Source: Asparagopsis taxiformis (taxonomy: Eukaryota > Rhodophyta > Florideophyceae > Bonnemaisoniales > Bonnemaisoniaceae). Taken from it: a DNA stretch of 64,000 nt. Made by a program: the position numbers and the translations under genes. The notes under the pieces were generated by a model. It did no database searches. It was not told where the DNA came from and saw only the letters and a list, made by a program, of their open reading frames with translations. Shown piece after piece: positions 1-64,000 of the stretch. Location of the stretch: positions 60,588-124,587 of the forward strand of contig JALQPE010002726.1 in NCBI GenBank assembly GCA_030407315.1, in the 5' to 3' direction. Every line of letters begins with the position of its first letter. Positions within the stretch are counted from its first letter, which is position 1.

Positions 1-1478
1 ATTCGTATCGTACCAGGAATACCGCTCTACTCTGTACACGTTTCTTACATGGCGTGCAGCTTGTTTCATGCTTATGTACATTTTTTGGAGCCGACCAATT
101 GTGCCGATCGTAAGCAGCTATGCGAACACGCAACTTCCTCATTTGTGTCAAGTTGAGCAGGACTAGTGGAACGGGAAGCTGTCCCAGGAATGCAGCCAAG
201 TATAAGTTGATGGCCATTCTCAATCAGCACTATGTTGGAGAAGGTTTGACGTTGAACGTCCGACGTGTAGATCAGTAATTCTCTACTTGGAGTATGGAGC
301 GATCGGGAAACGGAGCGTGCACACGCACCCTTCTGTATGATAATAAATTTGGCCATACAAAAAATCATTAGTGTTTTTGTCGGTGCAGACAGAAAGAACG
401 AATCTTTGCGTATACACGACAATCGTTCTGCTGATTTCATAACTGGCCGCGCGCGTTTGCGTCATTGTGTCAGCGCTAGTCGACTCATCACCAGTGCCGG
501 GCGCCTCTGGCCATTAATGAGGCAGACTAGCCTCTCTGCTCAGATTTCTGGAACCAGCAGAAAGCGGTATCATCTGTGGACAGATCTGGAGGGGACAGAT
601 GGACATCCTGAGCACAGCAATCCAAAAATAATTGCACATTAGAACGTCCACAACCCTGATGATGCTTTGAACGATATATGGGCTACACCCACTCATGTCC
701 ATCCAACTGGGTAGATACTGAGACTACTGAGCAGACGAGAACCCAGTAAAGATAACCATTGATAAAATACTGAGCAATTTAAAAAAAGACAAGGTCACGG
801 TTTTCGTGTGGTGCCGCCGCCCGACCTTGTCGAGGAGAACTTTATTTTCATCATTCACTCCGTAGCGGTCAGGTGGTGAAACAATGGGGAAGAGCGACGT
901 TGGCTCCAATACTGTCCGGAATGACTAGACTAGGATAGATGGATTGTTGACAAATGGGGGAAGGCTTGATAGTAGATGTGTCCAAAATAATTGCTTTCAT
1001 CGATGTAGCTTGCCTCAGTCTTGGGTTCACCGCGGTGCCTGATAGCGACAGCAGAGAAAAAATGGGTACCAACATTTTGCCGTTGAGGAGCACAGCAGAA
1101 GTACAACAATGGACGCTAAGAGGCATTCTCATCGTGAAATACATTACAGAAGCTGCGAAAAGGTTGAAAATCATACGGTCGCACGCCAACTTTTTTTCAC
1201 AGATACACCACTCACTTGCGTCACTCTCGTCGGACGCAACGACACGACGGCCTGCATTGTTGTACAACGGCTTCTGAATGTGGGCGTCACAGCCTTATTG
1301 TAATCTCTTGACTGCTTTGTCATTATTTCGCGGTTGCGCTAAAATGCTTATCTTCCTTACAGAGCGATGATTAGCAGCCGCACTTGCTCAACTCGTCATG
1401 TAAAAATTCATCTCGTCACTCACACCGCACTGCCAATCTCTCAGCTTGCAAACCGCGCCGTTCACCCAACATTCCGTG
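1..1478. other. Intergenic, no supported gene
   Basis: Only short ORFs without recognisable protein features occur here on either strand. No tRNA, repeat or transposon signature was seen. The last 150 bases before 1479 are probably the 5' flank of the membrane-protein gene. Confidence 0.5.
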
Positions 1479-2795
1479 ATGGGAATTTTGAATTCAGTCG
1501 ACGTAACGCCGCCGACAACCTTATCGACATTTCAGTTTGAATCGGAGGCGGTCAATGTGTTGATAACATCTGTGCTCACTTTCTTCATTCTGGTCAACAT
1601 TAGCAGTATCGTTGACAAACTAATCACGCGTACGACGAAAGACGCATTCCGCTACAGCGCATGGCTGCGAACCTTTATTTTCTACGAGACTGACGACCCA
1701 ATTCGCATACTTGGCTGGCTGTACCGCCGCTACACCTACCGCGAGTCAAACTGGGCGCGACATCCACAACGGCTGCGTGTAAGTCGCTTATTCATTCCAC
1801 TGCTTGCGCGCGGCGTCATTTTCGTGTCGTCGATTGTGTCAATCGCCATTTCAATCCCAACCAATCGAGAGCTGTCCGGATGCGCCTCCGGCGATTTCCG
1901 GCCGAGGCTTAATGAAACGGATTTGGTTCCACTCGACCTTTCGCTTGGTGCGTCGTGTCACAATATTCCGCTTGTGAGTAGGGTGGGTAAGACGAGAGCG
2001 ACACTGCTTTATTGCAGCTGCACACAACAACGTACCGATATTAATTCACCACAGGATAAAACCGTGCTGAGATTGGAATATGATAGTCGCTTCGCCCAAA
2101 TTCGAGTTGTGTTCCAGACCGGTGACGTACAAGTTGACTATAGATATTACATTGAATGGCAGGGATTCGATGGCACTTCATTCCGAAGCGACATCACTAC
2201 TTCGTTGGACCCAGAGGCGCATATCCGGGTGATCAAGAATGGGTTGGCGAGGTCTAATTTCGACTGTCCGGAGGAGGACAGAATTGGGATAGACCCCAAA
2301 GAGGGGATATATGTTCTGTTGAACTGCACTGTGGACGTGTTGGGAGCTATCCGGGCGACGGAGAAGTTCGTGGCGGGAGCGCTTTTCATCGAAAAGGTGC
2401 CGCTGAGTCAAATCCGAGTGAATCCAAGGAATCCGAGGAAACGAAATTCAATATGCAGAGTGCGTGTGGAAGTAGCGAGTCCGATTGTTAATTTGATTCC
2501 GCTGTTCCTTGTGTTGGTGGCAATATCGGTGATTAATGTCGCGGTTGGGATAATTGTTGGCGGCTCCAGCAACACATTAGATTGCGCGTTTCACGTGATC
2601 AAGGAAGTCATGGGGAAAGATAGTACGTCTAATCCGTTGGAAGATTCTTCGCAACACAAGACACTCAGCGCGCTACCGCTGGTGAAATCGATGCGTGGCA
2701 GTGAGGGACATATTGGTTTCTTACAAAGAGAGGATGACATGCCCGTAGACGAGTTTGATGACGGCGTCATTGTAAGTAAGTCACACCAAGACTAG
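1479..2795 (+). CDS. Three-pass membrane protein, unknown function
   Basis: Single-exon ORF of 438 codons; the first in-frame ATG is at 1479 (the frame is open a little further upstream only with a TTG). Hydrophobic segments are predicted near residues 26-45, 104-126 and about 342-367. Between the second and third lies a roughly 210-residue hydrophilic domain with several cysteines and N-glycosylation-type sites, probably on one side of a membrane. The C-terminal tail of about 70 residues is acidic and looks cytosolic. I do not recognise the family. A tRNA-Ser gene follows about 110 bp downstream. Codon use and the full-length open frame support a real gene; the function is unknown. Confidence 0.7.
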   Translation: MGILNSVDVTPPTTLSTFQFESEAVNVLITSVLTFFILVNISSIVDKLITRTTKDAFRYSAWLRTFIFYETDDPIRILGWLYRRYTYRESNWARHPQRLRVSRLFIPLLARGVIFVSSIVSIAISIPTNRELSGCASGDFRPRLNETDLVPLDLSLGASCHNIPLVSRVGKTRATLLYCSCTQQRTDINSPQDKTVLRLEYDSRFAQIRVVFQTGDVQVDYRYYIEWQGFDGTSFRSDITTSLDPEAHIRVIKNGLARSNFDCPEEDRIGIDPKEGIYVLLNCTVDVLGAIRATEKFVAGALFIEKVPLSQIRVNPRNPRKRNSICRVRVEVASPIVNLIPLFLVLVAISVINVAVGIIVGGSSNTLDCAFHVIKEVMGKDSTSNPLEDSSQHKTLSALPLVKSMRGSEGHIGFLQREDDMPVDEFDDGVIVSKSHQD

Positions 2796-2904
2796 CAACG
2801 CAGTTGTGTAATAATTTATTATAGAAGTGAAAGTTGTATGGACCGGATGACAGTCCTTGTGTTGTAACAAAAACAATTGGCGAATCGCCTGAAGCAAGCG
2901 ATCA

Positions 2905-2986
2905 GATGGTATGGCAGAGCGGTCTAATGCGTGTGACTAGAAATCACATCCTTTCGGGGGCCCAGGTTCGAATCCTGGTACCATCG
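2905..2986 (+). tRNA. tRNA-Ser(AGA)
   Basis: Complete intron-less cloverleaf of 82 nt. The acceptor GATGGTA pairs with TACCATC and the discriminator is G. The D stem is GCA/TGC. The anticodon stem TGTGA/TCACA closes a CTAGAAA loop, giving anticodon AGA at 2939-2941. A long type-II variable arm precedes the T arm, CCAGG-TTCGAAT-CCTGG. The order is the normal 5'-to-3' one, in contrast to the permuted tRNA-Leu genes near 7.6 kb. Confidence 0.95.
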
Positions 2987-2993
2987 TTGGAAA

Positions 2994-3001
2994 TTTTTTT
3001 T
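2994..3001 (+). terminator. Pol III T-run after tRNA-Ser
   Basis: A run of eight T begins 8 nt after the discriminator base of the tRNA-Ser gene, as expected for RNA polymerase III termination. Confidence 0.8.
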
Positions 3002-3218
3002 GACACGTCATGTGTTAGGGTATAGTCTTACGTGCAACTGATAGGCCCATCAGTACGATAAACGTAAGTTATTAACAGCTGTAAACTCGACATCACATGT
3101 ACAATCCGACATCGAACATTCTTCTCCTTTGCGTTGCTCTCCTTCGTTTTCCAATTGCGCAATTCACATGTGTCTCCACACTCAACATCTCCCGACCGGA
3201 CGTCGCCGACCTCCACGA

Positions 3219-3866
3219 ATGTCCTCCAAATCACTCCAATTACTTCTTTTCCTTGTTATCTTCACCACCCGTGCGTTTGCTCAATTCTTCCCACTGCACC
3301 CATGTCTTCATCCCAACACAATCGTCAATACCCAATGCCGAACACTATGTCCCAATCAAACAACCCGTGTCCTTCACCAAACCTGCACCTTGTCTCTTGC
3401 ACGCCACATAGTGTCGTCCGAAACTGGTCACTTGCACGTTTGTGTACCCCGCCCAATATGTGTCAAGCAATGTGGCAGTGAGCCGCCAGGCTGTGTGTAC
3501 ACCGGGAGCTGTCAAACACTTGTGTGTCGTCAACAATCTCTTCTGCATTTCCGTCAAGTAGAAGACCCGGTGCCAGATGCAGACGTACTCTCGCCCATGC
3601 CGTCCCCAGAAATCGACGCAGACATTTCATCTACACCAGACATATTTCCCGATGTGCCCGCCGCCGCGGACAGCAACAGGAGTCCACAACGATCGGATGC
3701 GTCCGTTTGGGTCTGGCTGGTGCCGTTGTTGGGCGTTGTGGGCATCTGCGGCTCGATTCTCGTCATCTACCTCGGCGGATGGTGGAACGGTGGCAGTGAT
3801 CCACCTTATGTAAATGTAGATATTATGGCCGATGACGTTTTTCGTCAACAGACTACCGACTCTTGA
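3219..3866 (+). CDS. Secreted-type single-pass membrane protein, Cys-rich
   Basis: 215 codons from the ATG at 3219, the first ATG in frame. The N-terminus is a clear signal peptide (hydrophobic core LLLFLVIF, cleavage probably after AFA). An ectodomain of about 140 residues contains many cysteines, several as C-x-x-C or spaced pairs, followed by an acidic proline/serine-rich stalk. One transmembrane helix lies near residues 164-186, and a short acidic tail follows. The expected topology is type I, with the cysteine-rich part outside. No family is recognised. Overlapping ORFs in the other frames lack these features and were discarded. Confidence 0.65.
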   Translation: MSSKSLQLLLFLVIFTTRAFAQFFPLHPCLHPNTIVNTQCRTLCPNQTTRVLHQTCTLSLARHIVSSETGHLHVCVPRPICVKQCGSEPPGCVYTGSCQTLVCRQQSLLHFRQVEDPVPDADVLSPMPSPEIDADISSTPDIFPDVPAAADSNRSPQRSDASVWVWLVPLLGVVGICGSILVIYLGGWWNGGSDPPYVNVDIMADDVFRQQTTDS

Positions 3867-3934
3867 AACACACACAATCCGTTTTTACGTTATGTAAACC
3901 TGTCGGGTCCGCCCTTGGACCGCGGACCGATTAC

Positions 3935-6067
3935 TTAAACTCCTGGAAATTGAAATCCATTTGCGGCCACAACCTCAGCGCTATCCTCCTTCAGGAACAA
4001 TACACGATCGTGAAATTCCACCAGACTCGGACGATGTCCCACGCTGATAACCGCACATCCAATCCCACTCAGCCTCTCCATCACTCGCCGTTCCGATCTC
4101 AAATCCATCGCAGATGTGCCCTCATCAATCACTACTAATTTCGCCCCAGCTAGCACCACACGCGCAAATGCTATCCGTTGACTCTCCCCCGCTGATAGGT
4201 ACTCTGACCAATCCTGTGACTCGTCCAAACCACCCACACGTTCCACAAGTTGCTCAAGTCCAACAGCTGAAAGTGCACCCATGATCTCTCCGTCCTCCAC
4301 CCCTGCCATTCGCGGGTATAACACCTGCTCTCTCAGAGTACCTAAAAGCGTGTATGCTCGCTGAGGAAGAAAAAATACTTCTTCCAGCTTTGGCCGCTCT
4401 ATCGTTCCGCTACCGTTAGTCCACAGTCCTGCAATCGCCCGTAGTAGACTTGTCTTTCCCCGTCCGCTTCGACCTACGATCATCACCCTCTCACCGCTGG
4501 ACACACTTAGATTCAAGTCTTGTACAATGACCTCTCCGTTCGGCGCTCGAACAGAAACATTGGACAGCTTTAGTCCGCTTCCACTTTCTTCAATCTTAAT
4601 TCTTTCCTCATTTTCGTCACTATCCACATAGTCCCCTATGCCATTTTGCACATCAAATTCTCGCAAACTTGGTGGTACAACCCGTTCAACCGTTGACACA
4701 TAGCGCCACAATCGCTCCCATCCCGCTCCTAGAGAAGCATACCTATGAATATGTTAGATTACTCTGCTTGTCGCATTCATCAAGCGCTTTCGTCAACGTC
4801 CAAACTTACCATTTGTAGCCGCGGATGAATATAGATAAATCGACAAACACATTTTGGAATGCTGATGTTGCCTTCGTCAAATCCCCTAGCGGTATCTTGC
4901 CTGCGAAGAAGCGCGGAGCAAGAATTATCAAAGGGATCACTGCCGGGAGAAAGAAGAAAGAGTCAACAAACATATTCACTGGAAGCTCTGTCTTTTCTAT
5001 GTCAAGTGATGTTTCCGCTTTCATATCTAGCTTGTTCTCTGTATGTTCATTCTCGATCTTATCGCCGCTATAGAAAGCGATTGACTCGGCGTAAATGCGC
5101 ACACGTGCAATCGCAAAGCGAAAATCCTGTTTCTCAAACGTGTCAGAAAGTGTGATTGAATAAAACTGAACTGGGCAAGAAGGCAACGCAAACGTACTGC
5201 AGAACGACGCATATATTCGGCTTCCAAATCAACAAGACGTTTGCCGACAGTATTGATGAGAAGAGAACCGATGGAAACCATGACGACGATCACAAGGAAA
5301 ATAGGTGGATAGATGCGGATCAACAATACAGAGTAGAGCACGACATCGATCACCGTTCGCAGATTGCTCATAAAGATGTCAATAATCGAGCTCGAAAAAC
5401 TATTGAATTGGTTTTGAATGACCTCATCCGGGTTATCTACACCGTTTGTCTCATCGAGCAAGTTCGAAAGCCTGTAAAAGTTGCGATCTTGAAAGTATAG
5501 CGACAAACCACGTTTGGTGAGAAACTGACTCCAGCGCAATTGAAAGGTATTACGAGCAAACTGCCTCAAAGGCGATAGTGGAAAGGCGACAATGCAAGTG
5601 AGGAATAACTTGATCATTCCAGCTCTGAACTGGGGCAGTTTACGCTCGGAAAGCGAGGTCATCATATCACCGGACACGTTTGTGAACATGATACCAGTAA
5701 AACTGTTCGCAAACACCAACAGGACGCATATGAAAAGATGCGCTATAGCTAAGCGATCGATTCGGAAAAATGGTGCTGTGAGACGGGTCGATACATGCCA
5801 GAGGCGACGGAGACGTTCAAGAGATAAGCCTTGAGGATTTTGGCCAGCGGGGTACTGTTCGCGATGCGATGAAGTCGTGGGTGCTTTCTGCAAGATCTGT
5901 GCATCTAACAAGCGCGACCAATTTGGAGTGTTTTCTTGGGCGGATGCGCGGATTTGTCGAGATCGCGAAACGGAGCGTGGTTGCTTGACGGAGCGCGGGT
6001 GCGAATCTAGAGCGGCACGACGTCGCAAGTTGAGAACGGGCAATGCGGAATGGAAGCATAAAACCAT
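3935..6067 (-). CDS. ABC transporter, ABCD/SbmA-BacA-like half-transporter, three exons
   Basis: Spliced CDS complement(3935..4742, 4810..5132, 5198..6067), 666 codons. The introns are 5133-5197 (65 nt, donor GTACGT) and 4743-4809 (67 nt, donor GTAAGT, acceptor CATAG); both keep frame. The Arg/Ser-rich first 100 residues look like an organellar, probably plastid, transit peptide. A membrane domain of the ABC type-2/SbmA-BacA class follows, including the conserved WSQFLTKRGLSLYF and DNPDEVIQNQF stretches. The nucleotide-binding domain has Walker A GRSGRGKTS (about 488), signature LSAGESQ (580), Walker B VVIDE (601) and H-loop His634. Architecture and sequence resemble cyanobacterial and plant plastid ABCD2-type half transporters, which would act as homodimers. 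The substrate is unknown. All catalytic motifs are intact. Confidence 0.87.
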
Positions 6068-6708
6068 TGCGATTGAGGAGACGGATAAGGGTGACACAAG
6101 CGTACAAGCTGAGGATTGACAGGCCCCGAGAGTAGTGTGTGCATCATGTGATATTTCCAAGCGCTCACATTGAATTTGTTGACAGAGTGCAGGTGTATGG
6201 ACACTTGTTACAACGATGCCGCACGATATACACAAGTATGACGTTATTCCAGCGCAGCTGTGTTTCTTCAACGTGAGGTCACATCTGACAAGGACGATAC
6301 GTCTCCACGAACAGACGAATGCGGTCTTCGATGCCATTCAGCTTGAAATATGTTGCGATTGTATACAATAATTTATTCACACTGTACTGTAAGCTTTGCC
6401 TTATATTCCAAGTACACCAGACAGTGATAATTTAGCTGCTGAAGAGGAAGCAACTTGCTTTACGCTCATCTACCTAGTGTAGTCTTCTTTCTCACCAAGT
6501 TTATTGGCGGTACTCGTCACTGTTTGACGAGCGTATAATAAAGAAACATCATCGTGTTTCCATTCGCAAAGCCAGGCATCGATTACCGGCGGTTGGATAT
6601 GGCGCGGCAGTAGCTGTCAATGCTGGTCATTGCTGCATGAATTATGGGTTTCTTATCTCCAAACTACCCATTGCAAGTGAATAATGACAAAATTGGGTAC
6701 AAGTGCGT

Positions 6709-7299
6709 TCACCAGCCGAGAAAAGCATTGCGAAGAGCGCGCAAGTATTGATGATAAGGTATTGTGAGGATGAATCGCAGGAGATATTTGATGCACAGAA
6801 TGAGCGCGAGTGATGAATTAAAAACATGAACGGTACCAAGCGCGATGAGAAGCGGCGTTGGCGCATCCGCTTGGCGCTGTAGTAGCACGGGAATCTCGGG
6901 GATAGTACTGGTGCCCAGTACTAATGCAGAGCATAGACGAGTGATGAGCGCAATGATAACCACAGTCCATGCCTCTAGGATGTAACCGTCCAGAAGCGAT
7001 GTGTAGGATACGAAGGCGTCGAAGAAGAGGAAGATCGCGAGGGCGAGGGTGAAGAAGGGAGCGATATGATGGGCAACTGGAGAGCATTTGTGCACGAGGG
7101 TCGCAATGAAGAGAGCTGCGGTCAGAGAGGCGGGCAGGGACATGCCGTTGTAGAGGCATTTTAAAGCGATGAGAAGGCAACCTGTGAAGAGGTTGATGGC
7201 GAGCATTGGGTTGAACGTGCTCGCACGATGGGTCATTGTGGGAGTGGGGGAGGATTGGATGTGTTGTAGGGAAAGAGCAAGATAGAAACGGTCGAGCAT
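6709..7299 (-). CDS. Small multi-pass membrane protein, unknown
   Basis: 196 codons from the ATG at 7299; a second in-frame ATG 21 codons downstream could also serve. Most of the protein is hydrophobic, with about five predicted membrane helices and few charged loops. I see no motif that places it in a family. The ORF is uninterrupted, and an overlapping second ORF in another frame (6818-7180) is a lower-quality shadow. It lies between the ABC transporter and the tRNA-Leu pair. It could be a lineage-specific protein. Confidence 0.5.
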   Translation of the reverse strand: MLDRFYLALSLQHIQSSPTPTMTHRASTFNPMLAINLFTGCLLIALKCLYNGMSLPASLTAALFIATLVHKCSPVAHHIAPFFTLALAIFLFFDAFVSYTSLLDGYILEAWTVVIIALITRLCSALVLGTSTIPEIPVLLQRQADAPTPLLIALGTVHVFNSSLALILCIKYLLRFILTIPYHQYLRALRNAFLGW

Positions 7300-7523
7300 G
7301 AGCCGGTTAATTTACGAGTGCGTTTCGGCCCAATGCGGAACAAATTCGAAAGCGGATCGTGTGGGAGGATTTGCGCAGCAATTATTTACGTGCCAAAAGT
7401 TGTTGCTCCTCCTCTGAGGAGGCTCCTTACGCGCCGTGTCCGTAATGAGACTATTTGCTTTTGCTGTGCCTTGTATCCAATATAATTTCGTCTATGTATG
7501 GCGCTTTTCTAGCGAAAGTCTGC

Positions 7524-7531
7524 AAAAAAAA
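7524..7531 (-). terminator. Pol III T-run of permuted tRNA-Leu, minus copy
   Basis: On the minus strand eight T follow directly after the TCGGCTCG trailer of the permuted tRNA gene. The terminator sits just outside the leader/trailer stem, where a permuted pre-tRNA should end. Confidence 0.75.
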
Positions 7532-7543
7532 CGAGCCGACCCG

Positions 7544-7633
7544 CATAGCGCCTTAGACCACTCGGCCACGCTGCCCTGGCTGTGACAGCGGTGAGATTCG
7601 AACTCACGCATACAAAGTATACTACGACCTGAA
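7544..7633 (-). tRNA. Circularly permuted tRNA-Leu(CAG), minus copy
   Basis: The 3' half (7633-7583) lies upstream of the 5' half (7575-7544), separated by a 7-nt spacer. Joined in mature order they give acceptor GGCAGCG/CGCTGTC (one G-U), D stem GCC/GGC and anticodon stem CTATG/CGTAG. The loop is TTCAGGT (anticodon CAG). A long type-II variable arm (ATAC-TTT-GTAT), T arm GTGAG-TTCGAAT-CTCAC and discriminator A complete it. The type-II arm, A73 and CAG are all correct for leucine. The break lies at the 5' edge of the anticodon loop (31/32 or 32/33). Leader GGAGC..CCGA and trailer TCGGCTC pair imperfectly, and a Pol III T-run follows. Permuted tRNAs of this kind mature through a circular RNA in Cyanidioschyzon and green algae; that this one does so is inference. 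Confidence 0.9.
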
Positions 7634-7681
7634 CGTTGCGCGCGATTCGGTGCTCCTGCCCTTCGATGGCTTGTTTTCCTA

Positions 7682-7776
7682 TTTAAAATCACCCGAAATA
7701 AATGAGTTGAAATTAACACGTGACCATCAAATAAGAGCAGGACACCTGGACAGGATACTCAAGAGGGAATATATGT
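7682..7776. promoter_or_regulatory. TATA-like elements of the divergent permuted tRNA genes
   Basis: TTTTAAAT (minus strand, 7682-7689) and AATATATG (plus strand, 7769-7776) lie about 50-60 nt upstream of the two mature 3' halves. They are placed nearly symmetrically in the 200-bp divergent spacer. In a permuted gene the internal B box precedes the A box, so an upstream TATA element would make sense. This assignment rests on position and composition only. Confidence 0.4.
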
Positions 7777-7830
7777 GGGATTTAAGTACCAAACGGTTCT
7801 CTCACACATCTGAGCACGTCGCGCGCAACG

Positions 7831-7920
7831 TTCAGGTCGTAGTATACTTTGTATGCGTGAGTTCGAATCTCACCGCTGTCACAACTGGGGCAGCGTGGCC
7901 GAGTGGTCTAAGGCGCTAAG
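7831..7920 (+). tRNA. Circularly permuted tRNA-Leu(CAG), plus copy
   Basis: Inverted partner of the copy at 7544-7633. The 3' half (7831-7881) is identical to that copy. A different 7-nt spacer (7882-7888) and the 5' half (7889-7920) follow. The acceptor, D, T and variable arms form as in the other copy. The anticodon stem reads CTAAG/CGTAG, so pair 30-40 is an A-G mismatch instead of U-G. Leader TGAGCA (7811-7816) is exactly complementary to trailer TGCTCA (7927-7932), and a run of six T follows. The leader/trailer stem is thus kept with a different sequence from the other copy, which argues that the structure matters. The mismatch may mean this copy is weaker or decaying. Confidence 0.82.
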
Positions 7921-7932
7921 CAGCTATGCTCA

Positions 7933-7938
7933 TTTTTT
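7933..7938 (+). terminator. Pol III T-run of permuted tRNA-Leu, plus copy
   Basis: Six T directly follow the TGCTCA trailer of the plus-strand permuted tRNA-Leu. Confidence 0.7.
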
Positions 7939-8108
7939 ACCCCTCTCCGGTTACACTATGATCAATTCAAAATGAATTTAATGCACGAGAACATTACATA
8001 CGCTGCTTGATCCAAGTTATGAACGAAATCATGCTATAGCGGTTGAATTGTGGCATTGCTTTCCCCTCGAGCGAGCCAAAGCGAAACCTACTGGTGTGCG
8101 CGCAGCGA

Positions 8109-8300
8109 CCAATGTATCCGCGCCGCGCGGTATCTGCAGAGAGCGTGCAGACCAATCAAATGAGTCAAGTGCCAACATCCGCAGTGGAACAATTGGATAC
8201 CGCTCAGTACAATTACCTGACGAGGCAGTCGCCGATTGGACGAGATACACGAGTCGAGATGAGGAGAAGACGCATCCTGCTGATTATTATTCGTGATTGG
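8109..8300. promoter_or_regulatory. CCAAT-box cluster upstream of the bZIP gene
   Basis: Five CCAAT/ATTGG pentamers occur in 190 bp (8109, 8152, 8192, 8235, 8296), mixed in orientation and 200-400 bp upstream of the bZIP ORF. The spacing suggests NF-Y type binding. Similar clusters lie before the CAP gene and near 21.7-22.2 kb. Confidence 0.45.
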
Positions 8301-8503
8301 CACATCACATAATACCGCTGTGCTCCTCATTCCGGTTCTTAGTTGCAACTTTATTATTCGTCCCTGCGGCGACAGGCAGAGCACATATATCACTGTCCCA
8401 ATCGGGGCACAAACATCCTCCAGCAATGCAATATCCACCATTGACGCTTCGTAGTGGCCCTGGTCCACTTTCCTGAGCGCTTGTCAACTCAAATAACCAC
8501 TCG

Positions 8504-10492
8504 ATGGCCCGTTCGATTCCTCCGCATTCTCGTCGCTCCTCTAATCGATTTTACGTGTCAAAAATACTTCTCCGCTGCGAATCAACATCTTTTGCATGTA
8601 ACGAAAACCAACAAACAGCACTCCTCACTAACCTCATCATCACCTCGGCCCTCCTTCACCATGTCTTCCACGACTGCTTACCAATCCTTTTCACATTCAT
8701 CACTGCCCAACATTCAACAACTTATTCATCCTCCCAACTGCCAGTTCATGCCAATCCAACGTCCACCCGCCCACACACTCACCTCGTCCATTCCACATCT
8801 TCTGTCATGTCACGCGAACATGCACTACTTACCGCAGCCCTTCGTCTCCCGCAGATCCCGTGGGTTTTCAACTTTTTCTTCAACACGCAACCACACGTTC
8901 ACCTCTCAATGTTCACTACTTCCATTCGCCCCACTCCACCCTTTACCCTCCGTACGCGCGTCCGCACATACGCCACCAATGCCCAAACTGCCGCTCTCTT
9001 CAACAGCGACTCCACTCTCAACATGCTTCATCTTCCCGTGTTCACAAAGGATGACATAACAGTCGGTTATGCCGTAGCTCATTGCGTGCACTCCACAAAT
9101 ATTGGTCTTGCCGCCACTTCCCCCACATATCATCCATTTGCACGCGACAACAAGCACGTTGTCTACTTTGCTGTCCGACAATATCCCCATGCTGGCTATG
9201 TAGAAATCGATTGTGTTGATTTTTCATGCGCCATCATTCGCGAGAAGGTTACCATGCGATTCCAATACGAAGCCTTTCATGCCAGTCTCGACTTTCAAGC
9301 TGAGCGCTTGCTCGTCGAAAATGCCCGTCGTGCTCTCATATTCTTGTTAGAAACTAAAGATGATCGAGAATGCGTCGTGTGTTGCACCGTGCGTTGCACC
9401 TGCGTGTCCAAGAAAATCATGCTGCGTTCGCCCCGCAACCCCTCCGACGTCTCCAATGAAGCCTACAACTTTCTGCAGGGTCTCGGTTCATCACGCGGTC
9501 AAGCAAATTTCACTCTCTTTAAAAGCGGCTCTCCAACCTTTTCCGCTCGTCTCATTCATGATCTCATTCTTGAAGCAGATGCTGATAACCAACTCAAGCA
9601 TGCTCTCGTTAAGTGTGCAGTCAGTAAGCTCATGGATTGTGCTCGTATTCACCCCGCCGCCACCAGTATCATGGATTCTTCATCAACCGCCACTGCTGAG
9701 TCCAGTGCTCATAACAGCACAAAGCGCATGCGCACGAGTGAGGTACAAAAACCACTGTTAGGTGATCAAGTCGGTTGCAGCATAGACACTATTGCCATAC
9801 AACCGTCAGCACTCATAGACGCGTCGTGCGGTTTCGGAGCTCGTCGCAGCAGAAACATCTCGCTTTGTCGGTATTACAACCCATCTATTCATAGCGCTCA
9901 TGCGAACCGTGGTGCAGCGGTCGATTACATGAATCATTGGTGTGTAAACTGCGTGACGAGAGAAAATTTTCCCGAACAGTCCTCACATAGCTCACTGCAC
10001 GGTCCTGAGCAACTCAATCGCATCGCTATCCAAGATACGCAACATTGTTCCGAAAGGGCGTTGCCCGACGAAGCCTCCGGAACCGCTGTTGATACGCCGA
10101 CGGAACTTGGTGTAGATGCGCGAGACATGGCTACGAGTGGAGACAGCGCTGTTACCACAGAAGAGCAGAGAGACAAGCAGCATGTAACTGCAAAGTTGAA
10201 GGAAGAAGTGTGTGCAGTTTCGGATAAAGCTTTGGATAGAGAAACGAGAGAGGAGCAAGCGGCTCCTGTTGTGGATGAACAAAATGAACGACAACGAAAG
10301 AGCTTGGCAAGACGCGAGAAGAATCGGGAGGCGGCGAGGAAGAGCAACGCTAAAAAAGCGGCATACTTGCGAAACCTGCGTTTGGATCTTGGTGAAGCGT
10401 CAAGGAAGAAGAAGGAATTGATGTCTCGATTAGATTCTCTCACGGAAGAGAACATTCAGCTGCGAGAACGAGTTAAGATGACTAACCAGTAA
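8504..10492 (+). CDS. bZIP-domain protein, probable transcription factor
   Basis: 662 codons from the ATG at 8504, but the true start is uncertain. The first 130 codons lie in C-rich, UTR-like sequence, an ATG with a good context (CACCATG) opens another frame at 8661, and in-frame ATGs at 8909 and others could serve. From about residue 150 the frame is clearly coding. The C-terminus is a bZIP: the basic region contains NREAARKSN (607-615), followed at the canonical distance by heptad residues L-A-L-L-L. The invariant arginine nine residues into the basic motif is replaced by Asn615. The middle part (about 160-390) is a cysteine-containing globular-looking region I do not recognise. A nuclear DNA-binding role is inferred from the bZIP. 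Confidence 0.72.
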   Translation: MARSIPPHSRRSSNRFYVSKILLRCESTSFACNENQQTALLTNLIITSALLHHVFHDCLPILFTFITAQHSTTYSSSQLPVHANPTSTRPHTHLVHSTSSVMSREHALLTAALRLPQIPWVFNFFFNTQPHVHLSMFTTSIRPTPPFTLRTRVRTYATNAQTAALFNSDSTLNMLHLPVFTKDDITVGYAVAHCVHSTNIGLAATSPTYHPFARDNKHVVYFAVRQYPHAGYVEIDCVDFSCAIIREKVTMRFQYEAFHASLDFQAERLLVENARRALIFLLETKDDRECVVCCTVRCTCVSKKIMLRSPRNPSDVSNEAYNFLQGLGSSRGQANFTLFKSGSPTFSARLIHDLILEADADNQLKHALVKCAVSKLMDCARIHPAATSIMDSSSTATAESSAHNSTKRMRTSEVQKPLLGDQVGCSIDTIAIQPSALIDASCGFGARRSRNISLCRYYNPSIHSAHANRGAAVDYMNHWCVNCVTRENFPEQSSHSSLHGPEQLNRIAIQDTQHCSERALPDEASGTAVDTPTELGVDARDMATSGDSAVTTEEQRDKQHVTAKLKEEVCAVSDKALDRETREEQAAPVVDEQNERQRKSLARREKNREAARKSNAKKAAYLRNLRLDLGEASRKKKELMSRLDSLTEENIQLRERVKMTNQ

Positions 10493-10688
10493 CGAACGAT
10501 TGCGCCGAAATGCAAGGTGTGTTGTGGCTCTAACTAAAGGTGAACGCTTAATATTTTAGTGGTTAGATGAACAATACATGTGGATGCACGAGAAAGCATG
10601 GTCGGGAGAAAAACCTGTGATGGTATATAACGAGATTTAAGAAAACGGCAACACGTCTACTATCCAGAACAGTCGCTGTTCGGACCCA

Positions 10689-10741
10689 CGTGACTTAGAT
10701 ATCATGCGTATGAGGTATTCGACGTTGATATCTGAGTCACG
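10689..10741. repeat. 16-bp inverted repeat (hairpin) downstream of bZIP gene
   Basis: Arms 10689-10704 and 10726-10741 are complementary except one G-T pair, around a 21-nt loop. It lies about 200 bp after the bZIP stop codon, so it could be in the 3' UTR or be a transposon scar. The rest of 10493-11141 holds no supported gene. Confidence 0.55.
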
Positions 10742-11141
10742 CAGGACCAGACAAGGAATGGTCTGGTAAGCAATGTTTCGCAAAAGATGACGGGAGCAAT
10801 TGTGAGCGACGGATTGTGTCAGTGCAAACGGGAGGGACTTGATTGTTGAAGCGAATCGAAATAAGCGGAGTCGGAAGGCATGGTGTGCGGGGGGGGAGCG
10901 GGGAGAGTTGGAAGCGAAAAGTTTGGTTGACGGCAAGATCGATAGGACGGGAAGGGTTGTGATGCGAACGGAGCGGACTTGGAAGGTGCGTTGGTTGCGG
11001 TGGCTTATGTATCAACGGAGAGTGCGGGATACTGTACGTGTTGATATGTGTGGCTGGCTGCATGAAGTAATGAATTATGTGCAATTAGTAGGCTATAGTT
11101 GGGCCGTGTCGCGCGCTTGTGGAGCACTGAATTACACGATG

Positions 11142-11357
11142 ATTGGCCAATGGAAGGCGAGGGATCGTTGCCCAGGGGTGTGATTGGCAAAGCGAAGCGC
11201 CTCTGAGCGGTTTGATTGGATGGAATACGGTAGAAGACAGATCGGAGTGAGTGCCTGAAGCTAACGGAAAAGCTAATCAATATTATAATTACAGATGGTG
11301 CATAATAATTTAAATGTGATTGTCCAATGGCGATGACGATTGGTTTCCAACAACCAA
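11142..11357. promoter_or_regulatory. CCAAT-box cluster upstream of the CAP gene
   Basis: Seven CCAAT/ATTGG pentamers lie in 215 bp (11142, 11147, 11183, 11215, 11324, 11339, 11353), ending about 155 bp before the CAP-gene ATG. This is a dense candidate NF-Y-type promoter. Confidence 0.5.
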
Positions 11358-11513
11358 TGCGATGGTTCCAGGTAGCGCTGCGCAGCGCTCATGCTTTGTA
11401 CACAAGTTGCATCTTGTTTGAGACGAGTTGAAAAAGGTAGCATCGCCTCCAGCTACTAAACCGCTCAAAATGAACGGCAAAGGTTGGAAAGGAGAGCGGC
11501 GGTTGGGATCGGC

Positions 11514-12471
11514 ATGGGGCGGGTGCATGCAGAAGACGTGCTATTGCGGTTGTCTCGGGAAAACTTTGATCGTCTCAACGCGTATCGCACACAGCGCGGC
11601 AAGGCGTCGCTTCGGTGGTGCAACACGCTGTATGCGCTAGCACATGCGCACTCTCGCGATATGTACAACTCGGATGTGCTGAAACACTCCAAGCTGGAGT
11701 ATGCTGAAAACGTGGCGTACAGCCTGAACGGGCATCGCAAGGGGATTGCGAAAACGTTTATTCACCAGTGGCGAAAGTCGGCGACGGGGCACAAACAGAA
11801 CATGATCTCAAATATCCATCGTTATGCGGCGGTTGCGATCTACGGAGACGGCGATAGTTATTACGGCACACAATTATTTTCGCTGCACGAAGCGCCGAAT
11901 AGCAAAGTAGAAAGGATGAGCGAGCCGCGAAAGCTAGTGGCGTCCATTGAGAGTGGGGGAACGGAGGGTATACGGTGTGGAATGTCTGGAGCGGTGTCGA
12001 CGACGTCAGTGTCGGCGAGTCGGTGTCGAGCGATAGCGGTGGAAATATTTGATATGGTGAATGAGTATCGACGATCGAAAGGGCAGGAGCGTATTGAATG
12101 GAACGAGTGCATGTATGAGGTTGCGGTGAAAGACTGCAAGCGAATGTACGAGACGGGTGCACTCGGGGAATCGATGTCATCGTTTTCGGAAAACACAGCA
12201 AGGGTGTACGTTTGGTGAAAGGTGTGTATCGAAGAGGGAGCGATTTGGTAAGGACGAGTAAATTGACTAACGATGTGCTCTATGGTGTGTCAGCAGTGAT
12301 GATAAGCGTGGGCATTGCGTGGCGAAGACTGCGTTTATGCAATGGAAACGAAGCGGGTTTGGACATCGGGAGAACATGATAGCGGACATTCACAGGTACG
12401 GGGCGGCGGGGGTATATGGCGGGAAGGGCGTCTACTTTTGCTCGCAGCTGTTCACGCTGAAGAAGATGTAG
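11514..12471 (+). CDS. Tandem CAP/SCP (PR-1-like) domain protein, two exons
   Basis: Exons 11514..12205 and 12297..12471 with a 91-nt intron (donor GTACGT, branch CTAAC, acceptor CAG); 288 codons. The first CAP domain (about residues 8-128) has the usual order: NAYRTQRG, LRWCNTLYALAHAHSRDM, AENVAYS, WRKSATGHKQNM and YYGTQLF. A second CAP domain (about 175-288) repeats it: NEYRRSKGQERIEWNE, SENTA, WKRSGFGHRENM and YFCSQLF. The intron falls inside the second domain at SENTA, and splicing restores the match to the first domain, which supports the model. No signal peptide follows the ATG at 11514, although CAP proteins are usually secreted, so an upstream exon may be missing. The biochemical role of CAP proteins varies (sterol binding, defence). 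Confidence 0.8.
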
Positions 12472-13013
12472 AAGAAGAATAAACAACTGTAAGTGTGCAA
12501 GAGTGAAATCCAGCGGGGCACGGCACTGTAATCACGATGCGTTGTATTTGCGTTGCAAGCGACAGCAAGTTGTCGGGGGGGCGGCGGGCGGCGCTTGAGG
12601 CACACGTGTATTTGATTGGCGGGACATTGTTGTGTGATTCCCGAACCGGCGGCACGCGGCGAGCCGAGCAGGCGCCCCCTACGTCATTGAAAAGCGATTG
12701 TTGCTGAGATCAGCAATGCGCCCTTATTTTCACTGATAAGCATTTGTGGAAGCTGCGATACGCGCTTCCCATTGGCTGTCGTCAGATATCATATGCTCCG
12801 TGTGACATGAGCGTGACAAATTGATTTCAATTTGCCAACGCTCTACGCCTCGCCACTGTTACTGTACTCGTGCCCCCTGTTTGGCATACTTTATTTGCCA
12901 GCATCACCTTTTCATTCCTACGCTTGCCCCATCTTCTCCTATTTTACCCGCCTCTGTCCACCGCTCCCTCGTCAAACTCACACCTCCCCACCCCAGCCCA
13001 CCCCACTCCAATC

Positions 13014-15572
13014 ATGGATACCGTTTCCCCCGGAGAGTCTCGCCAAAAGACACAGGGAAAGATGCGCCCCATGCGCTCCTTCGCCATCCTCTCGGCAAAT
13101 CTCGAAGCTTTTCTCTCTACACATGCCTTCTCCCTCCTCTTCCTCATCTTCTACCTCACCTGTACAGCCCTCATGTTCGTTTGGGGCTTCACTACACAGT
13201 GGAAGAAGACCGACAACGAAGAAATGATCTATTTCATTTCCATAGCCAGAGGCGCTGGTTACAGTCTCAATCTCAACACAAGCCTCGTCATCCTCATTGC
13301 CGCTAGACTCACTTTCACTCTTATCCGCGAAACTCCCCTCCAATACATTCTTCCGCTCGATAAGATTTTCCCGCTTTTCCACATGTTTGTCGGCTATATG
13401 ATTGCATTCCTCGTTCTCATCCACGGCACTTTCCATATGACATGGATCATTCGATTCGAAGGATGGAACTCGGGTCTCTGGGGTTTCACAATGAGTTTCG
13501 TCACCGGTTTCATCATCCTTCCAGTCTTTGTCGTCATGCTCATCACTTCCCTTCCTCACTTCCGCAAGAACAAGTTCCGCCTCTTCTACCTCTTCCATCT
13601 TTACGGCGCCGCTCTCTTCTTCTTCATCCTCATCTTCCACGGTATGTATTTTGAGAGGCCAGAGACCTACAAATGGATTACACCCTCCCTCATCATCTAT
13701 CTCCTCGATCGTTTCATCAGACGTATGAAGATCAGCAGTCATGATTTGGACATTGCCCTGGAAAAATCCATCCTCAAGGACGGTGATATTCTCGAACTCC
13801 GTGTTCCCAAACCCTTCGACTATCGTCCCGGCCATTATGCAGAGGTTATGGTTCCGTCCATTAACAAGGAATGGCATCCATTCTCCATCGCTAGTGCACC
13901 ACACGAAGAAACCATGTGCTTCTACATCAAGGTGCTCGGCGATTGGACCACCGAAGTTCGTGATGCTTTCAAGGCTCGTCTCGATGGTACAATCACTGAA
14001 CCACTCAAAGTAAGTGTTCGTGGCCCGTACGGAGCTCCATGCCAGGATGTCGACGGTTTCAAGCGTGTCGTCCTCGTCTCTGGAGGTGTTGGTGCCACAC
14101 CATTTTCCGCCATTGTTAAGGAGCTGCACTACCTCAAGACGCAGGCTAAGAACAAGAACGATGGCCCGGGACGCATTGCCCGCGACATTGATGTTCGCAT
14201 TCGTGACAGTATCGCTAATCTCTACGATGTCGAAGTGCAGGACATGGAGAAGGCTACTCACATTGCGCAACAGAAGAGCATCTACGTTACTGAAATGCTT
14301 GAGCTCACCGCCAGGAGGACCTCTTCCCTGCACCGAATGAGGTCCAGTGTCATGGATCGCATGCATGGATCATCGTCTACAAAGACAGTACTCAGTACCG
14401 ATGCTGCTATTCCCAGCTTGGAGGATGGCCCTGTTGGTGGTGGCCAACCGATGAGCAGGATGCAGCGTTTGTCATCTTCATTGAGCAAAGCTGGAAACAT
14501 TCGACGAGTGATGAGCACCTTGTCGGAGAACCCGGTTACTTGGGATCAAGTGATGTCTGCGCAGAACGATCCAATGACCAACACGACCGATCTTCGTCGT
14601 CGGATGGCGCGCCTTTACGATAAGAGAGGAATGCTCTTGGCGTTCATGCACACAGCTCGCTTCACCTTTTTCCTGCTGCTCACTTTGATTGTACGAATTA
14701 TTATTATTTCCGTTGCCGCCACTCTGGATTCGCCCTATTTCCAGCTCAACGATCAATTTGATGGCTACACGCGCTTGTGGCCTGTCGTTGTTGACGCCCT
14801 CTTCTCCGTTCCCGTTGCTGCTGCACTGGTGGTCTCCATTACACTTGAGATTAGTTTCATGCACTCGCGATTCTTTGACACCGCGGCGAGAAACTTTGAC
14901 GCCTTTGTCCTTTTGCCAGCGGCCGTCATCGGCTGTGTGCTTGCCATCCGTACTTGGGCGCGACAGGTCCCGGAACTTGTTCTTGTCAAGGTTATTGAAT
15001 ATGTGCTGTTCATCCCGCTATTGTTCCTAGGTCTGAGCTGGCGCTTGTACCGTATCACACGTTCGAGGAGTCTTCTCTCAGATCCGACATGCAGATGCGA
15101 TAACACGGACCACATTCCCGACGTTGACTTTATCTGGTCGTTCCCCTACGAGCAGAGTGATCAATGGTTGCAGGATGAGCTCGGTCCGCTAGCAAAGGGT
15201 ACTGAACTACGACTTCATAGGTATGTGACTAGGGAGAAGGAACTTGATGCGGAGGCGGCGAAATCATTTATTACTAGTGCCAATACTGGACGTCCAAAGT
15301 GGGATGATATTTTCCAGACAATCGCCGAGGAAACGCCAAGTAATGGAGCAATTGGTGTGTTCTTCTGTGGACCCCACGTGATGGGCAATCAAGTTCGCGA
15401 TGCCATGCTTAAGGTCGAGGTATTGAGCAATTTGCGAGCTGCTTACTTGCGAAATACGCCCGACGAGGTGTTGATGACCGACTTGAATTTGCCAAATACT
15501 GAAGCAGTGGAGAGGCTGCGATCGTTGGGATGCAGCGTTCATTTCGTCTACAGAGAAGAAAACTTTGGTTGA
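13014..15572 (+). CDS. NADPH oxidase (Rboh/NOX family), red-algal type
   Basis: Single-exon gene of 852 codons; the ATG at 13014 is the first in frame and follows a C-rich leader. Two ATTGG boxes lie at 12615 and 12771. The product should carry electrons from cytosolic NADPH through FAD and two haems to O2, making superoxide outside. The ferric-reductase domain has two haem-ligand pairs spaced by 13 residues, H123/H137 and H195/H209. FAD binding is marked by HPFSIAS (288-294) and the start of the NADPH site by SGGVGATPF (356-364). Then comes an insertion of about 400 residues with four more membrane helices (about 539-668) before CGPH (783-786) and the terminal EENFG. No EF-hands are visible. 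Extra helices in the NADPH domain are the feature reported for red-algal Rboh. Confidence 0.93.
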   Translation: MDTVSPGESRQKTQGKMRPMRSFAILSANLEAFLSTHAFSLLFLIFYLTCTALMFVWGFTTQWKKTDNEEMIYFISIARGAGYSLNLNTSLVILIAARLTFTLIRETPLQYILPLDKIFPLFHMFVGYMIAFLVLIHGTFHMTWIIRFEGWNSGLWGFTMSFVTGFIILPVFVVMLITSLPHFRKNKFRLFYLFHLYGAALFFFILIFHGMYFERPETYKWITPSLIIYLLDRFIRRMKISSHDLDIALEKSILKDGDILELRVPKPFDYRPGHYAEVMVPSINKEWHPFSIASAPHEETMCFYIKVLGDWTTEVRDAFKARLDGTITEPLKVSVRGPYGAPCQDVDGFKRVVLVSGGVGATPFSAIVKELHYLKTQAKNKNDGPGRIARDIDVRIRDSIANLYDVEVQDMEKATHIAQQKSIYVTEMLELTARRTSSLHRMRSSVMDRMHGSSSTKTVLSTDAAIPSLEDGPVGGGQPMSRMQRLSSSLSKAGNIRRVMSTLSENPVTWDQVMSAQNDPMTNTTDLRRRMARLYDKRGMLLAFMHTARFTFFLLLTLIVRIIIISVAATLDSPYFQLNDQFDGYTRLWPVVVDALFSVPVAAALVVSITLEISFMHSRFFDTAARNFDAFVLLPAAVIGCVLAIRTWARQVPELVLVKVIEYVLFIPLLFLGLSWRLYRITRSRSLLSDPTCRCDNTDHIPDVDFIWSFPYEQSDQWLQDELGPLAKGTELRLHRYVTREKELDAEAAKSFITSANTGRPKWDDIFQTIAEETPSNGAIGVFFCGPHVMGNQVRDAMLKVEVLSNLRAAYLRNTPDEVLMTDLNLPNTEAVERLRSLGCSVHFVYREENFG

Positions 15573-15922
15573 GTTGTTTATAGGAAGCTATGTTAGAATA
15601 TGAATTAACACACTTGTGTACAGGTACAGTAATCTCTATGAGTCAGGCCGAATTGTTCGTCGGCTGCCTGTTCAACATGGCGGCACATGTAAACGGGTTA
15701 TTGAACTTGGCAAGCTCATGTTGCGTGTGTTGGTGCAAAACTTGCGTAAGTTGAGCCGGGCGGAGTAGTCTCGAGAGTGCTACGGCATGCTGCGGTGTGA
15801 TCGTCACGATGATGATGTGAGCGAAGCAATGATAGTGACAGCGTGACTTGGTAAAAAGTTTGTGGTGAACATGCACTTTTATTCAACTGGTGATGAAGAA
15901 AACTTGTAAACATTTTGCGCGC
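15573..15922. other. Convergent 3' intergenic region
   Basis: 350 bp between the convergent ends of the NADPH oxidase gene and the 703-codon gene. No ORF or repeat of note; probably two 3' UTRs. Confidence 0.5.
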
Positions 15923-18034
15923 CTACCGCCAACCCAACTCATCATAGCGCCGTTCGCGTAGCTTACGGTACTGGTTCTTAATTCCCGCTTTGTATAGTCC
16001 ATGCATCAAAACGTTGTCGAACACAGCCTCACCGACTTCATAATTGTCCCTCCAAGGCCACGGTCTCCAGGCTATCAGAACGTATATAAACAGGAATCCC
16101 CACAGGAACGGCGCGATCGCCAAAAACGTACGGTAAAGGAAAGGAGCGATCAGAATGAGTACGAGCCCCATCCACGCCAATATCCTTTGGAATATCAGTT
16201 CCACCTTCATACTCTCGTAATATATTTCCGGCTTGGAATTCTCCCATTTGATAATCTGATCACTGTCGGGGTCCGGAATTTGTCGTAGCCACCATGGCAT
16301 AATCAACTTTCCGCGCAAGCCTGTCGCTTCTGCAACAGCTACCACGTGACCCGCTTTCGTTGTCGAGAATCGTGACAAGTTGGCCACAATCGTCCTTTTG
16401 TCGCCACCTTCTTTCCTCTGTAGCTCCAGAAGCGATGCGGCATGTCCACTTGTTGCAACATATGTCTTAATACTTATATGATCCCTCATATACGCCATGA
16501 TTCTTTCCCGGTCATGCAAAGCATAGCTTCCCTTCACCATTCCTATCCATTCTTCAACGCCATCCCACTTTGATGTCTTTCTGTACTGAACTGACCTTAG
16601 CAGTGACATGTCAAGATAGCTATTTCCCTGCAGCACTTTGCTCCTTGAAACCATTGACTCCCAGAATGCGATGACAAGAAATTGCGAATATCCCAACGCG
16701 AACGGTTCATCTTCTTTGAGCATACAGAAATGATTAGCACTATACGCTCCCTCCGCAATAGTACGAAGTGCCCAAGCCTTCCATGCCGGAATTGAATGGC
16801 GGGTACGCATGTCTTCATTCCTTTGGGAGGCAGAGATTCCATCGGTGAGGATAGCTGTTGCAAGCGCCAAGGTAACAGATCGGATGTATTTCCCAGTACC
16901 GCCGATCAGTGCTAACCCCTCGCTCAGTCTTTGATAAAGATCCTTTCCATAGAAAATTGTAAAGTCATACGTTGAAAGCATATAGTCATCAACAATAAGC
17001 CCTTTGCCTGCGACTCCCATGCACGTCTCGAGCTTTCTCCAAAAGTCAGTACCATATTCAGGCTCTGTCGTGTCGTACAAGCGAACGACTGGACAAACGG
17101 CATAAGCAAAAAGCCCATAGTCTGTCCACTCCAGGCTATTCTTTTCATCGCGTTCCTCTTTGGAAAGATCCATGCCAACCAAACGGTCTATCCAAAGTTT
17201 TACCTTTGACGCACCGTGACTTCTGGCGAGTTCTATGCATGATCTCACGAGTTGACTCCATCGGAAGTCATTGATGAAGTAGGAGGTCAGTTTAATATCT
17301 TCTTGTTGCAAAGACTGGGGGCCATCTTCGACACCTTCTTCCGTGAGCGGTCGCATTCTGCGAGTAATCTTCACAGAATCACCTTTGTATGAAACAGCAA
17401 CAAGTAGGGCATCATTGCTATCCATGCTCTCCGGTGTTGTACCTAGGTGTTCGTTATTCGCAATCTCATCTCTCAATTTCTCCCAATCGTCACCGTTTTG
17501 AACTTCTATTGCACGACTGAATCCTCGGAGATAGTATTTTGTGGCTTTGTCTGCGACATCCTGGCCTTTGTGAATGGCTATTTGGCGATGCAGATAATCC
17601 GCAGACTCATGTAGGCCACTTATGTCTGAGATCTCGGTAAGATCGACAGAGAAATTAGCTGCAGAGGGAGCTTCACCGCACACGTTAGTGTAGAAAGCAT
17701 GGTTTCCGGAAGTCTTCATGTTATGAGCTAGCGCATCGGTTACATCGAAACGCCTAGGAGAACTTTCATGACGTTGAAGTTTGTGATATCGGTAGCGGGC
17801 TGTAAATCGACCATATATCTTGAAGAACTGGCCGCTGGAAAATTCACCGATGAAACAGGACGCGTCACGAAGTATATTGGCCCATCGAAAGTTGGAAAGA
17901 CGTCTTGGATTTAGAAAGAAAGCGTTGAAGTTGAGAAGTAGGACTACCCAGTCTGTTATAGAATATGACTTCATTTCATCATGAGCTGAATTTACTTTCT
18001 CCCGAAAGTTTTGTGTTTGAGCGAGTTTGGGCAT
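15923..18034 (-). CDS. Large orphan protein with C-terminal membrane hairpin
   Basis: 703 codons, single exon, ATG at 18034; a TTTTATA-type element lies about 60 bp upstream. The N-terminus has a short hydrophobic stretch (about 30-42). The central 550 residues are soluble-looking, rich in charged residues and without recognised motifs. Near the C-terminus a 38-residue hydrophobic block (about 618-656) probably forms two close membrane helices, followed by a basic 47-residue tail. The long open frame and even composition leave little doubt that it is a gene. It points towards the NADPH oxidase gene. I do not recognise a family. Confidence 0.75.
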   Translation of the reverse strand: MPKLAQTQNFREKVNSAHDEMKSYSITDWVVLLLNFNAFFLNPRRLSNFRWANILRDASCFIGEFSSGQFFKIYGRFTARYRYHKLQRHESSPRRFDVTDALAHNMKTSGNHAFYTNVCGEAPSAANFSVDLTEISDISGLHESADYLHRQIAIHKGQDVADKATKYYLRGFSRAIEVQNGDDWEKLRDEIANNEHLGTTPESMDSNDALLVAVSYKGDSVKITRRMRPLTEEGVEDGPQSLQQEDIKLTSYFINDFRWSQLVRSCIELARSHGASKVKLWIDRLVGMDLSKEERDEKNSLEWTDYGLFAYAVCPVVRLYDTTEPEYGTDFWRKLETCMGVAGKGLIVDDYMLSTYDFTIFYGKDLYQRLSEGLALIGGTGKYIRSVTLALATAILTDGISASQRNEDMRTRHSIPAWKAWALRTIAEGAYSANHFCMLKEDEPFALGYSQFLVIAFWESMVSRSKVLQGNSYLDMSLLRSVQYRKTSKWDGVEEWIGMVKGSYALHDRERIMAYMRDHISIKTYVATSGHAASLLELQRKEGGDKRTIVANLSRFSTTKAGHVVAVAEATGLRGKLIMPWWLRQIPDPDSDQIIKWENSKPEIYYESMKVELIFQRILAWMGLVLILIAPFLYRTFLAIAPFLWGFLFIYVLIAWRPWPWRDNYEVGEAVFDNVLMHGLYKAGIKNQYRKLRERRYDELGWR

Positions 18035-18637
18035 GATGGAGGTGGGTTGGTAGTGTAGTTGGTTTAATGGAATCGAATGCTTTGGATGCTCTTTTATACT
18101 AGTCGTTGGAGAAAATTGGGCAAGGAGAATACTGGCATATTTTAGTATATTGCGGTGTTTTTCAGAAAGAGAGAAGGGCAGCAGTGCGAACTGAAAAGTA
18201 AGTGTTGTAACCGGCTAAAGTGGTGGAGGATTTTCGACTATGTATGAATACCACTGCATCGGTCTCGAAGTTGTCGACGATGCGGTGCTATAATTCTGAG
18301 ATAGAAGCGTTCTATCGGGACATGACTGGCCCATAGAAATAGCGACTTTGCGATACAGTTGTATGTTACCGAGACTTGTGTAAGTTTGATTACTCACACA
18401 TCATGGTTTCCTTGAGGCTGGAGAGCACGTTGTGTTGAACTAGGAATTCATTGTTGCCGTCGCTGTGATTGTGCATTCGTGATAGATGAGTCCTCATTCC
18501 ACCAGTATACGCACAAGTTGGCATTGACCTCCATACTGGAATGCACTGGGTGGAAACAAGAAAACGCTCCTCGAATCTGTATAATTTATCGGCTACTGTA
18601 TTTCCTAAATTAGCTTGAATGAAATTCAACAGATAAG
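18035..18637. other. Intergenic, no supported gene
   Basis: About 600 bp between two minus-strand genes. It should hold the promoter of the 703-codon gene and the 3' UTR of the upstream membrane-protein gene. No repeat or RNA gene was seen. Confidence 0.5.
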
Positions 18638-20672
18638 TTACCGGCCCATTTCTACTCTGCTCTCAACAGTTATGACCGGTACTGGTGTAGAGCCAAAAGA
18701 CGCCACAGCACTATCTTCAACTTCTTCCTTGCTCTCGGTTGGCGCTGATGGTAGATATCCTTTCCTCCTGTGAAATCGGTTCCACAACAACAGCACCAAT
18801 ACGGCGGAAATCAACGGTGGCAACACCACAATTACGCAAGGGATAAGTACAATTATTGGTCCGATATTTGTAGGAGGACTTGCTGAACAAGCAGTTGGTG
18901 GCACTTGAGAGTCAATCAACTCTCTCAACTGTATGCGGAAACATTCTAATTTGGTCAGCAATTGTTGATGGCACCGCAACCTCCAGCTCGCAATCGATCA
19001 TTACTTGTCGACTTACTGTTCCATTGATACGGAGCCCTATCAATTCGCGATCGATCTGTTTCCTTCGCGAGATATTTACCTCGGAATTGTAAAACCATCC
19101 AGCATTGAACTGATACAAGTCCTCCCTTGTCTGAAAGATTGTCAAATTTTCTGTGCAACTCGACCGGTAAATCGCACCAGCATGTTAGACGATAAGCCAT
19201 CAATGATTCAAACCATCCCTTCAATCTCACATACCACAACTCAACCTCTTCTCAATTAGGAACTTAGCACTGGAATCGTACGTAACCGAAAACTTGACTG
19301 GATTGTTCGGGTCTTCTACCCATGCAATACATTCTAGAGCACTGTCACATCTTTTCCATGGAATGTCAGATTCATTTCTTCCGTTAAACTTGGTTCCATC
19401 GGCGTTGACTACAAATAACAAACCAGTTACAATGATGTCAGCCATACGTGGACGTGATGGGGCTTGCAAACGGTGCAAAAAATGATCGCTTAAAATACCT
19501 GTGATATTCCATATGGCTTCTAGAGAAGATTCCTTCAGGACGGAATATAATTCAAGTTGGTTGCGCGAGAGCGAGTTTACAGCTTTCCTCAGCTCTACCT
19601 TTTCTTGAAGGAATATAAAGTTGACCACCGCTACTTCGTAGAACAATGTAAATATGGCAACATAAGCTAGCACAGATATTCTGAACAGGGTCATGGCCAA
19701 ATCATGTCTCGTCGCAACAGATGATAGATCCTTCCTTTGCTTCGGCATCACAGGATCTGTCGGGGATACATCTTGTTGGGTAACTTGATCTTCTTGAACT
19801 GACGGTGGCATGTCAACGTCAACTTGAAAATCGATTATGGATGATGCGTTTTGCTTTCGACGTTTCCTTCGTTGACGAGCTGCTTGCACCACAAGATTAT
19901 TTTCGTATGCCAGGGCGTCATCTCGTTCACCAACGAAAATGAAGAAAGTGGTAATGACTGACAGTCCTTTATAGAATGGGAACCGGTACGTTATCGCAAT
20001 GGACACGATTATGAACATGAGGAAGAATGAGGCGAAAATAGCCCAGGAACTGAAGCGGAATGGTTTGATAAGCTGGTAGAGAGGGCCTTGGATGGAGGTG
20101 CTAGTCATTGGTTTCTCACCGATGACAATGATTTGGTTCTCAATGAATGAAGCACTTGGGGTATGATGACACATGCGCTGTGGTGTCTGGAGAAGCATGC
20201 CTGTAAGAGCGAATTGGTATCCACGAGAGGCCATAATATTTGTAAAGTCAACGAGGCCATTGAATGAACATTGCTGCTCATGTCCGGCCCACATACAATA
20301 TGCGTCGCGACTTGAGGTGAAACTGTGTATATCAAAGGATATTCCGTATGCGGATGGATGTAATCTGTGGGGCTTACCGCATTTGAAGGGTTTCTGAAGG
20401 CGGGTGGCCTGCGGAGAGTTGTTGAAAACGCGGGTGTCGAAATCCATGAAAGGCTCTTCGCGGATGAAGATGAAACAAATATCTCGTCTGCATCGCTCGT
20501 ACTCTTCTTCGTGGTCGAAGAGTCTGGAGAGACAGTTGGAGCCTTTGGAACGAAATTTCAGCAAAGCGGCCGCATCGTGGGCCTCGCAGTCATATTCGCC
20601 AGAGGTCGGGCGGGGGTCTGCGCGTGATAAGGCAAGGAAAGGGATGAGATAGAAGGGTAGAACGAGGAGCAT
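18638..20672 (-). CDS. Multi-pass receptor-like membrane protein, glutamate-receptor-like topology, three exons
   Basis: Spliced CDS complement(18638..18928, 19017..19150, 19235..20672), 620 codons. Introns are 19151-19234 (donor GTATGT, acceptor CACAG) and 18929-19016 (donor GTAAGT, branch CTGAC, acceptor ACAG); both keep frame. The order is signal peptide (1-18), a cysteine-rich extracellular part, a helix at about 209-229, a short hydrophobic segment at 236-248, and a basic loop. A long helix at 326-355, a second extracellular part of about 190 residues, a last helix at 546-572 and an acidic tail follow. This S1-M1-P-M3-S2-M4 order resembles ionotropic glutamate receptors, but the linker before M3 is far longer and I see no SYTANLAAF motif. 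The function is therefore not assigned. Confidence 0.7.
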
Positions 20673-20834
20673 CACGAATTGGGGAACAGGACGAGGAATT
20701 GTCGGGCGCTGAGCGGGGATGTTGAAGGACGCATAGTGGTTAATGTGCTGGAGACAAAAGCACGAGATGGGGACGTGTGATGTGAAAGACTATCGTTGTG
20801 GAATGATCGAAGTGGAAAATTACTTTTTAATTAC

Positions 20835-21464
20835 TCAATTGTCTAATCTCCTCATGGTAAATCTTCCGATTGCATTGCCTGCAAACGGTGGCTGATTCAG
20901 GGGAGCAATGTTCTCTCTTGGATCGGTCGGCTGGTTGGGCGAGGTAAGCATCGGTCCCGAGTCAGTTCCAGCGTCATACACGAGGAGATCGCCGCTAAGG
21001 ACGTTAATGAACTGGCCATTGCTATTGGTGAGGGCGCGGTTGGCGGTGGCAATGAACCAATCGGGGGAGGGAGCGACCATAGTAATGAAGGAGAAATAAT
21101 TTGTAGAGCAATCGACGTTTAGCCTCAGATTGACTGTGTCCACTGCGTCAGGTGCAGGACCAACCTTGACGTCGCCTACCATGTCACCGGCGGCACTCAA
21201 CTCCTGTTGCAGAACGAATGTGGCACCAGTTTCGGCTACCATTTGAACACCACGCGTGGCATAGCCGCGCAGGACGAAGGATGAGAATCGGCCTGAATGG
21301 GCAAACGCGACCACCGGGGAGAAATGTGCACCGAAAGGTAGTGGACCGAATGTGGCAGGCGTCCAATTAGTGATGATTCGTAGACGATAAGTTGCAGTGC
21401 CTGTACATGATTGTGCCGAAGCTGACGACAAAAGCAGGACGAGAGCAACGATTAAGTGAAACAT
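20835..21464 (-). CDS. Secreted spondin-domain protein
   Basis: 209 codons, single exon, ATG at 21464. A signal peptide (MFHLIVALVLLLSSASAQ) precedes one spondin-N-type domain that fills the mature protein. Family-typical stretches are NWTPATFGP and GAHFSPVVAF near the start, then VAPSPDWFIA, YDAGTDSGP and SPNQPTDPRENI. In animals spondin domains belong to extracellular-matrix proteins and bind metal, and single-domain secreted forms also exist in other eukaryotes and bacteria. It lacks the reeler and thrombospondin repeats of animal F-spondin. An adhesive or wall role is inference. The divergent CCAAT-rich region upstream probably holds its promoter. Confidence 0.88.
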   Translation of the reverse strand: MFHLIVALVLLLSSASAQSCTGTATYRLRIITNWTPATFGPLPFGAHFSPVVAFAHSGRFSSFVLRGYATRGVQMVAETGATFVLQQELSAAGDMVGDVKVGPAPDAVDTVNLRLNVDCSTNYFSFITMVAPSPDWFIATANRALTNSNGQFINVLSGDLLVYDAGTDSGPMLTSPNQPTDPRENIAPLNQPPFAGNAIGRFTMRRLDN

Positions 21465-22776
21465 TGTCAGGTGTATTAGACGAATGCGTCTGACGACCCG
21501 AGTTGTTTAATGTGTTTATATGGAGCACGAGACGTATCGATGGCGAGGAGCGTAGAAAGAAGTGTTGCAGAACCACGTGGCGAGAAGAGCAGACAAAGTA
21601 TGCTACGCTCGCCACTGTCGCGAGCACTTGAATGTGTTTTCTACGATGGCACGTTGTCTTTGTCGGGTAGAAACGTCATCATTCAACTGTAAATCGTCCG
21701 CATCTCAGATCGGTTTCCACGTAATGATTGGGAGGATAGATCATACTGGTATTACTAGCCAATCAAATCGCTTGCGCGATAAGACACGTGCTTTCCTCAA
21801 ACAACGACTCGGCCGATACCCACGTGGTCATCTTGCGCCACACCTTCTATTACCTGCCTCTTCGATCTGATTGGCTTAGCGCTTGTTTTCGGTCGTTTCG
21901 TATCATAACCAACTTAGTCCACAACATCAGCTGTAGACCGATTACAAACTCGCATTGTCGAAGGACAAGAGCATTAACGACTGAAAGTGAGCGCTTTCAT
22001 CAGCACTTCTCATCCTGACTGGTCGTGATACCTTGCCACGTGACCGCCTTCGCACTCATCAGTACAATCCAATCAATAATTCGCGGGAGGATGGATGGTA
22101 GCGAATGCTGTTCGAAATCTAGGATTTTATATCGAAAAATCAGTAATTTGACCAATTACATCCTCAGTAATTTCGCTAGCACTTCCCGTTTTACCTAATA
22201 GTAGTCGTTATTTCCGAAATACACCTACCAAAATCGAAAATATTTTGGTTTTCTTAAAATACTGATATATCCCTCAATGTCGAATAATCAAACCATTACA
22301 TCAGCACATTACAGCAATTAGCACATTCAGAATTTAACCAACGCCGCCGAGCCGGCAGTCACAGAATAAAGTTAAGGAACTACCCTCATCATTAACAGGT
22401 TATGGACCCAGCCGCTCACGCGCTAACGATCTCACCCGCCCACCATCCCCCGGCGCAGCTCGCGGCGACCCGCTAACTCTCGCACACCGCAACATTACTC
22501 CGACAACTCCTCGCGCCGCGCGCTGCGCGAATCGGTCACTCCTCCGAAGCCGTCAACTAACCCTTGATCACCACATTACCGACCTCTCCAACCAAACCCT
22601 AATCGAACTCGATCCATCCACCCCCTCCACTCCACAATGACTGACTCAACGCCCCACCAAACCTCACTCCATCATCCCTACCCCCACCCCACCTCTCCCC
22701 CACGCCCACCCTCTTTACGCTTCGATATTACCCTTCTCACCCAGAAAAACCTCATTCAATGGTGCCATACTGTCGA
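21465..22776. other. Intergenic region with scattered CCAAT boxes
   Basis: No supported ORF. At least five CCAAT/ATTGG boxes lie between about 21720 and 22160, downstream of which the sequence turns first AT-rich and then C-rich (22400-22750). It is probably the promoter region of the spondin gene plus the flank of the dispersed repeat that starts at 22777. Confidence 0.45.
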
Positions 22777-23297
22777 GAGAACGCGATAGTGAGGGAGATG
22801 GGTGATCGACGATATGCTGACAGGTATTTTTTATTCTGGCTGGATACGTATTTCATATTCTGGCTGGATACATATTCCGTATTCTGGCTGGATACGTATT
22901 TCCTATTCTAACCGGGTATTTATTTCCTATTCTGACCAGATATGTATTTCCTATTCTAGAGAGACGTATTGTATACCAGCAGTTTCGTAAATGAGAGAAT
23001 AAAATACGGTCCGATATGGGCCCTGAATTTACCATCCGCTGTAATTTCTTCCCTCCCGGTTTTCGCTGATATATTGTATACTGGATGCCGGGTCCTAGTA
23101 TTCCGCCAAACGTACTAGAGAAAGTGGATGTCAGGCCCTAGTATTCCGCCAAATGTACTAGAGAAAGTGGACGTCCGCATCCAATTTTTTTTATTTTTTT
23201 GGACGCGGACGTTCATTTGTTATAGTAAATCTCGGGACGGACTAGGACCCGTACTAGAGAGACTGGACGTCCGCGTCCACTTCCGAAAACACAGACG
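22777..23297 (+). repeat. Dispersed minisatellite-bearing repeat, left copy
   Basis: This 521-bp block is repeated in inverted orientation at 52069-52912. It contains about five 24-bp units (GGCTGGATACGTATTTC core, 22837-22960) and two 43-bp units (23083-23168). The right copy has ten 43-bp units, which accounts for most of the length difference. Flanks differ at both ends. The outer ends (GAGAACGC and CGTCTGTG in the right copy) are not complementary to each other, so it is not an obvious TIR transposon. No coding capacity. Confidence 0.85.
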
Positions 23298-24072
23298 CTG
23301 GCAATAGTCGGAGAACTGCTGTTCGTCCAGTACGAGCTAGACAGTGCTCGCAAATGCCAACCGGGTACAAAGCTCTCTTTTTGCCAAGTCAGGACTACGC
23401 CTTCTCCTCACTGGCGAGGACTGCAAACGGCAAGTGCCGCATCTGGACTTCATGTATCCAGGTCCGGACAAGAAGGACAAGAAGAAGTATTGGGGAACGC
23501 CAATGCCGAACCCAAACTTCGCCATCCTGGCGACTGGTGCAGTCAGCTCTTGCCTCCTCGTTCGCCCGCGTTCGCACGTCTACCTGAACTGGCCTACAAG
23601 TATGGCTTCACAGCTATTGCCAGCTCTGAACGCTAAGGTCGTTCACATCCCGCCGTTCTCCGTCATGTTCAGCCGTGGTGATTTGGAACACGCTGGTCCT
23701 GGATGGTCCGACCACAGGGAGAATACCAAGGAATTCGACGATATCGACCTGGAATCGGCGGGTGGAGAGCGTGACCCCCGTAATATCTATGGACATTACC
23801 TCCGCATTCACAGTATGGCCATTCGTGAAGGGAACCAGATGGTCAACGATCTCGTATTCACACCTGGTGGACCTGCACCGTACATCGCGCCGTACGACTC
23901 CGCCTACGCTGCGCCAAGTTCGTCGGACAGCGAGGAGGAGAGCGACGACGACAGCCAAGATGGTGGTGAACAGGGCAACCAGGACGGGAGCGAAGATGGC
24001 AGCCCGCCGGGGAGCCCCAGTAGTAGTAGCAATTCGTCTTCTGATAGTGAAGAAACAGAAAGTGAAGAGTAA
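23298..24072 (+). pseudogene. 2OG-oxygenase-like ORF, 5'-truncated and frameshifted
   Basis: The frame open from 23344 to 24072 has no ATG before 23452, yet conserved sequence (GLRLLLT) begins earlier. The preceding stretch (ELLFVQYELD...) is in another frame, joined near the TCTCTTTTTGCC tract, so a frameshift is likely. The coding match ends at the edge of the dispersed repeat. It shares with the downstream ORF the GLRLLLT block, an H-x-D (HLDF), the PPFSVMFSRGDLEHAG block and a downstream YLRIH. The H-x-D...H pattern and the RGDLxHAG sequence suggest a double-stranded beta-helix 2-oxoglutarate/Fe(II) oxygenase. The tail is acidic and serine-rich. A perfect GTAAGT donor overlaps the stop codon, but joining it to 24239 does not keep frame. 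Confidence 0.6.
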
Positions 24073-24238
24073 GTTTAGTTCTAGAGTACTTAGCATGCAG
24101 CTAGAACTAACTCTTCTAACTCATAAACATCTCACTATTGAACAGCATCTCCATACCTACTAAGCTAGCAGTACTATAGGCCTATACTACGCTATAACTT
24201 GGGGTATTACCCCTATTGCCTAATACTTCTACTCCTAG

Positions 24239-25972
24239 TTAACGGACGAGACTGGTACCCCCAACCGTCCTGTCCAAGCCGCGCAGGAGCAGGTCTCACC
24301 GGCTTCGCAGCCTGAGCCTGCGACTCCGGCTGCCGAGCAGCATCCTGCTGCTCCGGCCCCCGCTGTCGAAGCTTCCCGTTCTGCATCTGCTAGCAGTTCG
24401 GGAAGCTCCAGCGATGACAGTTTCGTCCCTTCACCGTCCGGTGGGGTTGGACAGAAGACGGTTGTGAGGATTTCGACGGAGGGCCCTACTCCCGAAAATG
24501 TGGTCGAGGACAGGTCGGGTGGACAGGGAGGTAGCAGTGCGAAAGACGGTGCAGATCCTGACGAAGATGTCATTGAGGTCAGTGATTCTGCACCGTCCGG
24601 AGTGGAAACTTCTGGGAGGAAAGTGATGCCCAGAAGGAGTACCCGCCTGCAAGCGAGTCGTTCCGGTCGTGGTGGAACGGCGGGTGGTGCTATTGAGGTA
24701 GTCGAACTGGAGAGCGCCCCCGAGGATGCGGGTGAAAACTCCATCCTCGGGAAGCGTAACTTGGAAGCAGCTTCTGCGACGCCCGAGCCTTCTACCAAAA
24801 AGAGAAGAGTCGGTGAGACTTCTTCGAAGTCGTCGTCAAAGAAATCCAAGTCGGCTTCCAGAGGTCGCTCTCGGGAGCCGGTTCTCCAGTTCGACGACGC
24901 CCAGGAGAATCCCATTCCCGACAGTATCGTCGATGAGAATGTGGCCGCCGTTCTCCCCAGCGCAATTGCGTCTGGCAGCCGGATGAAGTACTATATGGAA
25001 AGTACGACGGTGGAGACGGTTCGGGCGGAAATGAGGGTGGCAGCATTCCAGGCAGCTGCATCGCCGGGAGCTGAGGAAACGGTGGTGGAACAGTACTTTG
25101 CGGTGAAGCGGGCGTTTCTGGAAAACTTGGGGGTTATTGTTTTGGAGCGCTTATTGGAATCGTCCACGGCTGGGAGTGCGACGCATGAGCTGTTCGGTCA
25201 CTTCGCTAGGCAGTTCCCGCTGGTTGAGGAGGTTGAAAAACCCTCCCAGCAGTCTGATTCTAATGATGACGACAGGGAACCACAGGAAGAGCCGCCAGCT
25301 TTTGCAAAGCCCGGCTTCGATCCTTCGCCGTGGCAGTTCATCCACAACGTGGGTGTTGCGGCAGGCCGCATCGATGGAGTTCGTGGGCGCCTCTCTCTGC
25401 CGCGGCGTGAGTTGTGCGATAAGCTGGAGGAGGGCAATTTGGAGATGTATAAGAACAAGTTGGTGGCAGAGCTTGCTCTTGGTGTTTGTGCGGAAATTCT
25501 CAAGTTGGGAATGGAGGGTGAGGATCCTGTCTTCTTCCCGAAGACAGGATTGCGGCTGCTTCTTACAGCAGATGGGGCTGCGGACCAGGATGGACACACG
25601 GACTTCAAGGTATCGACGAATAGTGTTGGCAGTCCTACCAAGTCTCCATCTTATTTCATGATGTCGAGCGGAGCCGATGGGTTCTTTACAGTAGTTGCCC
25701 CTTATAGTCATGTATGCCTGGTCAATCCGGACGCCGATATGTGGAAGGTTCCCCCTCTCACCTTTTGGGTGCCACCCTATTCCGTATTGGTTGGTCGCGG
25801 TGACCTTTACCATTACGGGGTCGGCTTCAGCCGAGGAGATCTTCCTGCAGGCGAAAAGCTAGTCTATGGCCTGCCCACGCGCGGCCACATCTACTTGAAG
25901 ACGGAGAAGGACGTCCTCACGGACTACATCCACACCGTCGAATATTACAAGTACGATAGGAGCAATAGATAG
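24239..25972 (+). CDS. 2-oxoglutarate/Fe(II) oxygenase-like protein, possibly transposon-borne
   Basis: The frame is open from 24239, just after a pyrimidine-rich TCCTAG that looks like a splice acceptor, to 25972. There is no ATG until 24626, so the first exon may be missing. The N-terminal third is disordered (Ser/Ala/Pro-rich, acidic patches, then a basic KKRR/SKKSKS patch that could be a nuclear signal). The C-terminal 200 residues form the conserved part: GLRLLLTADG, HTDF (H-x-D), VAPYSHVCLV, VPPYSVLVGRGDLYHYG (distal His) and HIYLKT. It is a paralogue of the broken ORF just upstream. The oxygenase assignment rests on the motif pattern only, and the substrate is unknown. Both genes sit in repeat-rich DNA. 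Confidence 0.6.
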   Translation, partial: LTDETGTPNRPVQAAQEQVSPASQPEPATPAAEQHPAAPAPAVEASRSASASSSGSSSDDSFVPSPSGGVGQKTVVRISTEGPTPENVVEDRSGGQGGSSAKDGADPDEDVIEVSDSAPSGVETSGRKVMPRRSTRLQASRSGRGGTAGGAIEVVELESAPEDAGENSILGKRNLEAASATPEPSTKKRRVGETSSKSSSKKSKSASRGRSREPVLQFDDAQENPIPDSIVDENVAAVLPSAIASGSRMKYYMESTTVETVRAEMRVAAFQAAASPGAEETVVEQYFAVKRAFLENLGVIVLERLLESSTAGSATHELFGHFARQFPLVEEVEKPSQQSDSNDDDREPQEEPPAFAKPGFDPSPWQFIHNVGVAAGRIDGVRGRLSLPRRELCDKLEEGNLEMYKNKLVAELALGVCAEILKLGMEGEDPVFFPKTGLRLLLTADGAADQDGHTDFKVSTNSVGSPTKSPSYFMMSSGADGFFTVVAPYSHVCLVNPDADMWKVPPLTFWVPPYSVLVGRGDLYHYGVGFSRGDLPAGEKLVYGLPTRGHIYLKTEKDVLTDYIHTVEYYKYDRSNR

Positions 25973-26827
25973 CATACCAGAAGTATTAAAACCTATACTA
26001 CTGTTCCCTGTTATAAAGTTCTGTCTTTCTCATCTCAACATTGTTACCTTAGCCCACTTTTCAATTTTCATCTATACATCTGGCCTTCATCTCATAGTTT
26101 AGTGCTACTCAGCAATCAGCAGATTGCTTGCTACTTTTTTAATATTAGTCTACAACGTTGTATGATTTTACTAGCTAGGCCGTAGGGGGAGACTAGTTTC
26201 AACCCTTGACAACGCGCAGATTTCGACTACGAGAGCCGTCGCTGTGATAAATTCTAGGTAGAATTTTCATCTATCTTCCCACCTACACTAGGCTACCTAT
26301 ATATATACAGGGTATACACTGAACAGAGACCACGTGAGGTAAAATACTCCTGAGAGCTGCTCACAGCCGTACAGACCTTTGCTGAGCAATTTTCCCGACT
26401 TCACACTTCGCTTCTCACCTTTACCAAGATGGGAGAAGGACGAAACTCTCTGCTGCTTACAGCCGAAGCCGTTTACCAGGGTTCCTTACAGCAAAGTCAT
26501 CGTAACGATGACTTTTCTGTCAGCATCCCCGGTAAACGGCCCGCACTGTAATGGGGTGACTGCTTCTCCTACATCGCTCTCTTACTGGTGTTTTACATGC
26601 TGCGTTGCTACGCAATTTCTCACTCACATCTTTCTAGTTTCTCTTCTTTTCATATCCATAGGTATAGCAGTAGAAAAGTGGATAGTTTGCACTCCAGGCC
26701 GCAGATGCCTTCCTGCAGTCATGTCACGATTGTTGTAGTGTAGTCTATAATATCTAGCGCTCTTGGAAGATGATGCATAGTCTATTGTCTCTACCAATGC
26801 GTGTTTACTCAAATCTATCAAAGTAGC
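25973..26827. other. Gene-free spacer, AT-rich
   Basis: No supported gene on either strand. The composition is clearly more AT-rich than the island that begins at 27028. A short TATATATATA stretch lies near 26298. Confidence 0.4.
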
Positions 26828-27027
26828 TCAGTTAGCTGGCCAATATTTTCTACCATAGTCGGCAAATATCTCCTCATCAGCTTCAACGTCTCTGGTCAGA
26901 ACGACCTTGACAGTATGGGGATTCTTGATATTTGAAGCAAAGTCCGGTTTGTCTATGGCGTCGCCTTGTCGAAAATCGGCTGACTGTGTTCGACTCACCT
27001 CGGTCGCTTTCTCCGTTCCATCAATGA
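26828..27027 (-). pseudogene. SET-domain C-terminal fragment cut by an LTR
   Basis: The minus-strand frame ends in DVEADEEIFADYGRKYW, the C-terminal signature of SET-domain lysine methyltransferases (F-x-D-Y-G then an aromatic pair). About 66 residues remain. Upstream coding sequence is replaced exactly where the TGTAGTATACGTGG end of an LTR begins (27028). The frame runs on into the LTR only by chance. The catalytic NH-C-N region is absent, so this piece is not functional alone. The rest of the gene should lie at another place in the genome if the LTR insertion split it. Confidence 0.6.
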
Positions 27028-27161
27028 TGTAGTATACGTGGCAATTCCGAAATTGCAAATATTTACGATTTCCGCGGAATTCGAATTTCGGCGGACACGA
27101 CCGGCGACAGCAATGCACGAACATTGCTGGCGCATGCGCGCGCGCAGCCGGCACACGTGTG
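27028..27161 (+). mobile_element. LTR-A fragment (first 134 bp)
   Basis: Starts TGTAGTATACGTGGC and matches the beginning of the full LTR-A at 31824-30890 (minus strand) and the decayed copy at 45718. It stops where LTR-B begins, so LTR-B inserted into it or recombined with it. Confidence 0.75.
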
Positions 27162-27970
27162 TGTGGTGCAATTCAAGTTGGTCGATGGAATCGATGCGAG
27201 CGCGCGCGTTTACTTTAGTCCGCAAGCATCCGTTTGAGTTAGTTTAGTAAGCGAGCGTACGCGTGGCGTCTTGATTACGTGTCACGGAGCGTCAATGCGA
27301 GCGCGTGCGCGCGTACGTTGCCACGAAATCGCGAGCCGCGCCACGTGTAGCGATTTCCGCGAATTTCCCTTTATTTTCCCTTTTTGGGTTTTTTATGACG
27401 AAAGTCTTTTTCCCAAAATATTTCCCTTTTTGCGTGCGAGCGTGCGGCCGCCGCCGGCCGGCCACACAAGGACAGCCTGTCCCAAGTAAGTTAGCTATTA
27501 GTGGTCGCATGGCTTCGCACCCTACCAATAAACAGTCAGCACTTTCGCAGCTACGAGTTAAGCGTTGAGGGCGTCGCGAGGACCGATTGCGTTACGACGT
27601 TGCGTGCGGATTGCTCACGATCGCCGACGTACGTGCGCGCGCGCCGCGTTTACCGACCGTCGAATTGCGTCGCACCGCGAGACCGCGTGTTGCGTCGCAT
27701 ACCGCTAGGCCAGGGATTTACGACCCCTGCGTGGACCGTGTTGAGCTCGAGTTTACTCGGTGATCTCACCCTGAGATCACGGCTTGCGTCGGCCCGCGAA
27801 TCCCGTGTTGCGATCGACCCTGCGCGTTCCGCCGTTGTACCACCCGATCGCCTCCGCGACCGCGCGACGTGCGAAACGCAAGTTCACGAGCGCGTTACGG
27901 TTCAACACGCCCTGACAAGGCAAGCGATTCTAGAACTCTCTTAGTGACCGCCATCCCGGCTGGTCCTACA
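27162..27970 (+). mobile_element. LTR-B, plus orientation
   Basis: 809 bp from TGTGGTGCAATT to TCCTACA (TG...CA ends). It is matched in inverted orientation by 29314-30112. Two bases after its end comes TGGTCTCTCGACCTAGAA, a primer-binding-site-like sequence. The same sequence follows the end of LTR-A. The sequence is GC-rich with many CpG-containing GCGC/CGCG words. Confidence 0.8.
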
Positions 27971-28160
27971 ACTGGTCTCTCGACCTAGAATTGCGCGAAC
28001 CGACGTGCGAACTCAGCGAAGAACAGAAACTCCGCTTGGGGAAACACGGGACGCCAAACCTATCGCTTACTCTAACTTTCCCTTTCTCCGTTCGTCGTGC
28101 GCGACAGCGAGGGCGATTGACGCGTGCGCGCGTATCGCTATCCCGGAAGCGGTGCTATAG

Positions 28161-28430
28161 CCCTGGTGGACATTTTCAAGGTTTTATGGAGCACATATGG
28201 ATGATTCCATTAACCTCTATGTATGCTCCAAATACGAGGTGAATGCTCCAGACAGCATCACAATATATTCGTGAACTCCTCCACTCAGCATGGTTTTGAC
28301 CCCCCAAAATTTTATTGAATAAAAATAATTTTCCCGAGGGCGGATATCCTCCACTCAACATGCTTTTGACCCCCTTGTACTCTTATCCACCTCCAAAAAT
28401 ACTCAAAATACATACAAATGTCCACTAGGG
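28161..28430. mobile_element. MITE with 15-bp terminal inverted repeats
   Basis: CCCTGGTGGACATTT at the left end and AAATGTCCACTAGGG at the right end are inverted repeats with one mismatch, enclosing 240 bp of AT-rich, non-coding DNA inside a GC-rich element. TAG flanks both sides, a possible 3-bp target duplication. The superfamily is not identified; a 3-bp duplication fits PIF/Harbinger-type elements but the sequence is not TTA/TAA. Confidence 0.65.
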
Positions 28431-28819
28431 TAGCCTCTCTGGTTTGTATAACTACCCTATCTCTACTACGACGGTTCGCAACGCGGAACGACGCGATCGA
28501 AGACGCAGCGCGTGCGCGCGCTAGTTCGCAACCCTAACGCGGGTTCGGCGGTGCCGAAAATATTGGGTTCGCGGACGATCGAGACCCGTCTCTGCGCGTT
28601 CCGAGCGAGGAAGAAGCCCTCCTGCGAGCGAACTCGTCCCCCTCACCCCTACTACGCGCGCCCGATACGCAGACAATTTTCGGGAAGCGCTTCCCTTTTT
28701 ACTTGCCAATTTTTCGACGCGCCGACGCGAGACTTTGACGCGCGCCGAATTCCCCTTTCTCCCTTCCCATCATCCCTTTTTCCCTTTTCCCTAGGCGACG
28801 ATCGAACGCGACCGCGCCG

Positions 28820-29313
28820 ATGGATCCCCCTACGCGCGAGCGATCGAACGCGCCGACCGAACCGCCGCCAGTCGCGTCGCAAACGCACGCTGTCGACGCA
28901 CTGGTCGCTTCACACATCCCTGACCCTACCGCTTCCCCGTGGCCGCCGCTACCGACGCAAGCGCTCGCGAGCATTGACGACGACGCGCAAACGTCCGAGG
29001 ATGGCGCCGCAACGAAGCGCGAGGCCGAGTTCCGCGTTTCCGACGTGCACGCTACGCCGTCCGCAACGCTTCCGAGCTTGGTTCGACAAGTAGTGGACGA
29101 CCCTACGTTCCAATGCATGCTCCAGGCTGAAGTACGAGCTGCAGTGGACCGCGCTATCAAAGGCCAATCACGTGGATTGACAGCTCAGATGAGGGCGCAA
29201 GTCCACAACCTAATCGTCACTACGATGGACTCCCGCGAGGAGCACAATATTGAACGCGCGAACGTCGCTGCGCGCGAAAACCGAACGCGAACCGCAGCGC
29301 GCGCGACCCCTAC
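28820..29313 (+). pseudogene. Gag-like ORF truncated by LTR-B
   Basis: The ATG at 28820 opens a GC-rich frame of about 165 codons with an Ala/Pro/Thr-rich start and a charged central part (VRQVVDDPTFQ..., RAAVDRAIKG). It is cut at 29314, where the inverted LTR-B begins; the frame is open for 85 more codons through the LTR only by chance. The position downstream of an LTR and a primer-binding-like site suggests retrotransposon gag. I see no zinc knuckle. Confidence 0.5.
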
Positions 29314-30112
29314 TGTAGGACCAGCCGGGGTGGCGATCGCTAAGGGAGTTCTAGAATTGCAGCCGTGTCAGGGCGAGGTGAACCGTAACGCGCTGGTTGA
29401 ACTTGCGTTCGCGCGTCGCTCGGTCGCGCTAGCGAACGGGTGGTACAACGGCGGAACGCGTAGGGAACGATCGCAACACGGGATTCGCGGGCCGGCGCAA
29501 GCCGTGATCTCAGGGGGAGATCACCGAGTAAACTCGAGCACAACGCGATCCACACAGGGGTCGTAAATCCCTGGCCTAGTGGCGTGCGACGCAACGCGCG
29601 CTATCGCGGTGCGACGCGGTTCGACGATCGGTTTATGCGCAGCGCGCACGCGAACGTCGGCGATCGTGAGCAACCCGCACGCAACGTTGTAACGCAATCG
29701 GTCCTCGCGATTCGCTAAACGCTTAACTCGTAGCTGCGAAGATGCTGGCTGTTTATTGGTAAGGTGCGAAGCAGAACAACCATTAGTAGCTAACTACCTA
29801 GGACATGTTGTCCTTGCGCGGCCGGCGGCGGCCGCTCGCTCACACGCAAAAAGGGAAATATTTGGGAAAAAGACTTTCGTCATAAAAAACCCAAAAAGGG
29901 AAAATAAAGGGAAATTCGCAAAAGGCGCTACACGTGGCGCCAAGCTCGCGGGTTCGTTCGCGCGCACGCGTTCGCTCAGGCGCGCCGTGACACGTAATCG
30001 AATCGCTACGCGTACGCTCGCTTACTAACTAACTAATTCGCGGATGCATGCGGACTCAGTCAGACGCAGTCGTTACGAGCGCGCGCGCGTCGACCGAATA
30101 AATTGTACCACA
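29314..30112 (-). mobile_element. LTR-B, minus orientation
   Basis: 799 bp, the inverted copy of 27162-27970, with the same TGTGGT...TCCTACA ends read on the minus strand. It lies inside a gag-like frame on its right-hand side and against a satellite at 30113. No matching target duplication is visible, so recombination rather than clean insertion may have placed it. Confidence 0.8.
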
Positions 30113-30745
30113 CTGCCCAGGGCAGCACGAACTACTGTCTCCAGATGCTGCCCAGGGCAGCACGAAATACTGTCTACAGGTGCTGCCCAGGGCAACACGA
30201 AATACTGTCTACAGGTGCTGCCCAGGGCAGCACAAAGTACTGTCTACAAGTGCTGCCCAGGGCAGCACGAAATACTGTCTACAGGTACTGCCCAGGGCAG
30301 CACAAAGTACTGTCTACAAGTGCTGCCTAGGGCAGCACAAAGTACTGTCTACAGGTACTGCCCAGGACAGTGCAAATCACTGTCTCCAGGTACTGCCCAG
30401 GACAGTGCACCGTGTTGGTTCCATCTATTGTCCCAGGCAGCGTATTTCACTATCCGGCCATGTTGCCTTGGCCAATACAAAACACTATCCGCTAACACTG
30501 CCCAGTACAGTAAATTACATCATATCCAACTATTGAATAAATCATTAATTTTTACTGTCTCCATTCACTGCCTCAGACAGTACGGTGAGACAGTGTTTTT
30601 TACTGTCTGCAGACAGTGTTCCGTACTGTCTGTCAGACAGTGCAAATCACTGTCTCCAAGTGTGGCATTAATTTTCATTTGCCGCATAGTGATTTTTACT
30701 GTCTCAGACAGTAAAAATCACTGTCTCACCGTACTGTCTGAGCCC
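30113..30745. repeat. 35-bp palindromic satellite and derived palindromes
   Basis: From 30113 to 30427 nine units repeat with an exact 35-bp period (starts 30113, 30148, 30183, 30218, 30253, 30288, 30323, 30358, 30393). Each unit holds the palindrome CTGCCCAGGGCAG, decaying in later units, and the hairpin CTGTCTACAG. From 30428 to 30745 the period is lost but many ACTGTCTGAGACAGT-like palindromes remain. The open frame across it is a by-product of low complexity. Confidence 0.9.
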
Positions 30746-30889
30746 CCTTTTCAACACCGTAGTGAGGCGCTATGTCCTCACTAGAGGGTCCCGTTGTAGG
30801 GTTACGAGGCATCATGAAGATGATTGTGAAGGAAAATTTCTCTCAAAGAGACTTACCCGAGGGTACAAGGTTCTAGGTCGAGAGACCAA

Positions 30890-31824
30890 TGTAGCAGGTA
30901 GAAAATCCGCTGGAGCGGCAAACCACCCGACAGGTGTCCGGAGCCTCGGTAGAGGAGACGGTAGAGCAGATGAACCTTATATGTACCCGGCGGGTAGTCT
31001 CGTAAGAGAGAAGGTATCGCTACCCGGAGGGGGTTGTGCGATTATAGCGCTCACGCGAGGTGCGTATTAATGGAGCAAGATGACGTAATCCGTCGAGCTG
31101 TTGGCTAACCCTAAGGTTTTCCCGGAGAGGGGTTGAACAATAGGTATGCGAACACTGTTCCTGTGTGTGGAACAACGTTAGTTCTAGATAGCTGGTACGA
31201 GCTACGGACACGCTGTCCTTACGAAACGAAACGAGCAGTCCACCCGCTGGTGTTTGACTGTATTGTTAGAACGGTAGAAGGTAGAGTGGTTAGCGAGTAG
31301 ACACGAGCGTCACGACGCAACAATCCACGCGAGGATTACGTTAGCGAACGAGGTGGTACGTCACCGGAGGCGCTCTCAACCAAGCCCGGAGGCACTACAC
31401 GCAATCAGCCTTACGTGCGGCGATGGGTAGGGAGTACGCAGCTCGACGGAGACGAAGCCTCGCTAGGCAAAACGTAAACGTAAAACGTAGAAGTCAGTCG
31501 TAGACTAGAGCCGTTGCTCGATCGTTGTCTTGTCCCCTTTCCCTCCCGGCACGATGCCAATACCTATATGGCCACGATGGCATCGCTTTACAGTGTAAAC
31601 ACTGCTCGTAACGTCCCCGAATGGGAAAGGACCTTGTGGGTCACACGTAGGGACCCGTTGGTCCGTTGGCCGTTGCCAATACGTTCGTTGCACACGTGTG
31701 CCGGTTGCGCGCGCGCATGCGCCAGCAATGTTCGTGCATTGCTGTCGCCGGTCGTATCCGCCGAAATTCGAATTCCGCGGAAAACGTAAATATTCGCGAT
31801 TTCGGACTCGCCACGTATACTACA
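30890..31824 (-). mobile_element. LTR-A, full length, minus orientation
   Basis: 935 bp read on the minus strand from TGTAGTATACGTGGC (31824) to CTGCTACA (30890). One base further comes TGGTCTCTCGACCTAGAA, the same primer-binding-like site that follows LTR-B. A TATATAAGG element lies near its distal end. Its first 134 bp recur at 27028 and about 615 bp recur, decayed, at 45718. The internal region that should follow is replaced by the 35-bp satellite and LTR-B. Confidence 0.8.
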
Positions 31825-31902
31825 CAGCGCCACCCCCACACGTGGACGTCCCGGCCACGCGAGGCCCGTCAGGACGCGCCTGAGACACGGGGCCGTGGCG
31901 CC

Positions 31903-31942
31903 TTTTCGGGTACAACTGCGGACGTGGCAGTTGTCCCGAAAA
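31903..31942. repeat. 16-bp stem hairpin in GC-rich element
   Basis: TTTTCGGG (31903-31910) pairs with CCCGAAAA (31935-31942) and ACAACTGC (31912-31919) with GCAGTTGT (31927-31934), with one bulged T and a 7-nt loop. It lies about 480 bp upstream of the GC-rich ORF. A second strong hairpin (GCCGGAGCGC/GTGCGCTCCGGC) follows near 31991-32020. Confidence 0.7.
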
Positions 31943-32419
31943 ATCTCGTTTAAACGTACGCGGCCCGGTTGGCTGATCGAATCGCCACGGCGCCGGAGCG
32001 CGCGCGTGCGCTCCGGCTCTTTCGTAATCATCGAGGCCCGCCCGTTGGCATCGTACGTCAATGCCTCGCTTAGGCGTTTCCCTGCAACGAATGCAGTGTC
32101 CAATTCCACCACGCGGGTGTGCTTCAATTCAGCGCGATACGTGCGCAGGCCGCGGCCTTTTCGTGAATCTGCCAGCGGGCATTACGACAACGGTCGTCCG
32201 AAGGTTATTTAAGCCGCGGCTTAACGTGATAGCGATCGTCGCTCACCCTTCCTCTCACCATCGTCATCCAGGCCGTTGCCTTTCGTTCTTCCTTACCTTT
32301 TTCCCCCGCTGGGTACTACTACCTCCGTTCCTTTCGTTCTCTCGTTCCGTTTCGCTCGCGTGGCTCTCGTTCTCGTGCTCGTTGCACTGTTCGTCTTCGT
32401 TGCGTACGAACTGACCACG

Positions 32420-34648
32420 ATGGTCACTACGCGTAGCACCGATACCCACACTCCGCGGCCCGCCGGCTCTGCTGGAGGTGGAGCGAGGAACCCTTCGCAG
32501 GGCGCTCCCTCCCTCGTCGGGGCCGGTGCGCCGCCAGCGACGGAAGCGTCCGTCGCGCCCGCCCCATCCGTTAAGGCGGGCCAAGCCGTTGCTTCGCAGG
32601 CCGTCGCCTCTTCGTCTCGCCCGATGGCTCCGTCTCGCCTGGTGGCTTCCGTGACGCCTGCCGAGGCTGCTAGGGCCGATGCCCCACGGGATGATGACGC
32701 AACGGCGTCCGACTCGGGGAATTCGTCACCCGTCATTCCGGATGCCGCGGCCCCGTCGATGGGTGTAGCCGCGATGGCAGCGGCCGCTCGTTCGCGTCGT
32801 GCTGTGGCGGCGGCCCGCACGGGCGTGCCTCGTCGTGACGGCTCGCCGCGTTCCCCTCGCCAGGATCCCTCGCCGGAGGGTGGTGACCCCGTTGGGACAG
32901 TCGGCACCGCCTCACGTGGCGGTGCGGCGCTAAACGTAGGCGTCCTGACCCACGCGTGGGCTGCGTTGCCCCGCGTGGGCATTACGGATGACGATCTCGC
33001 CACGTTGGCCAGAGATCGTCTGGACGCCCGCGCGGTCGTCGACTATATGCGTTCCGCCGAGGATACGTGGGGGCGGGCAGCCGGGCGTCGTTTCGCCAAC
33101 GGGCAACCGGGATCGGAACGTTACCAGATCCCGGCGTCGATACGTTGCGACCGCTCGTGGTTGCGTGACGTCAACGACGCGATCTACGTCGATCGAATGG
33201 ACGCCTTCCTGTGGAAGGGGAAGCCCGAGGAACCGCCGTTCATCTCGGTGGCGTCCGTATTCGTATGTCCGCGGACACTTTCCGAACGGCAACGTGCCGA
33301 ATGGAAGACTGCTCTTTCGTTGAGCGTCATCTCCAAAAGTGTCGTGTCGTACGACGACCACTTCGCGCTCCGTCACGTGAACGCAGACGACTACCGCGTG
33401 TCGCACGCGTCAGCTCCGTGGGTCGTCCCGAGCGAGCTCTACTTCCCGCCGTTGCCGGAAGTAGTAGAGGAGTTTCCGTACCCCCGTGGGTCGTCCACGT
33501 TGTTACCACGCGTGGTACATTATTTCACCGATGCCGTGAAGGACGCGCCTGCCCCCGTGAAGGAACGTTTCCTCATGGCCGTGGATATCGAACACGCAGC
33601 GATGCTCGCATGCTCGCTGTTCGTGGAACGTCGTGTGTTCGGGCGCGCGTGCCTACTGCCGGAGTCCACGTTGGACTTCCTGGCCGACTACGAGATGCTT
33701 CGTGCAATCCCGGTGGACGGTTCCGACACGTTTGTCTCCGTTACCAGCGCGTTGGCTGAGGCTCGCGGCGCCCTTGCGTTGGGGCCGGAGTATCGCGTTG
33801 TACGCCCGGATTACGCGACCGGGGACAACCAAGAGTTCGTCCAGGTACGAAGTGATGGGGCTTACGTGCCGCGGGTCGCTTCCCGTTCCGAACGCCGTCG
33901 TGGCAATCGTACCGGTTATTTCGGCGGCCTCGGGGGCAACGAGCGCCCCCGAGGGACGCGTTCTGGCCGTCGTGGCCAACAAAACGAAGCGCCGCGTGCG
34001 CCGGACCCTCGAGAGATCGTGCCACGCGAGGCTACGGGAGGGGGCAACGTTGCCCACGTCAGTCGTCCGGATGTGGCCACGCCGGCCGAGCGTGCGCCAC
34101 GCTTCGTTAGCTTGGACGACCGCGTCTCCGATGAGGATGCCCGCCGGCTTCTCGGTACGTCGATGGCCGCTCCGCCTCGTGCGGACGGCTGGGTTATTCG
34201 TTCCCTCATCTCATCCGTGGCTCGCGCAGCGGAAGAGTTCAGGGCCCAGACGTTGGACCTGACTGCCCGCTTGGCAACGGAACGCGCGATTTCCGAGCGT
34301 CTCGCCGCGGCGACTCGTAGTTACGCGCCGCCCGTTGGCGTTCGTAATGAACCTTACGGTTACGCGAGTGGCGGCGGCTTCGGCGACCCCGTCGGGTATG
34401 GTCACGCAGCGGCGTACCTGCCACGCGACCCCGCTTCGGCGCGCCCTTCGGATACGCGCAGTCACGGGACTGCGGATCCTTACGCTAGGGATCCCGCGTT
34501 GCGTCGCGAGCGAGCTCCCGTGGTCACGCAGACCGTCGATCCGTACGCGCCGGGCTTCGTTCAGCCCAGTCGCAGCCGCAGCCACGATAGCCGCGGCGAA
34601 GGCCCTGGTCCGTATGACCCTGCGGGCAAGCGTTCTCGTCGCTACTAG
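32420..34648 (+). CDS. GC-rich Gag-like protein of an unidentified element
   Basis: 742 codons from the ATG at 32420, the first ATG of the frame after a hydrophobic-looking but ATG-poor leader. The first 190 residues are Ala/Ser/Pro-rich and disordered. Residues about 190-510 look globular (many Trp, Tyr and hydrophobic positions, WGRAAGRRFANG, DAFLWKGKPEEPPF, FVERRVFGRACLLPE). The C-terminal 200 residues are rich in Arg, Gly, Tyr and Ala with a possible short coiled coil, like a nucleic-acid-binding tail. This order (disordered, globular, basic tail) resembles Gag or nucleocapsid proteins, but I see no CCHC knuckle and no polymerase follows. Codon third positions are strongly G/C, unlike host genes at 1-22 kb. 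It could be the product of a non-autonomous retrotransposon. Confidence 0.6.
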   Translation: MVTTRSTDTHTPRPAGSAGGGARNPSQGAPSLVGAGAPPATEASVAPAPSVKAGQAVASQAVASSSRPMAPSRLVASVTPAEAARADAPRDDDATASDSGNSSPVIPDAAAPSMGVAAMAAAARSRRAVAAARTGVPRRDGSPRSPRQDPSPEGGDPVGTVGTASRGGAALNVGVLTHAWAALPRVGITDDDLATLARDRLDARAVVDYMRSAEDTWGRAAGRRFANGQPGSERYQIPASIRCDRSWLRDVNDAIYVDRMDAFLWKGKPEEPPFISVASVFVCPRTLSERQRAEWKTALSLSVISKSVVSYDDHFALRHVNADDYRVSHASAPWVVPSELYFPPLPEVVEEFPYPRGSSTLLPRVVHYFTDAVKDAPAPVKERFLMAVDIEHAAMLACSLFVERRVFGRACLLPESTLDFLADYEMLRAIPVDGSDTFVSVTSALAEARGALALGPEYRVVRPDYATGDNQEFVQVRSDGAYVPRVASRSERRRGNRTGYFGGLGGNERPRGTRSGRRGQQNEAPRAPDPREIVPREATGGGNVAHVSRPDVATPAERAPRFVSLDDRVSDEDARRLLGTSMAAPPRADGWVIRSLISSVARAAEEFRAQTLDLTARLATERAISERLAAATRSYAPPVGVRNEPYGYASGGGFGDPVGYGHAAAYLPRDPASARPSDTRSHGTADPYARDPALRRERAPVVTQTVDPYAPGFVQPSRSRSHDSRGEGPGPYDPAGKRSRRY

Positions 34649-34974
34649 GTCGTTCCTAGGTTAGTTCGTAGGCCACGTTAGTTCGTAGACCACGTAGGCT
34701 TCTAGCACCGTGTTGCTTTCGTAAACTTTCGTCTTGTTTCTTTGCGTAATCGCATGGCTCCGCTGAGCTTCGTAATACGTATTGGCAGGTCGTCTGCCGC
34801 GGGGGAGGGGTTAGCGTTAAGCCCCTCCCCACAATTTTTTGTTGTGGCGTCTACCCCGTCGGGTTTCGTAAGGCTTACGTAGCCCGTGCTTCGAGTTCGC
34901 GGCGGCGCGTAGCGGCGGCTTTTCACTGCGAGTGGTACGTTAATCTCGATCGTAGAGCCCGTTGGCGTGCATAT

Positions 34975-35664
34975 CATTTAGTAACTAACTCAAAAATCGT
35001 TTCCGCCGTCGTTTCTCGTTCGGATAACCCCGTCGGGTGTCGAATTCCGTTGAGCATTCGAGCTCTTTAGCGCGTAGCACGTCGGTGCTAATTTTAATTT
35101 GCTCCGATGAGCTAGGTGAAAATTTCATCGAACGTCAGACCGACTCGCACGTGAGTCGGTTTGACGTTCTACGCCGTGTACGCAGCAATTCGTCGCAGTA
35201 CGTTGCGGTTTCGCTGACGACGTGGTGGCCGGCGGGCTTGGCTTTTCGTATAGCCATTGACGTCATTAGCGCCGTCGCGCTTCACGTTCCCGCGGCTTCA
35301 CGTTGGCCAGTGGCGTTATCATTTTGTAACTATCTCGGAATTCGTTTCCGCCGTCGTTTCTCGTGCGGATAACCCCGTCGGGTGTCGAATTCCGTTGAGC
35401 ATTCGAGCTCTTTGGCACGTAGCACGTCGGTGCCAATTTTAATTTGCTCCGATGAGCTGGACGGAAAATTCGCCAAACGTCAGGCCGACTCGCGCGTGAG
35501 TTGGCTTGACGTTTCACGCCGTTGCGTGTACGCGGCGGCGCGTCGTGATGCGTCGCAGTTCCGTTGACAACGTCTTTGCCGGCGGGCTTGGCTTTTCGTA
35601 TAGCCGTTAACACCGTTAGCGCCGTCGCGCTTTACGTTCCCGCGGCTTCACGTTAGCCGGTGGC
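34975..35664. repeat. Two tandem 345-bp units with a covarying hairpin
   Basis: Units 34975-35319 and 35320-35664 share sequence throughout. Each carries a 17-bp hairpin (35130-35169 and 35475-35514) with a 6-nt loop. Between units the outermost pair changes G-C to A-T, the tenth pair A-T to G-C, and the thirteenth G-C to G-T, so pairing is kept. No ORF is conserved between the units. Confidence 0.85.
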
Positions 35665-37381
35665 GCAACCGTTGCGCTAGTCCGCTTCGCGTGGTGGCGT
35701 CGTTCGCCGCGGCGTCCGAGGAGCGTTTCGTTAGCTCGTCCGTTATGTGGTGCGACGTGCACCTGGGCATACGTAATGCTCGCCCTCTACGCCGTTGCGT
35801 AATTTCGTTTATTCGCCTTGAGAACCCGACGGGGACGCGATTGACGGAGTCGTTTCGCATGCCCGCGGGCGTTTGAGGCTGCCTCGTGAGCCAAGTTCGT
35901 CGGCAGACGTTGCCTTCAGCTGTGCCGTTTACGTTGGCTACTAGCTTGTTCGCCGTTGCGTACTCGTATTTCGTTTCGCAGGGTCGACCCGTTGGCGTAC
36001 GTCGTTATCGTTGGCAACGCCCGCGTACGCGCTCGTATCCTGGCCAACGTGGCCGGTGGCGCGTGTGCCTTCGAGTTCGAACGGAGCCTAAGCTTCGTTA
36101 GCTTACTTCGTTCGCGACGTGGACGTGCGCGATTTAATCTACGTGACCGTACGTGGTCGACCCCTTTTGGGTTCGCTCGCGTCGTTTCGCATAGCCGGCG
36201 GGCTTTTCGTTTTCGCGCGTCGATCGTTGCGCCCGCGTGGCAGGACACCGTTGTGTCGTTTCGTGGTTGCCGTACGTGGCTACCGTGTTCGGCGTCGTGC
36301 CTTGATGTGGCGATAACGGTTCGCCGTCGCGTCGCATTCGAGACGTTAGCGTCTTCGTTCGCCGTCCGTCGCTGCGGCCTCGTTGGCTCCTTCGTTTCGC
36401 ACGTTCTTCGCGCGCGCTTCGTGCGCCGAGACCCGTTGGTCTCGTTCGTCAGCTAGCGTATAGCTTCGTTCCGCTTCGTGCGTGAAGTTTCGTAATGAGG
36501 CCGTTGCCATCTTCGTTGGGGACGCGTCCGTCCTACGTCGTTTCTCCGCCTTCCGGCGTCACGTTGCCGTTAGCTCGCGAGCTGTTGGCGTTGACCTCGT
36601 TGGTCGATGCGACTCGTTGTCAGCGGCTGTCCACGGGGACGTACGATGGCTCACGTGACGTGCCAGAATTACGAAATTTTCGGGGCACGCGTGTCCCGAG
36701 ATTTGGCCGGGTTAGCGCACTGTAATCGGCCCGATTTTTCGTACCGTGCGTCCATGGCCCGCTGGCCCAAGTATAATTTTTCGCGCCAAAAATCTGACGT
36801 GTTGTCCGTCCGTGGCCCGTGGTGTCGTCACCTTTGCCCGTGGGGCGGTCAACACTGTCGAGCCAGTCGTGGCTCTTTACATCGTGTGAATCGTCCGCGC
36901 GCGGACTCGTCGTCCAATCTTTCGTTGGCGCTCGTGCCTCCACCAACGTATGGTGTCGAAAACGAAAAGAGGGACGGCTCTAGCACGCATCGCGCCCCCC
37001 CAACGCAAGGGTGGGCGTCCCGGCCACTCGTTGTGCCTTCGCTTCTCGTTCGTGCGGCTCGTCGCCTTCGTTTGTTGCATCGTGCAACGTCGCGCACGCG
37101 TGCGCTTAACCCGACGCTCGTGTGCATTTTCGGGGGCCGTCGTGGCCTTTCACGTTGTTCCTTGTCGCACGCGTGCAAAGTATCGAGAGACGCTCTCTTC
37201 AGATACGTTCCGGCGGGGCTCCCACGTAGGGGTACGATACCCGACCCACTTCACGAGGGAGTCTAACGTTCCGTCCTCGTTCACGCGGTGGTTGAGTAGG
37301 TCGTCTACTACATACGCCGGACCGTCGCGGATCTTGTCGAGATCTGCCTCAGTGGCATCGTATGGCTCCGGCGGGGGCGCG
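35665..37381. other. GC-rich non-coding part of the island
   Basis: No supported ORF. It is a continuation of the GC-rich element with many short inverted repeats (for example TTTTCGGGGCACGCGTGTCC near 36678). It may be the long 3' region of the element that encodes the Gag-like ORF. It ends abruptly at the T2AG4-type array at 37382. Confidence 0.5.
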
Positions 37382-37464
37382 TTTTAGGGGATTAGGGGAT
37401 TTTAGGGGGATTTTTTAGGGGATTAGGGGATTAGGGGATTTAGGGGATTAGGGATTAGGGGATT
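37382..37464 (+). repeat. Telomere-like G-rich tandem array, TTAGGGGA-type
   Basis: About nine to ten imperfect units of TTAGGGGA (variants TTTTAGGGGA, TTAGGGA) lie between the GC-rich island and the Penelope-like element. The G-rich strand reads towards the element's 3' end. The variation in T and G number is typical of telomerase-made or decaying telomeric repeats. The telomere sequence of this organism is not known to me. Confidence 0.75.
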
Positions 37465-37571
37465 GTTAGTGAAAGCCGATTGCTCGACCTGGGTGCTGAG
37501 CGCGCGGTGACCGTTATTCGCAGTGAAGAGCGTTGTTTTCGCTAAAGAGTAGTCTGATCGCCCAGTCTAGA

Positions 37572-37618
37572 GTGAAGAGAACGTTTCGCCATTTACAATG
37601 GCTTCATCAGCTCTTACC
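37572..37618 (-). ncRNA. Type-I hammerhead ribozyme motif in the PLE 3' region
   Basis: On the minus strand the order is stem I GGTAAGAG, core CTGATGA (37610-37604), stem II GCCATT-GTA-AATGGC (6 bp), core GAAA, then CGTT, then stem I partner CTCTTCAC. Stem I pairs over 5 bp next to the core, with an internal loop and one more pair beyond. Stem III is minimal (AC/GT without a loop), as in Penelope-element hammerheads thought to act as dimers. Predicted cleavage is between 37580 and 37579. Confidence 0.75.
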
Positions 37619-38028
37619 TCTGAGGAGGAAACTACTTTTCCTATGCTACTCTTATATTCTGACTTGTGGTCTCGAATTGGCAATTCGAGGGCATCGATGT
37701 ACACTGTACATCTTCAGTGCGGCGGCGGCGGTGAATTCAGCCCTAGATGGTCTTTCACAAATTTTCCAGAATTTCCAGAAACCGTTTGTGAACATTGCTG
37801 TGGCCATTCGAGTTGTAACTGGTTTTCAGGAGATGAATTTTGGGCAATTTTCTCAGGGCAACGGCTTTTCGATCAAGCACTGCCATTGGTAGTTGGAGTG
37901 AAACTATCCATCCTGAGATCATCAGCTTCCAATATCTTCCTCTCACCGTGTGATTTGTATGTGTAGTTCGTAATTCCGCACTACTTTTTCCTCGCTAATT
38001 TTTTTGTGCAAGGGTTTCCACGCTCTCA

Positions 38029-39558
38029 TTATTCTTCCTGTGCATTCTGGTCTCTTTCACGTATGCATTTGTATTTCCAATGCTGCTTCGCTGATATGAG
38101 ACTTTTTCCAATCTTCTCAAAGTCTTTGAACACAATCATCGGTGGATATGATTCGAGAAGGACAATTTGGCGGTTGCTGAATTTGTTCAGCTTTTTTGTG
38201 ATGAGTAGGGGTCGAAGTGGGTATTTCGCAATCCATCTACTCAAATAATATTTGAGCAAGGGATGGAAAGCGGTAAATACCATCTCTTTGTCTGGTTTCT
38301 TCGACACTCGCTGTTCATAGATGTATTTCTGTCGGTCATCATATTTGATATTTTTCCAGTGGCGCTGGATTATTGCAGCGGGATATCCTCTTGCGCGGAG
38401 GCCTTTGAAAATGATATTCATCGCTGCCAGCCACTCTGACTTACTTGAACTGTTTCTCATACACCGGATTGCCTCTCCCTTAATTATTGCAGTTTTGTGC
38501 TGGATAGGGTGACCGCTGTTGAACGGCAGATAGAGGAACCGGTTTGTAGGTTTGAAGAACACCTTTGTGTCTAATTTTTTCTCCAGTTTGTATCGGAATC
38601 CTTTGTAGATTTCGATGTCCAGGTACCGTGCGTTATACTCACAAATATTATGAGTGAGGCGGAGAGAGGATGCTCTGTTGAGCTCTCCTATAATTTTTTC
38701 CCCAATTTCCTTTGTCGTCGTGATCAAGAAGCCATCATCTATGAAACGGCTTTGAAATAGGATGTCTGGATGTGACAATACCTCTTTGAATTTGTAATAC
38801 AAGTAGAGGTTCGCGAACGGCGGAGCCACTTGTGTTCCGGTGGCTGTGCCTGTTATCTGTACGTAGATGCTGTTGTTAGCACTGACGTAATTATTGAACA
38901 TTATAAGCTGTAGTATCTTGGTCCAAAAATTGTTGGAACTGCGCATACAGATAAGGTTTCTCCGTAATGTTCTTATCGCGTCTCTGATGTCTATGCTTGG
39001 ATATAGCTGTTCGACATCGTATGTGACGAAGACAAATTCATTGTCTTCTCTGAAGTCTTCTATTTGTTGTATGATTTGTCTCGAATCTCTAGCAATTTCC
39101 GAGAATTTCTCGACTTCGTTCTGTAGTACTTCTGCGAGTGCCTTGCTTAATGGTGCCAACATATACGAATGTTGTGCCGTTATAGGGCGTGTTCCGAGCG
39201 TTGGTTTGTGCAGCTTGGGGATTATATAAAATGGTGAGGGGTCTTTCGCTTGTTCAGCGTGTGTCAGCCATTTGTTTTTTCGCCATAGTTGTATATCCCA
39301 AGTACTATTTAGAATATTCTTCAACCTGTGAAGAATTTGGCTGTGGGGAAATATGCTGACTTTCCTGAATGAAGTTGTGCTCAAGTTTGAAGATAGGAGG
39401 CTGTTGTAGTAATCTCCTCTTATTGCAACAATTCCAAAGTTCTTGTCCGCTTGTTTGATCACCACATCCATTGATTTTAAATCTTTGATTCCTTTCTGAA
39501 CTTTGTAGACGAGACTCGATGTTCTCGGCTCTCTTATTTTGTCCAGTTCCTGGAGCAT
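38029..39558 (-). CDS. Penelope-like reverse transcriptase
   Basis: 509 codons from the ATG at 39558, but coding similarity clearly begins earlier. The same frame reads YNRPIGIKPERF...LRLGHKFAITNRLKPK upstream, overlapping ORF1, and stays open to about 40110. RT landmarks are ADKNFGIVAI (38-46), IPKLHKP..TRPI (113-126), TYDVEQLYPSID (179-190), GTATGTQVAPPFANLY (237-252) and the catalytic FIDD (272-275). The Penelope-type N-terminal features and the P-K-L-H-K-P motif separate it from LTR and LINE RTs. The C-terminus ends about 240 residues after FIDD without a GIY-YIG domain. All catalytic residues are present, so the copy may be recent. Expression of the upstream part could need a -1 frameshift from ORF1 or a separate start. 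Confidence 0.87.
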   Translation of the reverse strand: MLQELDKIREPRTSSLVYKVQKGIKDLKSMDVVIKQADKNFGIVAIRGDYYNSLLSSNLSTTSFRKVSIFPHSQILHRLKNILNSTWDIQLWRKNKWLTHAEQAKDPSPFYIIPKLHKPTLGTRPITAQHSYMLAPLSKALAEVLQNEVEKFSEIARDSRQIIQQIEDFREDNEFVFVTYDVEQLYPSIDIRDAIRTLRRNLICMRSSNNFWTKILQLIMFNNYVSANNSIYVQITGTATGTQVAPPFANLYLYYKFKEVLSHPDILFQSRFIDDGFLITTTKEIGEKIIGELNRASSLRLTHNICEYNARYLDIEIYKGFRYKLEKKLDTKVFFKPTNRFLYLPFNSGHPIQHKTAIIKGEAIRCMRNSSSKSEWLAAMNIIFKGLRARGYPAAIIQRHWKNIKYDDRQKYIYEQRVSKKPDKEMVFTAFHPLLKYYLSRWIAKYPLRPLLITKKLNKFSNRQIVLLESYPPMIVFKDFEKIGKSLISAKQHWKYKCIRERDQNAQEE

Positions 39559-39707
39559 AAATTTTTTCCAGGTATCCCAGTTGGTGTTTTCTGTTGTGGA
39601 TAGGGAGTCAAAGTGGTACCGTAGGGTACTGTGTATTTGCGAGATGACGTCTGCTAATTTTGGTTTGAGACGATTGGTAATCGCAAATTTGTGACCGAGG
39701 CGTAGGA

Positions 39708-40412
39708 CTAATTTTGCTTCGGGCGAGAACCTTTCTGGTTTGATCCCGATTGGCCTGTTGTATGCTTGGAACGGGAAGGGTGTTTTCGGTTTACGCTTCC
39801 GCTCCCGCTTCCTTGTTCGCTGTTGTTTTCCTTGTGCAAAATAATTTTTTTCGTTCGTCCTTTCTTCGCTGAGGTTTGCGTTTGATTCTTGCCTTGGGTT
39901 TTCTTGCTTTGGCCGCTGCCGGTGAAGTTGTTCCTTCTTCCACCCGACATGGCCGTTTGGTTTTTTAGCTTTTTTACCTGTGCAGTAAGATTTGTCACTT
40001 GCTTCTGCAAGGTATCGATGGCTGGATCCGTTAGGGTTGTGTGCAGGGCCTGTTCTTGTTGCTTCTGCAATTTTTCTTCTTTCCTTTTGAGTGCCTTCTT
40101 CCTGTTATGAAAGTCAGCTGTACGGAACCTTTTTTCCTGCTCGGTTCTCAATTTCTTGAAGCTGTCAAAGTAGACGATTGCCAGAGCAACAGGTTGTTCG
40201 GAGTCGTCAATAATTTTTTCCTGTTGCATTTGTACAATAGTTGTGTGCATTTCTTGTCTCCACTGATTGACTTTGGCTGCAGCATCTTCTTTGAGCTTCT
40301 TGAGTTCCTCGCTACGAATGTCTTTGAGTGCATGGAGTATTGTTGTGTGGAATGTCTCCTTATTATATTCCTCGACGTTTTCAAGTCCATTCACCACAGC
40401 TACAGTTCCCAC
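39708..40412 (-). CDS. PLE ORF1-like coiled-coil, basic protein
   Basis: 234 codons from a GTG at 40412; the frame is open only about 25 codons further up and has no ATG at its start, so the 5' end is uncertain. The protein is Lys/Gln/Glu-rich with two heptad-like coiled-coil stretches (about 30-65 and 85-150), then a basic Gly/Ser/Asn/Gln-rich tail. It looks like an RNA-binding ORF1 protein. Its stop at 39708 lies inside the -1 frame that carries the RT. I do not recognise a specific family. Confidence 0.55.
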   Translation of the reverse strand: MGTVAVVNGLENVEEYNKETFHTTILHALKDIRSEELKKLKEDAAAKVNQWRQEMHTTIVQMQQEKIIDDSEQPVALAIVYFDSFKKLRTEQEKRFRTADFHNRKKALKRKEEKLQKQQEQALHTTLTDPAIDTLQKQVTNLTAQVKKLKNQTAMSGGRRNNFTGSGQSKKTQGKNQTQTSAKKGRTKKIILHKENNSEQGSGSGSVNRKHPSRSKHTTGQSGSNQKGSRPKQN

Positions 40413-40560
40413 CGGGCCAGATTTGCCACGGGTCCCATTGGCTGCAGCGTCTGGCCCGGTCCATCAGCCAGCTCCGCGCCGTGGTATGAGAAATATTACG
40501 CCGTTCGGCTGTAAGTCCGACAACCCCAACCAGAATTCCGACGTCGGACTTACCGTCCAG

Positions 40561-43500
40561 CGCCCTCTCATTGGTGCTTCAAGTTGCCACCTCTGCACAA
40601 CGTGTACATGCTCCCGCTAGCTCTCCAGTGCCACTGCCACACGTGTACTGTTGCAGTCACAGCACAATGCTCCGAGTACACGTGTGGTACTGCAGCCACG
40701 GTAGTACATGTCGCGGATTAGCTGTAGCCTACAGGCTGGCACACATATCCAGGCGCCCACTCTGAAGCACGTGTGCAACGTAGTACATGAACCATAGACA
40801 ACTGCGCGATGTACACAGCCAATGTTCCGAGCACACGCATGCCATGTCAACACCTCATCCACAGTTCATGCATGTGCGTTGTGTACAGAACAATGTACCT
40901 CTACTCCGACCTCTTTTCTGTAAGGGACTCATACTCGACCTCTGATCTAAACAATATCTCTGCAAATAGATCTAAAAAAGATCCACCCCTGCGATCTCTC
41001 TCCCACGAGACCGCGGCCACCAGCATCTCTTCCGGGAGAGGACGTTTCGGACAGGACGAGCACACAACACAACGAAATCACGTAACCATGGAAGGGTTGC
41101 TATGAGTCACCTTCAGCTAGATATAGGCAGCCTCCAGGATTTACTGTCCCAAAGCCCCCCAAATCAATTTTTATAGTGGTAGAAACCAACCCACTGCTCC
41201 CGGAAGCGCTTCAAGCATTAGGACGGTGCGGAGGCAGCATGGGATGATCAGTCCCACAACCACCTCCTCAATTATATAAAAATAAATTTTCAAATTTTGG
41301 CGAGACTCGAACCGGGGCCCTCTCATTCTTGAATGAATAATTACCCAGATGAGCTATTCTTTCTATTTCGGTGCTGGTACTGTTGGGGCAGAGTATATAT
41401 ATTCACAGAGCGAGGACCCCTGCAGTTATGCTGACATAGGATGCCGTCTGAACAACTTATAACCAGGCAATAATGCTTCTACTAATGGTGATCGCATTCA
41501 CAAGAACACTGGTTCAAGAACCACTGAACAGGGATTGAACTGGCACCTCGACCATCATCTCGTCTAGGAAGCCCGTTCTTGTTTGAAAATGGGAAAAGTA
41601 TAACAAATGTTGTCCGCACAAACAGGCACAGGGGCGGGGCGAGAGCCCAGACCCACACATAAAGGTTGCAGTACACCAGAACAATATCATATAAGGGACG
41701 GAAGTGTATTCGTTCACGGGAGTAGGGCAGACTTTCTGCTGGTGCGTCTAAAGAAGAACTGCGTTTTAATATGCGGAACACAGTGTGATTATTCAGATTA
41801 GACTTTCAGGGGATAACAGAACTGCCATCGCTGACACTATATCGGCATGTAGGTATGTGCCTTGAAGGCAGTGCTCATTGCACGTTTTTAGAGCATGAAA
41901 CAGTAGTGATGGTCTGCACTGTTGAAAACTGTACTAAAGTAGGAAAGCAGAGCATCAAGGAACATATCCACTCAAAATATCTCAGAGGAATTGTAGACCT
42001 GGGAGTTGTCGATGGGAGGGCAGTGTTGCCGTAGAAACACTGCTTCAGGGTTGAAATTTGGAGAGCAGTCAATAACTGAAAGCAGGAAAACTGAGCAGCA
42101 CAGAGCAGGCTCAGGGTAGTGGGACGAATAGCATAGCGGCAGGCAACTGGACAGGACTTGGGGGCCTGGTATATGGCCTGTAGGGACTTGGTAATCTCTG
42201 CTGGTTGGGTAATATTTCCGTGAAGAAGGCTACCTCAGGGTACACAAACTCTTGTACGCTCTGGGAGGGATCCAGCCCATGTTGTCAAGTCCGACCAGGG
42301 ACAGGATTGTAGGGTAGAGTAGGAGAACATCAGGCAAGGCACTGAGGCCTAGGGGTTGACCGTGGGGGCTCTGGGGATCGGGGATACATCTCCCTTTGGG
42401 TAATATTGTCCCAATGAAGACTGCTTTGTAGGGTACATCACTGTATGGAGACACTGTAGGCTCTAGGGCCGCTATGGATGGAAGAGCCGACGCATGGTAG
42501 CGGATGTAGGCACTAATTAAGACGCGATGTATCGGGATCTAGGGGCGTTGATACTGGCTGAGTAATAATACCGCAAGAATGGCTGCCGCTCTGGGTACAA
42601 TTTACTCAGGCGAAAGAGGATGGGAAAGTAAAAAAGGTAAGTATGCTGGACACATGGAGAGTGGGATAACGGAAAGAACGTAGAGACCAGGGGTCGGGTT
42701 GAGCACGAGTTACCTGGTGAATACAATCATTGTGCTTTGGCTTGGGGCTTTGTACGTGATCGAATCCGTTGCCAGGTAGGTAGGTTGTGATGATGTGAAA
42801 AGCTTAGCTGCATTACCAAATGCGTGCGATGAGAAATGAATATCCAGGTATAATGTTTCACTGACGCTTTGTCAATGTAAAAACCGAAAACGGGTTCTCC
42901 ATATTACCCATGGCGGTCGAGCTGAAAGGCCTGGCCAAAACTTTAATAGTTTGACTCTGTCTCAGGTACCTAGTCGCAGCTCCCGGGAACTTTGCAGAGT
43001 CATCGCTTGGATACTAGGGTTAATACGCCAATAATTTGCTTTATATTGCTTTCTGCGCGTGGGGCCCAGAGCATTGGAGTTGAATATGTTCATGTTGACC
43101 GAATTGTATGTTGTGCTCCAAAGCTCTGCTTTCCAGCTAGATGGAGTTTTCTACAGGAACCAGGCTAGGGGAAATGGCGGTGTCAGTTTGTTCAGTGGAA
43201 AACTAGAACAGGTATTCGAAGAGATTGTTCGGGAACGACGCCTGAGAATTGGATTCGCTGCCAGCTTATTGAAGTGCTGTCTTGCTGCAGGGCGATGTCT
43301 CCCCGCTCAGCTTAGGGGTACAAAATCAGAACTGGGTGGATCTCATCGTGTCGACTTGGAAAATTGTAGGGGGTATAGGGGTGTCTCACGGGAGATTGCG
43401 ATATGGCAGCGAAGCTGAGAGCATCAGGGAACTACGAAATCACGGAGCTCAGAGTAGCTAGACCATCTATTGTTTGTACCGAAGGGACCGAGAACATGCT

Positions 43501-44351
43501 TTTGTTCACTGCAGTTGTGCCTCGATGAACACCCGTACGTGACGGTACAGATTTCATCTATCACCTCGAGAGCCACACATCTGTTCCAGTGAAGACCAGC
43601 AGTTAGTTTTAATCTCGTTCGTCCTAATCGGAATATAGGCTACTGATTCTGTTTCCATTGGCTGTACCTATATTGGATTATAGGTACCGAAGTTTTGCGC
43701 CTACTAGCTATCAAATACTGTGAGTTCATGGACTGCATGTATCGCTCTACACCCAAGGTTTACAGCTTTCGCGGTTGCCGTAGTCTTCAATCAGACCGTT
43801 CAGACCATCACAGAAATGAAAACCATGTTAAGGTTTGAGCGGCATCAAGATTTCATTTGCATTGCAGCCTAGTACACTCCAGTGTATGCATGCAGATTCA
43901 GGTTGTGTGTACGAACAGTGAGAGGGCTCCACATGATCACAACAGAAGGATGTCATGAGCACATCACGGATGTCGACTTTGACATGATGTTGCAATTGGT
44001 GAGTTGTAAGGGGTACACATTCCCGGGATCAGGAGACTGGAGAATATGCTAGCTCTAGTTGTCGGATTCAATAGGGACCATCCATGCTGGTGACAACTGG
44101 GGTTAATGGTGTAGACAGCGGTGGAAACGATCCCACTGAAACGGACAGACAGTGGCGAATGATGATCCGATGACAACACAGCATCATCGACGAGGTTGCG
44201 TATGTAATCGACGAAATGATGGGGTTATCACTGTTGGTACAATTGGTGTGCTGCTGGTGTTGATGATGCTTCGCCAGTCATTGCACCTTTTTACTATTGT
44301 TGCCGGCTCGGCAGCGTTGGATGAAATAGTGTTGCATACGTTACTGTAATG
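40561..44351. other. Long gene-free stretch, repeat debris
   Basis: Only short ORFs in all frames. Apart from the tRNA-like fragment at 41298 no ordered feature was seen. The region resembles old, unidentifiable transposon remains. A weak similarity of 40840-40910 to 46390-46540 suggests a further decayed repeat family. Confidence 0.4.
41298..41365 (-). repeat. tRNA-derived SINE head or tRNA pseudogene
   Basis: Read on the minus strand it has an A-box-like TAGCTCATCTGGGTA and a B-box GGTTCGAGTC at tRNA spacing. The T stem (CCCGG/CTCGC) does not pair, and the anticodon arm is irregular. It is thus not a working tRNA but a tRNA-derived Pol III promoter, as found in SINEs. The downstream body (towards 41100) has no recognised family. 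Confidence 0.5.
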
Positions 44352-44976
44352 CTATGGTGGAAGAGTATGATCATCCGATGATGCAGACGGTTGTTGGTCG
44401 CGACGCGGAGAAGGGGTGATCATCCGACAGTCGCCGCGCAGCCCGAGCAGTGAGAGCCGGAGTAGAGACAGTTTTTTGCTAAAATTGTGCGGACTCGAGC
44501 GCTTTAGTATGTCAGCTGCATTCGTGTGCGTGGGTACATGTTTGATGTCAATGCGTTTGTGCAATACTTATTCTTTTAAAAAAATGATATTTGATATCAA
44601 TGTGTTTTGATTTTGGTGTCGGGTGTTGGGTTTTAGCCGTTGTGATCGCCCCTGAGTTGTCCATATGGAGTATTGTCGGCTTGTGTTCTGGATGTTGTAT
44701 ATCGTGGATTAGGTTCCGTATGTAGTTGATGTGTTGGGAAGCATGGTAGGCAGCCACATATTCGGCCGCCCAAGTGCTGGGGGCAACAAAGCGTTGTTGT
44801 TTGGATTGCCGTACGACGGGTGCGGGATATTGTGGCAGGATGCAAAGTCGCTGTCCGAGTACGCTGTTTTGAAGCCGGTCGAGCGCCTGACATGAGAGGT
44901 TTATGGATCCATTTGATGTTATAAAAAAACAGTAAGTCTGCTGAAATATGCACAGACACCCACATGGTACCCTCAA
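44352..44976 (-). pseudogene. Ty1/copia RNase H remnant
   Basis: Two minus-strand frames give, in order, copia RNase H stretches: VRQSKQQRFVAPSTWAAEYVA, HMDNSGAI, SKHIDIKYHFF, then after a frame change IDIKHVPTHTNAADILKR. These match the usual copia C-terminus (SKKQ..VA.S.AEAEY, DNQSAI, KHI, V.T..N.AD). Frameshifted and without the rest of pol. Confidence 0.75.
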
Positions 44977-45080
44977 TATTGCTTAGCACGACTATCGAAA
45001 TAGATGAATAGTGAAACACACAATTGACATGGATATTAACATTGTAATGCATTTTTACTAATATTAACGTTAACATTGAC

Positions 45081-45180
45081 GTTAATATTAATGTTAATAT
45101 TAATGTTTATCACTGAAAAATTCAAAAAATGTTAATATTAATGTTAATATTAATGCTTATCACTGAAAAATTCAAAAAAT
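45081..45180. repeat. Two tandem 50-bp AT-rich units
   Basis: 45081-45130 and 45131-45180 differ at one position. Each starts with GTTAATATTAAT-type palindromic words. No coding content; the neighbouring 46332-47305 stretch also lacks genes. Confidence 0.85.
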
Positions 45181-45717
45181 ACTAAAATTGGCGTTAATAT
45201 TAAAGAAGTAATTTACTGACAGTAATGATGTGAGTATCAGCACTGACCCTAACAGTACTACAAATCCCTTTACTCTATGTGATAGTACTTGACAACTCCA
45301 ACGACAAGGTCTATACCGGTATGAGGTGTGAAGAACTTCCGTGTGCACTAAACGACTATACATCAAATAAGACAAATACTAGAGAGTAATGACGACGTGC
45401 TGGTTTGCCCCCCCCCGAGCTATACTTTTCTACTTTTCCGCGTCGGAGCTATCTAGAAGCCCAGTTCGACAGATCTAGGCGGTTGTGGTGTACTACCTAC
45501 TACCTATAAATATACTACCAACTACTACCTATATATTATTTGAATTTTACCTCTTACTGCTGCCGGAGTTCTGTAGGAACAGTCCAGACCTCAAACCGCT
45601 GGTAAATGTCTGAAAGCTACTTTCAATCAATTGGAATAATGAGCTGTTCATTTGTCGCGGCAGCACCCCTCAAAACCACTTGATTGAATTTCTGTAGTAT
45701 TATGAAGTGAAATGAAA

Positions 45718-46331
45718 TGTAGTACACGTGGCCAATTCGAAAATGGCATTCATTACGATTTTTCGTGGATTACGAATTTTGGTGGATTAGACGATCGACA
45801 GCAATGCACGAGCATTGCAGCGCGTGTGCACGCGCGACTGGCACACGTGTGATGGCGTGCGGCCTACGGAACAGGGGTTCCACAAACGCGGAAGACAAGG
45901 TCCTTTCCCATTCGGGCAGTTTACGAACAGTGAGTACACTGTGAGGAGATGCCATCGTGGCTGAATAGATACTGACGCCGTGCTTGGAGGGCTAGGGGAC
46001 AAGATACGAACAGGCACCGTGCCGAATTCTACGGCTTAATTCTATGCTTTTACGTTTCGGCCTAACGAGGTTATTGTCTCTGTCGAGCTGCGCACTCTGT
46101 ACCTACCGCCACACGCGAGGCTGATCATGTGCGAGCCGTCGGGCTTGATCGAGAGCGCCTCCAGTGACCTGCACCCTCCGCTTACCGAACGTGTATCCAC
46201 GCATGGAACGTTGCGTCGTGACCCCGGTGTCTACCTGTTAGCTGCCTAATACAGTCAAACACCAGCGGGTGTGACAGCACGTTTGCTTCTTCGTAGGACA
46301 GCGTGTCCAGAGCTCGTACTAGCTTTACCTT
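45718..46331 (+). mobile_element. Decayed LTR-A copy
   Basis: Begins TGTAGTACACGTGGC and can be followed for about 615 bp along LTR-A (shared blocks AAGGTCCTTTCCCATTCGGG, TGCCATCGTGGC, TACAGTCAAACACCAGCGGG). Differences are largely C-to-T and G-to-A at CpG sites, as expected after cytosine methylation. The distal third of LTR-A is missing. Confidence 0.75.
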
Positions 46332-47305
46332 CCCAACCTGAGTATGCACAGCAGCCCAGTGCGACTACCACACGTTCAGTAGTACATAGCAAATTTAAGT
46401 CATGTATACACTTCATCCACTGTACATACATCTCCGTCGTGCACAACAAGATACCTCCACTCAAACCTTTCGCAAACGCACCTAGCGCTAGCGTCATGTG
46501 TACACATCTACACACGACATGCTCCGTGCATACCTAGAGTTTCGAAGAATATTTTCTGCAATTCTAGCGGAGCTAGACAGCACACGATCGAGTGCATGAA
46601 TAGCATTGGAATCTTCAGTTAGCATCGGGCGCTTAATGTTTTAAAATACTCGGGAACACGCAATTTCGGCCCATCACGGGAACAAGCCTGATTGTTAAAC
46701 GGGAAATATAGGTTTTACGCATGAACGAAGGTTACTTTCTCGTATCTTCTCTCTTACACGGATGGTTTTTCCGGCGGTTTCGATTGTAATTCAGACATCG
46801 CCTATAGCACTGACCCTGCCCAGCCAATGCCTCGCGTACGCATCATACCCACTGATTACTTTACCGGCAGGAATCCGTAGTGTAGACAAGTTCTATAATT
46901 GATCATATATTGAATATGTAATCGCAAAGTCACATACATGCTACGTACGAAAGGAAATAATATTTGAACTTGCTCCGGAAATTTCAGCGGATCAGCTCCA
47001 ACTCGGAAAAGATAAAAGTTATTGTATGTCATTCCTTAAAATTGGTTTTAAGATTCTTTGAACTGGTGACGGCGCCCCGGAACAGCACCCGAAATACACA
47101 AACTATCACTCTCAGCTGATATAGCAGCAGTGCGGGAACAGTCACAACTCAACGACAAGACAATATTTCAATACATCTTTTCCGTTTGGGATGCTCCAAG
47201 CGATATTTTAAGCTTGGAGACCTCAAATATCCGTCTTTCTCTCCGTAATCCTGCAATTATAGCAGCATAATCATATTGCGAGTCTTGCGGTACTCCGTTA
47301 TCGCT

Positions 47306-47461
47306 TGTAGCCCGCCGGCGCTATTCGCTGAAATCGCTACTGGCACTTGTGATTACCTGCAGATATCGATAGGGGCACTGTACTGCTGTGCCGTACATTC
47401 CTCGACCTCTGTAGGCCAGTACCAGGGTCGACCCTGGTACTACATTCGCAACAGTCGATCT
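47306..47461 (+). repeat. 5' LTR, 156 bp
   Basis: Starts TGTAGCCCGCCGGCG. It contains the 24-bp perfect palindrome centred on TCGA (arms AGTACCAGGG/CCCTGGTACT). Confidence 0.85.
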
Positions 47462-47657
47462 ACGTTCACGAAATTTTCTTATCCGAAATAAAACGTCGAT
47501 GGCGTCTTCCGTCCGGAGGAGCCATCGATCATCGATCTTGTACTGAATTTGATTTCGCATACGTGCTTCGAATCACGAACACACCGCGCAGTCTGAGGAA
47601 ACAGAGCATACCGCCCGTTGCGTAACACAGAAATTTCTGTTAAGCGTTCAACCGCGG

Positions 47658-48389
47658 ATGAACACGCGCCAGACGCAGCGCTCTCAACCCTCACTGCACT
47701 CGCCACTTCGTTTCTCCGAGAGACGAAACAAAGACAAAGCCAAGATGGCCAAGCCTTCCGATCAGACAAGCAACGCAACTTTATCTCCTACCGAATCTCC
47801 AAGTGCCGCCACTATGTCACTTTTCGCCCCTGTCACTGCGCCAGTCTTGCGCAGCGTTGATCCAGTCAAAGTTGCACAGTTCCTCAAGGAACGTGAGCAA
47901 TACGAACTCAAGATTGCTTCGAAGAAATCAGAATTACCAACTCTGAAGTCTTTGTCCTACAGTGCAAGCGTAGATCGATCGCTTCTCAAGAATCTTGTCT
48001 TCATGGGCAAATTCGACGAAATCGCTGCAGATCCAAGTTCTGTTAGCACCTTGGAGGACAAAGAAATCGAGGAGTATGTAAAATCACTTGTTAACCGATC
48101 TGAACAAGAAGGTTTCGATGGAATCACTATAGAAAAGGCATTGCATGGGTGTGAAATGCCCATGTCTATCACGGATGCAGACGCTCGCGTCACGTCATAT
48201 TGTGCCGATTTCTTCGAAAGTCTGGAACGAGTTGGATGTGGAGACTTCCGCGAAAACAGCCCGAAAAAGACAATCAACCTTATGCTCTCCCGCGTACAGT
48301 CGCAAATGCTGCGAAGAGAGCTGCGCAGAAAGATAGAACCTATAAGAAAAGGAATATGTACCGGTGATATACCTCAGATGAACCTATAA
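47658..48389 (+). pseudogene. Gag-like ORF of the Ty3-type element
   Basis: 243 codons, ATG at 47658, about 200 bp after the 5' LTR. The N-terminus is Ser/Thr/Gln-rich, followed by a mostly helical, charged part (PVKVAQFLKEREQYELKIAS). It resembles capsid-like gag N-termini of Ty3-type elements in algae and oomycetes by position and composition. It ends before the zinc-knuckle region, which is in the next frame, so gag is broken. Confidence 0.55.
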
Positions 48390-48408
48390 TGTACGTGATA
48401 TCTGTACT

Positions 48409-49149
48409 GTGCGCAAGAGATACTTCGCTGATGTCAGAAAGATGAGCGGAAAGACATCTCAGGTCCATCTTTGGTGTATCGCTTTGCAGCCATCAGCTCA
48501 AGAACGATTGTTCCTTATCCGTATATCAGAGGAACAGAATGTATGTCATATGTTCATCATACGGCTATCTTTGGTACATATCCAAGTCTTACTGGGAGAG
48601 TACGATGAAGCAATTGGACAGAACGTCAAACAGTTCACTGAAGTTTTTGTTTGTGAAGCTTCAAACTGCCAAGTTTATGGCAACGATAAGACTGAAAACG
48701 CTACGAAAAAGTCTAATCAAGGCGCTAGAGTGCATTTTACGAAAAGTGATTCTGTTGCATCCAGCAGTACTTCGAATACGCGTAAAAAGTCACACGACAA
48801 GCTTCCTCTATGCGTGTGGAAAACATATGCCGAAAAGGGTATTCGACACTACCTTCGCGACTGCATAGAGTGTCCTAAAAAGGAAAAAGACCGCCTCTTC
48901 GAGAACTTGCGGCAGCGCAGCGGCAAGTCAATAATGCGTGCATCCGAGAATATGGAAGAAGGTAATGCAGAACGAATAATGAACGATGCTGCAGGAATTA
49001 CAGTCAATGCAACATTCGGAGACAAAATGATTACAGAAATATGTACCGATATCGGGGCTGATGCCAATCTGCTGGACAGCAAAATACTCTCTGATATGGA
49101 ACGCTTTGGTGTCGAATTCAACGTAGAAAAATTTGCCACGCGTTCGTAA
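48409..49149 (+). pseudogene. Gag C-terminus and protease fragment
   Basis: This frame starts with ATG at 48409 and holds a cysteine/histidine array of the form LPLCVWK...HYLRDC-x2-CP, a modified zinc knuckle. It then has an aspartic-protease-like ICTDIGADANLLDS stretch (D-x-G-A). It ends at a stop in the protease region, and coding similarity is then lost until 49634. Confidence 0.6.
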
Positions 49150-49633
49150 GTTTAGCATGGCAGCCTGCAACATAGACGGGAAACCGGCTGAAATTGTGTG
49201 TAGTCGCATTGCCAAAATTGACACAGAATTGCACATCAGGCATGGAACAGTGCTTGTGTTATGCCTCCTTTCATGGCTCGTGACCGATCAAACGCTAGGA
49301 GAACCACTCCTGGGACGCCCCATCCCAGAAGCCCTAGACCTCAACAGGCGAAAAATTCTTGCGGCAGCAGCAGAGAAGCATGCTGGCATTGTAGATGTTT
49401 CCGAATTGGTCACCGGAAACTAAGGCGAAGATCCGAACTGAAAAATATCCCGTGTACTCGAAGGTGTTTATCACGCCGACGGTGGTGCTGATGATGCAGA
49501 CCTAGACGATAATGATGGTTGGACGGATCTCGGGGCAGAATCTCCGATAGAGAAGGATGGAGTCATCAATCAAAAAGTATCGGAGGCACGTGCGAATGGA
49601 ATCTCGGAAGCAGGCGCCGACACACTAGAGAAA

Positions 49634-50992
49634 ATGTTGCGCGAGTTTGGTGACACTGCGAAATTGAAGTTGGGTGCAGGAAAGCCAGCTGATGTTGAAC
49701 CACTCCGCGTGCACCTCAAACCCAACTCCATTCCGATTCGTGCAAAGCAACGCCGCTATCCGGCACCTAAACGAGAGTTTTCGACTCGTTATACACAACA
49801 ACTTTGCAAATTAGGGTTTGGGAGGCCTGCAGAATCACCAGAATGGTTGTCTGCTCCGCTGATTGTCCCGAAGCGACCACCGGCAATGTATCGCTTAACT
49901 ATTGACTATCGAGCAGTCAATAACGCCACTGTACAGACATTTTCGCCGATGCCAAATATCGATGCTGAACTGTCCGACGTCCGTGGTTCAAAGGCTTTTG
50001 CAGGCATAGACTTCTGCAGCGGCTATTGGCAGCTGCCATTGCACGCTGATAGCCAGCCACTATTCGCATTTATGACAGAAGATAGTGTCGTCATTCCTAC
50101 CCGGACGACCCAAGGAGGCTGTAATTCAGCGGCTAACCCTCAGGAAAAGGTTGAACAGTGCTTTACAGAGATCAGGGATCATCTTAAGGCATGGCTGGAC
50201 GAATTTATGTTGTATGATAGCAATGAAGAACAGCTATTGAAAACGCTGCGCCGCTTTTTTGAGATTTTTCGCTCAAGACGTTTGGTCGTATCACTGAAGA
50301 AGTCAGATTTTTTCTTGAGTGAAGTGTCTTGGTGTGGCTGCATAATCGATAGAGAAGGTGTTCGCTATAACCCGAAAAACATTTGTGGGTTGCGCAGCGC
50401 TTCCGAACCACTTACAGCTGCAGAGATGTGTGAATATGTACATGGTTTAAGCTGTATCTCAAACAGCATCACTTCTTTCGCCGAGCGCGTTTCTCCATTT
50501 CGCAAACTGTTGGAGCAAGCTTACAGCAAAGTGGGTGGAAATAGAAAGAAGAAGGCTATCGCTAAGTTGTCTCTGTCGACAGTAGGCTGGAGTGAGACAC
50601 ATTCGACAGCCTTTCGAGACCTACAGGAGCAAATCCAAGACGCCACTCGCCTGGCGCATCGGAACCCTGATCTTGTTTTGTGCATACGCACCGATGCGTC
50701 GGAAAAATACTGGGCAGTAGCAGCAACCCAATGCAATGCACGAGAGCTTTCAAAATCACAAGCCATCCAAACACACCAACCGCTCACTTTTCTCAGTGGA
50801 ACATTTTCCGAGCGCGAAGACCATTGGTCTACATACGAGCGTGAAGCGTTTGCCGTCGTACAGGCTTTCCGGAAATTGGATTACATGCTATCGTGTGATG
50901 CTACTACTCGAGTATTTCCGACCACCGCAACTTGCTGTTTGCGTTCAACCCAGCTGCTATCGTCCCGTCACTGGGACGTCATAAAGTTCTGA
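49634..50992 (+). pseudogene. RT-RNase H of the Ty3-type element, catalytic LDD changed to LDE
   Basis: 452 codons without an ATG at the start. The RT has YRLTIDYRAVNNATV, KAFAGIDFCSGYWQLPL and QGGCNSA; where the family has LDD it reads WLDEFMLY, losing the second catalytic aspartate. The RNase H part follows (LCIRTDASEKYWA, FLSGTFSEREDHWSTYEREAFAV). The frame ends before the rest of RNase H. The substitution and the missing flanks make this copy inactive. Confidence 0.8.
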
Positions 50993-51075
50993 AAGTAGTA
51001 CGTTGGGCGCTCTACTTGAGCTGATTTACCTATCACATCGAACACGTTCCTGGAGACAGTAACACATGGTCGGAC

Positions 51076-51873
51076 ATGATGACACGCTGGATGCGTGGAT
51101 ATCGTAAAAAGCCCGCCATTCGCCGTGTTTCTGCACCAATACCATTCAGTGGTGTAATTTCACCACCTGACTCTCCAGAATTCGACTGGCCTACTGCAAA
51201 AGAAATTCGCAAATTGCAGTGCATTCACAAGCATAGCACACCGCCCAATTCAAGAGTAGAAAATGACCATGGCATAATTCGAACCAACTCCGCAGCTTGG
51301 ATTCCGTATGGATGCATCGACCTGGAGCTGAGGCTTCTCACAATCGCACACGGTGGAACTGCAGGTCACCGTGGTGCTGACCCGACGTGGCATGCACTTC
51401 GAGAACATTTCACATGGAACGATCAGTGTCATGATGTGCGCGCATTCGTCTCGTCATGGTTGCTGTGCTTGCTGGCTAAGTCGGGTAACAAGGTCCCCCG
51501 ACCGCTTGCAAGTACACTTCACGCCCGCAAACGAAACGAAGTATTACATTTTGATTACCTGTTTCTCGGTGCAAGTGACAAGGAATTCAAGTACGTACTG
51601 GTTGTCAAAGGCGACTTGAGTGGTTATTGTTGGCTAGAACCTACTGAAGCAGCTACGGCTGCACACACAGCAGAGGTTCTCGCGCGTTGGACCCGCATTT
51701 TTATTGCTCCGCTGGTTTGGGTGTCCGATCGAGGCTCCCATTTCAAAAATGAAGTCTTAGAAGATCTCGCGCGTACCTACCGCATACGACATAACCACGA
51801 ATTTCTATCCACATACAGTGGAAACCCACGACTCGTTTCTAGGATCAAGCGCCAGCTTGGCATTTCTATATGA
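51076..51873 (+). pseudogene. Integrase fragment
   Basis: 265 codons, ATG at 51076. An H-H-C-C zinc-binding region (HGGTAGHRG ... WLLCLLAK, second cysteine not in place) precedes the catalytic core, with Asp in HFDYLFL and Asp in WVSDRGSHFKNE. The glutamate that should follow (usual NGTVE) is absent because the frame breaks after EFLSTYSG. It is therefore inactive. The 3' LTR begins 40 bp later. Confidence 0.75.
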
Positions 51874-51912
51874 GCACATCGGCTTGCAGTCCACTTGTCC
51901 TCATGGGGGCAG

Positions 51913-52068
51913 TGTAGCCCGCCGGCGCTATTCGCTGAAATCGCTACTGGCACTTGTGATTACCTGCAGATATCGATAGGGGCACTGTACTGCTGTGCCG
52001 TACATTCCTCGACCTCTGTAGGCCAGTACCAGGGTCGACCCTGGTACTACATTCGCAACAGTCGATCT
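51913..52068 (+). repeat. 3' LTR, 156 bp
   Basis: Identical, as far as I can read, to the LTR at 47306. It is followed directly by the dispersed minisatellite-bearing repeat. Confidence 0.85.
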
Positions 52069-52912
52069 CGTCTGTGTTTTCGGAAGTGGACGCGGACGTC
52101 CAGTCTCTCTAGTACGGGTCCTAGTCGGCCCCGAGATTTACTAGAACAAATGAACGTCCGCGTCCAAAAAAAAATAAAAATTTTTTGGATGCGGACGTCC
52201 ACTTTCTCTAGTACATATGGCGGAATACTAGGGCCCGACATCCACTTTCTCTAGTACATATGGCGGAATACTAGGACCCGACATCCACTTTCTCTAGTAC
52301 GTTTGGCGGAATACTAGGACCCGACATCCACTTTCTCTAGTACATATGGCGGAATACTAGGACCCGACATCCACTTTCTCTAGTACATATGGCGGAATAC
52401 TAGGACCCGACATCCACTTTCTCTAGTACATATGGCGGAATACTAGGACCCGACATCCACTTTCTCTAGTACATATGGCGGAATACTAGGACCCGACATC
52501 CACTTTCTCTAGTACATATGGCGGAATACTAGGACCCGACATCCACTTTCTCTAGTACATATGGCGGAATACTAGGACCCGACATCCACTTTCTCTAGTA
52601 CATATGGCGGAATACTAGGACCCGACATCCAGTATACAATATATCAGCGAAAACCGGGAGGGAAGAAATTACAGCGGATGGTAAATTCAGGGCCCATATC
52701 GGACCGTATTTTATTCTCTCATTTAGGAAACTGCTCGTATACAATACGTCTCTCTAGAATAGGGAATACATATCTGGTCAGAATAGGAAATAAATACCCG
52801 GTTAGAATAGGAAATAAATACCCGGTTAGAATAGGAAATACGTATCCAGCCAGAATACAAAATACCTGTCAGCATATCGTCGATCACCCATCTCCCTCAC
52901 TATCGCGTTCTC
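52069..52912 (-). repeat. Dispersed minisatellite-bearing repeat, right copy (inverted)
   Basis: 844-bp inverted counterpart of 22777-23297. It has ten instead of two 43-bp units and four instead of five 24-bp units. Both outer borders are sharp against unrelated flanks. Confidence 0.85.
52201..52630. repeat. Minisatellite, ten 43-bp units
   Basis: Ten head-to-tail 43-bp units with very few differences (core ATATGGCGGAATACTAGG). The unit contains CTAGTAC and GTCGGG/CCCGAC words. The near identity of units suggests recent expansion by slippage or unequal exchange. There are no spacers, so it is not a CRISPR array. Confidence 0.92.
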
Positions 52913-53179
52913 CCTACCATCCGAACGCCATGCACCACCATCCGCACATACTGCAAGAACCCTCACGACCTAGATTACAAAAAATACGCTCCTTCCCAAT
53001 ACCATCCCCGCTTTCCTCGACACCACCCCAGCCCATTAAATCATCAAGACATCAAACACGAACATGGTCAGCAAAATCTTACACCACTTGAAACGCACTC
53101 TCACTTCTATCGTATGCCCCAAAATATACACATACCAGAAACACCTCACAGCTTCATTCCCCATCTTCCTACATCCCTT

Positions 53180-54256
53180 CTTCACTCTCCTTCAGTCCTG
53201 CCGTTCCTGCTTCACCACTCCTGCATCACATACACAACATCAGAATCAACCACAACAGTCAGACTCAAAAGCAACGCTTACCACGACAGATATCCTAGAA
53301 ACTCCCTTACTTACCTCTCCGAGAGGATGACTGAATCATCCATCCTACACAAAATACAAACCATGATCCAAAAACCTTGCAATGAATAATCAAAGTCAGC
53401 AGTCCATATCTTCGCAAAACAAGTCTTGGTGCTCAGTAAAACTTACCTTCTGTCATCAACATTCCTGCATCATCTACACAACATCGGAATCAACCACAAC
53501 AGTCAGACTCAAAACCAACCTTCCATCACAGCATACTTTCAAAACTCGCACACTTACCTTCGCTCCACACAATACACACCATGACTCAATAGGCTTCCAA
53601 TGAAAAATATCGCATCAACGGAAATAGTCAGACTCAAAACCAACCTTCCCTCGCTGCTTACTTTCAAAACTCGCACACTTACTTTACCTGTTCCATCCTG
53701 CACACAATAAAAACCATAAATCACGTAATCGTGTAGCCAAGAAAAGTAGTCAGCATTCCGCATCTTCGCACAACCGGTCTGGGCGCCCAATGTGACTTAC
53801 CTTCCGTCATCACTATTCCTCCATCACCTACGCAACATCGGATTCAATCGCAACAGTCAGATTGAAAACCAACGTTTCCCTCGCTACATACCCTGAGAAC
53901 TCGCAAATGTACCTCTCATCCATCCTACACACAATACAAACCATGATCCAAAAACCTTGCAATTAACAATAATCATAGTCAGCAGTCCATATCTTCGCAA
54001 AGCACATCTTGGCACTCAATGAAACTTACCTTCCGTCATCAACATTCCTGCATCATCTACACAACATCGGAATCAACCACAACAGTCAGACTCAAAATCA
54101 ACCTTCCCTCACAGCATACTTTCAAAACTTCACGTACCTCTCTTCCATCCTCCGCTCAATACACACCATCAGTCAACAGGCTTCCCATGAAAAATATCGC
54201 ATCAACGGAAATAGTCAGACTCAAAACCCACGCTTCCCTCAACGCATACCCTCGAG
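53180..54256. repeat. Degenerate repeat array with recurring splice-donor-like words
   Basis: Blocks such as CATCATCTACACAACATCGG, GTCAGACTCAAAACCAACC and AAATATCGCATCAACGG recur three or more times at irregular spacing (for example 53455, 53800 and 54040). On the minus strand several blocks contain GAAGGTAAGT, a perfect 5' splice site. The units may derive from a duplicated exon border. No ORF is conserved. Confidence 0.65.
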
Positions 54257-54275
54257 GGTAGAGGATGGAACGAAG

Positions 54276-54313
54276 GTACGTGCGCGAATCTTGATCAAGA
54301 TTCGCGCACGTAC
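54276..54313. repeat. Perfect 38-bp palindrome
   Basis: Both arms read GTACGTGCGCGAATCTTGA, without spacer (centre TTGATCAA). It lies about 600 bp upstream of the transposase gene. No second copy near the far end of the two-gene unit was found. Confidence 0.9.
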
Positions 54314-54910
54314 AAAGCAAAGTCGGTCAAAGAAGATCAGTCGGTGATGAGGGCGGAGTGGAGCCTGCGGCGTCGACCGGACAGCTTTCTGCGTCCGCTT
54401 AAGTCTTGCTGTGCATACTCGAAATCATCACCGGCAGTGAGATTGAGTATGGCCCAAGCCATGGTCTCTGAATCCCCGAACAATGAGATCCGGATCGAGA
54501 ACAACGAATATAAACATATAATCATATATATGAGAATCCATTTGCTTTCCTTACATGATCTGTGGCATATCCGCTGTAAAGCACATTCAGATTCCACGAA
54601 GTTTGGAAATAAAAAAGTTTATTATTACAAATGAATTAATTGAAAATTCATCTCCCAGGGCAGTCGTTCGTCCTTCCATGCACACGTTGCCAGCACGCAA
54701 TGTGATGTAACAGTTGGAAATGATTGAACTCTCGGTTAAATTCCACCGTTGGGATGTCAGCTGGAGTGAGCACAAAACTACTACCCAAAAAACTACGAAC
54801 ACGTTACATTCCAAGTCTCGAAAGCACCACAAAAATAAAATTGGTCGCATCTGGACGGCACAGTCTCCCCTGTTCAGCTCGCAATCCTCCCTTTTGCGTC
54901 AAAACTCGAC

Positions 54911-57900
54911 ATGGAATGCAAGTATGAAGGGTGCTTCTACTACTGCGTAGATGCTTATGCGCTCGCGCTGCATGAGCGAACGTGTCGCTACCGTTTCAAC
55001 CCCTCTCCCCAACATTTCAACAACGCTCGTGTCCCTGCCGTCACCCATGAGCCTGCTCGAAACGGCGACCATGATTCCCCGCAACCCAGCTCCCCAGACC
55101 CAGAATCTGGTCGTGCTTCCTCCAGCGACTCACCCTGTGACGCTTCACTGCCACCAACCTCAACCCCCTCCCGCGCAGACCTCCTCGTGCAATCCCTCGC
55201 CGCCAGTCTCACAACCCTCGAGTACAAGGCCGGCGCTGGCCGCGTGAGCGAAGTCATCACCATCCTACAAGACCCCGCATTCTCCCTAGAAAAGTTCAAC
55301 AGCGCCGTTCGCACCGTAGAAGAATGTCGCCACGTTACCGCTTCCATGGTCGAAACACATTTCCGCACCGAAGGTTACAAGAGCCACATCATTCCAGACA
55401 AAACTGGTAAGTACTCGGCACAGCTGTACCTCCGCGACCCAGTCGACATGCTCCGCAGGCAGTTAGCACTGGCTAACGACCAAAATACTCTCTTCCACCC
55501 CTCCCCACAGACCGCCCCAGACGGCACCGCAATATTTTCTCATCCCCTACACACAGAATTCGCGAAAACGCTGCACCAGGTTACTAGACAGCGCGTGCAG
55601 CTCTCGGAAGATCCACAGGTCGTATGGGCAGAGGAAAATGATCCCACCGCTTCCTCCTTTGCCGGCCTCCTCCAAGTGTACTCCGACAAGAGCAGCACAA
55701 GCCTCAAGAGCTCCGCAATCGTCGCATACCCCATACACGTCACACTGCTCAACTTCTCCGCCCCCCTCCGTCGCCACTGCATCCGTACCGGCCTCACCAT
55801 CGTCGGGTATCTTCCGTACATTGTTAACCCTTCGTCCAACGCCTTGTTCGGTGATGAAATGCCGACAACCTCTAGTTCTGCTAGTCGCGCTCGCAAAATT
55901 GATATTCTTCATAAAGCACTCGAAAAAGTGTTTTCGTCCCTATCCACCGCGTTCTCTTCCGGGTTCCCCTGCACAGACTCCACTGCAACTGCCCGCCAAT
56001 GCTTTCCCATCCTAGCCAATTATTGCTGCGACTTTCCAGAGGCCAAAGAGCTCTCATGCACTCGCAACAGCACTACCACCACACATCCCTGCCACCGCTG
56101 CTACATCCCCGCCACTCAACTTGAATCCAGCGCGCCACACCAGCCCCGCTCCCTCGATGATACACGCTCTGCACGCCAAGAGAGCGCTCAGGAGCATACA
56201 ACTGCTCCGCTCGAAGCTCTCTCCCTCCTCGAACAACACTCTGTCCTCGAATCGACCGCTCTTTTACCCACCAACAGTCCCCTAGACCCCTACAACATTT
56301 TCTCCTTCGAGCCTCTGCACAATCTCCACCTCGGCATCTCAAAGCTCATCAAACAGTGCATTGTCCACCGCCTCAGCTCCCCAGACCTCACCACCACTGC
56401 CTCCCATTCCGGGACACCTCGCACCTTCAAGAAGGTGAAAAAATCCATCCTCGCCGGCTCAAACAGCATTCTGTCCGCTATCGAACGCGACTACTACATC
56501 ACCGGTCTTCATGTCGACTTCTCCAAGGGTGAGAAGGGCACCAATTTGAACGGCCTCTTCACGGAGGACGGCATACGCGGCATGCTCGCAGCCAAAGACT
56601 ATCACCATGTCGACATGGTGTTCCCTTTCATCGCAGCATTCATTGACACATGCTGTGACGAAGTAGATACAGCCCCCCTCACTTCCATCTGCACGCAATA
56701 CTCTGACCTCGTCGCATGGGTCATGAAACGCGGTCGCATCAAGCACTGGACTGCCGCCGAACTAGAAAGCCTCCAGAACTCCATTTCCTATTTCAAACAA
56801 TCAATGCTCTCCACCCTCGGCCCATTCCACACCACAGGTCTCAAAACTTTCAAGTTCCATCTTCTAGACCATCTTCCCGGTGACTTGCAGAGATATGGCG
56901 CCCTGGAACACATTGATGCAGGCCCCTACGAACACTCGCATCTTCTGTTCAAACAGAGTTATAGGAAAACCTCTCGAAGGCGCTCCACAGCCATGGAAGA
57001 GACTATTCGCCACATGGAATTCTCCTTGGCCACTCCAACTGGTCATACCCCATCGAACACATTGGGAAACGCACGCATGATATCGCCCACAGACGGTGCA
57101 GTACTCGTTCGCGACGGATTCACCGTTGCACTGCACGACTTTGCCTCCCTGCTGCCCGATGCAACCCTCCTCGTTGCAGATATCGACGGACAGCCCGATC
57201 CTGCCACTCTTTTGCCGCTGCACAACTCCTCGTTCCCGTCTGGCACCATAACGCTATTCCAGCAACTCGGTGACACAGCTGCACAAGCGTTCCTCACCCT
57301 CGCTAGACTGCGCGCCACGGCAGAAGGCCCTCCAATACATGACATGGACATTTCCGTCACCGTGGTAAAGTCCGCCTACGTCATGGGAGGGTACGTCCCA
57401 GATGCCGACGACTTTGACCCGCACAGTGGCATGCTTCGCCCCACAAACGTGTCGAGGCACAAGCAGCAGCGCGTCTTTGCAACTTCATCGTTCGGCCCCG
57501 CAAAGAGATCGCAGTACTCCTTTGTCGTCATCTCCGGAACTGCCGATGACTACAGAACCATATGGGTAGGGCGCGTCCTGGCACTGGTACGCCTGCAGTC
57601 TCCAAACCTGTTTCAACCTGTAGAACTCGCTTTCGTTCAGTATATGACCTGCTTTGCCCCAAAAACCGCTGTGGAAAAATCACTTGGGTGCATTTGTTTA
57701 AAGTGGTCCACATGGGACCCGGACAACGGATCCGTTGACAGCAATGACACTGCATCCCACAGTGCAGGTGGTCCTTGGTTTGACCTCATTCCTGCATCTA
57801 CTATATCTGGCACCGTGCACATCGTACGAAGTAACTTTCCAGTCAAGCCATTTACGAAACAAATGCACTGGTCGGACCACCGTTTCTATCTCAACCGCTT

Positions 57901-57949
57901 CTACACCAACACTGATTACCAATTCACAGATGATAATGAAGAAGAATAA
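54911..57949 (+). CDS. Plavaka/CACTA-like DNA transposase
   Basis: 1012 codons in one uninterrupted exon, ATG at 54911. The N-terminus has a C-x4-C-x12-H-x3-C zinc finger (C3, C8, H21, C25). After a disordered part come family stretches: YPIHVTLLNFSAPLRR...GYLPYIV (about 275-300), the CCDFPEAKEL...PCHRC block (about 370-395, the place of a catalytic Asp and a CxxC), EPLHNLHLGISK (466-477) and ALEHIDAGPYEHSH (about 663-676). These match the fungal Plavaka group and, more distantly, plant CACTA TNP2 transposases. The full-length frame suggests a potentially active source copy. It is convergent with the 761-codon gene, 77 bp apart. Terminal repeats were not identified. Confidence 0.78.
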   Translation: MECKYEGCFYYCVDAYALALHERTCRYRFNPSPQHFNNARVPAVTHEPARNGDHDSPQPSSPDPESGRASSSDSPCDASLPPTSTPSRADLLVQSLAASLTTLEYKAGAGRVSEVITILQDPAFSLEKFNSAVRTVEECRHVTASMVETHFRTEGYKSHIIPDKTGKYSAQLYLRDPVDMLRRQLALANDQNTLFHPSPQTAPDGTAIFSHPLHTEFAKTLHQVTRQRVQLSEDPQVVWAEENDPTASSFAGLLQVYSDKSSTSLKSSAIVAYPIHVTLLNFSAPLRRHCIRTGLTIVGYLPYIVNPSSNALFGDEMPTTSSSASRARKIDILHKALEKVFSSLSTAFSSGFPCTDSTATARQCFPILANYCCDFPEAKELSCTRNSTTTTHPCHRCYIPATQLESSAPHQPRSLDDTRSARQESAQEHTTAPLEALSLLEQHSVLESTALLPTNSPLDPYNIFSFEPLHNLHLGISKLIKQCIVHRLSSPDLTTTASHSGTPRTFKKVKKSILAGSNSILSAIERDYYITGLHVDFSKGEKGTNLNGLFTEDGIRGMLAAKDYHHVDMVFPFIAAFIDTCCDEVDTAPLTSICTQYSDLVAWVMKRGRIKHWTAAELESLQNSISYFKQSMLSTLGPFHTTGLKTFKFHLLDHLPGDLQRYGALEHIDAGPYEHSHLLFKQSYRKTSRRRSTAMEETIRHMEFSLATPTGHTPSNTLGNARMISPTDGAVLVRDGFTVALHDFASLLPDATLLVADIDGQPDPATLLPLHNSSFPSGTITLFQQLGDTAAQAFLTLARLRATAEGPPIHDMDISVTVVKSAYVMGGYVPDADDFDPHSGMLRPTNVSRHKQQRVFATSSFGPAKRSQYSFVVISGTADDYRTIWVGRVLALVRLQSPNLFQPVELAFVQYMTCFAPKTAVEKSLGCICLKWSTWDPDNGSVDSNDTASHSAGGPWFDLIPASTISGTVHIVRSNFPVKPFTKQMHWSDHRFYLNRFYTNTDYQFTDDNEEE

Positions 57950-58026
57950 ATCTAAATCGCAGCACTCTATTGATAATGTACTACATGATAAACCTTCTAG
58001 TCAACGTCACATTTACTGCACTAATT

Positions 58027-60312
58027 TCAACCATCCTCCATTACGCAAAAACCGTTATCAGCAGCGGCTGCATGGCGCCGCTCCATGTCCCCATACTGTG
58101 GGGCATTGATTTCGACATTCAGGTTTGCACTCAGGTGTCCAGCATATGGGTCAACGACGAAAAGTTCTGCGCCAATTAGTCCTTGCGCAATCACACAATC
58201 CATTACAGCACCGAGGTTTGACGTAATATGCGATTGAATCCAATCCTCGGACACTAGAACAAGTGATGAGCAGCGGTTTACATCATCAACGACATGAACA
58301 ATTCCAGACCCCTCTCCGCTTTGCCACACTTCAACAGCCTCTCTCGTCACAGTACGGCTTGCAAACACATGCCGTGACTGTGCACTAGTCCGCTGTTCGC
58401 TCTCGACAACGTCCGTTTCTTCCCTTGCTTGCGAGCCTTGGAGACAAGACATGCAGTACACCACCATACCAACTAATTGCTGAAAAGCTACCCCCACATA
58501 TTGACTGTACCGCCTTGTAAACTCCTTCTGCCGTGCACCTCCTTTCCCCTTCGGTTCATCCAAACACTCCACAGTAGTCACTAGCCAAGCATCCAGGCGC
58601 GCCAGCGTTAGTATGCTCGTCTCTATGTCCATTACTTGTTCTGGTCGTATCGAATAACCCCTGAAGATGTCCAGCACATTCACAGCTACTCGGTTGTTAA
58701 ACCATGCATCACCATTCACTTCCATTTCGAAGCTGTCAGGAACCAAGCCTTTGCTGTATCGCAGCTCTGAGAACGGTGCCGTTCGCCACCTCCCCATATC
58801 CAAATCACCGTTACTTTCCCGTTTCAAAAGCTTCTCAGACGCTTCGCGCTTTTGTTCCTCTCGCTCGTCCATCTCAGCTCGCGTCGTCAGCATCGTGCAT
58901 CTAGACATTAATTTCGTGTACCCCAGCGAACCGAACAATCTGTCCCTCGCATTACGCTTCCGTGCACTCATCACGTCGGACAGTTTCTGCGTCACCTTCA
59001 CTTTCAATTCCTTGCTCCCCGCCACAGCCTCTTGACAGCACACACGCTGCTCCTCATCGGAAAACACATCACACCACGGACTTTGACGCAGTACGTGTCG
59101 CACCAAGTCATTCAGCAGATCACTCTCGTCCCTGTACGAAGGTGTATACCACTGCAGATTCTTGATGATATAGCCCGGAGGGGTAGCAATATATCCTACA
59201 CCGTTTTCGCTCCAAAGTGCCCCTTCTACCGGCTCTACCTCGATGGTACGTCCAGTCCAACGTCTCTGCGTTTGTTCCGCTATAGGGTCCAGCTCCATAG
59301 TCTCGTTCTTGCACCACTTTGTCAGGTTTTCCTCAACCGCCCTAAGAACTCCAAGGTATTTCACAGGAATGGCTTTCTGTATTTTCGACTTACCGCCACC
59401 GTGATCACTGATTCTACCTGTTCTCGCAATTGCAGTAAGGCTGGCATTTTCCGCCTGCAGAGTCTTCACCTTAGCCTCCAACGCAACAATCTCCGTGGTG
59501 AGCGCCTTGTTTGCTATGTCCTGGCTAAACACTTTTTTTTCCAGCTCCGCGATCTTCTTCTTCTGCGCATTGATGCGACTCGCCATTAAATCGATGGATT
59601 CCGGCGGATGCAACCTCTCTGCCCTCACCGTCCCCCCATCTCCCACGCTATCGGGAATATGATGTCCTCCATCGCCAATAGCCTGACGTCGCGGGGGCGT
59701 TACGCGCATATTTGGCACCAATGACACTCTGTTGTGACGAGGCCCGCACTCCGGCTGCTCTCTCCCCTCAGTACCACCTGACCGCCGATGATAGTTGGCA
59801 TCCTGTGAACGTTGCTCAGAAACAACATCCCTTGCCGCTATCCTCGGGTCCCTGACTGCATTACCTGCTGGGGCTGATGTACTCGGCATAGTTGGCGCAG
59901 TGGGGGTCACAGCCTCCAGTGTCTCGGGAACCCCCGGCTGGGACTCCGTCTGCAGCACCTCCGCATCTGCCAACCCGGGAGGAACTACCTTTGCCATAGC
60001 ACTCTGCCGCAATTCCAACATGTTTTGAGCCACTATCATGTCATCATCATGATGTTCACTGTCCCTGCGAGCACGCTTGCCTCGGTCAAGCCCCATCTCT
60101 CTCCGCGCCGTTCCTCCTTCCTCACTTTCTCGCTGCGGATCCCCAGATCTGCGCCGGTCCGTCTTGCGACTACCGGACCGCGGTTCAATGCTGCCGGTAG
60201 GCCCAGACCGCTTCTTCGCACGGGATTGTCGGGCACTCGATACAGCAGCTGCTGACCGGGTTTTCTGGAGGCCCGGAGGCTTTGGAGCTTTCTTCGCAAT
60301 ACGCGGCGGCAT
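58027..60312 (-). CDS. Coiled-coil protein, possible second gene of the transposon
   Basis: 761 codons, single exon, ATG at 60312. The first 230 residues are basic and disordered (KKAPKPP, RAKKRSG, several RR/KR patches, likely nuclear). A leucine-heptad coiled coil spans about 243-296. The remainder (300-761) is a globular, unrecognised domain with several Cys and Trp. The gene is tail-to-tail with the transposase and ends 77 bp from it. A two-gene layout with a transposase and a second DNA-binding or accessory protein is known for CACTA elements (TNPA/TNPD). That this is such a partner is inference from position. No similarity to BEN, C2H2 or Myb domains was recognised. Confidence 0.65.
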   Translation of the reverse strand: MPPRIAKKAPKPPGLQKTRSAAAVSSARQSRAKKRSGPTGSIEPRSGSRKTDRRRSGDPQRESEEGGTARREMGLDRGKRARRDSEHHDDDMIVAQNMLELRQSAMAKVVPPGLADAEVLQTESQPGVPETLEAVTPTAPTMPSTSAPAGNAVRDPRIAARDVVSEQRSQDANYHRRSGGTEGREQPECGPRHNRVSLVPNMRVTPPRRQAIGDGGHHIPDSVGDGGTVRAERLHPPESIDLMASRINAQKKKIAELEKKVFSQDIANKALTTEIVALEAKVKTLQAENASLTAIARTGRISDHGGGKSKIQKAIPVKYLGVLRAVEENLTKWCKNETMELDPIAEQTQRRWTGRTIEVEPVEGALWSENGVGYIATPPGYIIKNLQWYTPSYRDESDLLNDLVRHVLRQSPWCDVFSDEEQRVCCQEAVAGSKELKVKVTQKLSDVMSARKRNARDRLFGSLGYTKLMSRCTMLTTRAEMDEREEQKREASEKLLKRESNGDLDMGRWRTAPFSELRYSKGLVPDSFEMEVNGDAWFNNRVAVNVLDIFRGYSIRPEQVMDIETSILTLARLDAWLVTTVECLDEPKGKGGARQKEFTRRYSQYVGVAFQQLVGMVVYCMSCLQGSQAREETDVVESEQRTSAQSRHVFASRTVTREAVEVWQSGEGSGIVHVVDDVNRCSSLVLVSEDWIQSHITSNLGAVMDCVIAQGLIGAELFVVDPYAGHLSANLNVEINAPQYGDMERRHAAAADNGFCVMEDG

Positions 60313-60545
60313 AATGAAGCTTTCCCGGAAGCGATGGAACGATTGAGTTGCACGAGATACAAAAAAGATTGCTGTATAGTGTCGGTAACCACAACGGTCT
60401 GCGATGAACGTTCAGGTCAGGTCAAGTACCGGATAATACGCCAACAGCCCAGATTGTATACGGTAGGCAGTCATCAACAGTATTTAATGAGGTACAATTA
60501 CAGCTGTCGAGCTAGGCCGCGAGCACCCCTATGTCCGGAAGACGT

Positions 60546-60710
60546 CCTGATTTGAATTAAAATTTGGGCTATTCTCAAAAACATGCACATGTGAACATGT
60601 TTTTGAGATGGGGGTGTGCCGTACGGCACAATCGACCGCCCAAATCGATGTTTTTTGCAATATTTTTTTGTGCCCGAAATTTTAGAATTTCTGGGCTGGC
60701 CAGCAATGCA
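60546..60710 (+). repeat. Palindrome-rich 165-bp repeat, copy 1
   Basis: Starts CCTGATTTGAATTAAAATTT and ends GGCCAGCAATGCA. It contains a hairpin (AAAAACATG...CATGTTTTT), the perfect palindrome GTGCCGTACGGCAC and a second hairpin near GAAATTTTAGAATTTC. Copies 2 and 3 lie at 60934 and 62192. Confidence 0.9.
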
Positions 60711-60933
60711 ATCGAGCTGGACATCCACCGGACGTCCATTTCAGGTTGGTCGTGAGAGAGCGGGGCGGGACCATGATGGAACAAGGACCAAGACCTGTCC
60801 CTGGCGTATTGAGCCTGAAATTGACCCTTCGTCAGACGCCATTTAGCCTTACAGTTGGTGCTTACAGAAGCCAGTGATGACCCCGCTCGGGGCGGCGGTC
60901 GGTTCCTGGGGCCGTTGTGGCCAAATTAGACAC

Positions 60934-61097
60934 CCTGATTTGAATTAAAATTTGGGCTATTCTCAAAAACATGCACATGTGAACATGTTTTTGAAATGGG
61001 GGTGTGCCGTACGGCACAATCGGCCGCCCAAATCAAGGTTTTTTACAATATTTTTGCTGCCCGAAATTCTACAATTTCTGGGCTGGCCAGTAATGCA
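60934..61097 (+). repeat. Palindrome-rich 165-bp repeat, copy 2
   Basis: The same borders as copy 1 with about ten substitutions. The GTGCCGTACGGCAC palindrome and the AAAAACATG hairpin are unchanged. Confidence 0.9.
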
Positions 61098-61570
61098 TTA
61101 GCTATGTGCTCTAAACCGATTCTAACAAGCAGAAAGAATCCTCTCCTTCATGACGATGCTCTCGAATTGAGTGCAATGCAACGGACTCCCTCCAGGAGAA
61201 CGACAAAGCATCGTCTTTTGCAAGACATTTTCGTACGAAAAATAATCGAAACACATATTTGACTTTAACCTAACAGCTATCGCGAGCACCGTACTCAGCT
61301 AAATTTCCTCTGTAATTTCCTTCCTCCAACCAATCAATAGCCGCTTGGTCACAGGCTTAAAAGCCTTCCACTATTTGTCCTATCCATCGAAGAGGGTTCG
61401 ATCCAGGCCTTGATGGGTGTGGAACCCGAGAACTTGAAAATGGAACATATTGCGACAGAGATGAGATGTCATTCTCTTTCGTTTACTTTTTCTAACAAGA
61501 TTCTAAACGTCTACGCAGCGGAACGAACCCAATGTCGTCCGTCCGTTTTCAGCCCGGTGAGATGTTTTTG

Positions 61571-61920
61571 CCATTAACGGAGGTGGAGGCGGCTATGGAG
61601 GAAGCCTGCGGTTCGGGTATTCTTTCCATTAACGGAGGTGGAGGTGGCGGCTTTGGAGGAAGCCTGGAGAACATGTGAGATGTCAGTACCCATGGATCAC
61701 AAGAAAAACATGTAGAGGTCCAGTTTGGATATTGTTGCCATTAACGGAGGCGGAGGAGGCGGCTACGGTGGAAGCCTGGAGAGCATGTGAGATGTCAGTA
61801 CCCATGGATCACATGAAGAACATGTTGAGGTGCGGTTCGGATATTCTTTCCATTAACGGAGGCGGAGGAGGCGGCTACGGTGGAAGCCTGGAGAAGAATA
61901 GAATAGTCCTATACCCATGG
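61571..61920 (+). repeat. Degenerate glycine-rich-coding tandem array
   Basis: The block CCATTAACGGAGG plus GGAGG/GGCGG repeats and GGAAGCCTGGAGA recurs at 61571, 61626, about 61739 and 61851, with units of 55-115 bp. In one frame it reads INGGGGGGYGGSLE. Stops between units prevent a long ORF, so it looks like decayed coding repeats. Confidence 0.7.
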
Positions 61921-62191
61921 ATCACAAGTAGACGTAGTTGGGCTCCTTTTCGAAGCCCATTCGTCTCTTGAATAAATTTAGCACCCAAATCATATACGAT
62001 TGCCGAGTTGACACCCCGTATGTCTCGTTGGTAGAAATAGCAGGGGTTCCACCACTCAGCTGGCGGGAAGTAGTTACTGATTATATGAGATATGGCTTAG
62101 CTCCCGCCAAAACCGATAGCTCTGGGCTCAGGTTCTCCAAATGTGGTTATACGAATGTGTTCTGACAATGGTAGAAGACGAATATCTGCAT

Positions 62192-62356
62192 CCTGCTTTG
62201 AATTAAAATTTGGGCTATTCTCAAAAACATGCACATGTGAACATGTTTTTGAGATGGGGGTGTGCCGTACGGCACAATCGACCGCCGAAATCGATGTTTT
62301 TTGCAATATTTTTTTCTGCCCGAAATTGTAGAATTTCTGGGCTGGCCAGCAATGCA
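62192..62356 (+). repeat. Palindrome-rich 165-bp repeat, copy 3
   Basis: Nearly identical to copy 1; only about six differences were seen. Flanking sequence differs in all three copies, with sharp ends. Confidence 0.9.
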
Positions 62357-62707
62357 TCTGAGTCGGACATCCCCACGTCCAGTGGCCGTCCGGATTTCGC
62401 TCACCTGGTAAGCGTGAGGCACCTGTGTCAACCTATGTGACTGGCGGCCTTGCAGTACAACACTCAAAGGCAGGGAATCACAATCTTTTTAAAATTTTTT
62501 CGCTACTACGTATCCGTCACAACTTATTACCTACACCGGTTACGGGTTTCAAGACCTTTCCAGTGCTGTGTACCCGTATACTCTGTTCCGTTCGATATCA
62601 ACCAGTGTTCCTCACGAAAGAGTGCAAACGTCACGAGATACGTCGTCAAATTTGACTGTCTCGCCGAGCGGTCGCCATCCTGTACCGAATTTTCCACTCA
62701 TTCCATT

Positions 62708-64000
62708 ATGACGAATAAGCGCAGGCGCAACAGCAATCCGATCGTTGACGACGCAACCGTGCCAATTCTGCGCGAACCCGCTAGCCCTTGGGAGGATTCT
62801 AGTGACATGGGTACACGTCGAAACGTAGGTCGCGCCGCCCGCGAAACTACTCTCGCTGGCAAAGACTTCCTCCGCCTCTTGCTGGATTTATTCGCCCACT
62901 CAAGTTTCGCAGACTTGACGGACAAGCCGGGAGGTTTCACATACGCGGACCTTGGCGCTTGGGTTGCGCAGGGCACGGAAGAACAATTTGTGGCGCTGCA
63001 AGGTCGACTCAGCATGTCCTTCAGCGGTCGTTCGAAGAATGCTGGAGTCGAGGCGGATGTTGCCGAAATCGTCATGGCAGAGATGAACGTTGAGCGAGCC
63101 AAGCAGATTGTTCGTCTGGCATTACCCATTGCCGAGTTTTCAAGACAGGATGAGCGTATCGGGCAATGGGTTGAGCACTGCATCCTTTCTGGGATCGTGC
63201 CGCAGACCTTCCTTATTGGATGTAACATGCTTCCTTCGCCACTACAGGCGCCGCAGCGCGGGGAACCAAGCGCCTTCGTTCTTGCTCCACCGGAAACGTT
63301 CGAGGTATTGATGTATTTCCAAGCGTTGTCTATCATCCGAAATCACAACAAGAACCTGCCGCGTCGCCGAATAGGAGATGCGGCCGAAGAGGGGAACGAA
63401 GCCGCACGCGTCCCAGCCCATCGGAAAAGCACTAATCGAGCTTGTTACGTGGTTCAAGTTTTATACCATGCTTGGACCGATGTGGCCTACGCCGCAAAGT
63501 TTTCCAGCTTCGAAGAGTTGATGGCGCCGTACATCATTTTCGACAGCAGTGAGCATTGGTTTGACGTGCTCGATGAAGGTCTATTCGCACCGATGGAGCA
63601 GAAGCTAGATCTCTACCACAACAAAGCTCCCCTATCTCATCCTGATGGATATGGTGGAAAAGTAGAGACAAGAACCAGTGCGCAGCACAGTGCATTTAGG
63701 GACCTTGTGAGGAAGTTCTTCGACCGGTTGCAGTTTCTTATCGTCAACCCGGACCTGTACACCTGGCCGGAGTCCGACCGCTGGGGCACTGGAAATATAC
63801 TTCTCAAGCGGAAATCCGGACAAGCTGCCAGCGTATTTGACACCCTCGACGAAGACGTTATGGCTGTCCTCCGCCCGGCACCACAAGCCGCGGACGCAGA
63901 AAAGGTCCCCAAGCCGGTTGATGACACTCCCACTCGTCGCAACACAGGAGGGAGAGGTTTGGTTCCGTCGACAAGACACACAACCAGGCTTCAACTGGAA
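62708..64000 (+). CDS. Unidentified protein, 3' end beyond the window
   Basis: The ATG at 62708 opens a frame of 431 codons that is still open at the last base. The N-terminus is basic (NKRRRN) and followed by a helical, charged region (DFLRLLLDLFAHSSFADL, AEIVMAEMNVERAKQIVRLA). Later parts hold several Trp/Tyr-rich stretches (VVQVLYHAWTDVAYAAKF, IIFDSSEHWFDVLDEGLF, LIVNPDLYTWPESDRW), then a polar linker at the window end. I do not recognise the family. The position in repeat-rich DNA next to a transposase makes a transposon protein possible. The large antisense frame at 62698-63336 has poorer composition and is treated as its shadow. Confidence 0.65.
   Translation, partial: MTNKRRRNSNPIVDDATVPILREPASPWEDSSDMGTRRNVGRAARETTLAGKDFLRLLLDLFAHSSFADLTDKPGGFTYADLGAWVAQGTEEQFVALQGRLSMSFSGRSKNAGVEADVAEIVMAEMNVERAKQIVRLALPIAEFSRQDERIGQWVEHCILSGIVPQTFLIGCNMLPSPLQAPQRGEPSAFVLAPPETFEVLMYFQALSIIRNHNKNLPRRRIGDAAEEGNEAARVPAHRKSTNRACYVVQVLYHAWTDVAYAAKFSSFEELMAPYIIFDSSEHWFDVLDEGLFAPMEQKLDLYHNKAPLSHPDGYGGKVETRTSAQHSAFRDLVRKFFDRLQFLIVNPDLYTWPESDRWGTGNILLKRKSGQAASVFDTLDEDVMAVLRPAPQAADAEKVPKPVDDTPTRRNTGGRGLVPSTRHTTRLQLE

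Follow-up and report, generated by a model that had tools for sequence, protein, structure and literature searches.

Layout and recognition of the permuted units

Two divergent, permuted tRNA-Leu(CAG) units were found in the 64,000-nucleotide stretch of DNA that was analysed (the window). Copy A occupies 7524-7687 on the minus strand and copy B occupies 7781-7938 on the plus strand, and the pair is flanked by an ABC-transporter gene (-) and a 662-codon open reading frame (+). The elements of both copies follow the same order: a TATA-like box, a leader, the 3' half of the tRNA (positions 30-73), 7 nt, the 5' half (positions 1-29), a trailer, and a T-run. In copy A, the predicted promoter element is the TATA-like box TTTAAATA (7680..7687), 32 nt 5' of the leader stem. 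It is followed on the minus strand by the leader GAGCAC...TCGCGCGCAA (7636..7655), which provides one strand of a predicted bulge-helix-bulge (BHB), the 3' half (7583..7635), the intervening sequence CAGCCAG (7576..7582), the 5' half (7546..7575), the trailer (7532..7545), and an 8-T run (7524..7531), which is the predicted Pol III terminator. The corresponding elements of copy B, all on the plus strand, are the predicted promoter element TTTAAGTA (7781..7788), a TATA-like box 31 nt 5' of the leader stem, the leader (7812..7828), the 3' half (7829..7881), the intervening sequence CAACTGG (7882..7888), the 5' half (7889..7918), the trailer (7919..7932), and a 6-T run (7933..7938), again predicted to be a Pol III terminator. 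In each copy a 53-nt 3' half and a 30-nt 5' half make up 83 tRNA bases. The arms of the inverted repeat (7526-7645 and 7819-7938) are 120 nt each and 93% complementary, with 173 nt between them. An earlier note on this DNA had described the order of the parts, their strands, the 7-nt spacers, the CAG anticodon, the long variable arm and the discriminator A, all of which were borne out in the sequence. It had given the span as 7544..7920, and the pair does lie there, but the units including their signals extend over 7524-7938.

When the whole window was searched with ARAGORN and with Rfam at the gathering cut-off, an ordinary tRNA-Ser(AGA) gene (2905..2986, +), which served as the comparison gene, was the only tRNA reported, and the permuted copies were not called. 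When the halves of each copy were put in mature order, ARAGORN called a tRNA-Leu(cag). A covariance model for permuted tRNAs was built from 12 other tRNAs permuted by script, from which Leu(CAG) was excluded and in which two other Leu tRNAs were included. This model, which is independent of the Leu(CAG) isoacceptor but not of the Leu family, scored one copy at 61.1 and the other at 60.8 bits (E 1.5e-18 and 2e-18), and the remaining three of its five rows in the window scored at most 15.2 bits, the best of them being the T-arm of the Ser gene. In each copy the 3' half precedes the 5' half on one strand, which places both in the circularly permuted class, and the 7-nt spacer from base 73 to base 1 falls in both inside the range of 1-74 nt given for published spacers in a 2014 review (PMC3978253). 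The claim that there are permuted tRNA genes in a red alga is thereby upheld.

Across the genome, all seven matches to the Ser(AGA) tRNA were full length and in normal order, with no permuted copy among them, and all three matches to the Leu(TAG) tRNA were unsplit. The nine related Leu rows among the 18 matches of the joined Leu(CAG) 83-mer held no further permuted gene. A tRNA family search of the genome, in which 63 of 5383 candidates were scored, showed inverted pairs of ordinary tRNA genes too, their starts some 515-690 bp apart: Arg CCT on C614, C1742 and C2133 (the C1742 pair being identified as Arg CCT by equal score only), and Asn GTT on C182 and C2336. A mirrored tRNA pair alone is therefore not unusual in this genome. 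One 20-kb contig (C1424) carries bacterial-looking tRNA genes for Thr, Tyr, Gly, Thr and Trp, and probably derives from associated bacteria in the assembly.

That the host is a multicellular red alga, as had been supposed, was supported indirectly by two proteins. The rbcL protein encoded on the plastid contig is 96% identical to that of Gracilariaceae and 94-95% identical to those of Gelidium, Pterocladiaceae and others. The window contains an NADPH oxidase (respiratory burst oxidase-like) open reading frame of 900 codons (12870-15572, +); among named proteins, those of Chondrus and Asparagopsis come closest to its product, at 46% identity. These likenesses fit a florideophyte, and florideophytes are multicellular. 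Tandem offsets in contig C469 would imply a plastid circle near 177 kb. Elsewhere in the window, 49634-51873 (+) and 54911-57949 (+) hold reverse transcriptase/RNase H and integrase reading frames and a Plavaka-family transposase reading frame (Pfam), and two neighboring reading frames at 23344-25972 have the stretch F(A/P)K(S/T)GLRLLLT in common and possibly represent a local duplication.

The normal-order gene and the position of the join

A normal-order gene at C1832:56629-56711 aligns with the whole of the joined 83-mer and agrees with it at 82 of 83 bases. The sole mismatch is base 52 in the variable arm, which is T in both permuted copies and C in the intact gene. The same contig also has a Leu(AAG) gene, and it was taken as nuclear because the 5' flank of that gene is found again on other contigs. 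Leu(AAG) genes on C2537, C1832, C676, C850 and C719 have 5' flanks that are nearly identical among them, and look as if they had been copied with their upstream region or were part of a repeat. Because the CAG anticodon also has a normal-order gene, the permuted genes are not its only source, and their function is not forced by need. The earlier note had named, as grounds for giving up its reading, a normal-order tRNA-Leu(CAG) gene that accounts for all mature CAG tRNA together with a permuted locus that yields no RNA; of these grounds, the genome search established that the gene exists.

The anticodon arm of the intact gene reads CTACG TTCAGGT CGTAG. In the permuted units the 5' half ends in CTA and CG directly precedes TTCAGGT, as in CTA/CG of the intact gene, which places the join at 29/30; a join at 28/29 would give the same product. 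The geometry of the precursor was scored over 13 registers for a BHB made up of a central helix of 4 bp, an outer helix, and bulges of 3 nt in which the cut follows the second base. Only the 29/30 register fits, with 4/4 pairs in the central helix and with 4/4 pairs in the outer helix of copy A and 3/4 in that of copy B, which has one C-A mismatch (8/8 and 7/8 BHB pairs in total). Against the motif, its inner exon helix is missing (2/4 pairs), and the central helix draws on bases that belong to the D stem of the mature tRNA. The break had previously been put at the 5' edge of the anticodon loop, at 31/32 or 32/33, and neither position held up. At 31/32 the central helix has 0/4 pairs and CTAAG or CTATG stands opposite CGTAG, leaving an anticodon stem that is mismatched in copy B or has a wobble in copy A, whereas 29/30 restores the stem of the intact gene; at 32/33 the central helix has 1/4 pairs.

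In 20,000 trials with shuffled leaders and trailers, the P value of the fit at 29/30 was 0.0005-0.0008 for copy A and 0.001-0.010 for copy B (0.0008-0.0016 and 0.005-0.015 when 28/29 was also allowed), the tests for the two copies not being independent, as the leader near the junction is common to both. The central helix by itself appeared in 1.5-6.9% of shuffles. Unconstrained minimum-energy folds of both precursors had the same 4-bp central helix, a 3-nt bulge, and paired ends. The fold energy of the whole precursor was barely beyond that of shuffled sequences (z -0.91 and -0.92, with 38/200 and 31/200 shuffles at least as good), and the energy of the leader-trailer duplex was matched or beaten by 185/1000 shuffles for copy A and 40/1000 for copy B. 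Both energies were rejected as proof of structure, being unconvincing against the shuffles. By pairing count the BHB is present in a relaxed form, and its fold stability is not clearly above that of shuffles. On the stem of the intact gene and the BHB geometry, the join is assigned to 29/30, inside the anticodon stem.

Transcription signals, conservation and alternative readings

TTTAAATA and TTTAAGTA, the TATA-like boxes of the two units, both have the form TTTAARTA. Their distance to the leader stem is 32 nt in copy A and 31 nt in copy B, and the DNA that surrounds them has diverged. Seven of 25 normal-order tRNA genes have the shorter motif TAARTA in the 50 nt that precede them, while shuffles gave a mean of 0.77 and none of 1000 reached 7. 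TAARTA was chosen after viewing the permuted copies and the tRNA-gene flanks. The set had been cleared in advance of ten loci whose tRNAs are of plastid, organelle-like or bacteria-like type, and of upstream stretches that were shorter than 45 nt or near-duplicates. The intact Leu(CAG) gene is among the seven, with the motif at -38. Downstream, the T-runs of 8 (copy A) and 6 (copy B) start 14 nt past the 5' halves, and no run of four or more Ts was found between leader and trailer in either copy. Judged by its signals, each copy is laid out as one transcription unit, with a predicted promoter upstream, a T-run downstream, and none between the halves. A point against such transcription is that the internal A and B boxes stand in reversed order in the permuted genes.

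Comparison of the two copies showed that 0 of the 83 tRNA bases differ, while 9 of the 21 bases in spacer and trailer do (3/7 and 6/14; Fisher P 1e-7, or 3e-4 when the tRNA parts are set against the spacer alone). The leader was excluded from this count because its alignment needs a gap; it has one substitution and a 3-nt gap between the copies, and the 10 bases on its junction side are identical. If the 83 bases were neutral and had diverged at the rate of 9/21, some 36 differences would be expected, and gene conversion would need to have left out the 7-nt spacer. The difference in divergence speaks against dead copies, and the pair looks maintained.

Decay is nevertheless the alternative that survives best. 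A tandem tRNA-Leu(CAG) repeat could have lost its outer halves, undergone inverted duplication, and decayed, with all of the tRNA now made by the gene on C1832. The existence of that intact, near-identical gene is in favor of such a remnant, and tandem duplication with loss of the outer halves is a published model of origin (PMC3978253). Identical tRNA parts beside a spacer and trailer that differ at 9/21 bases are unlike decay, however, and the TATA-like box, the T-run and the junction-side leader bases have been retained in both copies. Moreover, leader and trailer are without significant similarity to the tRNA halves that would have been lost. Taken together, this makes a dead remnant unlikely. 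Derivation of the leader from a decayed 5' half had been considered on a resemblance seen by eye in copy A, but was rejected under a lax scoring in which 1828/5000 (A) and 4469/5000 (B) shuffles were as good, and derivation of the trailer from a decayed 3' half was rejected likewise (1864/5000 and 3999/5000). As a control under the same lax scoring, leader A was compared with the 3' half, and 296/5000 shuffles were as good.

It is less probable again that the pair has a non-translational role, either by docking Pol III or TFIIIC between two divergent genes or by supplying circular RNA or tRNA fragments. Its location between the ABC-transporter gene and the 662-codon reading frame would suit such a role, as would the presence of a normal-order gene for the same tRNA, but the identity of the copies spans all 83 bases, including the anticodon and the variable arm, and not just the two boxes.

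A second contig (C957) bears the same pair; its alignment with the window covers 10,007 bp at 99.86% identity. In a 436-bp stretch the two differ by a 2-bp indel before the copy B leader and by one substitution in the copy B trailer; both lie outside all tRNA parts, and the substituted base is unpaired in the predicted fold. The two contigs are probably two haplotypes. That a fold-back or chimeric join in the assembly made the pair, which is after all an inverted repeat, is very improbable, because the arms differ at 7% of positions, the same structure stands on two contigs that differ here by an indel and a substitution, and a permuted order would not be expected from simple fold-back of an intact gene.

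Proposed maturation and comparison with known permuted tRNAs

The preferred reading, which is probably correct, is that the pair consists of two permuted tRNA-Leu(CAG) genes that Pol III transcribes from the TATA-like box and whose product matures via a circular RNA joined at 29/30. Every step beyond the sequence is modelled on the experimentally studied algal pathway as reviewed (PMC3978253). Directed by the TATA-like box, Pol III would begin transcription close to the leader, and it would terminate in the T-run. The leader GCGC would then pair with G24-C27 of the 5' half and the leader UCGC with the trailer, leaving the bulges UA/U (copy A) or UA/A (copy B) and AA/C, which with their paired ends would form the relaxed BHB. 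In each bulge the TSEN endonuclease would cleave 3' of the second base, and RtcB would join A29 to C30, closing a circle in which the anticodon stem has its mature form. This circle would lose the 7-nt spacer to RNase P and tRNase Z before the addition of CCA. The resulting tRNA would be almost identical to that of the intact gene, so the pair would add dose or regulation.

Analysis of the genome showed that it encodes Sen34- and Sen2-like proteins and an RtcB, and has family matches for Sen54 and Sen15. A bolder proposal, possible but on balance somewhat doubtful, is that a full four-subunit endonuclease cuts the permuted precursor at 29/30, away from the 37/38 of the ruler model, and that selection has long kept the divergent pair despite the intact gene, the permutation or the circular intermediate being useful in itself. 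If this is true, permuted tRNA genes extend to seaweeds and include a new junction class in the anticodon stem, and cutting at odd sites is separable from a reduced endonuclease, as all four subunits are matched here. The one-base difference from the normal-order gene makes the benefit of permutation approachable by tRNA sequencing.

Table 1 of the 2014 review contains 34 permuted genes, with joins at 15/16, 20/21, 37/38, 50/51 or 59/60, and the permuted tRNA genes described in that review come only from unicellular algae and one archaeon (PMC3978253). The join at 29/30 belongs to none of the junction types I-V (20/21, 37/38, 50/51, 59/60, 15/16). The Amorphochlora nucleomorph was later reported to have two permuted Ser genes (PMC4494063), and Auxenochlorella to have permuted tRNA genes as well (PMC12636532). 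Among the titles and abstract openings listed by searches of an open-access library, none reported permuted tRNA genes from a florideophyte, and no paper on such genes in Gracilaria was found. What appears to be new here is a join absent from the 34-gene table and the coexistence of a near-identical intact gene.

The permuted tRNA-Leu(CAG) of Cyanidioschyzon merolae has the same isoacceptor, the permuted order and a red-algal host in common with the genes described here (PMC3978253). Because 11 of the 43 tRNA genes of C. merolae are permuted (PMC3978253), having one isoacceptor in common supports a shared origin only weakly. Most permuted genes of C. merolae have a TATA-like element upstream and a T-stretch downstream (PMC3978253), an arrangement alike in the present units, and the spacer of its Leu(CAG) gene is 9 nt in comparison with 7 nt here (PMC3978253). 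That gene is joined in the anticodon loop, at 37/38 (PMC3978253), and the present ones in the stem, at 29/30, a difference that would argue for separate events. For C. merolae, a tentative link has been drawn between cutting at odd sites and a reduced endonuclease in which no Sen15 was found (PMC3978253); the present genome differs from that alga, as reviewed, in having a Sen15 family match, and from its Leu(CAG) case in having a normal-order gene and two divergent copies.

The permuted genes of Ostreococcus, Micromonas and the Bigelowiella nucleomorph are like those described here in their permuted order, in the circular-intermediate model, and in that many are class II (Ser, Leu). They are unlike them in that their joins are at 37/38 except for one at 15/16, their spacers are 5-64 nt, and they belong to the green lineage (PMC3978253). 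Thermofilum pendens also has the permuted order, one 7-nt spacer and a BHB at the join, but there the join is at 59/60, CCA is encoded in the gene, a canonical intron is present, and the permuted genes are the single copies for their anticodons (PMC3218864; PMC3978253). The archaeal split tRNA-Lys(CUU) is joined at 30/31, within the anticodon stem as in the present genes, although its two transcripts are joined in trans, unlike the parts of a permuted gene (PMC3218864).
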